Assembly: GCA_030153935.1 (NCBI GenBank)
Contig: JASKKX010000002.1
Location: 1 to 50,996, forward strand
Direction: 5' to 3'
Length of the DNA stretch: 50,996 nucleotides
Source of the DNA: Verrucomicrobiota bacterium
Lineage (GTDB): Bacteria > Verrucomicrobiota > Kiritimatiellia > Kiritimatiellales > Tichowtungiaceae
In this document: piece after piece, positions 1-50,996 of the stretch
How the letters are laid out: each line of letters opens with the position of its first letter
Position numbering within the stretch: the stretch's first letter is position 1
Notes under the pieces: generated by a model
Told to the model about the DNA's origin: nothing
Seen by the model: the letters and a program-made list of their open reading frames with translations, nothing else
Database searches by the model: none
Translations under genes and position numbers: made by a program

Positions 1-1
1 C

Positions 2-529
2 CGCCTGCCGCAGACCGGCCTCGAGTTGCTCTGCAGTGACCTCGCTGGAAATGAAAAGGCGCTCGCCGCCCTGCTCAACGGGGCCCCTCTGAAAGTTTTC
101 GCCCATAACGTCGAAACCGTCGAACGGCTCACTCCCAACGTCCGTGACCGCAAAGCCTCCTTCAGCCGCAGCCTGCGCATACTGGAAAGAGCCAAAGAGC
201 TGCGCCCGGATATCATGACCAAATCGAGCCTCATGGCCGGACTCGGCGAAACCGAAGAGGACGTTCTCGCCACGCTGAACGCTTTGCGTAAAGCGGGTGT
301 CGAACTGCTTACCATCGGACAGTACCTTGCGCCGACCCGTACACACTACCCCGTCCTCTCTTTCCCGAGACCCGATCAGTTCGCACAGTGGGAACAGCTT
401 GCGCTCGGCCTCGGCTTCCGCGCCGCCGCCTGCGGTCCGCTGGTCCGCTCATCGTTCCAGGCCGGCGATTTGTATCGCGCCGCCATAAAAAACGGAACAG
501 ACTCGTTTGTTTCCAAACTAAAGGAATAA
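2..529 (+). CDS. lipA: Lipoyl synthase, C-terminal part (5' end outside window)
   Basis: Translation NVETVERLTPNVRDRKASFSRSLRILERAKELRPDIMTKSSLMAGLGETEEDV...GPLVRSSFQAG is the LipA radical SAM C-terminal half; open to window edge. Confidence 0.95.
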   Translation, partial: RLPQTGLELLCSDLAGNEKALAALLNGAPLKVFAHNVETVERLTPNVRDRKASFSRSLRILERAKELRPDIMTKSSLMAGLGETEEDVLATLNALRKAGVELLTIGQYLAPTRTHYPVLSFPRPDQFAQWEQLALGLGFRAAACGPLVRSSFQAGDLYRAAIKNGTDSFVSKLKE

Positions 530-541
530 GGAGAATACAAT

Positions 542-1147
542 ATGAAAACAGCAGATGCTATTCGCGCACGCCGCGCCGTCAAACATTTTGATGCCAGCCA
601 CCGCATGACCGAAAAGGAAAGAACCGAACTCCTGTCACTGGCCGTTCTGTCTCCCACTGCCTTCAATATTCAGAATTGGCGGTTTGTTGTGGTAACCGAT
701 ACGGAGCTGCGCAAACAAATTCGAGCCGTGGCCTGGGATCAGGCGCAGGTGACAGATGCCTCGCTGTTCATTGTTCTGTGCGCCGACCTCAGATCCTGGG
801 AAAAACAGCCCGTCCGCTACTGGGTGAACGCCCCGAAAGAAGTTCAGGAACTCATGGTTCCCGCTATCGACGCGTACTATCGGGATAAAGATCAGGTTCA
901 GCGGGATGAAGCCATGCGCTCCTGCGGCATCGCTGCTCAGACATTAATGCTGGCAGCGAAATCAATGGGCTATGACTCCTGTCCGATGGACGGTTTCGAT
1001 TACGAAAAAGTCGGCGAACTGATTCATCTTCCCGAGGATCATGTGGTTGCCCTGTTTGTTGCCATCGGCAAAGGCACCCAAGAGGCGTGGCCGCTCCCCG
1101 GCCAGCTCGGCCTCGATGAAGTGGTCATCCAGAACCGCTTTGCCTGA
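542..1147 (+). CDS. Nitroreductase family protein
   Basis: MKTADAIRARRAVKHFD...LSPTAFNIQNWRFVVV, nitroreductase fold signature. Confidence 0.9.
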   Translation: MKTADAIRARRAVKHFDASHRMTEKERTELLSLAVLSPTAFNIQNWRFVVVTDTELRKQIRAVAWDQAQVTDASLFIVLCADLRSWEKQPVRYWVNAPKEVQELMVPAIDAYYRDKDQVQRDEAMRSCGIAAQTLMLAAKSMGYDSCPMDGFDYEKVGELIHLPEDHVVALFVAIGKGTQEAWPLPGQLGLDEVVIQNRFA

Positions 1148-1835
1148 CCGGACTCCGGGGATTGAATCCGTTGCGGAGGGTCTGAACTGAAAAAAACACT
1201 TCGGTGTGAATCCGTTCGGCAGGCACACCGCGGGCGCGGAGAAGATCAAACGCTTCATCGGTCATGGCGTCGTAGCCGCAAAGAAAAAAATCTGCGTCGT
1301 CCGGTAGAGTCACCGTTTCGAGCAGGCCGGTCAACCGTCCCTGATGAGTTTCCCCCTCGGCGGGTTCGCGCGACACCGCCAGTTGCAATGTCGTGTGCTG
1401 ACGCAGCAGTGACAGTTCCACGGCATCCCGGTGATAACGCACACCGTATAGACAAAGCACCGCACTCTGTGCATCCCGGGAGGAACGCAGGACACTCAGA
1501 AACGGCGCAATGCCGACTCCTGTGGCAACAAATACAGATGCCGGCCCTTTTCCGCCCGGACGGAAATCACCGAACGGCAGGCTCACCCGCACAACATCAC
1601 CGGGGCGTCTTGTCGCCAACCAGGTGCTGACCGACCCCTTGCGCGCCCGGCGGATCAGAAACCGCAGCACCGGCTCCTCCGGCCCCGAGGCCAGACTGTA
1701 GGGCCGCGAATCGCCGGTGGATGTAAACAGCACGGCACACTGGCCCGGCGTAAAAACATACTCCCCACGCTCCAGCGACAGCTCATAAATTTCCGGCGTG
1801 AAAAACCGGACGTTTCTGACCGCAAGCTCAAACAT
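1125..1835 (-). CDS. FAD/NAD(P)-binding oxidoreductase (ferredoxin reductase-like)
   Basis: RPYSLASGPEEP (FAD), GVGIAPFLSVLR (NAD) motifs; start at MFELAVRNVRF preferred over upstream M at 1877. Confidence 0.85.
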   Translation of the reverse strand: MFELAVRNVRFFTPEIYELSLERGEYVFTPGQCAVLFTSTGDSRPYSLASGPEEPVLRFLIRRARKGSVSTWLATRRPGDVVRVSLPFGDFRPGGKGPASVFVATGVGIAPFLSVLRSSRDAQSAVLCLYGVRYHRDAVELSLLRQHTTLQLAVSREPAEGETHQGRLTGLLETVTLPDDADFFLCGYDAMTDEAFDLLRARGVPAERIHTEVFFSVQTLRNGFNPRSPVRQSGSG

Positions 1836-2028
1836 GAGCGAAAAAGTCTGACTAACACTCCGGGAAGTCAAGCCCAAGAAAATTTTTACATACAGAAATA
1901 ACGGGCAATGAGGCCGAGTATTTCTTTATTCCGTTTTGGTTTTCCTTTGTTCCCATCCGTTAAAGATAAAAAATTCTCCAGCAATAGCCGTTACTTTTCT
2001 GACCGGCTGCGGTAAACTGCTTCGCATT

Positions 2029-3249
2029 ATGAGAATCAATCCTTTTAAAGCCTGGCGGCCGACTGCTGAGAAGGCCGGGGAAATCGCATCCGTACCCTAC
2101 GATGTTGTCGACGTCAAACAGGCCCGCGAGCTGGCCGAGGACAACCCGCTCTCTTTCCTGCATGTGGTCCGCTCTGAAATTGATCTGCCCGACGATACCC
2201 ATCCGTATGATGACGCGGTCTACACGAAGGCAGTTGAAAATTTCAACGCCCTTAAACAGAGCGGCGCACTGATCCGCGACGAAAAACCCGGCATTTACCT
2301 CTACAGCCAGCAGATGGGCGAACACGTCCAGTACGGCATTGTCGCCTGCTGCCACATTGAGGACTATGAAAAAGGGCTCATTAAAATTCACGAAAAAACC
2401 CGCAAAGCTAAAGAACAGGACCGCACCCGCCATGTCGATGAGCTCAACGCCAATACCGGCCCGGTTTTCCTGACCTACCGCGACAGCGAACTCATCACCG
2501 GTCTCATGCAGCAGATCGCCGCCACCGAACCGATTTATCAGCTGACCGCACAGGACGGCATCATTCACACCGTTTGGCGGGTTGAAGAAACCGGCCAGTT
2601 CGCCGCCGCCTTCGCAACCATCCCGGCCTTCTACGTCGCCGACGGGCATCATCGCTCTGCCAGCGCCGTTGCCGTCGGCCGGGCGCGCCGCGAAGCCAAC
2701 CCGGACCACACCGGCGACGAACCCTACAACTGGTTTCTCAGCGTCATTTTCCCTGCCAGACAGCTTAAAATTCTGCCCTACAACCGCGTCGTTCTCGATC
2801 TGAACGGCATGAGTCGGAATGAGTTTTTCCAGGCATTGGAAAAATCTTTCACAGTAAAAGAAACCGAAAAGAAAGTTCCGGATGCGACTGGATCAGTCTG
2901 CATGTATATCGATCGCAAATGGTTTGAACTCACACCTCAAGAAGCCGTCTCCAACGATCCAGTCGACTCGCTCGACGTCAGCATCCTGCAGGATCGCGTC
3001 CTCGCGCCGCTGCTCGGCATCGACGACCCGCGCGAAAGCAACCGCATCGACTTTGTCGGCGGTATCCATGGAACCGATGAACTCGAACGCCGAGTCAATG
3101 CCGGCGAAGCCGTCGTCGCCTTTTCGCTCTATCCGACCACGCTGGACCAGCTCATGGCCGTCGCTGATGCCGGTCGGCTCATGCCGCCCAAAAGCACCTG
3201 GTTCGAACCGAAACTCCGCTCCGGCCTGCTCGTCAATACACTCGATTAA
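2029..3249 (+). CDS. DUF1015 family protein
   Basis: MRINPFKAWRPTAEKAGEIASVPYDVVD...YVADGHHRSASA...PKSTWFEPKLRSGLLV is characteristic of DUF1015. Confidence 0.9.
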   Translation: MRINPFKAWRPTAEKAGEIASVPYDVVDVKQARELAEDNPLSFLHVVRSEIDLPDDTHPYDDAVYTKAVENFNALKQSGALIRDEKPGIYLYSQQMGEHVQYGIVACCHIEDYEKGLIKIHEKTRKAKEQDRTRHVDELNANTGPVFLTYRDSELITGLMQQIAATEPIYQLTAQDGIIHTVWRVEETGQFAAAFATIPAFYVADGHHRSASAVAVGRARREANPDHTGDEPYNWFLSVIFPARQLKILPYNRVVLDLNGMSRNEFFQALEKSFTVKETEKKVPDATGSVCMYIDRKWFELTPQEAVSNDPVDSLDVSILQDRVLAPLLGIDDPRESNRIDFVGGIHGTDELERRVNAGEAVVAFSLYPTTLDQLMAVADAGRLMPPKSTWFEPKLRSGLLVNTLD

Positions 3250-3281
3250 ACTCTGTATCCGGATAATGGCTTTTTATTTCA

Positions 3282-3323
3282 ATCATTCATTAAGTATCGA
3301 TTGACTTCTATCGGTGTAGATTG
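3282..3323. promoter_or_regulatory. Putative operator: three ATC[AG][ATG]T units with exact 14-bp period overlapping the rex promoter
   Basis: ATCATT(3282) ATCGAT(3296) ATCGGT(3310), spacing 14 and 14. Confidence 0.6.
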
Positions 3324-3330
3324 TTATACT
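3301..3330 (+). promoter_or_regulatory. Putative sigma70-like promoter of rex
   Basis: TTGACT (3301-3306), 18 bp, TATACT (3325-3330); 5/6 match in both boxes. Confidence 0.55.
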
Positions 3331-3351
3331 TTTCGTTAACGGAGATATTCA

Positions 3352-3999
3352 ATGAGTGAACTGGAACGAAAAACCGCCGGAGTACCGACCCTGAAACGCC
3401 TGCCGCTCTATTTGCGGCTGTTGCGGCAAATGAAAGAAGCCGGAGAGGAATACGCTTCCGGCGCGGTCGTCGCCCGCGAACTGGGACTCGATCCGATTGT
3501 CGTCCGCAAAGACCTCGCCATCACCGGAGCCGTCGGCCGCCCGCGCCTTGGATTTCACATGGACGAAATTATTACGGCCATCGAAAACTTTCTAGGCTGG
3601 TCGAACACCTCCGATGCCTTCCTTGCCGGGGTCGGCAACCTTGGCACCGCCCTGCTCGGCTACCAGGGTTTCGAACAGCACGGCATGTGCATTGTCGCTG
3701 CCTTCGACGCCAATCCGGAAATCATCGGACAAAAAATCCACGGAAAAACCATTCTCAACATTAACAAACTGCCGACACTCGCCAAGCGGATGCACGTTCA
3801 GATCGGCATCATCACCGCCACCGCCTCCGTCGCACAGGGCATTGCCGACACCATGATCGCCGGCGGAATCCGCGGCATCTGGAATTTCACTCCGGCCAAA
3901 CTCAACGTGCCGAAACACGTCATCCTCCAGCGCGAAGATCTTGCCTCCAGCCTGGCTGTTCTCTCGCATCGGCTCCTGATCGGCCATGTCCCGAGCTGA
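3352..3999 (+). CDS. rex: Redox-sensing transcriptional repressor Rex
   Basis: Winged helix with VVRKDLA, Rossmann GVGNLGTALL, AAFDANPEIIG; Rex family. Confidence 0.93.
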   Translation: MSELERKTAGVPTLKRLPLYLRLLRQMKEAGEEYASGAVVARELGLDPIVVRKDLAITGAVGRPRLGFHMDEIITAIENFLGWSNTSDAFLAGVGNLGTALLGYQGFEQHGMCIVAAFDANPEIIGQKIHGKTILNINKLPTLAKRMHVQIGIITATASVAQGIADTMIAGGIRGIWNFTPAKLNVPKHVILQREDLASSLAVLSHRLLIGHVPS

Positions 4000-4088
4000 A
4001 AAAACCGGCAGGACACTGAAACCGGTTGAATGATCCCGTTCATTCACTGTATTTCAGGAATTCATATTCAGCGTGAAGACTGTTCCAC

Positions 4089-5522
4089 TCAGGAATGTTC
4101 CAGCAGCTGCGCAAGTTTTCGTCCGGCGACAACCGGATTGCAGAGTACGCCCGGACCGCTCATGCACCCGCCTTCACAGCACATGACTTCAATGAAGTTG
4201 CCGTCGCCGTCGCGGGTTGCCGCCGCTTTCAGCCGCATCAGCGATTTGCTGTCGAGCCCGTTGAAGCAAACCGGTTTCAGGTCGGCCTGTTCTTCCGCCA
4301 ACTGAGCGCGGATGGCACCGGTGACCCCGCCGCTGACAGCGAAACCGCGTCCGCCGGCCTGTGCCGGATGTTCGAACGGCTTCGACTCGCATTCCTGCAC
4401 GTCGATTCCGGCAGCAATCAGTATGGCCCCAAGCTCCTCAAAGGTCAGTACATAGTCTATATTCGGATTGTTCAGTGCTTCTGTCCGCTTGGCGATACAC
4501 GGGCCGATGAATACGGTAACCGCTTCGAAATCGGCCTCTTTGATCATGCGCCCGCTGATGGCCATCGGAGAAGGAGTATGCGAAATGAACTTTTCGAGTT
4601 CCGGCAGATGCTTGTTCACAGCTTCAACATAGGCCGGGCAGCAGGAAGTGGTCATAAAGGGCGCTCCGGCTTTAATGCGCTCTTTCCATTCTGCCGCCTC
4701 GCGCCGAACGGTTTCGTCGGCGCCGACAGCAACTTCCGCGATCCGGGTAAATCCAAGCTGCTCAAGAGCGGCGGCAATCCGGCCGAGATCGCCGGGAAAC
4801 TGGCCGACGATCGATGGGGCCAGCAGGGCGATACCTTTCTTTCCGCTCTTCAGCATTTTCAGCACATCAATCATCTGCGACCGGTCCTGAATGGCAGCAA
4901 ACGGACAGGCGCGGGCGCACTGCCCGCAGGCAATACACTTTTTATGATCAATGACTTCCCGTCCGTCTTCGTCTTTGAAGACCGCTTTGACCGGACAGAT
5001 TTCTTCGCAGGGAACCGGTGTGCGCACGACAGCATTATACGGACAGGCTTGCATACAGAGTCCGCAATTCACACATTTATCCGGGTTGATCACTGCGCGT
5101 CCGTTGATCATCTCAATGGCATCTTTCGGGCAGTTGGTCTGACAGGCGCGACCCAGGCAGCCGCGGCAGGCGTTGGTGACCAGATACTGGCTTTTCAGAC
5201 AGGCGCTGCAGGCGATGTCAATGACGGTCAAGGCAACGCTTTCGACCGCCTCGCGTTTCAATGCCCGGTTGAAATAATTCCGCAGCGGAGTCAGTTCATC
5301 GGTTTCATCTTCGACACCGAATCCGAGTGCCGCCATGGTGCGGTATTTGAGCACTTCGCGATCCTTGTAGACACAGCAGCGGGACGCCGCCCCGCCCTTC
5401 GGGCGTATTTTTATCGGAATATGGTCGATCGCATCCTCCGGATTGTCGCTCATGAAGGCTTCAGCCACATGAACAAGCACTTCTTTGCGAATACGGTTTG
5501 CCTGATTATCATACCGCATCAC
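4089..5522 (-). CDS. [FeFe]-hydrogenase, group B-like, with 4Fe-4S clusters
   Basis: H-cluster motifs TSCCPAY, FIGPCIAK, EVMCCEGGCMSGPG; several CxxCxxCxxxC ferredoxin clusters. Confidence 0.88.
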   Translation of the reverse strand: MMRYDNQANRIRKEVLVHVAEAFMSDNPEDAIDHIPIKIRPKGGAASRCCVYKDREVLKYRTMAALGFGVEDETDELTPLRNYFNRALKREAVESVALTVIDIACSACLKSQYLVTNACRGCLGRACQTNCPKDAIEMINGRAVINPDKCVNCGLCMQACPYNAVVRTPVPCEEICPVKAVFKDEDGREVIDHKKCIACGQCARACPFAAIQDRSQMIDVLKMLKSGKKGIALLAPSIVGQFPGDLGRIAAALEQLGFTRIAEVAVGADETVRREAAEWKERIKAGAPFMTTSCCPAYVEAVNKHLPELEKFISHTPSPMAISGRMIKEADFEAVTVFIGPCIAKRTEALNNPNIDYVLTFEELGAILIAAGIDVQECESKPFEHPAQAGGRGFAVSGGVTGAIRAQLAEEQADLKPVCFNGLDSKSLMRLKAAATRDGDGNFIEVMCCEGGCMSGPGVLCNPVVAGRKLAQLLEHS

Positions 5523-5793
5523 AACGGTCTCCTTTGCTGCCGATCAGTATCCGGTCACAGGCTTCAATCAGGCTTTCAGCCGATACATTACTGAGCAGCA
5601 TCCGATTCACGCGGGCAAACGGCGGACGGCCGTTCCGCGGATCGCCGCATACTCCGAGGCAGTGTGACCCGCAGATGTTCACATGCGGACGCAACCGGGC
5701 CGGAAGCTCTTCGGCCAGATTCAGAAGGTGCCCCGCGCCCATAACGAAGCAGGTGGTTCCTGTGCAGATTTCAACATCAATCAGTTCATCCAT
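5509..5793 (-). CDS. [2Fe-2S] ferredoxin, thioredoxin-like
   Basis: DVEICTGTTCFVMGAGHLL...NICGSHCLGVCGD, NuoE/HndA-like cysteine pattern. Confidence 0.8.
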   Translation of the reverse strand: MDELIDVEICTGTTCFVMGAGHLLNLAEELPARLRPHVNICGSHCLGVCGDPRNGRPPFARVNRMLLSNVSAESLIEACDRILIGSKGDRCDAV

Positions 5794-5808
5794 GTCTATG
5801 TCTCCGTT

Positions 5809-6984
5809 CTAGATATAACGAATATTCACTTCTTTCAGATAGTTCTCTTCAAGTACCTGTTTAATCCGTTTGAGCAGGTTGCGTCGGATTTCCAAATCGA
5901 CCGGCAGGCTCGGATCCTGATGGGCATCGTTGATGCGCGTCCCGACGACGAATTCAATCACATCGCTTTCCCGCAGCAACTCGACGAGCTGTGTCGCCGC
6001 ATTGCTTTCCATCGGCAAATTTCCGCTTTCAAGGATGCGCTGCACCTCGGTGAGGGTGAGAATGCCTTCCGTTACCAAATCGACTCCCTCCATAAGCGAT
6101 ACGGGGGGAAAAGGCGACTGCCCGCGCAGCAGCGGTGTGCGCAGCGGACGGCTCAGCTCGCGGGCGATAATTTCGGCGCTGGTTCCGCCGCAAATGATTT
6201 TTCGTCCGTCAAAGGTTTCGACCAGCCGGGCGAATTCCTGATCGCGCGCGGCGGCGTAGGGCGGCCCGGAAAGCACCAGGGTGCGGCGCGGCTTGCGCAT
6301 ATACACCGCCGCGCAGGTGGTATCGTCGCCCGCTCTGCGGCCCGGTTCTTTATTCAGCGCCTCGCAAACGATGCGCCGCACCAGATCGCGCGCGGAAATA
6401 TCGGGTTTTCCGGCCAGCAGATGCTGAACAAAGCCAACGACCCCGCTGCGCCGCCAACCCAGTTTATAAAACGACGTGCCCATGCCGGCCTCGGTGACCC
6501 CGTCCGAAAAAAAGATGAGCCGGTCTTCGGGCCGCGGTTCGTAGACGGTCAACCGCAATGTACGGTAGTCCTGATGCCGGCTGCCGAGTTCCTCACACGG
6601 CAGATCGATGACTTTTCCGTTACGAATACAAATAAACCGGGGATTCCCCTGTTCAATAACCCGTATAGTGCGGTTGTCGCGGCAGTCCACCACCGTGTAG
6701 GTGGCGTAGCCGATTTTGCGGACGGCGCAGATCGGCAACACATCCATCATAATTTCCGCCGACCGGATCATGTCCAGTTCACTTTGCGCAAATTTCAAGG
6801 CCATTTTGGCGGTCATCGACGCCAGGATACAGGCTTTCATTCCGCTGCCCAACCCGTCCGACAGCACAGAAATCACCCGCCCGCTCTCGCGGTCGCGATG
6901 CGATAGAAACGCATCGCCGCAGGCATTTTCGGTCGCTTTGCGGACCTGATAAAATTCGACTTCTTTAAACAGGCCGGCTTTCAC
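5809..6984 (-). CDS. SpoIIE/PP2C family protein phosphatase
   Basis: SDGLGSGMKA, FFSDGVTEAG, GDDTTCAAVYM metal/catalytic motifs; hydrogenase operon context. Confidence 0.87.
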   Translation of the reverse strand: MKAGLFKEVEFYQVRKATENACGDAFLSHRDRESGRVISVLSDGLGSGMKACILASMTAKMALKFAQSELDMIRSAEIMMDVLPICAVRKIGYATYTVVDCRDNRTIRVIEQGNPRFICIRNGKVIDLPCEELGSRHQDYRTLRLTVYEPRPEDRLIFFSDGVTEAGMGTSFYKLGWRRSGVVGFVQHLLAGKPDISARDLVRRIVCEALNKEPGRRAGDDTTCAAVYMRKPRRTLVLSGPPYAAARDQEFARLVETFDGRKIICGGTSAEIIARELSRPLRTPLLRGQSPFPPVSLMEGVDLVTEGILTLTEVQRILESGNLPMESNAATQLVELLRESDVIEFVVGTRINDAHQDPSLPVDLEIRRNLLKRIKQVLEENYLKEVNIRYI

Positions 6985-8696
6985 GGTTCGACGCCCTCCT
7001 CTCCGGCGTAATCATCGGCAATCGAGCGCAGCAGGATTTCGGTATCGGCCATATGTTCGCCGAGCTTGAAGGCGACTTCCTGCACCGTTGCCAGATTTTT
7101 GTTGATCACTTCGCGGGCCCGGCTGGCAATATGCTCGCGGCGGAGTTCGCTGGATGTGACATCGAAGAAAATCCCGCCGACGGTCTCGCCCTGCTCAATA
7201 ACAAAGATATGAATGTTGAGGATGCGGTTGCCCACACGCATCATATCGCAGTCATATTCCTCGCCGGTTTCCAGCACGCGCCGGAAAATTTCGGGAAAAG
7301 GAATGCTTCTGTCGAGCCGCGCTCCCTCCATTCCGGGTTTTGCCTGATACGTCAGAAGCAGTTCTTCGCCGAAGAGCCGCGCAAAGTTTTCATTGCACTC
7401 CACAATCCGCAGCGCGGCATCGGCAATCACGACACCTGACGGCATGCACCGCAGCAGCGCGTTGGCTTTTTTCTGCGCCCGTTTTCGAAGATTGGAAAGG
7501 CACATGGCCGGTTCCGCACATCCGGCCACGACAGCCAGCGCGAATGCGCAGCAGGTTTCGTAGCCGCACCCGCCGCAGTTGAGTTCATCGGCGGCGCTGT
7601 GTTTTCCGATGCTCGCAAGTGCTTCGGTCAGGCGGCGCGGGTCGATCGGCTCCGGTTCCGGGGCCGGGCGGTGAATCGTCATTCTCAGGTTCAGACCTGC
7701 CGGACCTGACGGCACATCGGGAAAAACGGTCCGGCGGCGGATTTCCAGCTCACCGTTCAATGCCATCTCTTTGCTTACACAAGGCCCTCCCAGACAGCCG
7801 CCGTCACAGGCCAGCAGTTCGAGAAACACCGGCTCCGCCGGAGGCATGGTTTTGAATCCATTCAGTGCGTGGCGGATATTCCGAAGTCCCGCCACACTCA
7901 GCAGCCGCGCCGGATTGTCTTTCAGACTCAAGCGAAGTGTCTCGTTCATGCCTCCGGCCATGGGATAAAGAGCGCCCTCTTTAGCCGCGTACGGCACAAA
8001 CGCTTCATCCGGAAAAACGTCTGCACCGCCCGGCAGGAGACCGGCTTCGCTGAGCCAGCGTTGAAGATCCTCAAACGTCAGGGCCACGTCAATCAGCTCT
8101 TCGTGTTCGTCGGCTTCACATTTTTTTGCGATGCAGGGTCCGATGAAAACCACGCCGGTTTTTTCTCCGAAGGTTTCACGCAGGAACTTGCCGTGCGCGA
8201 GCATCGGCGACAGCGTCGGCGTGAGCGCATCTGCCATTTCCGGGATATATTTACAGATATAATCCACGGCAACCGGACAGGCGGTCGAGAGATTCAGTTT
8301 CCGTCCGGCGGTTCTCAGCCGGTCGGCAACCGCATGATTGACCAGCTCGGCACCCAGCGCGGTTTCGCTGACGCCGGCAAAGCCGAGTTTTTTCAGTGCA
8401 TGGATCAAGGCCGCAGCCGGGACGCCGGGAAAGGCGGCGGCGTACGACGGGGCCAGCGAAACGAAAACGTTATCCAAACGATCCAGCAGATATTTCACGC
8501 GGCCCAAATCGTCGCGGATATGCTTGGCATGAGCCGGACAGACCTCGACGCAGCGGCCGCAGGCAATGCAGGCTCCCGCAATGACCGCCGCCCGGCCCTT
8601 TTCCACCTTGATGGCTTTTACCGGGCACTGACGCAGGCACTTGTAGCAGTCCTGACATTCTGTCTCGACCGTATAAACAGGAAAGGTCTTGTTCAT
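6981..8696 (-). CDS. Putative sensory [FeFe]-hydrogenase (group C/HydS-like) with 4Fe-4S and PAS domains
   Basis: N-terminal ferredoxin clusters, H-cluster motifs STACP, FIGPCIAKK, ACDGGCLGGPC, CGGCGYETC cluster, then PAS-like CMPSGVVIADAALRIVECNENFARLFG. Confidence 0.87.
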   Translation of the reverse strand: MNKTFPVYTVETECQDCYKCLRQCPVKAIKVEKGRAAVIAGACIACGRCVEVCPAHAKHIRDDLGRVKYLLDRLDNVFVSLAPSYAAAFPGVPAAALIHALKKLGFAGVSETALGAELVNHAVADRLRTAGRKLNLSTACPVAVDYICKYIPEMADALTPTLSPMLAHGKFLRETFGEKTGVVFIGPCIAKKCEADEHEELIDVALTFEDLQRWLSEAGLLPGGADVFPDEAFVPYAAKEGALYPMAGGMNETLRLSLKDNPARLLSVAGLRNIRHALNGFKTMPPAEPVFLELLACDGGCLGGPCVSKEMALNGELEIRRRTVFPDVPSGPAGLNLRMTIHRPAPEPEPIDPRRLTEALASIGKHSAADELNCGGCGYETCCAFALAVVAGCAEPAMCLSNLRKRAQKKANALLRCMPSGVVIADAALRIVECNENFARLFGEELLLTYQAKPGMEGARLDRSIPFPEIFRRVLETGEEYDCDMMRVGNRILNIHIFVIEQGETVGGIFFDVTSSELRREHIASRAREVINKNLATVQEVAFKLGEHMADTEILLRSIADDYAGEEGVEP

Positions 8697-8968
8697 TTTC
8701 CACCCTCCTTTGCCGGGCAGAATTCCCGGAGAATATCCAGCAGGGTTTCCCGATCCACCTTATGGAAACGCCGACCGTTCACAAGCAGGTTCGGCCCTTC
8801 AGCACAGCAGCCTTCGCAGCGGGTTCCTGTCAGTTCGACGTCGGCTTGCAGCCGGTTTTTATCAAGCCAGTTCTCGATCACTTCCAGATTAGCCCCGTTG
8901 CCGCGGGCGAAACAGGAGCTGCCCATGCACACCGTAATCGTCACTGTGTTCCGCTTTTCAGTTTTCAT
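8693..8968 (-). CDS. [2Fe-2S] ferredoxin, thioredoxin-like
   Basis: VCMGSSCFARGN...GTRCEGCCAEGPNLLVNGRRF. Confidence 0.82.
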   Translation of the reverse strand: MKTEKRNTVTITVCMGSSCFARGNGANLEVIENWLDKNRLQADVELTGTRCEGCCAEGPNLLVNGRRFHKVDRETLLDILREFCPAKEGGK

Positions 8969-9030
8969 CTGAACCTCCTGTTTCTCTGTTTTCCGCCCAT
9001 CCCGAAAAAAAGTTTAAAATTATGGTTGCA

Positions 9031-9100
9031 TACGATATGTAATTATCGATATATGTCAATCGTTTTAAATTAATCGATTTTTACAGATCGATAAAGCGAG
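9031..9100. promoter_or_regulatory. 14-bp iteron-like array (5 units of [AT][AT]CG[AT]T) in the divergent hydrogenase/adhE promoter region
   Basis: TACGAT(9031) ATCGAT(9045) ATCGTT(9059) ATCGAT(9073) ATCGAT(9087), all exactly 14 bp apart. Confidence 0.75.
9032..9059 (-). promoter_or_regulatory. Putative promoter of the hydrogenase operon
   Basis: Minus strand TTGACA (9059-9054), 16 bp, TATCGT (9037-9032). Confidence 0.45.
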
Positions 9101-9119
9101 CCACCAAGAAGGAGACGTT

Positions 9120-11696
9120 ATGACCAAAGCAGATACTGAAAAACTGGATACAATAATCCAGACCATGAAAACGGCGCAGGAACTCTATGCGCAGTTTTCA
9201 CAGGAGCAGGTCGACCGGATTTTCCGCAGCGCGGCGATTGCCGCCAACGCCGCCCGCATCCGGCTGGCCAAAGAAGCCGTTGCCGAGACCGGCATGGGCA
9301 TCGTTGAAGACAAGGTAATCAAAAATCACTTTGCTTCGGAATATATCTACAACAAATACAAAGACTGTAAAACCTGCGGCGTGGTGGAAGCCGATCCCAC
9401 GTTCGGAATCCGCCGGATCGCCGAACCGATCGGTATCATTGCCGGGGTTGTGCCGACCACGAATCCGACATCCACCGCGATTTTCAAATCGCTGATTGCA
9501 CTTAAAACCCGCAATGCGATTATCTTTTCCCCTCACCCGCGGGCAAAAAAATGCACCGCAGCGGCAGCCAGGCTGATCGAAAGGGCGGCGGTTGAAGCCG
9601 GTGCGCCGGAAGGTTTGATCGCCTGTATCGAAGAACCGACGGTTGAACTGTCGAACGCACTGATGCGTCACCCGGAAATCAGCCTGATTCTGGCGACCGG
9701 CGGACCGGGGATGGTGAAAGCGGCCTATAGCAGCGGCAAGCCGGCCATCGGCGTCGGCGCGGGCAATACGCCGGCGATCATCGACGAAACCGCCTGCATA
9801 AAAACCGCAATCAACAGCATTCTGATCAGCAAGACGTTCGACCACGGCGTGATCTGCGCCTCGGAGCAAAGCGTGGTTGTGGTCGAAAGCGTTTATGAAG
9901 AGGTGAAAGCCGAATTCAAAATGCGCAGCGCCTATCTGTTGAATGCCAAAGAAAAGAAAGCGGTCGGCGAAACCATCATTAAAGACGGACGTCTCAACGC
10001 GGAGATCGTCGGACAGCCGGCGGCGAAAATCGCGACGCTGGCCGGAATTGAAGTTCCCGCCGACACCAAAGTGCTGATCGGTGAAGCCAAAGAGATCGGA
10101 GAACAGGAACCTTTTGCCCACGAGAAGCTTTCGCCGGTGCTGGCACTCTATAAGGCAAAGGATTTTCAGGATGCCGTCGGGAAAGCGGTCGCGCTGGTGA
10201 AATTCGGCGGGATCGGCCATACCTCGGTGCTCTACACCGACCCGCTCAATCAGGATCGCGTTCTCACCTTCGGGGAGCAGATGAAAACCGGACGTATACT
10301 GGTCAACATGCCCAGCTCACAGGGGGCCATCGGCGACCTTTACAACTTCAAGCTCGAACCGTCGTTGACACTGGGCTGCGGCAGCTGGGGCGGAAACTCA
10401 ATCAGCGAAAACGTGGGAGTGAAACATCTGATGAACATCAAGACCGTCGCGGAACGCCGTGAAAACATGCTGTGGTACAAAGTGCCGCCGAAGCTCTACT
10501 TCAAGTACGGCTGCCTGCCGGTTGCCCTCAGAGATCTGGAAGACCGCCGGCGCGCGTTTGTCGTTACTGACAAACCGCTCTACGACCTCGGCATGGCCGA
10601 GCGCGTGACGAATGTGCTCGAAAAGATGGGAATCGACTGCGAAGTTTTCTACGATGTCAAACCCGATCCGGATCTGAGCACGATCAAAAAAGGCCTGAAA
10701 GTCATGAACAGCTTCAAGCCGGACGTGATCATCGCTCTCGGTGGTGGATCGCCGATGGACGCCGCCAAGATTATGTGGCTGATGTACGAAAGCCCGGAAA
10801 CGAAATTCGAAGACCTTGCCATGCGGTTTATGGACATCGAAAAGCGGATCTGCGTCTTTCCGACCCTTGGGAAAAAAGCGCAGATGGTCGCCATCCCGAC
10901 CACCAGCGGAACCGGCTCGGAAGTCACGCCGTTTGCCGTCGTCACCGACGACAAAACCGGTGCCAAATATCCGATTGCCGACTACGCGCTGACGCCGAGC
11001 ATGGCGATTGTCGATCCGGAGCTGGTCATGGGGATGCCCAAAGGGCTGACTGCCTTCTCGGGAATCGACGCCCTCACCCATGCCATCGAAGCGATGGTCA
11101 GCGTTCTCAGCACCGAGTTCACCAATGCCCAGGCACTGGAAGCGATTCGGCTGCTGTTTAAATACCTGCCGACCGCTTATGAACACGGGGACGACCGGAA
11201 AGCGCGCGAAAAAGTGCATTACGCGGCCTGCCTGGCCGGCATGGCCTTTGCCAACGCCTTCCTCGGCATCTGCCACAGCATGGCGCACAAACTCGGCGCA
11301 GCGCATCACCTGCCGCACGGACTGGCCAATGCCCTGCTGATCAACGAAACGATCCGTTTCAACGCAACGGACAATCCGCTGAAACAGGCCGCCTTCTCGC
11401 AGTACACCTGGCCGACCGCCAAAGAGCGTTATGCCCGCATCGCGGACTATCTCGGACTCGGCGGAAAAACCAACGACGAAAAAGTTGAACGGCTCATCAA
11501 AGCAATCAACGGGCTGAAAGCCGAACTGGCCATCCCGGCGACCATCAAAGATGCCGGCGTGCCGGAGAAGGCGTTTTATGACGGACTCGATGAACTGGCG
11601 GAAAACGCCTTCGACGACCAGTGCACCGGCGCCAATCCGCGCTACCCGCTGATCCGCGAAATCAAGGAGCTCTACATCGCGGCCTACGAAGGATAG
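9120..11696 (+). CDS. adhE: Bifunctional acetaldehyde-CoA/alcohol dehydrogenase
   Basis: 858 aa; N-terminal ALDH (GVICASEQSVVV) fused to C-terminal Fe-ADH (GGGSPMDAAKIMW, HSMAHKLGAAHHLPHG). Confidence 0.96.
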   Translation: MTKADTEKLDTIIQTMKTAQELYAQFSQEQVDRIFRSAAIAANAARIRLAKEAVAETGMGIVEDKVIKNHFASEYIYNKYKDCKTCGVVEADPTFGIRRIAEPIGIIAGVVPTTNPTSTAIFKSLIALKTRNAIIFSPHPRAKKCTAAAARLIERAAVEAGAPEGLIACIEEPTVELSNALMRHPEISLILATGGPGMVKAAYSSGKPAIGVGAGNTPAIIDETACIKTAINSILISKTFDHGVICASEQSVVVVESVYEEVKAEFKMRSAYLLNAKEKKAVGETIIKDGRLNAEIVGQPAAKIATLAGIEVPADTKVLIGEAKEIGEQEPFAHEKLSPVLALYKAKDFQDAVGKAVALVKFGGIGHTSVLYTDPLNQDRVLTFGEQMKTGRILVNMPSSQGAIGDLYNFKLEPSLTLGCGSWGGNSISENVGVKHLMNIKTVAERRENMLWYKVPPKLYFKYGCLPVALRDLEDRRRAFVVTDKPLYDLGMAERVTNVLEKMGIDCEVFYDVKPDPDLSTIKKGLKVMNSFKPDVIIALGGGSPMDAAKIMWLMYESPETKFEDLAMRFMDIEKRICVFPTLGKKAQMVAIPTTSGTGSEVTPFAVVTDDKTGAKYPIADYALTPSMAIVDPELVMGMPKGLTAFSGIDALTHAIEAMVSVLSTEFTNAQALEAIRLLFKYLPTAYEHGDDRKAREKVHYAACLAGMAFANAFLGICHSMAHKLGAAHHLPHGLANALLINETIRFNATDNPLKQAAFSQYTWPTAKERYARIADYLGLGGKTNDEKVERLIKAINGLKAELAIPATIKDAGVPEKAFYDGLDELAENAFDDQCTGANPRYPLIREIKELYIAAYEG

Positions 11697-11717
11697 TCCA
11701 TCGGCAACTTCCCGGTT

Positions 11718-11752
11718 TCCAGGGATTGGAAGAAATTTTTCCAATTCCTGGA
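11718..11752. terminator. Inverted repeat between convergent adhE and tilS, possible bidirectional terminator
   Basis: TCCAGGGATTGGAA (11718-11731) ... TTCCAATTCCTGGA (11739-11752), 14-bp arms with one mismatch. Confidence 0.6.
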
Positions 11753-11763
11753 CGCCACTTTTT

Positions 11764-13026
11764 TCAACGCGCGAGAGTCAAATGAAGTGCCGGTTCCGCA
11801 GGCGATGACAATTCCCAGCCGCGGGCGATGCGGTAGCCGGGCAGCCAGATAATCTCACCGCCGCACTCCACCACCGGCCAGCCGGCACGACGCCTCTTCG
11901 GGATCTTCAGATCCGTGAAAATATCCTGCAGCTTCTTTGAACCGTCCAAGCCGTACGGACTCATCCGGTCACCGGGTCGTGATGCGCGCACCGACACCGC
12001 CCGACCCGCAACCTTCGTCCGCGACACCGACGCCTCCCATGGCCCGCGCAGAATCCCGACGCCCTCTTCGATGCAGATGGGAAATGCAGACGCGACGTCC
12101 CTGTCGCGTTCCGTCCGCGGAAAATGCGACGGGGACGTCGCATCTACGCTTAAGAGTCCATATTCATTCACCAGACGCAGGCCTTCGAGATCGAGAAACT
12201 GCGTTCCATTCTTCTTCTCAGCAAACTCGATAACTCGTTCAACCGTTTCAAAACCCGGACTCACGCCCTGCCCGATCAGTCCGTCGCGGATCTCGCGGCG
12301 GCGGGCGGCGAGTTCCGGACGATCTGCCTCATCGCGCAGAATCGTCATCGTGCGCAGCAGATTTTCGGCGGCGCGGTCGTTGAGTTTTCCAAACAGGGGA
12401 AGAAGCTGCCGGCGGACAAAGTTGCGCGGGATGGTTTCGTCAGTGTTAGTCGCGTCCTCGCGCCATTCGATCCCTTCCTTTTCCAGCCAGCGGGAAATTT
12501 CTATCCGGCGGATTCCAAGCATTGGACGGATCAAGTGCATTGCGCCCAGTTTTTGAAAATACCGCATGCCCCCGACTCCGGACGGTCCGGTTCCGCGGGC
12601 GGCGCGCAGGAAGAAGGTTTCGAGCTGGTCGTCGGCATGGTGCGCGAGCGCAATGAGAAGGGTTGCGGTTTTAGGTCTGAGGTTCGGGGCGAGCGATCTG
12701 AAAAATTCATGCCGGGCTTCGCGGGCGGCCATTTCGAGCGAAAGGCCTTTTTCTTTGGCGAGCGCGGGGACGTCGACTTTCTGTGTGACACATTCAATGC
12801 CGAGTGTTGTGCAGAGCTCTTTGACGAACCGTTCGTCGGCGTCAGCCGCCGCACCGCGGAGGGAATGATTGAGGTGCGCAGCGGCAAGCGGATACCCCAG
12901 ACGGTTCAGGCTGTGCAACAGCGCGACGGAGTCGGCCCCGCCGGAAACGCCGACTGCAACAGGCATCCCTTCGGGAATGAGGTTTTCCCGTTCAATCGCC
13001 GCTTGAACTTTTTCGATGAGTTCCAC
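11764..13026 (-). CDS. tilS: tRNA(Ile)-lysidine synthase (GTG start)
   Basis: VAVGVSGGADSVALLHSL PP-loop, AHLNHSLRG, ALAHHADDQLETFFLRAARGTG. Confidence 0.92.
   Translation of the reverse strand: MELIEKVQAAIERENLIPEGMPVAVGVSGGADSVALLHSLNRLGYPLAAAHLNHSLRGAAADADERFVKELCTTLGIECVTQKVDVPALAKEKGLSLEMAAREARHEFFRSLAPNLRPKTATLLIALAHHADDQLETFFLRAARGTGPSGVGGMRYFQKLGAMHLIRPMLGIRRIEISRWLEKEGIEWREDATNTDETIPRNFVRRQLLPLFGKLNDRAAENLLRTMTILRDEADRPELAARRREIRDGLIGQGVSPGFETVERVIEFAEKKNGTQFLDLEGLRLVNEYGLLSVDATSPSHFPRTERDRDVASAFPICIEEGVGILRGPWEASVSRTKVAGRAVSVRASRPGDRMSPYGLDGSKKLQDIFTDLKIPKRRRAGWPVVECGGEIIWLPGYRIARGWELSSPAEPALHLTLAR
12086..12147. repeat. Imperfect palindromic repeat within the tilS coding sequence
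   Basis: GCGACGTCCCTGTCGC (12092-12107) and GCGACGGGGACGTCGC (12126-12141) are reverse complements at 15/16 positions; flanks also pair. Confidence 0.75.
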
Positions 13027-13118
13027 AGCCGTTAATTAACGCGAACGGGCACGAATTAACAAGGCCGAAGCAAGTTTCGCCGCATAAAACGCAGGGAAGC
13101 CTGCACAAGTCCAATTTT

Positions 13119-14390
13119 TCAGCCCAGTTTTTCGAGGCCGCCCATGCAGGGGCGCAGGACTTCGGGGATGGTGACGGTACCGTCGGCGTTCTGGTTGTTT
13201 TCAATCAGGGCGACGACAAGGCGCGGCAGGGCGACGCCGGACCCGTTGAGGGTGTGGGCGAGCTGCGGCTTGCCGTTTACATCACGGCAGCGGATACGGG
13301 CGCGGCGGGCCTGATAGTCGCCGAAATTACTGACCGACGAGACTTCAAGCCAGCGTTTGACACCGGGCGCCCAGAGTTCAATGTCGTAGCATTTGGCGGC
13401 GCTGAAACCGAGATCGGCCGTGCAGAGTTCGATGACACGGTAGTGCAGGCCGAGTTTCTGCAGGACTTTTTCGGCTTCTCCGACGAGGATTTCGTGCTGT
13501 TTTTCAGAATCCTCCGGTCTGACCAAGTTGACCATTTCGACTTTGTCGAACTGGTGCAGGCGGAGCAGGCCGCGGGTGTCGCGGCCGGCGGCACCGGCCT
13601 CGCGTCGAAAGCACGGAGTGTAGGCGGTCAGTTTGAGCGGCAGGTCGTCTTCGATGATTTCTTCGCGGTAGAGGTTGGTGAGCGGCACTTCGGCCGTCGG
13701 TACCGGATAGAGTTCGTCGCCGTGGATGTGATACATGTCTTCGGCAAATTTGGGGAGCTGGCCGGTGCCGGTCATGGAATCCGCATTGCAGACGAAGGGC
13801 GGTTCGACTTCCGTGTACCCGTGTTCGGTGGTATGCAGGTCGAGCATGTATTGAATGAGCGCGCGCTGGAGGCGGGCGCCCTGCCCGGTGTAGACGGGAA
13901 AGCCGGAGCCGGTGATTTTCGCGCCGCGTTCAAAGTCGACCAGTTTGAGCGCTTCGCAAATGTCCCAGTGCGGTTTGATTTCGAAGTCGAATGTTTTCGG
14001 TTCGCCCCAGGTGCGCAGCACCGGGTTGTCGGCTTCGTCTTTGCCGACCGGCACACTGGCGTGCGGCAGGTTGGGAATGAAGAGCAGGATATTCAGAATG
14101 GTTTCATCGAGCTCGCGGACCTGTTCGTCCAGCGCGGAGATGCGGCCGCCGATCTCACGAACCTCTTCTTTCGCGGCCTCGGCTTCATCCTTTTTGCCGT
14201 CTTTCATAAGGCCTCCGATTTTTTTGGAAGCCGTGTTGCGTTCCTGTTTGAGGGTCTCCACTTCGGTGATGGCGGCGCGTCGTTCGGCATCCAGTTTAAG
14301 GAGGCCATCGATATCGGCGTCCGTCCTGCGATTGACGAGCGCCTGTTTGACCGCATCGGAGTTTTCACGAATCAGTTTGATATCCAGCAT
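13119..14390 (-). CDS. serS: Serine--tRNA ligase
   Basis: MLDIKLIRENSDAVKQAL, CFRREAGAAGRDTRGLLRLHQFDKVE, class II motifs. Confidence 0.97.
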   Translation of the reverse strand: MLDIKLIRENSDAVKQALVNRRTDADIDGLLKLDAERRAAITEVETLKQERNTASKKIGGLMKDGKKDEAEAAKEEVREIGGRISALDEQVRELDETILNILLFIPNLPHASVPVGKDEADNPVLRTWGEPKTFDFEIKPHWDICEALKLVDFERGAKITGSGFPVYTGQGARLQRALIQYMLDLHTTEHGYTEVEPPFVCNADSMTGTGQLPKFAEDMYHIHGDELYPVPTAEVPLTNLYREEIIEDDLPLKLTAYTPCFRREAGAAGRDTRGLLRLHQFDKVEMVNLVRPEDSEKQHEILVGEAEKVLQKLGLHYRVIELCTADLGFSAAKCYDIELWAPGVKRWLEVSSVSNFGDYQARRARIRCRDVNGKPQLAHTLNGSGVALPRLVVALIENNQNADGTVTIPEVLRPCMGGLEKLG

Positions 14391-14502
14391 GGCGGCTATC
14401 CTTTTTAAAATAATCGGTTTCTGTCGAGAACACGGCGTTATCCGGTTTGCAAAGGCCCCGTTTTTACCTTTCCGCCGCGCAGTTGCAAAGGAAAACTCCG
14501 CG

Positions 14503-15393
14503 TTATCCGTCCATCAGCAGGAGAATCAGGATTGTGACGCTGTTGAAGGCGGCGTGCATGGTGATCGGCACCAGCAGAGATCGCGTGCGGGCATACGCCA
14601 GACAAAAGACGACAGACAGCAGAAAAAGCGGCGGGAATGACGGCAGATGAAGATGCAGTCCGCCGAAAATGAGCGAGACCAGGATGATTCCTGACCAGAA
14701 GCCCAGCCGCTGCACCAGAAACGGAAACAGAATTCCCCGGAAGATAATCTCTTCAAAAACCGGCGCGACGATGATGGCAATAAAGAACAGAACCATGCGC
14801 ATCGGCCAGGGTCCGGAAGCCGCCAGCACTGTCGTGATATCCTGCAGGGAAAAATCATATCCCAGCTTTTGCAGGAAAAGCTGAAAGACAGTGCTGTAAA
14901 ACCAGAGCATGGGCAGCGCGGCCAGATAGAACAACAGACCCAGGCCGATCCGCCGGGGCGCTTTCCTCCGGGAAAGCCCGAAAAACGCCGAACCTTTGAT
15001 TCCACTGAGCCGGAACAACAGAGCAATCAGGAACAGCACAGGGAAATGAAACGCAAGGCTCTGAAAGACTATGGTATGTCCTTCAAGCTGTCCGGCGGGA
15101 AACAGCAGCAGATAAAGCCAGGAGGCCAGCAGATAAAATCCGATGGTTATGCTGAAAACAGTCAGCAGCAGACGGGCAGGAATCGCCCGATCTTTCAGCG
15201 TATTTTTCAGTTCGTTCCAGTTGACCGGTCGTTTGATCCAGTGCAGAACCAGACCGACATCCACCGCGACCCCGATACAAAGGAGCAGCATAAAAAAAAT
15301 CCCGGCGGCAATCATTCCCGGGGGAGGATTGCTGTATTCCCAGAACGGCCGGCTCTGCGGCATTATTTCAGCAAGATGGATCAAGATGTTCAT
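14503..15393 (-). CDS. CPBP family intramembrane metalloprotease
   Basis: VAPVFEEIIFRGILFPFL (EExxxR) and FGGLHLH motifs in a multi-TM protein. Confidence 0.87.
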   Translation of the reverse strand: MNILIHLAEIMPQSRPFWEYSNPPPGMIAAGIFFMLLLCIGVAVDVGLVLHWIKRPVNWNELKNTLKDRAIPARLLLTVFSITIGFYLLASWLYLLLFPAGQLEGHTIVFQSLAFHFPVLFLIALLFRLSGIKGSAFFGLSRRKAPRRIGLGLLFYLAALPMLWFYSTVFQLFLQKLGYDFSLQDITTVLAASGPWPMRMVLFFIAIIVAPVFEEIIFRGILFPFLVQRLGFWSGIILVSLIFGGLHLHLPSFPPLFLLSVVFCLAYARTRSLLVPITMHAAFNSVTILILLLMDG

Positions 15394-15473
15394 GTTCCAG
15401 CAGACAATAGCTTCTTGCGTTTGGTTTTTAAATCAAATACCTTGATTGCCTTTTACTGTTGAGGAGGGCCGAA

Positions 15474-16580
15474 ATGAAAACCGGTTTAATTGGATGGCGC
15501 GGGATGGTCGGTTCCGTTCTGATGGAACGCATGCAGGCCGAAAATGATTTTGATGCAATCGAACCCCTCTTTTTCTCGACCTCACAGGCAGGACAGACCG
15601 CCCCCGATGTCGGCAAAGGTGAGTCCGTTCTGCTCGACGCCTATGATCTGGAAGCTCTCGCCGGAACGGATGTGATTGTGACCTGTCAGGGCGGCAGCTA
15701 TACCGACGAAATCCATGGTAAACTGCGGGCTTGCGGATGGAACGGCTACTGGATCGATGCCGCCTCTACTCTGCGGATGGCCGAACAGGCCACCATTATT
15801 CTCGATCCGGTGAACCGCTCGGTCATCGACAAGGCACTGGCGGACGGCAAAAAAGATTTCATCGGCGGCAACTGTACGGTGAGCCTCATGCTGATGGCCA
15901 TCGGCGGACTTTTTAAAGCCGGGCTGGTTGAATGGATCTCTTCGATGACCTATCAGGCGGCCTCCGGAGCCGGTGCGCAGAATATGCGTGAACTGCTCGG
16001 CCAGATGGGCGCGCTCCACCAATCGGTCGCTGCCGAGCTGCAAAGTCCCTCTTCCGCGATTCTCGATATCGACCGGAAGGTAACCGCCTGTCTGCGCAGC
16101 GCAGCCCTTCCCACCCGGCACTTCGGCGCTCCGCTGGCGGGTTCACTCATTCCATGGATCGACAAAGCGGTCGCCGACGGCCAAACCAAAGAAGAATGGA
16201 AGGGGTTTGCGGAAACCAATAAGATTCTGCAAAACAACCCTGCCGTTCCGATCGACGGCCTCTGCGTTCGGATCGGCGCCATGCGCAGTCACAGCCAGGC
16301 GCTGACGATCAAGCTGACTGAAGATGTCTCTGTTGAAGAGATCACCGAAATCATTCGCAATGACAATCCGTGGGTGGACGTGGTGGACAACGACAAGGAA
16401 GATACGCTGGCGCGGCTGACGCCTGCCGCGATTTCCGGCACGCTGACCGTGCCGGTCGGCCGGATTCGCAAGATGAAGATGGGCCCGGAATATCTCACCG
16501 CTTTTACGGTCGGCGATCAGCTGCTCTGGGGCGCGGCCGAACCGCTGCGCCGGATGCTGCGCATTCTCCAGGAAAACTAA
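15474..16580 (+). CDS. asd: Aspartate-semialdehyde dehydrogenase
   Basis: [46 protein letters not shown] upstream of ATG. Confidence 0.95.
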
Positions 16581-16606
16581 ACACGGTATACAATCCGGTC
16601 GACTCG

Positions 16607-16643
16607 AAAAAAAATCCCTGCCGTCCGCGACCGGGATTTTTTT
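16607..16643. terminator. Bidirectional rho-independent terminator between asd and purQ
   Basis: AAAAAAAATCCC...GGGATTTTTTT hairpin with flanking A/T runs. Confidence 0.75.
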
Positions 16644-16651
16644 ATTTCCGC

Positions 16652-17446
16652 TTATTCGGAAAGAAACTTCACCCCGTTCTGAAACAGTTTTATCCCCAGT
16701 CCCTGCGGAGGAAGTGTCCCGCTGAGTTTCTGCCTGTCCCAGCCGGGATGGTTTTCCGGAAACAGATACGCCTCGGGGTGCGGCATCAGGCCGAAAATAC
16801 GACCGGTTGGGTCACACAATCCGGCGATAGCGTTCAGCGAGCCGTTCGGGTTGGCCGGGAATTCCTGTGAAGGCTCTCCGTTCTCGCCGGCATAACGGAC
16901 CGCCGCGCACCCCAGTTCTTCGATCCGTCCGATAACCTTGGCATCCGTTGTAAAAAATTTACCCTCCCCATGGCGGATCGGCAGCGGCATATGATCCAGC
17001 CCGGCAGTAAAGATGCAGGGCGAAACCGTTTCAAACTTCAGATTCACCCAAAAATTCTGGAAATGTCCGCAGTCATTCTGCATCAGCGCCACTTTCGGCT
17101 CAAAATATTCATCATCGAACCCGGGCAGCAGGCCGATTTTTGTCATCGTCTGGAACCCGTTGCAGACTCCCAGGATGATTTTTTCATCATCAATGAACCT
17201 CTGCAGCTCGTCGCGCAAATGATGTTTAACACGCAAAGCGAAAACATGGCCGCTGCCCATGTGGTCTCCGTATGAAAACCCGCCGATAAACATCAGTCCC
17301 TGAAAGTCGCGCATTTGCTCCGGGCTGTCGAGAAGGTCATTGAGATGTACCTGCACCGGCTTCGCCCCGGCCAGTTCCCACGCCCATGCAGACTCCGCTT
17401 CGCAGTTTACCCCGTATCCTGTAATGATCAAAATCTTCGGTTTCAT
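16652..17446 (-). CDS. purQ: Phosphoribosylformylglycinamidine synthase subunit PurQ
   Basis: Class I GATase: GGFSYGDHMGSG, ILGVCNGFQTM, MPHPEAY. Confidence 0.92.
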   Translation of the reverse strand: MKPKILIITGYGVNCEAESAWAWELAGAKPVQVHLNDLLDSPEQMRDFQGLMFIGGFSYGDHMGSGHVFALRVKHHLRDELQRFIDDEKIILGVCNGFQTMTKIGLLPGFDDEYFEPKVALMQNDCGHFQNFWVNLKFETVSPCIFTAGLDHMPLPIRHGEGKFFTTDAKVIGRIEELGCAAVRYAGENGEPSQEFPANPNGSLNAIAGLCDPTGRIFGLMPHPEAYLFPENHPGWDRQKLSGTLPPQGLGIKLFQNGVKFLSE

Positions 17447-17581
17447 ACTTTAAATACCGTTCGTCAAATCTATCTCCAAAGGTAGCAGTTCCGGCGCGGG
17501 AAAAAAGTGAATTATCAACCGGCAGATCCGGCATTGCTTTTTTGCATCGGATTGCTAGACTTATTACAAGGGAATTTAATT

Positions 17582-18811
17582 ATGTCTGATCATAATCACT
17601 ATACCAGCGACGAGCTTCTCACACAGTTGCTGGATAATATCTCAGACCACATCTACTTCAAAGACCGTCAGTCCCGCTTCATTCTGGTTAACAAAGCCTT
17701 TGCCGAAAAACTGGGTCTGCGACCTGAAGATATGAAGGGGAAAACCGACTTTGATATTTTCACAGCCGAGCATGCCCGACCGGCTTTTGAAGACGAGCAG
17801 CATATTATGGAAACCGGGGAACCGCTCGTCGGCCTGGAAGAAAAGGAAACCTGGGAAAAAGGACGGGTTTCATGGGCTTCCACCACCAAAATGCCGCTCC
17901 GTGACGCGAAGGGAGAGATCATCGGTATTTTTGGTATTTCGCGTGAAATTACAGAGCATAAACTCAATGAAATTAAACTGCACCAGTACGCCCGGCATCT
18001 TACTCAGGTTAATAAAAAGATGGAAGAAGAGCTGCGCATGGCCGCCAACCTACAGCATGCTTTCCTGCCGCAGTTCTATCCGGATTTCCTGACTCCGTCC
18101 GGAACAAAACGGGTTCAGTTTTTCCACCGTTATGTTGCCAACACACAGGTCAGCGGAGATCTCTGTGCGGTTAACAAACTGAATGATACCGATGCGGGCA
18201 TGCTGGTCTGCGATGTCATGGGTCACGGAGTCCGGGCGGCACTGATTACCGCGATTGTGCACACCATGATTGGAGAGTTGACAAGGCGCGGTCTCCCGCC
18301 GGGAGAATTTCTGTCAGAAATGAACCGCCAGCTGCGACCGATGCTCCAATCCCAGGATACGTTTATCTTTGTCACCGCATCCTATCTGATCCTCAACACG
18401 GAAACCGGAACTCTTTGCGGAGCCTCTGCCGGGCACACCATCCCTTTCCACATTCACCGTGCCGATCAGCTGCAGGTCGCTCCGCTACATGTTGTGAGAC
18501 ACATCAACGGCCCTGCATTGGCAGTCATCGAAAACTTTGAATACAAAACGTTTAAGTTCCAGCTGCATCCCGGCGATGCGGTTATGATGTATACGGACGG
18601 ACTCCTTGAGGAAGTGGATGAACACAACAGAGAGTTCGGAGTGGATCAAGCACAGAAGATTCTTCGTCAACAGCGCGACAACGATCCGAAAGAGCTGTGT
18701 GATGCGTTGATTGATGCCGTCAGTGCCTTCCATAACAACGGCCCGTTCACTGACGATGTCTGCCTGATGGCCTTTCGCTGGAACGGGCTGCCGGCTGAAA
18801 AACCGGCTTAG
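17582..18811 (+). CDS. PAS domain-containing SpoIIE family protein phosphatase
   Basis: PAS YFKDRQSRFILVNKAFAEKLGL; PP2C DVMGHGVRAALIT, MMYTDGLLEEVDE, FTDDVCLMAFR. Confidence 0.9.
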   Translation: MSDHNHYTSDELLTQLLDNISDHIYFKDRQSRFILVNKAFAEKLGLRPEDMKGKTDFDIFTAEHARPAFEDEQHIMETGEPLVGLEEKETWEKGRVSWASTTKMPLRDAKGEIIGIFGISREITEHKLNEIKLHQYARHLTQVNKKMEEELRMAANLQHAFLPQFYPDFLTPSGTKRVQFFHRYVANTQVSGDLCAVNKLNDTDAGMLVCDVMGHGVRAALITAIVHTMIGELTRRGLPPGEFLSEMNRQLRPMLQSQDTFIFVTASYLILNTETGTLCGASAGHTIPFHIHRADQLQVAPLHVVRHINGPALAVIENFEYKTFKFQLHPGDAVMMYTDGLLEEVDEHNREFGVDQAQKILRQQRDNDPKELCDALIDAVSAFHNNGPFTDDVCLMAFRWNGLPAEKPA

Positions 18812-18817
18812 CGGCTT

Positions 18818-19273
18818 CTATTTGACGACAACAACCGGGCAGGAGACGTGATCCACAATCTGCTGCCGCTGACGGGTCAGCAGATCGCGGGTGGCGCGGT
18901 TCGACTGAAATCCGCCCAGGGCGATCAGATCCACCTGCCGTGCTTCCACCTCCCGGGGAACCACCTCTTCACTGTTGCCCGCGACAATCACGTCTTCAAT
19001 CACAAGGTGTCTGCGCAGGGCCCGCTCGCGCACTTCGGCGATATTCCGTTCTGAACTGTTTTGAAGTTCCTTCTCAAATTCATCCATCTCCATATTGGAG
19101 AGAATTTTCACGTTGAGTAGCTGACGCAGCGTTTCGGTTTCCACCACGGCCATGGCCGTCAGCTTTGCCTGAACAGTACAGGCCAGTGCAATGGCGAAAT
19201 CGGCGGCACGAAACGAGGTTTCGGTCCCGTCGACCAGAACCAGAATATGCTTCACAGGGGTTGTCTTATCCAT
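18818..19273 (-). CDS. Universal stress protein family (UspA-like)
   Basis: HILVLVDGTETSFRAADFAIALA...VDLIALGG...CPVVVVK. Confidence 0.85.
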   Translation of the reverse strand: MDKTTPVKHILVLVDGTETSFRAADFAIALACTVQAKLTAMAVVETETLRQLLNVKILSNMEMDEFEKELQNSSERNIAEVRERALRRHLVIEDVIVAGNSEEVVPREVEARQVDLIALGGFQSNRATRDLLTRQRQQIVDHVSCPVVVVK

Positions 19274-19913
19274 GGCTTGCTCCTTCTTCCCGTTCGGTCT
19301 CGAGGCGTTGCCGGATCATCTTATGGATGACAAAGTCTTCGCGTTCGCGCTCTTCGAGGCTTGATGTGATGTAATGAATGGTTTCATGGAAATCCGGAAT
19401 AAACATCTTGGAAAGTGCATTGCAGCGGCGCTGGGTTTTGCGCAGCTCACGTGACAGGCGCAGCACGGAGTTTTCCAGCTCGGCCAATTCGGCCAGCTGC
19501 GCCAGTACTTCAGTGAAACGCTTCATCGCTGTATCTGCATTTGCCGAGGTTCCGCCGATACCGAACCGGGCACCGGCCGGTTTCGTCTGTGCCGTCGCCT
19601 TGGGAATCCGTATCCCCGCCAGATTCTGATCTTCGATTTCGAGCGGTGCATCCGCCAGCACGGCAAGTGCGGCCCGGTCGAGGGCCTCCGAACCGACATC
19701 CAGTGTCGCCGCACGCAGCGCCGCATGGGCGGACGCCAGCGTGGCAGCCATCACCCGTTCGGCTTCGCGCGCGCGACCGAGCCGGCTCATCAGCTCGTAG
19801 ATCAGGATCTGTCGTTTCTGATCGAGCAGTTCAAACCCTTCCTCGGCGAATTCAAGCTGGCGCTTCAATGACAGAAAATTCGATTTAGTCGGCGCTATAT
19901 TCAGTTTGGCCAT
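19266..19913 (-). CDS. V/A-type ATP synthase subunit D
   Basis: MAKLNIAPTKSNFLSLKRQLEFAEEGFELLDQKRQILIYEL; start corrected from ORF-track M at 20129. Confidence 0.92.
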   Translation of the reverse strand: MAKLNIAPTKSNFLSLKRQLEFAEEGFELLDQKRQILIYELMSRLGRAREAERVMAATLASAHAALRAATLDVGSEALDRAALAVLADAPLEIEDQNLAGIRIPKATAQTKPAGARFGIGGTSANADTAMKRFTEVLAQLAELAELENSVLRLSRELRKTQRRCNALSKMFIPDFHETIHYITSSLEEREREDFVIHKMIRQRLETEREEGASHG

Positions 19914-19929
19914 GATTTCCGTCCGTGTT

Positions 19930-21381
19930 TTATACTTCTTTTTCTTCTTCTTTCCGTTTGGGTTCGGCGACTCCGTCCGCGACAGGCCGGTAATGCGCTT
20001 CCAGCAGTGCTGCGCTGAGTCGCTGCAGCTCGCTGCGCGGCAGCAGAGAAAGTATTTCCCAGCCCAGATCAAGCGTGGTGTCAATGCTCCGGTTTTCGTA
20101 CTCCCCCTGGTTGAGAAACCGTTGTTCAAAGGCTTCGCCGAATTTCATATAGAGCTTGTCGATTTCTCCCAGTTCCTCTTCCCCGACCACATCGGCCAGC
20201 CCGCGCACGCGTTTAACCCGCGCGTAACAGGCAAACAGCTGGCTCGCCAGCGCCGGATGGTCCTCACGGGTGTAGCCTTTCCCCACCCCGTCTTTCATCA
20301 GGCGGGAAAGACTCGGCAGTCCGGCGATCGGCGGATAGACCGAGCGCTGGAACAGGTCGCGATCCAATACGATCTGACCTTCCGTAATATAACCGGTCAG
20401 ATCCGGAACCGGATGACTGATGTCGTCGGACGGCATCGTCAGGATCGCCATCTGCGTGATTGACCCGTTGGAATCCTCAATCCGGCCCGCCCGTTCATAC
20501 AGGCTGGCGAGGTCGGAATAGAGATAGCCGGGATACCCCTTGCGGCCCGGAATCTCGCCACGGGCCGTACCGATTTCACGCAGGCTTTCACAATAGTTGG
20601 TCATGTCGGTCAACAGCACGAGAACATGCCGTCCGCAATCAAACGCCAGATGCTCAGCCATCGTCAATGCACAGCGCGGCGTGAACAGACGCTCCACACT
20701 GGGCGCATCCGCCAGCGACAGGAACATCACCACGCGTGCAAGTACACCCGATTCCTCGAAATTACGGATGAAATACTGTGCCACATCGTGCTTCACACCC
20801 ATTGCGCCGAAGACAATTGAAAAATCGGCATTCTCCTCGAGCAGTCGCGCCTGCCGGACAATCTGAGCCGACACGCGATCGTGCGGCAGACCGTTTCCGG
20901 AGAAAACCGGCAGTTTCTGGCCCCGAACAAGCGCGTTCATGCCGTCGATGGCCGAAATGCCGGTCTGAATGAACTCGCGCGGGTAGCGACGTGCGTCCGG
21001 ATTGATCGGCATCCCATTGATGTCACGCCGATCGGAGGAGAGCGGCGGCGGTCCGCCGTCGACCGGGCGTCCGAGTCCGTCAAAGACACGGCCGAGCATG
21101 TGGCGTGAAACCGGCAGCCGGAAACTTTCGCCCAGAAAGCGCGTTTTCAGAGTCCGGTTCGACAGCCCGGTCGTCCCTTCCAGCACCTGAACCACCGCCT
21201 GCTGGTCGGACACGTCCAGCACGCGCCCGAAACGCAGCTGTCCGTCTGCATCCATGATTTCGACGATCTCGTCGCAGCCGACATCGCGGATGCGTTCAAC
21301 GATCACCAGCGGACCATCGATCCTCTCCGATCCAACATACTGCAGGCCGTGATCCTCTATTTCAAAGCGAAAATCCTCCAT
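19930..21381 (-). CDS. V/A-type ATP synthase subunit B
   Basis: [47 protein letters not shown]. Confidence 0.95.
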
Positions 21382-21383
21382 CT

Positions 21384-23171
21384 CTAGGATCCTTTCCCTT
21401 CATATTCCTTAGCCAATGCATCCAGCTCGCTGTTCATCTCCGTCTCCAAGGTCCCGATCGCCTCAAGTTCATCATTGCCGAAAGATGACTTTGCACGGAC
21501 GATCTGCTGGATACAGGGGAGCTGCTGCAGCTTTACAAGCGGGGCTCCGGCCTGAATCAGATCGCTCCCGCGCCGGTAGAGAGTCAGGATCATCCGCAGA
21601 ATCGCCATCTGCCGTTCCGGGGAACAGTACATATCCTTTTCATCAAACGCGCTCTGGGTCAGGAATCCGTTTTTCAGAATCTCCGCCAGGAACAGAATCA
21701 GCCGCTGCGAGTCGGGCAGAACATCGGGACCGACGAGTTTAACAATCTGCTGCAGACGCTCTTCGCGCTGCAGAACCTTCAGCGCCTCGGTGCGCAGTTC
21801 GCCCCAGTCGGCGGCGCGTTTGCCCCACCATTCGGCAATGTCTTCGACGTATTCCGAATAGGAGCGCAGCCAGTGGATCGACGGATAGTGGCGCGCATTG
21901 GCCAGTTCGCTGTCGAGCGCCCAGAAACATCGGATAAACCGGCGCGTATGCTGGGTGACGGGTTCGGAGAAATCGCCGCCCGGCGGGCTGACTGCGCCGA
22001 CAATACTGATTGACCCCCGTTCGCCGCTGAGGGTGGTGACCGCTCCGCCGCGTTCATAAAACTGTGCCAGCCGGGTGGGCAGTGTGGCAGGGAAGCCCTC
22101 TTCCGCCGGCATCTCTTCGAGACGCGCAGACAGCTCGCGCAGTGCTTCCGCCCAGCGGCTGGTGGAATCGGCAAACACAGCGACATTGCGCCCCTGATCG
22201 CGGTAATATTCAGCCAGCGTAATCCCTGTGTAGATCGACACTTCGCGCGCCGCAACCGGCATGTTTGACGTGTTTGCAATGAGAATGGTCCGCTCCATCA
22301 GCGGCCGTCCGGAACGCGGATCCTTGAGTTCGGGAAACTCGCGCAGAACCTCTGTCATTTCGTTGCCGCGCTCGCCGCAGCCGATGTAGACGATCAGATC
22401 GGCGTCGGACCATTTGGCGAGCTGATGCTGTGTAACGGTCTTCCCGGTGCCGAAGCCGCCGGGAATGGCGGCGGTGCCGCCTTTGCCGAGAGGAAAGAAC
22501 GTATCAATAATCCGCTGCCCGGTGATCAGCGGCTCCGTAATGCGAATCCGTTCGCGAATGGGTCGGGCCTGACGCACCGGCCATTTCTGGAGCAGTGTCA
22601 GTTTTCGTGGTCCGTCGGGCGTATCGAGTTCGGCAATGGAATCAAGCAGGGTATATTCCCCTTCTGCAGCCACTGAGCGGACAACTCCCGCGACGCCGGG
22701 CGGAATCATAATCAGATGCTCTACCAGTGCGGTTTCATCCACCGCTCCGAGCACCGCGCCGGCCGAAACTGTATCGCCGGCTTTCACGCGCGGATGAAAG
22801 AGCCAGCGCTTGGACGTATCGAGGGCATCCACTTTTTCGCCGCGCCGGATCCACGCGCCGCTGCGCGCCCGGATACCCGGCAGCGGGCGCTGAATGCCGT
22901 CGTAGATATTGCCGACGAGTCCCGGGCCGAGCCATACGGAAAGCGGCGCGCCTGTTCGGCGGATCGGCGCGCCCGGCTTCATCATGGTGGTGTCTTCATA
23001 GACCTGGATCGTGGCCCGGTCGCCCTGCAGCCGGACCACTTCACCTGCGAGACCCGCGTCCCCCACCTGCACCATTTCGTACATCTGCGCATCCCGCATC
23101 CCGGACGCAGTGACGATCGGGCCGCTGATGCGAGTCACCACGGCGGCGACGGGTTTGGTTTCGACGGTCAT
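21384..23171 (-). CDS. V/A-type ATP synthase subunit A (catalytic)
   Basis: [18 protein letters not shown]-loop, [15 protein letters not shown]. Confidence 0.96.
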
Positions 23172-23824
23172 GACGCGCTCCCTTCTGATTCCTCCGGTTC
23201 GACCAGCGCGGTACGTACAGCAATCTCTCTACGCATCACCGGCCACAGGCGTTCCAGTCGTGCGGTCAGCCGGTTGTCCCAGACCTCTCCCCCATCACTT
23301 CCATACACGATCGGGCCGGCATCGCGGCTTTCCGGGTCACCGGTCAGCTCCAGTTCAAGATCAGGACGACCGGTCAGGTGCCGAATCGAGTTGATTTCAT
23401 CGTCGCCAAGCAGAGGAAGATCGTTTTTCGGCAGAGTAATGGAAAACCGAACGCCGGACATGCCGCGAATGGCAGCGGCAGCGAGGTTGATGACAACCTG
23501 GCGGTAATCCAGCTCTTCCCGCGAAAGCAGCTGCCGGCAGGCCTCATCATGAATTGACTGCAGCAGAGACTCAATCCGGTCCGCATGCAGGCGGCCGATT
23601 TCAACCGGCAGGCCTGCCAGAATCATATCGGTACGGCGCTGGGCTTCGGTACGTGCAAGGTCGAGCTGCCGGGCGCTCCATTCACTGATTTCCGCGGCGG
23701 ACGCTGCAGTGATTTCCGCGGCTTCCTTCCGGGCGTGCTGCAGGGCCCGCTCCGCCTGGCGGCGTGCATCGGTCAGGATTTCCTCCCGCAGCATCTCCTG
23801 CGAATGCTGTAGATTGTCTGCCAT
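23168..23824 (-). CDS. V/A-type ATP synthase subunit E
   Basis: Coiled-coil N-terminus and position between F and A subunit genes. Confidence 0.75.
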   Translation of the reverse strand: MADNLQHSQEMLREEILTDARRQAERALQHARKEAAEITAASAAEISEWSARQLDLARTEAQRRTDMILAGLPVEIGRLHADRIESLLQSIHDEACRQLLSREELDYRQVVINLAAAAIRGMSGVRFSITLPKNDLPLLGDDEINSIRHLTGRPDLELELTGDPESRDAGPIVYGSDGGEVWDNRLTARLERLWPVMRREIAVRTALVEPEESEGSAS

Positions 23825-24147
23825 TATGTTTTCTCCTCCTGTCCGATGCGGATGCCCACGGCTTCCTGAACCAGCTGCTGGAGCGTTTTGCGTCCCGGCA
23901 TGGGGCCGTCCGGTCCCGGAATTTCGGCAATCAGAGGGCGCGAACGGTTTGCCCGGATGTCATCGACAAGCGGGCGGATCTCCGCAGCAACCAGATCGGT
24001 AAGGATCAGAATCCCAATTCCCGGATTTTCCGCCGTCCGCCGGACCGCCTGTTCCGCTTCTGCTGCGGTTTCCACGGCTTCGCCGTCGATGCCGGCCAGC
24101 CGGAATCCGCGGACGGTGTCTTCATCGGCGATGCAATGGAATTTCAT
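23824..24147 (-). CDS. V/A-type ATP synthase subunit F
   Basis: IADEDTVRGFRLAGIDGEAV...GILILTDLVAAEI. Confidence 0.85.
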   Translation of the reverse strand: MKFHCIADEDTVRGFRLAGIDGEAVETAAEAEQAVRRTAENPGIGILILTDLVAAEIRPLVDDIRANRSRPLIAEIPGPDGPMPGRKTLQQLVQEAVGIRIGQEEKT

Positions 24148-24161
24148 GACGGTTCCCCCGG

Positions 24162-24482
24162 TTAAATTTTCTGCACAAGCATAATTGCGATGGCAAATCC
24201 AAGCACCGCCAGCCCTTCGGCCAGCGCCACAAACAGCAGGCTGCGGGTGAGCAGCTCCGGTTTCTCAGCCGCTGCACCCATCGCCGCCGCGCCGATACGG
24301 CCGACCGCCATCCCGGAGCCGATTACGCTTAATCCCATTGTAATGCCGGCGGCAAGTGCCAGACCGATGGTCCGGTTCGAGTCGTCGGCCGTGACGATTG
24401 CCGGTGTCTCCGCCAGTGCCGATGCGGCCGATGCCAACACCCCCATGAGAACCAGCGAGATTGTTTTATAACGCCTTTTCAT
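24162..24482 (-). CDS. V/A-type ATP synthase subunit K (c-type rotor subunit)
   Basis: Glycine-rich TM hairpin GLSVIGSGMAVGRIGAAAMGA...FVALAEGLAVLGFAIA; MKRRYKT start chosen. Confidence 0.88.
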   Translation of the reverse strand: MKRRYKTISLVLMGVLASAASALAETPAIVTADDSNRTIGLALAAGITMGLSVIGSGMAVGRIGAAAMGAAAEKPELLTRSLLFVALAEGLAVLGFAIAIMLVQKI

Positions 24483-24536
24483 ACTAGCCTTCCTTTCCTT
24501 CGCTTGCCGGGCGGACTCCGCACCGGTCATGGATAT

Positions 24537-26528
24537 TCAGTCCTCCTGCCCTTCGCGGGCCGCGCCGAGGCGGAACGGCATGAAGACCTGTCCGTCACCG
24601 GAAAAAAATTTGCTGAAAAATTCATAATATTCCAACCGCAGGGCCTGCACCGAAGCGATGATCCCTTCCAGCAGAATCGCGACGAGATTGCCGGCGATAA
24701 TGACCAGCACACTGAACAGATCGCCGCCGGCCAGTTTTTTCACTTCAGCCGCCATAACAAAGGTCGCCATGAGAATCGCGGCATGGCTCATGGCATATGC
24801 CGCCAGACGTACAAAGCTGATGGTATTGGCCATGTAGCCGAGCACGGCTTCAAATGCCTCGACACAGGACTCCATAACCGCCTCGAAAAGATTCTGCTTC
24901 GGCGCACCGGATTGAGCGCGACGGTTTTTAAGGGTACAGGCAACAGGTTCCTTCAGTACCCAGACGGTCAGCGGCAGCGCCACCACCAGGATCAGCATCA
25001 TCCCCACCAGTCCGCGTTGCTTCAGAGCGGCATATTTCAGCATCAGCGCCAGAACGCCCCAGTAAAACAGTGCCCCGGCCACCCCGAATTTGTCGAAAAA
25101 GCCGCCCGCAAAATCCCGTTTCCGGAAACGGTTGACCATGTTGAGAACCAGACCGATACTGATGATAAACACACCGATACCGATGGCTGCACGCATCAGG
25201 CTCGTCGGGTCGCCTTCCAGCGGATCGTGCCACAGAGCATATTTTCTGAACGACTCCAACCCGAAAAAACTGCCGTAAATCAGGCCGAAAACCATGCTTG
25301 ACGCTCCCGCCAGCAGGATCAGTACGCCGAGGTCGCGCACTTTACGGGTATGTCCCGTCCGCCAGGCGGCGAGACCGCCGAGCACCAGCACGGCGCCGTG
25401 TCCCACGTCGCCGAACATCATACCGAACATCAGCATAAAGGTAATCGCCACAAACAGCGTCGGTTCCAGTTCGCGATAGCCGGGAACGCCGTATCCGGTG
25501 GTGAGCATCTCAAACGGACGCAGCAGGCGGGGATGCCGCAGCAGTACCGGGATTTCTGCGTCCGGCACATCAGCCGGGGAACTGAATTCGATGACGCAAC
25601 GCCCGCCGGTGAGTTCCCTGAGCCGCTGCTCGACCGCCGGCAGTTCGGCGGCCGGAACCCAGCCCGTCATCAGAACGGTTGCCGTTGTGTGCGGAAAGCT
25701 TTCCTGGGCAGCCAGTATTCGCATTTCAATGTCAACGGCCTGTTCCATCTCGTCCAGTACCGGCGCTGCGGATTTGGCCAGTTCAGCCAGGCGGGACCGG
25801 GTCTGCTTCAATTCCTCCGCCAGCTGCGCCTGTTTCCGGCTTCCTTCCTCGGCAATCCGTGCCGGAGTCCGACCTTCCGGCACGGAAACGCTTTCATGCT
25901 GAAAACCCGTCTGTTCCAGTGCGGTATTCAGTGCGTAACGTCCTTTGCGGCTGGTGACAGCCACCAGCGTCTGTGGCCCCGAGCCGCCCGGCAGCGGCAG
26001 CAGAACCACGTTTTCACCCGTTTTTTTCCGGAGAGCTTCCAGATTATCCGGCGGCAGCCGTCCCAATGCGAAATGAAGGAACGTGCTTTCACCCAGCTGG
26101 TCGAACGGGATATCCACGTTGCGGTAAGCTTCCATCTGCTCGACCAGTGAAGCGACCTGTCCCCACTGCTGCTGCAATGTCTCCTGTTTTTCAAGCAGAA
26201 CACCGGTACGCTGTTCAAGTGCGAGCAGCGTCTTCTCGATCTCCGCAAGAGTTAAAACCTTCATTTCGGGCGACGGCCCGCCGGAAAGGGGAAGTTCGAG
26301 ACGGCGACGCAGGTCGGCAATGCGGGCACGCACGGCTTCCCCGCGGGCGCGTTCAGCCGTGTGATCCGGGGGGGCAAGCGGCGCCGTATCCGGCCCGGGC
26401 CGGGTTCGCACGAGCTGCACCGCCCCCAATTCGCCCAGACCGCGCAGCACGGTGCGTTCGTCCCGCTGAAGAACCACCGCACTCAGCCGCAACATGGGGG
26501 CCGGGCTAAACATGAACGGCCTCCGCAA
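24537..26528 (-). CDS. V/A-type ATP synthase subunit I
   Basis: 663 aa; soluble N-terminus and multi-TM C-terminus with MFGMMFGDVGHGAVLVL, SFVRLAAYAMSHAAI. Confidence 0.93.
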   Translation of the reverse strand: MRRPFMFSPAPMLRLSAVVLQRDERTVLRGLGELGAVQLVRTRPGPDTAPLAPPDHTAERARGEAVRARIADLRRRLELPLSGGPSPEMKVLTLAEIEKTLLALEQRTGVLLEKQETLQQQWGQVASLVEQMEAYRNVDIPFDQLGESTFLHFALGRLPPDNLEALRKKTGENVVLLPLPGGSGPQTLVAVTSRKGRYALNTALEQTGFQHESVSVPEGRTPARIAEEGSRKQAQLAEELKQTRSRLAELAKSAAPVLDEMEQAVDIEMRILAAQESFPHTTATVLMTGWVPAAELPAVEQRLRELTGGRCVIEFSSPADVPDAEIPVLLRHPRLLRPFEMLTTGYGVPGYRELEPTLFVAITFMLMFGMMFGDVGHGAVLVLGGLAAWRTGHTRKVRDLGVLILLAGASSMVFGLIYGSFFGLESFRKYALWHDPLEGDPTSLMRAAIGIGVFIISIGLVLNMVNRFRKRDFAGGFFDKFGVAGALFYWGVLALMLKYAALKQRGLVGMMLILVVALPLTVWVLKEPVACTLKNRRAQSGAPKQNLFEAVMESCVEAFEAVLGYMANTISFVRLAAYAMSHAAILMATFVMAAEVKKLAGGDLFSVLVIIAGNLVAILLEGIIASVQALRLEYYEFFSKFFSGDGQVFMPFRLGAAREGQED

Positions 26529-27540
26529 CAGTTCGGGGAATCAGCCGCGCACGCAGCGCACCGGGCTTGGCACCGGTCCGGATGCCTTCGCACAAGGTGA
26601 TCAGATTAGCCAGTTCCACGCGGCGCAGAATCGTATAGCCGATCACGGCACCCATTCCCATATGTCCCTGCCGAAAGGCCCGGTTGGCCAGTCGCAGCAG
26701 CCGGTTCCACGCCAGAATTTCCAGCTCTGCCGGATCGGCCGTTTTGGGTCGCGCATCGATCACCCGGCCAGCCGCTATGCCGGCAGCCGTTTCGCAGTCA
26801 GGGGCGGCCAGCAGGGCAGCAAAACGGTTGCGGGTCAGCACCCCGCCGCGCACATACAGTCCGATCAGTGTTTCCGGTTTCAAGTCGTAATTGAATCGGC
26901 CCCGCACCGCCAGCATGAGATGGAAAATGCCGACCTCCTGCCGGACGGCGTTCAGAATCGGCAGACGGTCCTCTCCGGCGATTCCCTGCGCCCGGAAGAT
27001 CAGCTCACTGAAATAAGCGTTGTCGAGAGCTGCTTCTGCAAAAAAGGTTTCGGGCAGGGTGCGGCAGGTTTCATCGACGGCCTGAAGACGCTTACACAAA
27101 ACCGGATTCGGAATCTGTGCAAAAAAAGTGTCGATCGACTCAGCCGCAACAAATTTCGCCGCATCGAGAGCCAGATCGTCCGGCAGCGAAATCAGGTGCC
27201 GGCGGAGAACTTCAAGTCGGGTATGAGTGGATCGTCCGCGAGCCAGCACCTTGAGATCTTCAACCTGAAACCGGACACGCAGCCACGGTAAAAGTGCCCG
27301 GCGATCCTCTGCCACACCCCCGGAGAGCCGGTTCAATTCGTTTAGAAAATCAAGGACCATCCGACGCTGAAGATCAAAGGCGGAGGAAATGGATTCATCA
27401 GGATACAAGGTACGGGACAGTTCCTGTACAGTACGGACACGAGACAGTTCATCCAATCGGCCGGCTTCCGCCAGCCGGCTGCGCCGGCCGTGCAGCATGG
27501 CCGCGAGGAAATTTTTCTCCATAGGGACGGGCTGCGTCAT
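26506..27540 (-). CDS. V/A-type ATP synthase subunit C-like protein
   Basis: Operon position and NPVLCKRLQAVDETCR...NAYFSELIFRA, consistent with V-type subunit C/AC39. Confidence 0.7.
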   Translation of the reverse strand: MTQPVPMEKNFLAAMLHGRRSRLAEAGRLDELSRVRTVQELSRTLYPDESISSAFDLQRRMVLDFLNELNRLSGGVAEDRRALLPWLRVRFQVEDLKVLARGRSTHTRLEVLRRHLISLPDDLALDAAKFVAAESIDTFFAQIPNPVLCKRLQAVDETCRTLPETFFAEAALDNAYFSELIFRAQGIAGEDRLPILNAVRQEVGIFHLMLAVRGRFNYDLKPETLIGLYVRGGVLTRNRFAALLAAPDCETAAGIAAGRVIDARPKTADPAELEILAWNRLLRLANRAFRQGHMGMGAVIGYTILRRVELANLITLCEGIRTGAKPGALRARLIPRTVAEAVHV

Positions 27541-27554
27541 TTCTGAAAGACCCT

Positions 27555-27887
27555 TTAACCGGTTTGATTTTTTCCTGCTACACAATCCACCACAGCAGCT
27601 ACAGCAAAACGGCGCAGCTGATCGTCGATCAGCACGCTGGATTCCATCTCCTGTACTGCACGTGCCAATTGCGCTGCTTTTTTGTCTTCAGCTGCTTTCA
27701 CAGCATTTTCAATCAACTCATCTGCTGTCCGGCGGACCTCAGTTCGGGCCTGTTCATCATTGGCCCTGGCCTGTCGCCGCGCTTCGCTGAGAAGACGTTC
27801 CGCTTCTGTCCGGGCCTCCTGGAGAATCTGCTTGGCTTCATTCTCCGCCTCCATGACCTGGTGTATGACATCCTGCATTCCACGCAC
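27555..27887 (-). CDS. Small coiled-coil protein, probable V/A-ATPase peripheral stalk subunit (G/H-like)
   Basis: VIHQVMEAENEAKQILQEARTEAERLLSEARRQA heptad-rich; first structural gene of the ATPase operon. Confidence 0.65.
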   Translation of the reverse strand: MRGMQDVIHQVMEAENEAKQILQEARTEAERLLSEARRQARANDEQARTEVRRTADELIENAVKAAEDKKAAQLARAVQEMESSVLIDDQLRRFAVAAVVDCVAGKNQTG

Positions 27888-27922
27888 TCCTGCGGTTTTT
27901 GCAAATTCCGTTCTGACCGGCC

Positions 27923-28375
27923 CTATTCCTCGCTGTCGATGATATCCAGGATTTCCCGGGCGGTTTTGGCCTCGATGATTTTCCGATAAAAGCCCGGGAT
28001 CATCAGCAGACGACTGATCTCGGCCAGCGCCTGAATGTGCGGCCCGGGATCATTGTTCGTTGCGAGAAGCATAAGAACGAGATGGACCGGCTCATTATCT
28101 ACAGCATCGAATTCGATTCCCCCGGACGACACGCCCAGCGCTGCGACCAGCTTGGGGATCGAGGGGTGCTTCCCGTGGGGAATTGCGATCCCCTTGCCGA
28201 TTCCGGTGGTACCCTGTTCCTCCCGCCACCGGAGGGCTTCAAGAGCACCGGATCGATCGGTCAGGCGTCCATTCCGGACGAGAAGATCAACCATCTCTTC
28301 GAAGCATTCTTCCTTATCAATGCTCTCCAGCCCTACCTTGATTACGGATTCATCAAGCAAATCGTGTATTCTCAT
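27923..28375 (-). CDS. PTS IIA domain protein (PtsN/fructose-type)
   Basis: MRIHDLLDESVIKVGL...TTGIGKGIAIPHGKHPSI with the phosphoacceptor His context. Confidence 0.85.
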   Translation of the reverse strand: MRIHDLLDESVIKVGLESIDKEECFEEMVDLLVRNGRLTDRSGALEALRWREEQGTTGIGKGIAIPHGKHPSIPKLVAALGVSSGGIEFDAVDNEPVHLVLMLLATNNDPGPHIQALAEISRLLMIPGFYRKIIEAKTAREILDIIDSEE

Positions 28376-28521
28376 CGCCCCTCCGTACTTTGTACTGAAC
28401 ATTCCTGCGCCATTATTGCGCAAGATGCTTTAATAATCTGCAATCTACTCTGTTAAGATGACTCTATGCAAGTGTATAGCATCGGTTTGTGGAGGAAAGC
28501 ACCCCCTTCTGAGCCATCCGC

Positions 28522-28740
28522 TTACCGGCGGAGCAGACCGAACGACAGCAGGCAGACGACACCGACGAACAGAACCATGACCGGTCCCGAAGGAAGGTCG
28601 AGCGGATAACTTAAAGCCAGGCCGCTCAAAACGCAGATCGCGCAGAGCACACTGAAAACCATCATGCCCTGCCGCAACTCCCGGAAAAAGCGCAAGGCGG
28701 TCATGCGCCAGGTAAGCAGCAAAACAAACCCGAACTCGAC
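28522..28740 (-). pseudogene. C-terminal remnant of an ABC-3 type metal transporter permease
   Basis: ALRFFRELRQGMMVFSVLCAICVLSGLALSYPLDLPSGPVMVLFVG resembles ZnuB/MntB C-terminus; no intact upstream frame. Confidence 0.55.
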
Positions 28741-28987
28741 CCGGATGCCCCTGCAACCGCGCAAATTCCTCATCAGAACAGACCGGCTGCATCCGTGAAT
28801 AAATCGGTTCAGCATATCCGGGGGTACGCGCCAGAAAAACCAGCCCGCCGGACAACCAGATTACCGCCGATCTCTTCCGGCGCAAAGATTCGCGCCGTGC
28901 CATCCACGAAGACAGTCTGATACAGCCTTGCCGTTTTGCACAGCGCATATCGGTTGACAGCGCTTTTATCTCGGTATCGGTTTTTGA

Positions 28988-30280
28988 TTATTGAAATGCT
29001 GTAAGACCGGCAATAGCCGCTCCAACCAGAGGAGCGTCATCGACCCGGATACAACGGATATGAAGCCCGTGTTCGCTGAGCATAATTTTCAGATGAGCCT
29101 GCACTTTGTCCGCCAACTGAAAGGTTTTATAATAGGTCGATCCGTCAATATTCACGCAAACCGGGCGTTCCGGGTCCTGTCCGGAACCGCACTTTACCAC
29201 ACCGGCCAGAATATTGACTGCCGTCAGCAGCGCCGCACGATCCACGACCGCCGCAAAAACAGTTCTCATAATTTCGCGATCCGCATCGGTAAACGCTTCG
29301 GACCCCAGCACCCCGATATCGCGACCGTTCTTCGCGCTCAGGTTATCGATGTGGATTGTGGAGAGATTTTCCAGGGTCAGAAGCAATGCCTTTCCGGTGG
29401 CGGAAAATACATTCTCAGCAGCCAGCGTTTTCAGCAGTTCAAAAGTGAGAGGTCCCATGTAGACCCCCGAAATTGTTTTTTCAAAGACATGGCCGCCGGG
29501 GTTTTCACTGCGTTCATCAAGTTGCAGGTCAACCGGGCCCCGCGCAAAGGCACTGAATCCACCGGCCTCGACGTTGATCACCTGCGATCCGGGAGGAAGC
29601 TGCCCCTTGAGCTTACCGATGTTTTCATTGCGTTCAACGTAGGCGGTATTGGTTCCGGTTCCCAGAATCAGACCGATATAGGAGGAAGCCCGGAACCCTT
29701 GTCCCTTCGCCATCCCGGCCAGCAGGGTTGCGACGGTATCGTTGAGCATGGCAACCCGCTTGCCGATCATGCCGCGCGCCTCCAATGTCTGAATCAGTCC
29801 GGCACCGATCTGTTTTCCGATCAGGTCCGGAATTTTTATTTCCTTGGTCCAGCGCAGCAGACGGCCGTCCAGATTCGGCAGAATGGTCGCCGGATAAGAA
29901 AAACAGAAACCGATACAGTCGAATTCATCTTTCACCGGTTCGAGCGCATCCGCCAGCACGGTATAGAATTCAGCAGCACTGGCTTTTTTATCACGACCCG
30001 GCATCGGCTGTTTGCTGAACCCGGAAAGTTCTATTCTTCCCGTTTCATCGAACCTGGCGATACAGGTGCGGAGATTTGTTCCTCCCGCATCAATAACCGC
30101 AACCGACCGGCCTGCAGGCACCGCGGCCTCCGTTGCGACATACGCCGGAATCATGGCAAGAGAGCTGGCTTCACCATTAAGGCCTTTTGTCATTTCATCC
30201 AGAAAACTGGTCAGTAACTGTTCTGAGTCATAAGCCTCAGCCGAAACCATCTGTCTCTTCAGCCATGCTGTAATATCCAT
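28988..30280 (-). CDS. Hexokinase (eukaryotic-type hexokinase family)
   Basis: VAVIDAGGTNLRTCIARF, IGFCFSYPATI, MLNDTVATLLAGM, LILGTGTNTAYVE. Confidence 0.88.
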   Translation of the reverse strand: MDITAWLKRQMVSAEAYDSEQLLTSFLDEMTKGLNGEASSLAMIPAYVATEAAVPAGRSVAVIDAGGTNLRTCIARFDETGRIELSGFSKQPMPGRDKKASAAEFYTVLADALEPVKDEFDCIGFCFSYPATILPNLDGRLLRWTKEIKIPDLIGKQIGAGLIQTLEARGMIGKRVAMLNDTVATLLAGMAKGQGFRASSYIGLILGTGTNTAYVERNENIGKLKGQLPPGSQVINVEAGGFSAFARGPVDLQLDERSENPGGHVFEKTISGVYMGPLTFELLKTLAAENVFSATGKALLLTLENLSTIHIDNLSAKNGRDIGVLGSEAFTDADREIMRTVFAAVVDRAALLTAVNILAGVVKCGSGQDPERPVCVNIDGSTYYKTFQLADKVQAHLKIMLSEHGLHIRCIRVDDAPLVGAAIAGLTAFQ

Positions 30281-30316
30281 TATCAGAATCCTCCATAGGA
30301 AGTCGATTAAACACAT

Positions 30317-31228
30317 TTACCCGGTGCGCTTCAAGAGGCTTCTTTTTTGGGGAACATGAACCAGCGCAGCCAACATTCCGCCCAGAATGAAAAGGCCGCC
30401 GAGGAGCATCGGCACCGTCAGGTTTTCGTTGAGTACAATCCAGGCAAATAATGCGGCCAGGAACGGCTTCAGGAAAAACACCATGGAGCCGACTCCTGCG
30501 TCAACATGGCTGATTCCGTAAATAAAAAGAAAATAGCCCAATGCGGTTCCGACCAGCGAAAGATAGGCGACGCCCAGCCAGTCGGCCGCACCATAGGCGG
30601 CAAGAGGAAAGGATTCCATGTCCCAGGCCAGCGGCAGCAGCAGAATACCGCCGATCAGACAGGTAAACGCCGTAAGAGGCAGTGCGCCGTAACGCGACAT
30701 TATTTTTTTAGAAAAGACGGTATACAGTGCAAAAAAAACCGTTGCCGCCGCCATCAGCAAAAGACCGCGGCCTGATACATCCCCGGCATGATCCCGCGAA
30801 AGAATGATAATTCCCGTCACACACAGAACTGCGGAGATCGCTTTGCGGAGCGTGATTTTTTCGGCGAGAACCAGCGGGGCGAAAAGCACGACAAAAACCG
30901 GATTACAGCTGAAAACCAGCGCCGCAATATTGGCGGGAAGAAGGGTAATTGCAAAATGGAAAAAGCCCGCCATCAACGTCACCCCGACCAGACCGAGGAT
31001 GGCAAGCGCCCTGAAATCGCGACGGTTCAGCCGAACCTCCCGTTGACGCAACTGGCGGCATGCCGGAAAAACCAGAACCAGGCCGGTAACGATAAATCGT
31101 AAAAATGCCAGCCAGAACGGGTACTGTCCGGCAATTCCGCCGCCGGACTGCATCACCTTGGATGCCACTTCGATTGTGCTGAACAGAATAATACCTGCAA
31201 ACAAAGAACACAGGCTGCGCCACTTCAT
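30317..31228 (-). CDS. EamA/DMT family transporter
   Basis: Ten-TM-like hydrophobic pattern, two EamA repeats; SLVGTALGYFLFIYGISHVDAGVGS. Confidence 0.87.
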   Translation of the reverse strand: MKWRSLCSLFAGIILFSTIEVASKVMQSGGGIAGQYPFWLAFLRFIVTGLVLVFPACRQLRQREVRLNRRDFRALAILGLVGVTLMAGFFHFAITLLPANIAALVFSCNPVFVVLFAPLVLAEKITLRKAISAVLCVTGIIILSRDHAGDVSGRGLLLMAAATVFFALYTVFSKKIMSRYGALPLTAFTCLIGGILLLPLAWDMESFPLAAYGAADWLGVAYLSLVGTALGYFLFIYGISHVDAGVGSMVFFLKPFLAALFAWIVLNENLTVPMLLGGLFILGGMLAALVHVPQKRSLLKRTG

Positions 31229-31776
31229 TTTATATTCCGGCTCTGCTTTTTCAGATTCCGAAGGAGCAGCATATTCTGAAGTTTCGTCGCAGGGGTCATA
31301 TAGTCCACCAGCAGAATTCCATGAAGATGATCCAGTTCATGCTGAATTGCGCGGGCCAGTAAACCTTTTGCATTGAGAACCTGCACATTTCCGTTCCGAT
31401 CCAAATAGCGCACGACGACCTCGGCGGGACGCTCCACGGGAATATACAGCTTGGGAAAACTAAGGCATCCCTCTTCGGCGATCGCCGTTTCCTCAGAAGA
31501 TCCGATGATTTCCGGATTAATGAAAGCCTGCGGCATTTCAACACCGGGATTATTGGGAAATCCCTGCGCGTTTTTATCCGCCTCGGCAGGTACATCCAGA
31601 ACAAAGATCGCTTCGGTTCTGCCGATCTGCTCGGCGGCCAGACCAATGCCTTCTCCTGCATACATGATGTCCAGCAGGCGATCAGCCAGCTTACGGATTT
31701 CCTCGGTGACTTTTTTGACCGGTTCAGACTGTTTCCGCAAAACCGGATTTCCGTAAATACAGATCGGACCTTCCAT
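31225..31776 (-). CDS. def: Peptide deformylase
   Basis: GEGIGLAAEQIG, EEGCLSFP, QHELDHLHGIL. Confidence 0.96.
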   Translation of the reverse strand: MEGPICIYGNPVLRKQSEPVKKVTEEIRKLADRLLDIMYAGEGIGLAAEQIGRTEAIFVLDVPAEADKNAQGFPNNPGVEMPQAFINPEIIGSSEETAIAEEGCLSFPKLYIPVERPAEVVVRYLDRNGNVQVLNAKGLLARAIQHELDHLHGILLVDYMTPATKLQNMLLLRNLKKQSRNIK

Positions 31777-31817
31777 TTTTTCTCCTCAACCTTGTTCTAA
31801 ACGCGTATTTGTATCGT

Positions 31818-33293
31818 ATGGACATTATTTTCTCAACGTTTAACGCCCGCTATTCCCATACGGCGCTCTCCCTGCGCTATCTGCGCGCCAATCTGGGAGA
31901 TCTTCAGGATCAATCGGTCATTGTTGAATTTGATAATCGTCTCTCTCCATACGCAGCTGCTGAAAAACTGCTCTCGTACAACCCGAAGATCATCCTGTTC
32001 AGTGTCTACATCTGGAATCTTGTACTCACCTACGAAACGGTCGCCATTCTGCGCACCGTCAATCCAGGAATCAAAATCGTGATCGGCGGACCGGAAGTCA
32101 GTTATGAATACAACGATTCACTGATTGTCCAGCAGGCGGATCACCTGGTGTGCGGGGAAGGCGAAGGCGTCATAGCCGGTTTATGCCGCGAGCTGCTGGA
32201 CGGAAAATCCGGACCGAAAATAATCCACGCCCCGCCGGCAGATCTGCACCGGATCAAACTGCCTTACAACGAATATACGGAAGAAGACATTGCCCATCGC
32301 CGCATCTATGTTGAAACCTCCCGCGGCTGTCCCTTTACCTGTCAATACTGTCTTTCCGCAGTTGAACCGGGTGTGCGTTTTTTCCCGCGGGAGCAGATTT
32401 TTACGGCGTTTAAACAGCTCATCGAACGCGGCGCACGGATTTTCAAGTTTCTTGACCGCAGCTTCAACATCAATACTGCTCATGCCGCCGCCGTTCTGCA
32501 GTTTTTTTTCGACAACCGGCAAAACGGCATGATGCTCCACCTGGAATGGGAACCGGAGCGTTTTCCGCCGATCCTTGAAAAAATGATAACTGAAGCCCCT
32601 CCCGGATTCTTTCAGCTGGAGGTCGGCGTACAGACATTTAATCCCGAAGTTGCTGTACGCATCGAAAGAAAACTGAATGCGGAGCAAATCGAAACACATA
32701 TCCGTGCTCTCGCCGCCGCCCCGTCCGCACATCTTCACGCCGACCTCATCGCCGGTCTGCCGGGAGAAGATCTTGAAAGTATATCAAGAGGGTTTGACCG
32801 TCTGCACGCCTGCGGTCCCCAGGAAATCCAGCTCGGCATTCTCAAAAAGCTGCGCGGAGCACCCATCGCCCGGCACGATGTTGAATGGCAGATGGTTTAT
32901 AATACCTCACCGCCCTATGATGTTCTGCAGACCTCAACACTCAGCTTTGTTGAGCTTCAGCAAATCCGCCGCTTTGCCCGGTTCTGGGATATCACCGTCA
33001 ACAGCGGGCGGTTTCCGCATACCGCGCCGCTGCTTTGGAAAAACCGGTCGTCGGTATTCGCCGCTTTCATGGAATGGAGCGAATGGCTCTATCGCAAAAC
33101 CGGTTCCACTGCGGGAATCGCTCCGCCGCGTCTCGCGCGTCTCCTCGAAGAGTTTTTAACCGGAAAACGGCCTCTGTCCGCGGAAACCGTTTCCTGTGCA
33201 ATTCAATGCGATCAGAACAGCAGATCCCGCGGATCAAAAGGCATGGAACGTCAGACCCGATCAGGCATTCCGAAAAACACAAAATCGGTGTAA
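31818..33293 (+). CDS. B12-binding domain radical SAM protein
   Basis: N-terminal cobalamin-binding-like domain, VETSRGCPFTCQYCLSA radical SAM motif. Confidence 0.9.
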   Translation: MDIIFSTFNARYSHTALSLRYLRANLGDLQDQSVIVEFDNRLSPYAAAEKLLSYNPKIILFSVYIWNLVLTYETVAILRTVNPGIKIVIGGPEVSYEYNDSLIVQQADHLVCGEGEGVIAGLCRELLDGKSGPKIIHAPPADLHRIKLPYNEYTEEDIAHRRIYVETSRGCPFTCQYCLSAVEPGVRFFPREQIFTAFKQLIERGARIFKFLDRSFNINTAHAAAVLQFFFDNRQNGMMLHLEWEPERFPPILEKMITEAPPGFFQLEVGVQTFNPEVAVRIERKLNAEQIETHIRALAAAPSAHLHADLIAGLPGEDLESISRGFDRLHACGPQEIQLGILKKLRGAPIARHDVEWQMVYNTSPPYDVLQTSTLSFVELQQIRRFARFWDITVNSGRFPHTAPLLWKNRSSVFAAFMEWSEWLYRKTGSTAGIAPPRLARLLEEFLTGKRPLSAETVSCAIQCDQNSRSRGSKGMERQTRSGIPKNTKSV

Positions 33294-33353
33294 TCTGAAA
33301 ATACAGCGAACAGGCCGGATCCCGGGGAATCGCCCGGAGGGGGGTGTATGGCC

Positions 33354-33761
33354 TTACATCCGCGCATCCAGATAATTCTGCAGAATAATCTGCGCCGCGA
33401 CCTTATCCACAACGCCCTTGCGCTTCTTTCCGTCGAGTCCCGCTTCGCGCAGCGCGTTATGCGCACTCACCGTGCTCAGTCGCTCATCCCACTCAAAAAC
33501 CGGTACATCCGTTTTCGTTTTGAGCTTTTCTTCAAACGCGCGCACCTTCTCCGTCGCCGGTCCGTACGAACCGTCCATATTGCGCGGCAGACCGATTACA
33601 ATCTTTTCCACACCGTGTTTAATAAGCAACGCAACAATCTCATCAATGGCCGACTTACCGCTTTGAATCGTCGTCAGCGGTGAGGCGAGAAACGCGGTTT
33701 CATCGCTCATTGCAATGCCGATGCGCACGTCGCCGTGATCAATACCGAGCACGCGTCCCAT
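33354..33761 (-). CDS. ruvX: Holliday junction resolvase-like RuvX/YqgF
   Basis: VLGIDHGDVRIGIAMSD...DERLSTVSA...DKVAAQIILQNYLD. Confidence 0.93.
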   Translation of the reverse strand: MGRVLGIDHGDVRIGIAMSDETAFLASPLTTIQSGKSAIDEIVALLIKHGVEKIVIGLPRNMDGSYGPATEKVRAFEEKLKTKTDVPVFEWDERLSTVSAHNALREAGLDGKKRKGVVDKVAAQIILQNYLDARM

Positions 33762-34843
33762 CAGAGCAGTTCCTCAAACGAACCCTTTTCCTTCAGGGCG
33801 GCCACCATTTTTTTTATATCCTGCGCACGCTCCTTCGGGCAGACCAGTGTCACGCCTTCGGCCTGCACCACCACCAGATTCTCTGCGCCGATCACCGCCG
33901 TCAACCGATCTTTGGAATAAATAATATTATTCTTCGAATCGATCTGTTCGCAGGTACCGATCAGCGTATTTCCGTTTTCGTCCGGAGAGAAATGGTTCTC
34001 CAGAGCGGGCCATGAACCGACGTCGTCCCACGCGAAGGTTCCGCATGCCATCACAATATTATCCGCTTTTTCCATCAGCGCGTAATCAATCGATATTTTT
34101 CCGAGGGTCGGATAGATTTTTTCAAGGCCTCGGTGGATTTCGCCGCGCGCGGCATATTCCTTCAGCTCATCCATCAGCTGCTTCATCCCCGGGCAGTGCG
34201 CGGCAAACGCGCGCGAAAGGGTAGGAACCGACCAGATAAACATGCCGGAATTCCAGAAGAACGTTCCGGCATTGAGGTAATGCTGTGCCGTTTCCGCATC
34301 CGGTTTTTCGACAAAGCGCACCGCTTTTTTAAACTGCACATTTTCCAGAACCTGAAAATCCTCGCCCGACTCGATATAACCGAAACCGGTTTGCGGAGAG
34401 GTCGGCCGAATCCCGATGGTCACCAGAATTTCATTCTGCTCCGCGAGATCCATCCCGCCGCGCAGCGTCGCCCTGAAGACATCGGGATCGCCCATCACGT
34501 GATCGGCGGTCAGCACGGCAAAAACAGCCTGCGGATCGCGTGCAGCAATCAGCGCGCCGCCGCAGGCCACTGCTGCGGCCGTATCGCGGCCGATCGGCTC
34601 GCCGACGATATTTTCCGGCGGCAGCATCGGAACCGCCGCGCGCGCGGCTTCGACCAAGTCGGCATTCGTCACCACAAAAACATTTTCCGGCGGAATCAAA
34701 CTGTCGAGGCGGTCCACCGCCTGAGCAATCAGCGGCCGGTCACCGACCAGCGCCAAAAGCTGCTTCGGATGTTTCGATGTGCTCAGCGGCCAGAAGCGTT
34801 CGCCCTTCCCGCCGGCCATAATCACTGCATAACGTCCTGCCAT
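33761..34843 (-). CDS. manC: Mannose-1-phosphate guanylyltransferase
   Basis: VIMAGGKGERFWPLSTSKHPKQLL, GYIESG, FVEKPD, WNSGMFIW. Confidence 0.92.
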   Translation of the reverse strand: MAGRYAVIMAGGKGERFWPLSTSKHPKQLLALVGDRPLIAQAVDRLDSLIPPENVFVVTNADLVEAARAAVPMLPPENIVGEPIGRDTAAAVACGGALIAARDPQAVFAVLTADHVMGDPDVFRATLRGGMDLAEQNEILVTIGIRPTSPQTGFGYIESGEDFQVLENVQFKKAVRFVEKPDAETAQHYLNAGTFFWNSGMFIWSVPTLSRAFAAHCPGMKQLMDELKEYAARGEIHRGLEKIYPTLGKISIDYALMEKADNIVMACGTFAWDDVGSWPALENHFSPDENGNTLIGTCEQIDSKNNIIYSKDRLTAVIGAENLVVVQAEGVTLVCPKERAQDIKKMVAALKEKGSFEELL

Positions 34844-34872
34844 TATTCCCTCTCTTTTTTTTCTGATGAGTC

Positions 34873-34891
34873 AGACGGGGCAACCCCGTCT
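34873..34891. repeat. Perfect hairpin, possible terminator or dispersed palindrome
   Basis: AGACGGGG-CAA-CCCCGTCT. Confidence 0.55.
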
Positions 34892-35475
34892 TACATTTCA
34901 ACATTCATAACACCTTTGCACGCAGGATAGGCGGAACAGCCCCGGAATTCTTTTCCGGCACTCGGACCTTTCCCCGCCGGTCGCTCTCTTATTTCACCAC
35001 CGCACAGCATCGCATTTCCGGCGAGTTCTGCTTCCGCCTTTGCCACAAAATTTGTCAGACCCGCCAAACGGGGCCGATTCGTCCGTTCGGGCGGCAAATC
35101 CGCGACATCATACCGCAGCCGCTCGCGCATAGCCAGCGCTTCCGGCGAATTCTTTTCCCGGTCTCTTCGTCTTTAACCGTGATCAGACGCATCCGGGCCG
35201 GATATTTCTGAGACGAGGCCTGCCCGTTGAAGAAGATGATCCGCGAGAACTCCCTTTTTCCCGCCTTCGCCAGCCTGTCGGATATAATGGCTGAAAAACT
35301 CCCTGGCCGGCCTTCACATCGTGCCTTTTGCCGTCGCTGAGATGGCCAGCCGCCGAACCAGCGGCGATTCGGAGCGGGTCAGTTCCGCCAGTTCACCGAA
35401 AGCAGCAGCGGGGGCACTTTCACCCAGCACTTTGGCCTGCGCGGCCAGCTTTCTTTCGTTCGCGATGTTCATGAC
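34890..35475 (-). pseudogene. Frame-disrupted remnant: HEAT-like helical segment and C-terminal topoisomerase-type zinc ribbon
   Basis: Separate frames encode KLAAQAKVLGESAPAAAFGELAELTRSESPLVRRLAISA and GGEIRERPAGKGPSAGKEFRGCSAYPACKGVMN. Confidence 0.5.
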
Positions 35476-35522
35476 GGGTGCCGCATTTTCGATGCTTCAC
35501 CGCGTCCGCAATAAGTGGAACG

Positions 35523-36332
35523 CTATGAAGGAGATTTGACTGCTTTGACCATTTCGGCGACAAAGGCGGCGGCATCGGCGCGGCCGTCAGGCGTATGCGG
35601 ATTGTTGTGAAATTTGTTGACGATTGCCGAGCCGACGACGACGGCGTCGGCAAACGACGCCGCTTCCGCCGCCTGCTGCGGCGTGCCGATTCCAAACCCG
35701 AGCGCAACGGGCAGCTGGGTGTATGTCTTGATTTTATCAACCAGACCGCGCGCCCCTGCGGCGATGCTGTCGCGCACGCCGGTGACGCCTTCGCGCGAGA
35801 CGCAGTAGACAAAACCGTTGGCGTCCTTGACGATTTTCCGGATCCGCTCTTCGGGTGTAGTGGGCGTGATGAGAGAAATGGTGTTGAGGTTGGCGGCGGA
35901 GATGAATTTTTTGTACGGGCCGGATTCTTCGCGCGGCATGTCGAGAATGAGAAATCCGTCGATGCCCGCTGCGGCAGCTTCGTTCATGGCCTTTTCAAAT
36001 CCGCGGGCGTGAAGCGTGTTCAGATAGGCGTAGAAAATCATCGGAATCTGCGAGCGCTCGCGGATTTTCGCAACACAGTCCATCACTCCGTTAAAGGTGG
36101 CGCCGGCGGCGAGTGCGCGGGAAGCAGCGTCCTGGTTGACGCGACCGTCGGCCAGCGGATCGGAAAACGGCAGGCCGAGTTCGACGAGATCCACGCCGGC
36201 ATCTTCCAGACGCAGCACAATGTCAACCGTCTCATCCAGCGAGGGATCTCCCGCGCCGATGTAGGCAATGAATCCTTTTCGGCCTTGTTTTTTCAGGGCG
36301 GCGAATTTCTGATCAACGCGTGTCTTTTTCAT
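35523..36332 (-). CDS. trpA: Tryptophan synthase alpha chain
   Basis: GFIAYIGAGDPSLDETVDIVLRLEDAGVDLVELGLPFSDPLADG. Confidence 0.97.
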   Translation of the reverse strand: MKKTRVDQKFAALKKQGRKGFIAYIGAGDPSLDETVDIVLRLEDAGVDLVELGLPFSDPLADGRVNQDAASRALAAGATFNGVMDCVAKIRERSQIPMIFYAYLNTLHARGFEKAMNEAAAAGIDGFLILDMPREESGPYKKFISAANLNTISLITPTTPEERIRKIVKDANGFVYCVSREGVTGVRDSIAAGARGLVDKIKTYTQLPVALGFGIGTPQQAAEAASFADAVVVGSAIVNKFHNNPHTPDGRADAAAFVAEMVKAVKSPS

Positions 36333-36813
36333 GCTTTTTCAATGGGTGGAGCGTTTTATCCTGTTTCCCCGGCGGGGGAAAAGCCGATCTGTTTTCCATG
36401 TCGGAAAGCTGATCCGCAGAAAATTTCTGCTCGAATTTGCCGATACGACGGGCAATGTCATTTAAACGGAATTCAATGGAATTGAGCATCCAGAACTGAA
36501 AATGTTCAACTTTCGTCTGTTTGTGAATCATCCAGATGATTTTTACAGAAACCAGAAATATGGCTAATTCCAGCGAAACGATCGGCGATAAAAACGGAAT
36601 ATGGATATGAAATAAATGCCGCAGCATGTCGAAGCAGAACAAAAAAATTATTACGACAACAAAAATCATATTGATGATCTTGTCTCGATGCCGGGAGCCT
36701 TTCCCTCCAATCTGTCCGATCAGATCTCTAATTCTTTCTTTTTCTGCCCGAAAGTGTTCCAGCTCGCCTTCCAAGATATTATTGCCAGGCTGTCTATCAC
36801 GATCTTCGTTCAT
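36313..36813 (-). CDS. Uncharacterised two-TM protein
   Basis: INMIFVVVIIFLFCFDML and IVSLELAIFLVSVKIIWMI TM segments; overlaps mcsB stop and trpA start. Confidence 0.7.
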   Translation of the reverse strand: MNEDRDRQPGNNILEGELEHFRAEKERIRDLIGQIGGKGSRHRDKIINMIFVVVIIFLFCFDMLRHLFHIHIPFLSPIVSLELAIFLVSVKIIWMIHKQTKVEHFQFWMLNSIEFRLNDIARRIGKFEQKFSADQLSDMENRSAFPPPGKQDKTLHPLKKHEKDTR

Positions 36814-37862
36814 TCTTTCCTTTCCAGAAACTTTCGGATGAGCAGAGCGCGCTGGATGTCGCGTTCCTCAGGGCTCAGCGCAGAACCCGCCTCTTTCTGC
36901 AGGTGAGCCGGATGAATCCGAATGAAAAGCCGGTCGATTTCACGTCGCGCCGTATTGGGCAGCAGCTCGAGGTCCACCCCCAGCCGCAGGGCAGAAAGCA
37001 GATCAAGCGCCTCCCCGGTTGTCATCAGAACGGCATTGGCCAGAATTCCATAGGCACGTCCGACATGGTCCTGTACCCGGATTCGCTGGGTTTCCATCAG
37101 CCGCCGCCGGGCATTTTTCTCATGTTCGATCACTTCAAGTACAATCTGTTCCAGATGGGCGATAATCTCCATCTCGGATTTTCCCAGGGTAATCTGGTTC
37201 GAAATCTGGAACATGTGGCCGGAAGCCTCGGAGCCTTCGCCCCACAGTCCGCGCACGGCGAGTCCGATTTTTGAGACGGCATTAATCATTGGTTTAATTT
37301 CTCCGCTCAAGATCAGTCCCGGCAGATGCAACATCACGCTGGCGCGCAAACCGGTGCCGACGTTGGACGGACAGGCCGTCAAATAGCCGAGCTTGCTCGA
37401 AAAAGCATAGGAAAGAGTTTTTTCCAAATCGTTATCCAGCTGATCGGCCGCCTCCCATGCTTTCTGAAGGTTCAGGCCCGGCTGAAGTGACTGCAGACGC
37501 AGGTGATCTTCTTCGTTCACCATGACTGCGCGGCATTCATCTTCGCAGACAAATACCCCGCTGCCGGCCTGGCGTTCGGCCAGTTCCCGACTGATCAGGT
37601 GGCGTTCAAAAAGAAGTTCCCGGTCCAGTGCGTTCAGTTCATCCATTCGCCAGCGAAGAAAACCGCCGCCGTTCACCGCATCGAATGCGGAAGCAACCTT
37701 ATCCCAAACCTGATTGCGAACCTCTTTAGAGGCCCATCCCGGGAACGTGGTGTCACGCAGATTGCGTGCAAGACGTATGCGACTGCTGATTACCGGGCCT
37801 TCGTCAGGTCCGGTTTCCAGCCAGCCTCCATGCCGATCGAGAAGATCGTCCAGAGCCGTCAC
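36810..37862 (-). CDS. mcsB: Protein arginine kinase McsB (ATP:guanido phosphotransferase)
   Basis: VISSRIRLARNLRDTTFPGW, VMVNEEDHLRLQSL, CPSNVGTGLRASVMLHLPGL, RDIQRALLIRKFL. Confidence 0.93.
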   Translation of the reverse strand: MTALDDLLDRHGGWLETGPDEGPVISSRIRLARNLRDTTFPGWASKEVRNQVWDKVASAFDAVNGGGFLRWRMDELNALDRELLFERHLISRELAERQAGSGVFVCEDECRAVMVNEEDHLRLQSLQPGLNLQKAWEAADQLDNDLEKTLSYAFSSKLGYLTACPSNVGTGLRASVMLHLPGLILSGEIKPMINAVSKIGLAVRGLWGEGSEASGHMFQISNQITLGKSEMEIIAHLEQIVLEVIEHEKNARRRLMETQRIRVQDHVGRAYGILANAVLMTTGEALDLLSALRLGVDLELLPNTARREIDRLFIRIHPAHLQKEAGSALSPEERDIQRALLIRKFLERKE

Positions 37863-38365
37863 TGGTCACCTCCTGCCGCGGCGGCTTCATCCCGGCAGGC
37901 TTTGATTTGATCGCGCAATTCAGCCGCTTTTTCATAATCCTCACGGGCTATGGTCTCCTCCAGTTCTTTCTGGAGCCGGGCAATTTTCGATTTCATTCGC
38001 GTCTGAACTCCCTCCCGGGCCGGAATTTTGCCGATGTGCTGAGAACTGTGGTGCATCGCTTTAACCGCCGCCGTCAGTTCAGCCATGAATGTTTTATAAC
38101 ATTCAGGACAGCCGAGCCGGCTGCTTTTGCGAAACTCATCGTGCGTCATACCGCAGCGCGGGCAGGCCAGTGTCAGATTGCTCGCGGTGGACTGCTGCGA
38201 CTGCTGACTGAGCCCCATCAGAATGTCGGTGATGGAAATCGGACTGTTTACATCAACACCCTGCGCTTTTGCATGTTCTTCGCAGAGATGAACCTCTTTT
38301 ATCTCTCCGTTGACCACCTGCGTCAGATGGACTACGGCTTCTTTGTCGCAGAGATCGCATTTCAT
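37859..38365 (-). CDS. mcsA: McsA-like protein (CxxC zinc fingers, UVR motif)
   Basis: CDLCDKEAVVHLTQV, CPRCGMTHDEFRKSSRLGCPECY, LEETIAREDYEKAAELRDQI. Confidence 0.88.
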   Translation of the reverse strand: MKCDLCDKEAVVHLTQVVNGEIKEVHLCEEHAKAQGVDVNSPISITDILMGLSQQSQQSTASNLTLACPRCGMTHDEFRKSSRLGCPECYKTFMAELTAAVKAMHHSSQHIGKIPAREGVQTRMKSKIARLQKELEETIAREDYEKAAELRDQIKACRDEAAAAGGDQ

Positions 38366-38374
38366 GATCTGCTC

Positions 38375-39244
38375 CTATTGAATCCGAACGCCTTCGGTTC
38401 CGGCAAGTTCGCGATAGGCGCGGCCCAGTTTTTTGGTAACCGGTCCGGGCATGCCGCTGCCGATCGTCCGACGGTCCAGGGCAACAACAGCGATAACTTC
38501 GGCCGCTGTTCCGGTCAGAAAAACCTCGTCGGCAGTCCACAGTTCATACCGGGTCATGACGGTCTCGGAAACCTCCATGCCCAGGTCACGGGCGGCCTTC
38601 ATCACTTTGTTGCGGGTAACGCCTTCAAGGGCGCCGCACCAAGTGGGCGGGGTTATTAATTTATTTCCTTTAACGGCAAAAACATTGTCGCCGGAAGCCT
38701 CCGCAATATATCCCTGTGCATTCAGCAGCAGACATTCGTTGACGCCGGAGTTGATCGCCTCGATCTTCGCCATGATGTTGTTGAGGTAATTCAGACTCTT
38801 GACCCGCGGACTCAGGGTTCCGGGGGAGTTGCGTGTTGTGGACGCCGTAACCAGTTTCATGCCGTTGGCGTATAGTTCGTCAGGATAGAGCTGAATGTCG
38901 GCAGCAATGATGATGACCTGTGTATTTTTGCAGAGATACGGGTTGAGACCCAGCGTACCGACGCCGCGTGTGATGACATGGCGCAGATAACCGTTTTCAA
39001 GATTGTTGGCCTTGCAGGTTTCGACTGTTGCTTTGATCAGTTCCTCTTTGGTTATCCCGGGCTCAAGCGCAATCACTTTTGCGGAGTCGAGCAGGCGCTG
39101 CATGTGTTCATCAAGAAAAGCAACGTTGTTGTCGTAGACGCGGGTGCCTTCAAACACGCCGTCACCGTACAATAAACCGTGGTCGAAAACCGAAACGACG
39201 GCGTCCTTTTCATCAACAAGATTTCCGTTTAAATAAATTTTCAT
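38375..39244 (-). CDS. ilvE: Branched-chain amino acid aminotransferase
   Basis: FDHGLLYGDGVFEGTRVYD, EASGDNVFAVKGNKLITPP, fold type IV PLP. Confidence 0.92.
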   Translation of the reverse strand: MKIYLNGNLVDEKDAVVSVFDHGLLYGDGVFEGTRVYDNNVAFLDEHMQRLLDSAKVIALEPGITKEELIKATVETCKANNLENGYLRHVITRGVGTLGLNPYLCKNTQVIIIAADIQLYPDELYANGMKLVTASTTRNSPGTLSPRVKSLNYLNNIMAKIEAINSGVNECLLLNAQGYIAEASGDNVFAVKGNKLITPPTWCGALEGVTRNKVMKAARDLGMEVSETVMTRYELWTADEVFLTGTAAEVIAVVALDRRTIGSGMPGPVTKKLGRAYRELAGTEGVRIQ

Positions 39245-39253
39245 TGTCTATTC

Positions 39254-39928
39254 CTATTCTTCCAGTTTTCCGTCTTTCAAAATTAATTCCCGCTGGCAGC
39301 GGCACGCCACTCCTTCATTGTGTGTCACCACAATCAGAGTGCGGTGTACAGATTGCGCTAAATCAAAGAGATTGTTCAATATATTTTCGCCGATATGCGA
39401 GTCCAGATTGCCGGTTGGCTCATCGGCCAGAATCAGTTCCGGGTCGTTGATCAGTGCTCTGGCAATCGCCACGCGCTGCTGTTCCCCTCCGGAAAGCTCC
39501 GCCGGACGGTGGTCCATCCGCCCGCTCAGTCCGACCTGATCCAGCAGATGTTCCGCACGCGACTTTGCATCCCGCCGGTTTCCCGCCGCCATGGCCGGCA
39601 GAAGCACATTCTGGCGAACATCCAGTTCCGGCAGCAGGTGATAGCTCTGGAAGATAAATCCGCAGCGTTTTGCACGAAAGGCCGCCCTTCCGGCAGAATT
39701 CATCCTGCCGAGGCTTGTTTTTTCAAAAAAGACGTCGCCGGCATCCGGACGGTCCAGTCCGCCGAGAATATGCATCAGGGTGCTTTTGCCCGCCCCGCTG
39801 GCTCCCATAATGGAAATCGACTCACCGCGGCGGATGGACAGGGACACTCCGTGCAGCACTTCCACCGTCCGCTTGCCGATGTGATAGGTCTTGTGCACCT
39901 CATCCGCCCGTAAAATCAGTTCACTCAT
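39254..39928 (-). CDS. lolD: Lipoprotein-releasing ABC transporter ATP-binding protein
   Basis: MGASGAGKSTLMHILGGLDRPDAG, LSGGEQQRVAIARAL. Confidence 0.9.
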   Translation of the reverse strand: MSELILRADEVHKTYHIGKRTVEVLHGVSLSIRRGESISIMGASGAGKSTLMHILGGLDRPDAGDVFFEKTSLGRMNSAGRAAFRAKRCGFIFQSYHLLPELDVRQNVLLPAMAAGNRRDAKSRAEHLLDQVGLSGRMDHRPAELSGGEQQRVAIARALINDPELILADEPTGNLDSHIGENILNNLFDLAQSVHRTLIVVTHNEGVACRCQRELILKDGKLEE

Positions 39929-41150
39929 TTCGTAAAGCCTCCACAGGTTCCAGGCGGGCCGCCCGCCAGGCGGGAATAAGGCCCGCCAATGTGCAGATGA
40001 TCATGACCGTGGCGCAAACGGTCACCACATCACCGGTGGTGGTGTGTGCCGGAATCTGACTGAGTTGATAGAGCTCTTTGGGAAGCAGATCAATACGGAA
40101 CTGCATCGAAATAAAATTCAGAAGTTCATTTCGGTAGCGCAGCGCCAACAGACCGAACCCCAGTCCGCAACCGGTTCCGATGGCCCCCTGCACCGCGCCG
40201 ATCCACAGAAAGATCCCCATGATGCGCCGACTGGAAAATCCAACTGCCTTTAAAAGCCCGATTTCATGCGTCTTCTGTACCGTCAGCGTAATCAGTGTGT
40301 TCGTAATTCCGAATGCAGCCACAATCGTGATGAAGATCAACAGGAAAAACATCATGTTTTTTTCGGTCTGGAGTGCCGTAAAAAGCTGGCGGTTCATATC
40401 GATCCATGTGCGCGTCTGAAAAAACGGCCCGAGCGCAGCGTGAATGTCCCGGGCGACCTGCGGCGCGTTCATCGGATCGTCCGTCATCACTTGGATACTG
40501 TGCACCCCCTCCTCCACATTATAAATTGAACGGGCGGTTTCGATGGAAGTCAGTACATAGCCCGAATCGAATTCCCACATCCCGACATCAAAAATGCCGC
40601 TCACCGTCAGCTCTTCCGGAAGGCGCAATTCGTCCTGCGAAACAAAGTTCTGGGGGGAGTAAACCAGTACCGCATCGCCCAGGCTGAGCCCGAGACGGAT
40701 GGCCAGATCGCGTCCGATCACAATTTCGTCATACCCGAGTGAAAAGGTTCCTTCCACGATGTGATCCGGTACTTTGCTGACAGTTCGCTCCAGTTCAGGG
40801 GCTACGCCGCGCAGAATCGGGGTTTGAACATTGTTATCCGCCTGAAGAAAAACCAGGCCTTCGAGGCCGGGAGCTGCACCGGTAATTCCTTTGATCTCTT
40901 TGATGCTGTCCAACACTTTTTCGGGATGCTGCACAATGCCGCCGGATTCCGTCACTTTGACATGCGCATTGAAACTGAGAATTTTATCGCGCCAGGTTTC
41001 ATCAAACCCGGTCATCACGGACAAAACAATGATCAACACCGCAACGCCGAGGGTAACGCCGAGCAGCGACAGCAGCGTGACAACCGAAAGGAACGACCGC
41101 TTGGGTTTCAGATATTTAAATGCCAGAAAAAGTGAAAATGATTGCTTCAT
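39921..41150 (-). CDS. lolC: Lipoprotein-releasing ABC transporter permease LolC/E
   Basis: FKYLKPKRSFLSVVTLLSLLGVTLGVAVLIIVLSVMTGF. Confidence 0.9.
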   Translation of the reverse strand: MKQSFSLFLAFKYLKPKRSFLSVVTLLSLLGVTLGVAVLIIVLSVMTGFDETWRDKILSFNAHVKVTESGGIVQHPEKVLDSIKEIKGITGAAPGLEGLVFLQADNNVQTPILRGVAPELERTVSKVPDHIVEGTFSLGYDEIVIGRDLAIRLGLSLGDAVLVYSPQNFVSQDELRLPEELTVSGIFDVGMWEFDSGYVLTSIETARSIYNVEEGVHSIQVMTDDPMNAPQVARDIHAALGPFFQTRTWIDMNRQLFTALQTEKNMMFFLLIFITIVAAFGITNTLITLTVQKTHEIGLLKAVGFSSRRIMGIFLWIGAVQGAIGTGCGLGFGLLALRYRNELLNFISMQFRIDLLPKELYQLSQIPAHTTTGDVVTVCATVMIICTLAGLIPAWRAARLEPVEALRNE

Positions 41151-41192
41151 GAATGTGAAAAATCATACGCAGGCTCCCCGAAAAAGCAATAG

Positions 41193-41237
41193 TTCCAACC
41201 CCTGGAAAAAAGACTGTGTTTTTTTCCAATATCCGGA
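41193..41237. repeat. Copy of a TTTCCAGGGNTTGGAA-type intergenic repeat with a degenerate inverted partner
   Basis: Minus strand TTTCCAGGGGTTGGAA matches TTTCCAGGGATTGGAA at 11716-11731 in 15/16 positions. Confidence 0.6.
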
Positions 41238-41448
41238 TGTGTGCAGGACTGGATTCCGAAACTTTAATTCCGCTTGATGTTCCAGATTTGCTGACGGGAT
41301 ATCTATGATCAGAGCTGCCAGACCCATGCGCAGCATCCGCATTACACCATGAGGAAAAAGCCAGGCGACCGGATGCAGATTGCCGCGGAGAATCCGATCC
41401 AGAAAAACAGGGCAACAATCCATTGCGGCAAGGCACTGAACGGCTGTT

Positions 41449-42780
41449 TCATGATGATGTCTCCTGAGAATCAACCCATGTTCCGATCAGTGAAAACGGG
41501 CCGGTCCAATCGATCCGGATATTCATGAGCTGCCCGAGGCAGTCCCCGTTATATTCGAAAAAGACCAGTTTATTGTGCGGGGTGCGTCCGCGCCAGCGGT
41601 TTTTGTTTTCCTGAAATTCCTCTACCAGCACCTCCACGGTCTGCCCGAAAAGCTCTGCCGACTTTCCGGCATTGATCCGGGCCGTCAATTCATCGAGCCG
41701 GATGCGGCGGTTCTCTTTTTCCTCTTCCGGAACATCGTCTTTCATTTTGGAAGAAAGCGTGCGGGGGCGCGGCGAATATTTGGCGATATGCACCAGATCC
41801 AGCTGCAACTCCTCCAACAGCTTCAGGGTTTCCATGAAATCCTCTTCTGTCTCGCCGGGATAGCCGACAATTACATCGGTATTGATTGAGGCATCCGGAA
41901 TCCACTTCCGAATATTGGAAATAATATCGCGATATTCCTGCTGCGTATAGCCGCGGCGCATCGATTCGAGGATGCGGTCACTCCCCGCTTGAAACGGAAT
42001 TTCAAAGTACGGGCAGACTTTTTCGGTTTCAGCCACGGCGCGAATCAGCTCTTCATCGATGTAGGCCGGATGACTGGTAAGAAAGCGAACGCGGTGAAGT
42101 CCATCGATTTTCGCCACTTCCTTCAGAAGCCATGCGAGATGAAGGCCTTCTTCCAGATCAAATCCGTAGCGATCGACGATCTGCCCGAGCAGATTGACCT
42201 CTTTGATGCCCTGCGCGGCCAGTGCGCGCACTTCACTGAGGATCTCTTCCGGGGCGCGACTGCGGTCCGGGCCGCGGCGGTATGGGATGATACAGTAGGA
42301 ACAGGCGTGTGAGCAACCGAGCGTGACCGGAACAAAGGCCGTAATCGCTTTTTCGCGGTTGACGGCAGGAAGCCGGTAGTCTGCCAGTTCAAGCTGCGCG
42401 CGATTGAGGTGGCTGTAGGCATCGTGCTGCAGAATAAAATCGATCAGTACATCGGTTTGCGAAGGCGCCATGAAAACATCGACGAAGGGAAACTGTTGCG
42501 CCAGATCCTCCGCTTCGCGTTTTCCGACCATGCAGCCCATCAGCGCGATGATCATGCCGGGGCGGCGGGCGTTTTTCACGCCGCCGAGGTCGGTGAGCTT
42601 GGCAACGGCCTTGTCCTCCGGCTGCTGTCGCACCACGCAGGTGTTAAGCACGGCAATATCCGCCTCCATCGCCGGTCGGGTTTCCACGAACCCCAGGGCT
42701 TCCAGCTGCGAAGCGAGATGACGTGAATCGGCTTCGTTCATCTGACAGCCGATGGTCCAGATATGATACGTTCCGGTCAT
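41449..42780 (-). CDS. miaB: tRNA-2-methylthio-N6-dimethylallyladenosine synthase
   Basis: TIGCQMNEADS, GCSHACSYCIIPYRRG, TRAM-like C-terminus. Confidence 0.94.
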   Translation of the reverse strand: MTGTYHIWTIGCQMNEADSRHLASQLEALGFVETRPAMEADIAVLNTCVVRQQPEDKAVAKLTDLGGVKNARRPGMIIALMGCMVGKREAEDLAQQFPFVDVFMAPSQTDVLIDFILQHDAYSHLNRAQLELADYRLPAVNREKAITAFVPVTLGCSHACSYCIIPYRRGPDRSRAPEEILSEVRALAAQGIKEVNLLGQIVDRYGFDLEEGLHLAWLLKEVAKIDGLHRVRFLTSHPAYIDEELIRAVAETEKVCPYFEIPFQAGSDRILESMRRGYTQQEYRDIISNIRKWIPDASINTDVIVGYPGETEEDFMETLKLLEELQLDLVHIAKYSPRPRTLSSKMKDDVPEEEKENRRIRLDELTARINAGKSAELFGQTVEVLVEEFQENKNRWRGRTPHNKLVFFEYNGDCLGQLMNIRIDWTGPFSLIGTWVDSQETSS

Positions 42781-42984
42781 GAATTAAAAATCCTTCTATT
42801 CATTGAAACACAGCTGACGGACGGCATCTGTCCATCAAATATTCCCCTGCACAAATCCCGACGCAAAGCCGGAAGCTAAACTGTGCGCGCTACTCATAAG
42901 ATATTTGACAGGCTGTTTAAATCTCAACAGAATAAAAAACATCAGTCCATATAATATCGGCGGTAAAAACAAGGAAATTGAGAA

Positions 42985-43290
42985 ATGATAAACGTTGTTG
43001 CATCCATACATGTTAAAGAGGGCAAAGTGTCCAGGTTTCTTGGGATTTTCAAAGATAATGTTCCCAATGTCCTTAAAGAAGAGGGGTGCATAGACTATGT
43101 TCCCACGGTGGATGCGCCGACCGGACTGCCTCCTCAGGAACTGCAGGAAAACAGGGTCGTCATTCTTGAAAAATGGGAAAGCATCGACGCCCTGAAGGCC
43201 CATATGAAAACTCCGCATATGCTTGCCTATAGGGAAAAAGTTAAAGATCTTATTGAAAAAATGTCCCTTAACGTACTGCAGGAAGCCTGA
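42985..43290 (+). CDS. Putative quinol monooxygenase (ABM domain)
   Basis: MINVVASIHVKEGKVSRFL...EEGCIDYVPTVD...VVILEKWESIDALKAHMKTPHM. Confidence 0.88.
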   Translation: MINVVASIHVKEGKVSRFLGIFKDNVPNVLKEEGCIDYVPTVDAPTGLPPQELQENRVVILEKWESIDALKAHMKTPHMLAYREKVKDLIEKMSLNVLQEA

Positions 43291-43439
43291 TCGTTCCGCT
43301 CAGATAAAGCCAGTTCCAAATAGTCCCGAATCGATTTTTGTGACCGCGTGACAGTGCAGGCAACTGAAACGCTTTCCCGCATATTGTCTAGACGCGGACA
43401 ACGGTTTTCAAACCACTTACTGATCCGTTCAGGTGAATT

Positions 43440-43753
43440 CCACGACGCTTTCATATCGAGAAATCCGGGGACGAGTTCTACCCCTCCCCACTCCGGCGCT
43501 GGCCACCCGGTCATGTCCCGCCGGATAACTCCGAGACCAAGAAACAGGGGGTCTTGCGCACCTCTTCTGCCAGGGGTTTGACGGCTTTACTCCGATCGCC
43601 GCCTATCTGGCCCTGAAGGGGTGGCTGCTGGAGATCGGGCACCGCGAGGGCTCCCGGCACAGCTGGAAGAGCTTTTTCCCCTCTCTTGCCCGGGTACTGC
43701 ACAACGTGCCGATTCATTTATTCAAGTTTGACACCATACGACCCTGGATCTAA
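43440..43753 (+). pseudogene. Degraded IS1380-like transposase fragment
   Basis: PPDNSETKKQGVL and, after a frameshift, CQGFDGFTPIAAYLALKGWLLEIGHREGSRHSWKSFFPSLARVL. Confidence 0.6.
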
Positions 43754-43787
43754 TTTATTCATGAAAGCAGTGGTCAAAGGAGGCAGT

Positions 43788-44276
43788 ATGCGCAGATTTA
43801 CGATACTCCTGATCTCGGTATTTTTATTTGCGGCGGTCCAGGCGGGCTCTCTGCAGATTAACGGAGTAAAAATACAGCTTTCCGATGAGACTGCCATTGC
43901 CCTGTATCTTCCTCAGGGCGGGTTCCATCTGATGGATGTTGTTCCCGGAAAAATTTCCCGCGACAGATTCGAACGAATTGCTCAGATCGGAAATATTTCA
44001 ATCTCCTATGACACACTCGGACGAGTCGAAAAAATCGGTAAAAATACGATTACCTATGATACACTGGGACGGGTCGGGCAGATCGGAAGCCTCGAAGTGA
44101 TTTATGATTCATTCGGAAGAATCAGCCGGATCGGAACTGCTGTTGTTTCCTACGACATGTTCGGTCGGATTAATAAAATCGGAGAAACACAGATTTCCTA
44201 TGATTCTTTCGGTCGGATTGACAACGTTCAGGGAGATACAGAATTTCCCCTCAGTATTCTCATCCATTTCAATTAA
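43788..44276 (+). CDS. Secreted YD/RHS-like short-repeat protein
   Basis: SD AAAGGAGG, signal peptide RRFTILLISVFLFAAVQAG, then repeated [IV]xYDxxGR[IV]xxIG. Confidence 0.8.
   Translation: MRRFTILLISVFLFAAVQAGSLQINGVKIQLSDETAIALYLPQGGFHLMDVVPGKISRDRFERIAQIGNISISYDTLGRVEKIGKNTITYDTLGRVGQIGSLEVIYDSFGRISRIGTAVVSYDMFGRINKIGETQISYDSFGRIDNVQGDTEFPLSILIHFN
44001..44240 (+). repeat. Five in-phase 48-bp coding repeats (16 aa each)
   Basis: ISYDTLGRVEKIGKNT / ITYDTLGRVGQIGSLE / VIYDSFGRISRIGTAV / VSYDMFGRINKIGETQ / ISYDSFGRIDNVQGDT. Confidence 0.9.
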
Positions 44277-44373
44277 TGCGGTTGAGATCAACGTTACCCA
44301 CCGGGAACGCAGCCTTTAACAGGCTCAAAGATCATAATTGATCGATGGATCCTGTCTGAATTCTCAAAAAAAA

Positions 44374-44771
44374 TGCAGGCAGAGCGGTAAGCCGGATTCT
44401 GTTCTCCCGAAGGAGTCAGCCATTTATCTAATGCGATCAACCCGGAACTCAAGCGGAGCGGGCAGCTCCTTGTTCCCTATTTGATCTTGCTCCGGACGGG
44501 GTTTACCCTGCCTCCGCGGTTACCCTTGGAGCGGTGGGCTCTTACCCCACCATTTCACCCTTACCAGTCGGCGAAGCCGACATTTGAAATTTCAACTCTG
44601 AAATCTCAGATGCCGCCCGGAGGCGGCTGGCGGTCTGTTTTCTGTGGCACTTTCCATCCCCGGCAATCTCGCACCGGGGTTCCCGCGTTAACCACGGAAC
44701 GTCCTGCCCTGCGGAGTCCGGACTTTCCTCCCTTTGGCGAACCAAAGAGCGGCCGATACACTCTGCCTGCA
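44374..44771 (-). ncRNA. rnpB: RNase P RNA (bacterial class A)
   Basis: Minus strand GGAGGAAAGTCCGGACTCC, GGTGAAATGGTGGGGTAAGAGCCCACCG, GGGTAAACCCCGTCCGGAGCAAG, AGATAAATGGC, GAACAGAATCCGGCTTAC; P1 arms TGCAGGCAGAG/CTCTGCCTGCA. Confidence 0.95.
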
Positions 44772-44822
44772 AACGGGGAACATACGCGACGGGTCCCGCC
44801 GCGGCGAGCAGTTTTTTCTTCT

Positions 44823-44856
44823 GTTTTTCGTGTCTTTCATGTCGCCGGGGGTTAAC
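44823..44856 (+). repeat. Dispersed CGTGTCTTTC..GGTTAAC element upstream of the Mur ligase gene
   Basis: GTTTTTCGTGTCTTTCATGTCGCCGGGGGTTAAC, similar to 48963-48999. Confidence 0.55.
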
Positions 44857-44868
44857 AATCTCGACTGC

Positions 44869-46077
44869 ATGAATGGTAAAAAAATTCACTTCATCGGCAT
44901 CGGAGGGACCGGAATGAACGGCGCCGCCCAGCTGGCGGCACAGGCCGGATATTCCGTTTCCGGCTCCGACCGGGCACCAGGACTGGAGATTTTCAAGACG
45001 CTGGAAAATTCCGGCATCCGCATCGTTCCGCAGGACGGCTCGGGGATTTCCACAGAAATCGGCGCGGTGGTCTACAGCACCGCCATTGAACAGAATAACC
45101 CGGATCTCGTTCGGGCGCGCGAACTCGGCCTTCCCCTGCTCCACCGTGCCGATATGCTGGCGCGGCTCTGTAAGGGCAAAGAGGTGATTGCCGTCGCCGG
45201 AACCGCCGGCAAGTCTACCGTAACCGGGATGCTCGGATGGATTTTCCAATGCCTGGGAAAAGATCCAACCATTTACTGCGGCGCGCGCATGAACAACTTC
45301 GGCGCCTGGATTCGATCCGGAAAATCCAGTCTCTGGATTCTTGAGGCCGACGAAAGCGACCGCTCATTCCTTACATTTCATCCGCGCCATGCGGTCATCA
45401 CGAATATTTCCGAAGATCATTTTGGACTTTCCGAAGTCCGTAAACTGTTTGCACAGTTTAAAACCCAGGTCAGCGGAATCGTCATAGAACAGCCCGAACC
45501 CTTCCGGGAACTGGAGAAAACCGTTTCACTGCCCGGGAAACACAATCTGGAAAATGCGGCCAACGCGCTGACGCTCTGCAAGGCCCTTGGACTCGATATG
45601 CAAAACTGCATCGCCGCGCTCGCAACGTTCAACGGGATTGAACGGCGGCTGGAGCGGATCGGTCCGCTGGTGATCGACGACTTCGCGCACAGCCCCGTCA
45701 AAATCGCCGCCGCGCTCGAAGCCGTTTCCGGAGAATTCCCCGCCTTTTCCGTTTACTGGCGCCCGCACGGCTACACCCCGCTTTTCCAAGGGCGGGAAGG
45801 CCTCCGGAAGGTTTTCTGCGATTTTTTCAGTACTCATGCGGCATGCCGGCTGTTCATTCTTCCGGTTTACTATGCAGGGGGAACCGTGGAGAAAAAAATC
45901 ACCTCAGAACAGTTTGTCGAACAACTGGCCGCCGCCGGAGTCCCTGCCGAGTTCGTCGAGAGTTTCCAAACGCTGGAAACCCGGCTTCGGGAAGAAAACC
46001 TCCCGGTACTCGGCATGGGCGCGCGCGATCCGGAGCTGCCTGAATTCGCCCGGCGCATTGCAAAAGTTATCTGTTAA
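44869..46077 (+). CDS. Mur ligase family protein (MurC/Mpl-like)
   Basis: HFIGIGGTGMNGAAQLA, AVAGTAGKSTVTGML, ILEADESDRSFL, HNLENAANAL; start moved downstream of rnpB. Confidence 0.88.
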   Translation: MNGKKIHFIGIGGTGMNGAAQLAAQAGYSVSGSDRAPGLEIFKTLENSGIRIVPQDGSGISTEIGAVVYSTAIEQNNPDLVRARELGLPLLHRADMLARLCKGKEVIAVAGTAGKSTVTGMLGWIFQCLGKDPTIYCGARMNNFGAWIRSGKSSLWILEADESDRSFLTFHPRHAVITNISEDHFGLSEVRKLFAQFKTQVSGIVIEQPEPFRELEKTVSLPGKHNLENAANALTLCKALGLDMQNCIAALATFNGIERRLERIGPLVIDDFAHSPVKIAAALEAVSGEFPAFSVYWRPHGYTPLFQGREGLRKVFCDFFSTHAACRLFILPVYYAGGTVEKKITSEQFVEQLAAAGVPAEFVESFQTLETRLREENLPVLGMGARDPELPEFARRIAKVIC

Positions 46078-46150
46078 AAGTTATTTGTTATCAGAAGCTC
46101 GAAAAACTACTATTCCCCTCCGATTCCCGTGAACCACTAACCGATACCTG
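46067..46150. repeat. Degenerate GTTATC(AG)/CTGATAAC repeats 5' of the EfpL-like gene
   Basis: GTTATCTGTTAAAAGTTATTTGTTATCAG ... AACCGATACCTGACAA. Confidence 0.4.
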
Positions 46151-46155
46151 ACAAT

Positions 46156-46722
46156 ATGATTAAAGCCTCCGACCTGAAAAAGTCCTCTGTGATCGACATT
46201 GACGGCACGCCTCACTGTGTCGAAAAAATCAGCATCCATGCCCCGACCGCCCGGGGCGGCAACACGCTTTACAAAGTCCGGTTCCGCAACGTCTCCACCC
46301 GAGCGAAAGTCGACAAAACCTATAAGGGGGGCGATGCCCTGCAGGAAGCTTTTTTTGAAACGCGGGAAGTCCAGTATCTCTATAAGACCGGCGACCGCTA
46401 TGCGTTTATGGATGTGGAATCTTTTGATCAGTTTGAACTGACCGAAGAAGAGATCGAAGACGTTCTCCCTTTTCTGATTGAGGACATGGAAGGAATTACG
46501 GCGCTGACCGCCGACGAAAAAGTGCTCGCGGTCCGCCTGCCGCCGACCATTGATCTGAAAATCACGGAATGCTCCCCCTCCATGAAAGGCGCCTCGGCCA
46601 CCGCCCGTTATAAACCGGCCACGTTGGTCACCGGACTGATTGTTCAGGTTCCGGAATACATCGCCCCGGGCGACATCATCCGGGTGGATACCCAGGAACG
46701 CACCTATCTCGCACGGGTGTAA
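46156..46722 (+). CDS. efpL: Elongation factor P-like protein (YeiP/EfpL type)
   Basis: IDGTPHCVEKISIHAPTARGGNTLYKVRFRNVSTRAK, TARG loop characteristic of YeiP/EfpL. Confidence 0.83.
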   Translation: MIKASDLKKSSVIDIDGTPHCVEKISIHAPTARGGNTLYKVRFRNVSTRAKVDKTYKGGDALQEAFFETREVQYLYKTGDRYAFMDVESFDQFELTEEEIEDVLPFLIEDMEGITALTADEKVLAVRLPPTIDLKITECSPSMKGASATARYKPATLVTGLIVQVPEYIAPGDIIRVDTQERTYLARV

Positions 46723-46725
46723 CAC

Positions 46726-46815
46726 GTTATCAGAAAGGAGAGAGAGTTATCAAAAGTCAGGGACTGGTTATCGGAAATTTTTTCCTGATAATTGTCACCG
46801 ATTAACTGATAACCG
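46726..46815. repeat. Degenerate GTTATC/GATAAC repeats 3' of the EfpL-like gene
   Basis: GTTATCAG, GTTATCAA, GTTATCGG then CTGATAAT, CTGATAAC. Confidence 0.4.
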
Positions 46816-46822
46816 CCAGCCC

Positions 46823-48211
46823 ATGTTTAAAATCTATAACACGATGTCCCGCACACTGGAGGAACTCGTCCCTCTGGAAGATCACCACGTCCGCATGTAC
46901 ACCTGCGGCCCGACCGTCTACAACTACGCCCATATCGGCAACTACCGGGCCTACATGTTCGAAGACCTTCTTCGTCGCTGGCTGAAGTACAAAGGCTTTA
47001 AAGTGACTCAGGTGCAGAACCTGACCGATGTGGACGACAAAACCATTCGCGGTTCCCGTGAAAGCGGCCTCGCTCTGCGTGATTATACACAGAAATACAA
47101 AGAGGCTTTTTTTGAAGACCTCAAGACACTCAATATCGATCCCGCCGAGCACTACCCCGCCGCGACCGACTGCATTCCTGAAATGATTGCGCTGATCGAA
47201 AGACTTTTTGCCAACGGACTCGCCTATCAGTCGGATGACGGATCGGTCTATTTCCCGATCGATAAATTTAAAAACTACGGGAAACTGGCGCACCTTGACC
47301 GGAAAGGCATGCGTTCCGGTGCGCGTGTTGCCCAGGACGAATACGACAAAGAAAATGCCGCCGACTTCGCTCTCTGGAAAGGATATGACGCCGACGACGG
47401 CGATGTCTTCTGGGACTCTCCGTGGGGCAGAGGCCGTCCCGGCTGGCACATCGAATGCTCCGCCATGAGCATGAAATACCTTGGCGAAACCTTCGATCTG
47501 CATACCGGCGGGGTCGACAACATTTTTCCGCACCACGAGGATGAAATCGCCCAGAGCGAGGGCGCCAGCGGCAAGCTGTATTCAAAATACTGGATGCACT
47601 GCGCCCACCTGATGGTTGAAGGCAAAAAAATGTCCAAGTCTGCCGGCAACTTCTACACACTGCGTGAAATTCTTGAAAAAGGCTGCACCGGCCGCGAAAT
47701 CCGCTATGAACTGATCGGCACACACTATCGCCAGTCACTCAACTTCACCTTCGAATCGCTGGCTGCCGCTCGTGCCTCCCTCACCCGCCTCGACGAATTC
47801 TACGCCAAGGTCAACGATGCCGCCGGAAATGAAACGATGGCTGGCGAACTGCCGGGCTGGGCCGTCACCCTCGCTGAAAAATTTGAGTCCGCGCTCGACG
47901 ACGATCTCAATATCGCCGGCGCGCTCGGTGCGCTTTTTGACGGAGTTCATGAAGGGAACAAGGCCTTTCCGATGGATAAAAAAACGGCACGGGCGGTTTC
48001 CGCTCTTTGGAAAAAACTGGATACGGTTCTCGGGTTCCTTGAACCGCCGGCCGCCGACATTCCGGCAGAAATCGTCGCAATGGCCGAAGCCCGCACTGCG
48101 GCGAAAAAAGCGAAAGATTTTGCCGAAGCCGACCGTCTGCGCAATGCCATCGCCGCCGCCGGCTGGACCGTTCAGGACACCCCCACCGGCCCCAAACTGA
48201 AAAAGAGTTAA
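46823..48211 (+). CDS. cysS: Cysteine--tRNA ligase
   Basis: MYTCGPTVYNYAHIGNYRAYMFEDLLRR, GWHIECSAMSMKYLG, KMSKSAGNF. Confidence 0.97.
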   Translation: MFKIYNTMSRTLEELVPLEDHHVRMYTCGPTVYNYAHIGNYRAYMFEDLLRRWLKYKGFKVTQVQNLTDVDDKTIRGSRESGLALRDYTQKYKEAFFEDLKTLNIDPAEHYPAATDCIPEMIALIERLFANGLAYQSDDGSVYFPIDKFKNYGKLAHLDRKGMRSGARVAQDEYDKENAADFALWKGYDADDGDVFWDSPWGRGRPGWHIECSAMSMKYLGETFDLHTGGVDNIFPHHEDEIAQSEGASGKLYSKYWMHCAHLMVEGKKMSKSAGNFYTLREILEKGCTGREIRYELIGTHYRQSLNFTFESLAAARASLTRLDEFYAKVNDAAGNETMAGELPGWAVTLAEKFESALDDDLNIAGALGALFDGVHEGNKAFPMDKKTARAVSALWKKLDTVLGFLEPPAADIPAEIVAMAEARTAAKKAKDFAEADRLRNAIAAAGWTVQDTPTGPKLKKS

Positions 48212-48227
48212 CTGCTCATAAAATTTC

Positions 48228-48890
48228 CTACAGATCGGGAACCGTTTCGGGATAGACCTGACCGGAAGAGCTGATTTTGAAAACGTAAATCAGGCCGGGC
48301 TTCAGTTTTTTATACACCGCATTGCCGTAAATGGCTTTGATGCCGTCCTGCTGAAGCGCTTCGGGATCATTGGCGAGCTCCCAGACAGCCGACCAGAACA
48401 TTTTCTGTTCCGGAAGGCGCAGGCGATTCAGCAGGCCCCGGTATCGGGCAGGTACGACCCCGTCCTCTTCAATCGCAAAACCGGCAGACGGAGCTTGATT
48501 TTCCCCGTAAACCCGGCGCCAGAGGTAGAGCGAACGCTCCTTGCCGTCGATGACCGCCTGACTGGAAAAGGTAACGATCAAGGCATCGAAATGAACGATG
48601 TCGCCCTCGATTTCATATTCCCGTTCCAAAACAGTTTCGAGCGGGTTGCCGCGCGCGGTTTCGACGAAGCGAATGGTGGAGTAGAGGTTGCCGTCGCGGG
48701 GTTCCTGCCGGACGACTTTGGCGTAGCCGATCTGCTCTTCCTGCGTGAGGGTGACAATGGCCTGTTTCAGTTTTTTGTTTTCGCCGAGCAGGTCATGGAC
48801 GGTTTTTGTGCCGTAAAAAAGCGCACCGGCAGCGAAAATGACCGCCGTCAGCACCAGAAGCCCAAAAAAATTTTTTATAAATTTTCTCAT
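48228..48890 (-). CDS. Conserved hypothetical protein with N-terminal TM anchor
   Basis: 220-aa ORF with FFGLLVLTAVIFAAGALF TM; convergent with cysS. Confidence 0.7.
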   Translation of the reverse strand: MRKFIKNFFGLLVLTAVIFAAGALFYGTKTVHDLLGENKKLKQAIVTLTQEEQIGYAKVVRQEPRDGNLYSTIRFVETARGNPLETVLEREYEIEGDIVHFDALIVTFSSQAVIDGKERSLYLWRRVYGENQAPSAGFAIEEDGVVPARYRGLLNRLRLPEQKMFWSAVWELANDPEALQQDGIKAIYGNAVYKKLKPGLIYVFKISSSGQVYPETVPDL

Positions 48891-48962
48891 CTGTACAATT
48901 CCCAGTGATCGGGAGAAATCCTACGCCTGTTTTTCAAACTTTGGAAGAATCCGCCCGCACTC

Positions 48963-48999
48963 TTTTTTTTGCGTGTCTTTCGTCTCTGCGGCGGTTAAC
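48963..48999 (+). repeat. Dispersed GCGTGTCTTTC..GGTTAAC element upstream of tmk
   Basis: TTTTTTTTGCGTGTCTTTCGTCTCTGCGGCGGTTAAC. Confidence 0.55.
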
Positions 49000-49010
49000 G
49001 TCGTTGCCTT

Positions 49011-49658
49011 ATGCGTGGAAAATTCATCACATTGGAAGGACCGGAGGGTTCAGGCAAATCGACACAGGCCAAGATATTAATCCGTCGGCTGGCTGCGTGC
49101 GGGATTGAGGCAATTTATACCCGCGAACCGGGCGGGACGGCGCTGGGAGAGGAAATCCGTAATATCCTGCAGCACAATCAGGCCGGCGAAGCCCCCTGTG
49201 AGCGGGCCGAACTGCTTCTTTTCGAAGCGAGCCGCAGCCAGCTGGTGGAAAAAGTGATCCGGCCCCATCTCGAACGAGGAGTGTGGGTGATCAGCGATCG
49301 CTTTATGGATTCCACAACCGCCTATCAGGGATACGGCCGCGGTCTGCCGGTGGATGAGGTGCAGGCAATCCATCATTTTACCGTCAACAATGTCATTCCC
49401 GATCTCACTCTGCTGCTCGATCTGGAAATCGGCGCCGGTTTCCAGCGGGTTACCCTGCGTTATCTCGCACTCGGCGAGTCGGCCGACCGCTTCGAGCAGG
49501 AAGATCGCTTTTTTCACGAAAAAGTCCGTTCCGGATACCTGAAACTGGCAGCGGCAGAGCCGGACCGCTTCCGGATCATTAATGCCGCGCAGGAACCGGA
49601 TGCCGTTGCAACCTCGATTTGGAACAGGATTGCCGATGCCTTCAAGCTCTCAGTTTAG
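49011..49658 (+). CDS. tmk: Thymidylate kinase
   Basis: ITLEGPEGSGKSTQAKIL, YTREPGGTALGEEIR, DRFMDSTTAYQGYGRGL. Confidence 0.96.
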   Translation: MRGKFITLEGPEGSGKSTQAKILIRRLAACGIEAIYTREPGGTALGEEIRNILQHNQAGEAPCERAELLLFEASRSQLVEKVIRPHLERGVWVISDRFMDSTTAYQGYGRGLPVDEVQAIHHFTVNNVIPDLTLLLDLEIGAGFQRVTLRYLALGESADRFEQEDRFFHEKVRSGYLKLAAAEPDRFRIINAAQEPDAVATSIWNRIADAFKLSV

Positions 49659-50613
49659 TTCTGCATGGCAGGGAATTGAAACGAGCTGGCAAAACGCTCA
49701 GCTGGCACACGCCTATCTGCTGCAGGGGGCACCGCACGGTCCGGCACTTCGCTTTGCCGAAAAACTGCTGAATCTGATTTTCAACGATCACCCGCAGGTT
49801 CAAGGTCGCGTCCATCCCGACATCGTCTGGATCGAGCCGCAAAGCAAGAGCCGGCAGATCGGAATTGATGAAGTTCGTAATCTGATTCGTCAACTTTCGC
49901 AAACCTCCTTCGCCGGCGGCTGGAAAGCGGGCGTGATTCTGTCTGCCGACCGCATGACCGATCAGGCGGCCAACGCGCTGCTGAAGACGCTGGAGGAACC
50001 CTCGTCCCGAAGTCTGCTGCTGCTGATCACCGACCAGCCGCAGTCGCTGCTGCCGACGATTTCCTCGCGCTGTCAGCGCATTTCGCTCCTTGATGAGGAC
50101 GAGGAGATTTCCAGACACTGGAAAGATCCTCTGCTCGACCTCCTCAGTGAACTGCCGCCGGAAAACGCGCCGGAGGCCGGATGTTTCGCAAGCCGTATAA
50201 CCGGCCTGCTCGACGAACTCAAAAAAGAGTTTGAAACGGAGGAAGCCGACCGGCTGCCCGCGGACCTGTCCGCCAAAGAGGCAAAGGCGCTGCTCGATGC
50301 CCGTTCGACCGCGAGGATGATTGAGGCCCGGACCGAAATTCTGCGCATGATGCTTCTCTGGCAGCGCGATGTGCTGATGCTGGTGCTGGAACAGGATGAA
50401 GCCGTCCTGCATTTCGCGGGGAAACTGGCCGCGCTGAAGAAACAGGCGCTGTGCTGCACACGTGCAGATGCGTTGCAACGCCTCCGCGCAGTGGAAGAAA
50501 CGGCCCGCCGGTTTGACCGGAATCTGCCGGCGGAACTGGTGATGAATCACTTTTTCGGGCAGTTTATTCAGCCGCGGAGCACGTTGACCAGTGCCTGCAG
50601 GGCGAGGACGTAG
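49636..50613 (+). CDS. holB: DNA polymerase III delta' subunit
   Basis: HAYLLQGAPHGPALRFAEKLL, RMTDQAANALLKTLEEPSSRSLLLLITDQPQSLLPTISSRCQ. Confidence 0.9.
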   Translation: MPSSSQFSSAWQGIETSWQNAQLAHAYLLQGAPHGPALRFAEKLLNLIFNDHPQVQGRVHPDIVWIEPQSKSRQIGIDEVRNLIRQLSQTSFAGGWKAGVILSADRMTDQAANALLKTLEEPSSRSLLLLITDQPQSLLPTISSRCQRISLLDEDEEISRHWKDPLLDLLSELPPENAPEAGCFASRITGLLDELKKEFETEEADRLPADLSAKEAKALLDARSTARMIEARTEILRMMLLWQRDVLMLVLEQDEAVLHFAGKLAALKKQALCCTRADALQRLRAVEETARRFDRNLPAELVMNHFFGQFIQPRSTLTSACRART

Positions 50614-50996
50614 CCGTAGCCTTTGAAGCCCATGATCTGCCCGACACATCCCGAAGCCGTCAGGCTTCTATGGCGGATTTCCTCGCGGGCGTGGGTGTTG
50701 CTCAAATGCACCTCAACCGCCGGAACCGCATCGGCAACCGCTTTGATGGCATCGGACAGTGCAAGACTGGTGTGAGTGAATGCGGCAGGATTCAGGATGA
50801 TCCCGTCAAATTTCCCGCGGGCGTCTCCGATCCAGGTGATGAGATCGCTCTCGGCGTTGCTCTGACGGAATTCCAGCGCAACGCCCCCGATTGTTTCGGC
50901 GCAGGCCGCTAAATCCTTTGCGATGGAATCGAGGGTTTCCGTACCGTAGATCTCCGGCTCACGTGTGCCAAGCAGGTTCAGATTCGGGCCGTTCAG
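50568..50996 (-). CDS. aroQ: 3-dehydroquinate dehydratase type II (5' end outside window)
   Basis: Minus strand LNGPNLNLLGTREPEIYGTETLD...FDGIILNPAAFTHTSLALSDAI...VEVHLSNTHAREEIRHRS. Confidence 0.95.
   Translation of the reverse strand: MNGPNLNLLGTREPEIYGTETLDSIAKDLAACAETIGGVALEFRQSNAESDLITWIGDARGKFDGIILNPAAFTHTSLALSDAIKAVADAVPAVEVHLSNTHAREEIRHRSLTASGCVGQIMGFKGYGYVLALQALVNVLRG

Follow-up and report, generated by a model that had tools for sequence, protein, structure and literature searches.

The five-unit, 14-bp phased array at 9031 to 9092 of the window (the whole 50,996-nucleotide stretch of Verrucomicrobiota DNA analysed here) is very probably a multi-dyad operator of the Rex protein encoded at 3352 to 3999, which would repress the hydrogenase (hyd) operon, adhE and its own gene until NADH rises. 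With the same high confidence, residue and motif comparisons place this Rex in a subfamily whose DNA-reading surface is altered, R60-G61 having become P-R/K and F54 having become T, and whose operator is TCGAKAA-N4-TTMTCGA. The motif of the array is conserved, is associated with this Rex subfamily and overlaps the predicted hyd and rex promoters.

The array lies between two divergent transcription units. The gene for the bifunctional aldehyde/alcohol dehydrogenase AdhE runs rightward on the plus strand (9120 to 11696), while the five-gene hyd operon runs leftward on the minus strand and is followed by the convergent rex, about 5 kb from the array. In order, the hyd genes encode a thioredoxin-like [2Fe-2S] protein (8693 to 8968), an [FeFe] hydrogenase-like protein with a C-terminal PAS domain (6981 to 8696), a SpoIIE-type phosphatase (5809 to 6984), a 94-aa protein with no Pfam match (5509 to 5793) and a monomeric [FeFe] hydrogenase (4089 to 5522; TIGR04105, 540 bits). 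Pontiella sulfatireligans (L141) has a gene order matching that of the hyd operon at 4089 to 8968. Together with this order, the PAS/SpoIIE composition suggests an H2- or redox-sensing signalling branch beside the catalytic enzyme.

Within the array, the hexamers TACGAT, ATCGAT, ATCGTT, ATCGAT and ATCGAT begin at 9031, 9045, 9059, 9073 and 9087, exactly 14 bp apart, giving five copies of [AT][AT]CG[AT][AT], just as an earlier sequence-only reading of this DNA had described. That reading also placed the array 20 bp upstream of adhE, which holds for the end of the last 14-mer; the last hexamer ends at 9092 and the adhE ATG is at 9120. As the intergenic region is AT-rich (27% GC over 9000 to 9099), phasing by chance was considered. 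When the 151-bp hyd/adhE intergenic region was dinucleotide-shuffled 20,000 times, with every spacing from 7 to 40 allowed, 3-unit chains arose in 0.45% of the shuffles, 4-unit chains in 0.005% and 5-unit chains in none. The excess of WWCGWW pairs at spacing 14 in the 51-kb window is due solely to the array, which is also the only WWCGWW triple with 14-bp spacing in the organism's own 2.0-Mb assembly. Because the dyad described below is conserved in relatives, chance phasing is refuted, and we assign it a negligible probability. The earlier suggestion of a protein-binding array is supported as well.

Comparison with relatives indicates that each 14-bp unit is one half of a dyad 20 bp long, ATCGAT-N8-ATCGAT, and that the array chains four such dyads, each overlapping the next (9031-9050, 9045-9064, 9059-9078 and 9073-9092). 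Pontiellaceae carry two separate 20-bp dyads, [AT]TCGAT-N8-ATCGA[AT], about 81 bp apart in the hyd/adhE intergenic region, one before hyd and the other before adhE, and in the window's genus (G000, G009, G010) these are merged into 3- to 5-unit chains; the 14-bp unit is therefore a half-site. Thus the 14-bp period of the original description stands, whereas the 14-mer as functional unit gives way to the dyad of two neighbouring hexamers. A dyad is present in the hyd/adhE intergenic region of all 11 genomes with full-length adhE, with one base changed in the most distant (G052). This bears out the expected conservation upstream of adhE orthologues. The proposal of a single regulator for H2 and ethanol formation is plausible.

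The dyads overlap predicted promoter elements. On the minus strand, the predicted hyd promoter TTGACA-16-TATCGT (9032 to 9059) has its -35 at 9059-9054, a 16-bp spacer and TATCGT at 9037-9032, so the overlap of the array with this -35, as first reported, is real; several relatives show a matching TTGAC[AT]-16/17-TATCT[TA]. The hyd-proximal putative operator dyad, ATCGATATATGTCAATCGTT (9045 to 9064, minus strand), has its half-site fused to the -35, and its counterpart on the hyd strand, ATCGATTGAC, is found in adhE-containing members of the Kiritimatiellales. For adhE, a plus-strand promoter TTGCAT-18-TATATG (9026 to 9055) was assigned by eye and is repeated in relative G009; the Pontiellaceae version is TTGCGC-17-TATACA-like. 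The adhE-proximal putative operator dyad, ATCGATTTTTACAGATCGAT (9073 to 9092, plus strand), stands alone in Pontiellaceae, downstream of the adhE -10. At rex itself, a putative autoregulatory operator, ATCGATTGACTTCTATCGGT (ATCGAT-N8-ATCGGT; 3296 to 3315, plus strand), overlaps the -35 of the predicted promoter TTGACT-18-TATACT (3301 to 3330, plus strand). Most Kiritimatiellales orthologues keep the dyad in the rex promoter, with the half-site ATCGA and the -35 TTGAC fused, as they also are in hyd promoters.

The 51 kb were scanned with a matrix derived from relatives, which excludes the window but is sharpened since part of its sites were picked by exact pattern. The top five places were the rex site and the four dyads of the array. 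Their scores run from 23.6 to 16.3 (16.3 to 21.5 for the array dyads), and the best non-operator place in the window scores 10.5.

Window-type Rex occurs in 24 of 59 genomes, including all 11 with adhE (P = 9e-6, ignoring phylogeny), and rex, hyd and adhE share one contig in several relatives. Ten relatives together contain 43 exact dyads; by coordinate count, about 26 of these lie in rex-hyd-adhE neighbourhoods or at the lactaldehyde reductase locus of G009. Dyads are also found before genes for lactaldehyde reductase, a NuoE-type subunit and an nfn-like protein, and in relatives some exact dyads are intragenic or precede genes with no redox link, such as alanyl-tRNA synthetase-like genes. 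The promoters of serC (phosphoserine transaminase) in four Pontiellaceae genomes (L123, L128, L131, L103) contain an exact TTCGAT-N8-ATCGA[AT].

In the organism's own genome, a search allowing two mismatches gives 90 dyad matches, which is too loose for any regulon to be defined from it. With one mismatch, the matches make clear sense only for rex, the array and an nfn-like gene (L060). The last match, ATCGATATAAACACATCGGT (G000:C91:14785-14804), lies about 113 bp upstream of a gene for a sulfide/dihydroorotate dehydrogenase-like FAD/NAD subunit, a possible further Rex target. Enrichment of the array motif near redox genes, which the sequence-only reading had anticipated, was found for the dyad in relatives, whereas the phased triple in the own genome is the array alone. 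The triple was dropped as a genome-wide signature, being unique in the own genome and in relatives mostly a product of 7-bp tandem repeats of other kinds; the dyad served as search unit instead. Many contigs of G053 (L040) carry dispersed 7-bp tandem repeats, TTCGATG/ATCGAAC, and G020 has a similar TACGAAT repeat, both unrelated to the array.

The product of rex (RKDLAITGAVGRPRLGF; 3352 to 3999, plus strand), a predicted NADH-sensing repressor of a divergent subfamily, matches Pfam PF06971 and PF02629, the winged-helix N-terminal and NAD-binding domains, and NCBIfam NF003994 (276 bits; cut-off 130). Its PDB matches are Rex chains without exception (best E 8.5e-36), and its membership of the fold appears clear from sequence. 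Named relatives at 74-88% identity are mostly Kiritimatiellales/Pontiellaceae, which makes this order the most likely source of the window. The subfamily forms one clade in a FastTree phylogeny (support 0.83) of a sample drawn by similarity.

The structure of Thermotoga maritima Rex with NAD+ and DNA (PDB 7WB3, PMC8836258) allows the DNA-reading residues to be compared. In that complex, base reading falls to R48, at the G of TTG, and to K49, at positions nearer the centre; the wing residues R60 and G61 make minor-groove contacts to the pair of T bases preceding this G (PMC8836258). The window subfamily shares the fold family and the base-reading R48 and K49, which are invariant (RKD in 81 of 81 members). 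In contrast, R60-G61 is replaced by P-R/K (P60 in 80 of the 81, R/K61 in 78), F54 by T (T54 in 72), S52 mostly by A/E and S45 mostly by I/T. At the T. maritima positions R60, G61 and Tyr64, the window Rex has P, R and F, and the T. maritima-type wing is absent. As R60 is not highly conserved in one list (PMC8836258), we regard the P60 wing as a subfamily difference rather than as exclusion from Rex. When canonical and subfamily operators are aligned at their centres, the G and inner A are unchanged, whereas C stands in for T at -7.5 and A for T at -5.5. The site of change in the protein, the wing, thus appears to coincide with the site of change in the DNA.

To what extent the operator extends beyond the order was addressed with a genome scan using a Rex alignment, which gave 80 named loci in Kiritimatiellota, Verrucomicrobia, Lentisphaerae, Hydrogenedentes, Riflebacteria, Acidobacteria, Planctomycetes and Melioribacteraceae, with 61 upstream regions from outside Kiritimatiellales. 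An unbiased gapped-dyad search of these 61 rex upstream regions recovered TCGA-N10-TCGA in 12 (0.3 in shuffles), GAGAA-N4-TTCTC in 10 (none in shuffles) and ATCGA-N10-TCGAT in 8 (none in shuffles). The refined logo from these non-Kiritimatiellales regions is ATCGAKAA-N4-TTMTCGAT; position -4.5 is T in Kiritimatiellales and G or T in the wider subfamily. Scanning 1.2 Mb with the matrix gave 100 matches, of which 58 lay no more than 260 bp upstream of a rex gene; shuffled sequence gave 2. The suggestion of a lineage-specific Rex site therefore survives as to Rex but not as to lineage, as the site belongs to one Rex subfamily found in several phyla.

Several loci have distinctive arrangements. 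In Verrucomicrobia subdivision 3 and similar loci (L163, L165, L173, L178, L184), two subfamily rex genes stand back to back, separated by a stretch that holds TCGA-type sites, and at L163 and L184 genes for NuoE or [FeFe]-hydrogenase adjoin the pair. On a Verrucomicrobiota contig (L157), adhE is directly followed by a subfamily rex, with ATCGATATTCGAATATCGAT upstream of adhE (355-374). In one family of the phylum (L246-L263), whose Rex has a GQPGVGYK wing, many rex promoters carry near-identical dyads of the form WTMGATAAAAAAATATCKAW, which are an AT-rich version of the same operator.

We then scored rex promoters that had been held out. Among 17 unseen top members of the subfamily, 9 promoters exceeded a threshold of 12.5 bits with the TCGA-type matrix, as did none of 17 coding controls; with the two changed matrix columns set to the canonical bases, the count for the same promoters was 1 of 17. 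A second held-out set of P60 members, drawn from remote or second rex copies, gave 5 of 31 above threshold versus 2 for the canonical form (p = 0.07), and one T54/P60 member of this set has a canonical-like site. Together these show that the residue signature alone is insufficient for specificity, and P60 by itself, tried as an operator predictor, performed weakly among remote second copies. Of the distant rex promoters, only about half contain the motif. The operator class thus appears to be real but not coextensive with P60.

A second Rex is encoded in the same genome (G000:C49:10928-11479, L231), with orthologues (L217-L235) in most Kiritimatiellales genomes, and could in principle be the one that uses the array. 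Its recognition helix is of canonical type (VRKDFSxFxLTGNKRGGY), and several orthologue promoters have a canonical TGTTA-N6-TAACA-like dyad. Overall, TGTNA-N6-TNACA was present in 10 of 24 second-Rex promoters and the TCGA type in none of the 24; for the window subfamily the figures are 1 of 80 and 21 of 80. The second Rex is also present in close relatives that lack both adhE and window-type Rex. That it acts at the array is, accordingly, very improbable.

A regulator other than Rex, either of the CRP/FNR family, as the sequence-only reading had offered, or an unrelated dimeric repressor, might be invoked since the ATCGAT half-sites are unlike textbook Rex sites. As had been noted, a canonical operator is not evident: TTGTKA-N6-TMACAA has no match in the hyd/adhE intergenic region with up to three mismatches. 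Against this, the motif tracks rex across phyla (in loci that were found through rex), and the gene that travels with the site is rex and not a CRP-type gene. The FNR-type TTGAT-N4-ATCAA has no close match, since the array contains a single one, at 9046-9059 with two mismatches, and the number in the window is that expected by chance. We consider another regulator improbable, slightly less so than use of the array by the second Rex, and return to the Rex encoded at 3352 to 3999.

How this Rex would use a chain of dyads is less certain. The phasing may be a by-product, with two ordinary 20-bp operators packed together as the intergenic region shortened and each bound independently; this competes with cooperation along the array and leaves the Rex assignment unaffected. 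The separate Pontiellaceae dyads, merged into chains in the window's genus, fit such packing. However, third half-sites at 14 bp also occur in the rex promoters of four genomes (G014, G019, G023, G025) and again in distant phyla, whose rex promoters involve no divergent pair to pack. At exactly 14 bp, a third half-site is found in 16 of 64 flanks, compared with a mean of 2.95 and a maximum of 8 at other offsets (P ~2e-8). We give packing slightly less than an even chance. Dyads can be chained in 14-bp steps because the ATCGAT half-site is self-complementary, which TTGTGA does not allow. Dimers next to each other might share a half-site, sit on different faces of the DNA or take up alternate dyads. 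The broader proposal, in which a multi-phylum Rex subfamily with a rewired operator code would bind 14-bp arrays as cooperative overlapping dimers, so that the NADH switch would be sharper than with single-site Rex and insulated from the second, canonical Rex, is put forward only tentatively.

Known Rex operators provide a close comparison. The Staphylococcus aureus Rex operator (ROP) is TTGTGAA-W4-TTCACAA (PMC2883068). Like it, the sites of the array and the rex promoter are 18-bp inverted repeats in the Rex register, located in fermentation-gene and rex promoters, and they share T at -8.5, G at -6.5, G/T at -4.5 and A at -3.5 and -2.5. The subfamily operator differs in having C for T at -7.5 and A for T at -5.5, and these two bases make the half-site nearly self-complementary and chainable every 14 bp. 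In the available text of the respective papers, the Clostridiaceae motif is TTGTTAA-N4-TTAACAA (PMC8457756) and that of T. ethanolicus is ATTGTTA-N6-TAACAAT (PMC5886521). Both share T at -4.5 with the window, and their targets include adhE, hydrogenase and rex; they differ from it at the same two positions, and no phased chains were noticed in those portions of text. We therefore view the TCGA-type operator as a probable variant of the known kind of Rex operator, with its own code.

The window Rex and the tested TCGA-type Rex proteins have NCBIfam NF003994 (PRK05472.2-3) as their best model. This is a protein-family name only, and the literature searched assigned no operator to it; as NF003994 also matches proteins without the P60 wing, its membership differs from that of the operator class. 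We found no report of a TCGA-type Rex operator in the papers searched, where Rex sites are of the TTGTGA or TTGTTA type (PMC2883068, PMC8457756, PMC5886521). The listed titles and abstracts likewise contained no report of the motif in connection with Rex; the Rex regulons of Ravcheev 2012 lie outside that scope and may describe the motif.

By analogy with Rex biology, which supplies the steps of binding, repression and release by NADH, Rex dimers would occupy the 20-bp dyads ATCGAT-N8-ATCGAT while NAD+ is plentiful. Bound Rex would cover the hyd -35 and the adhE promoter and start region, switching off both transcripts, and would repress its own gene through 3296-3315. As NADH builds up, Rex would be released, and hydrogenase and AdhE would be made and would re-oxidise NADH. 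If this is true, a redox switch that ranks among the most widespread in bacteria has a second DNA code, and targets would become predictable in Kiritimatiellota, Lentisphaerae, Acidobacteria, Riflebacteria and other phyla on whose Rex regulation there seems to be little work. A cell with two Rex paralogues, each with its own code, would then be a clean case of paralogue insulation, in which the changed wing residues point to the changed bases.
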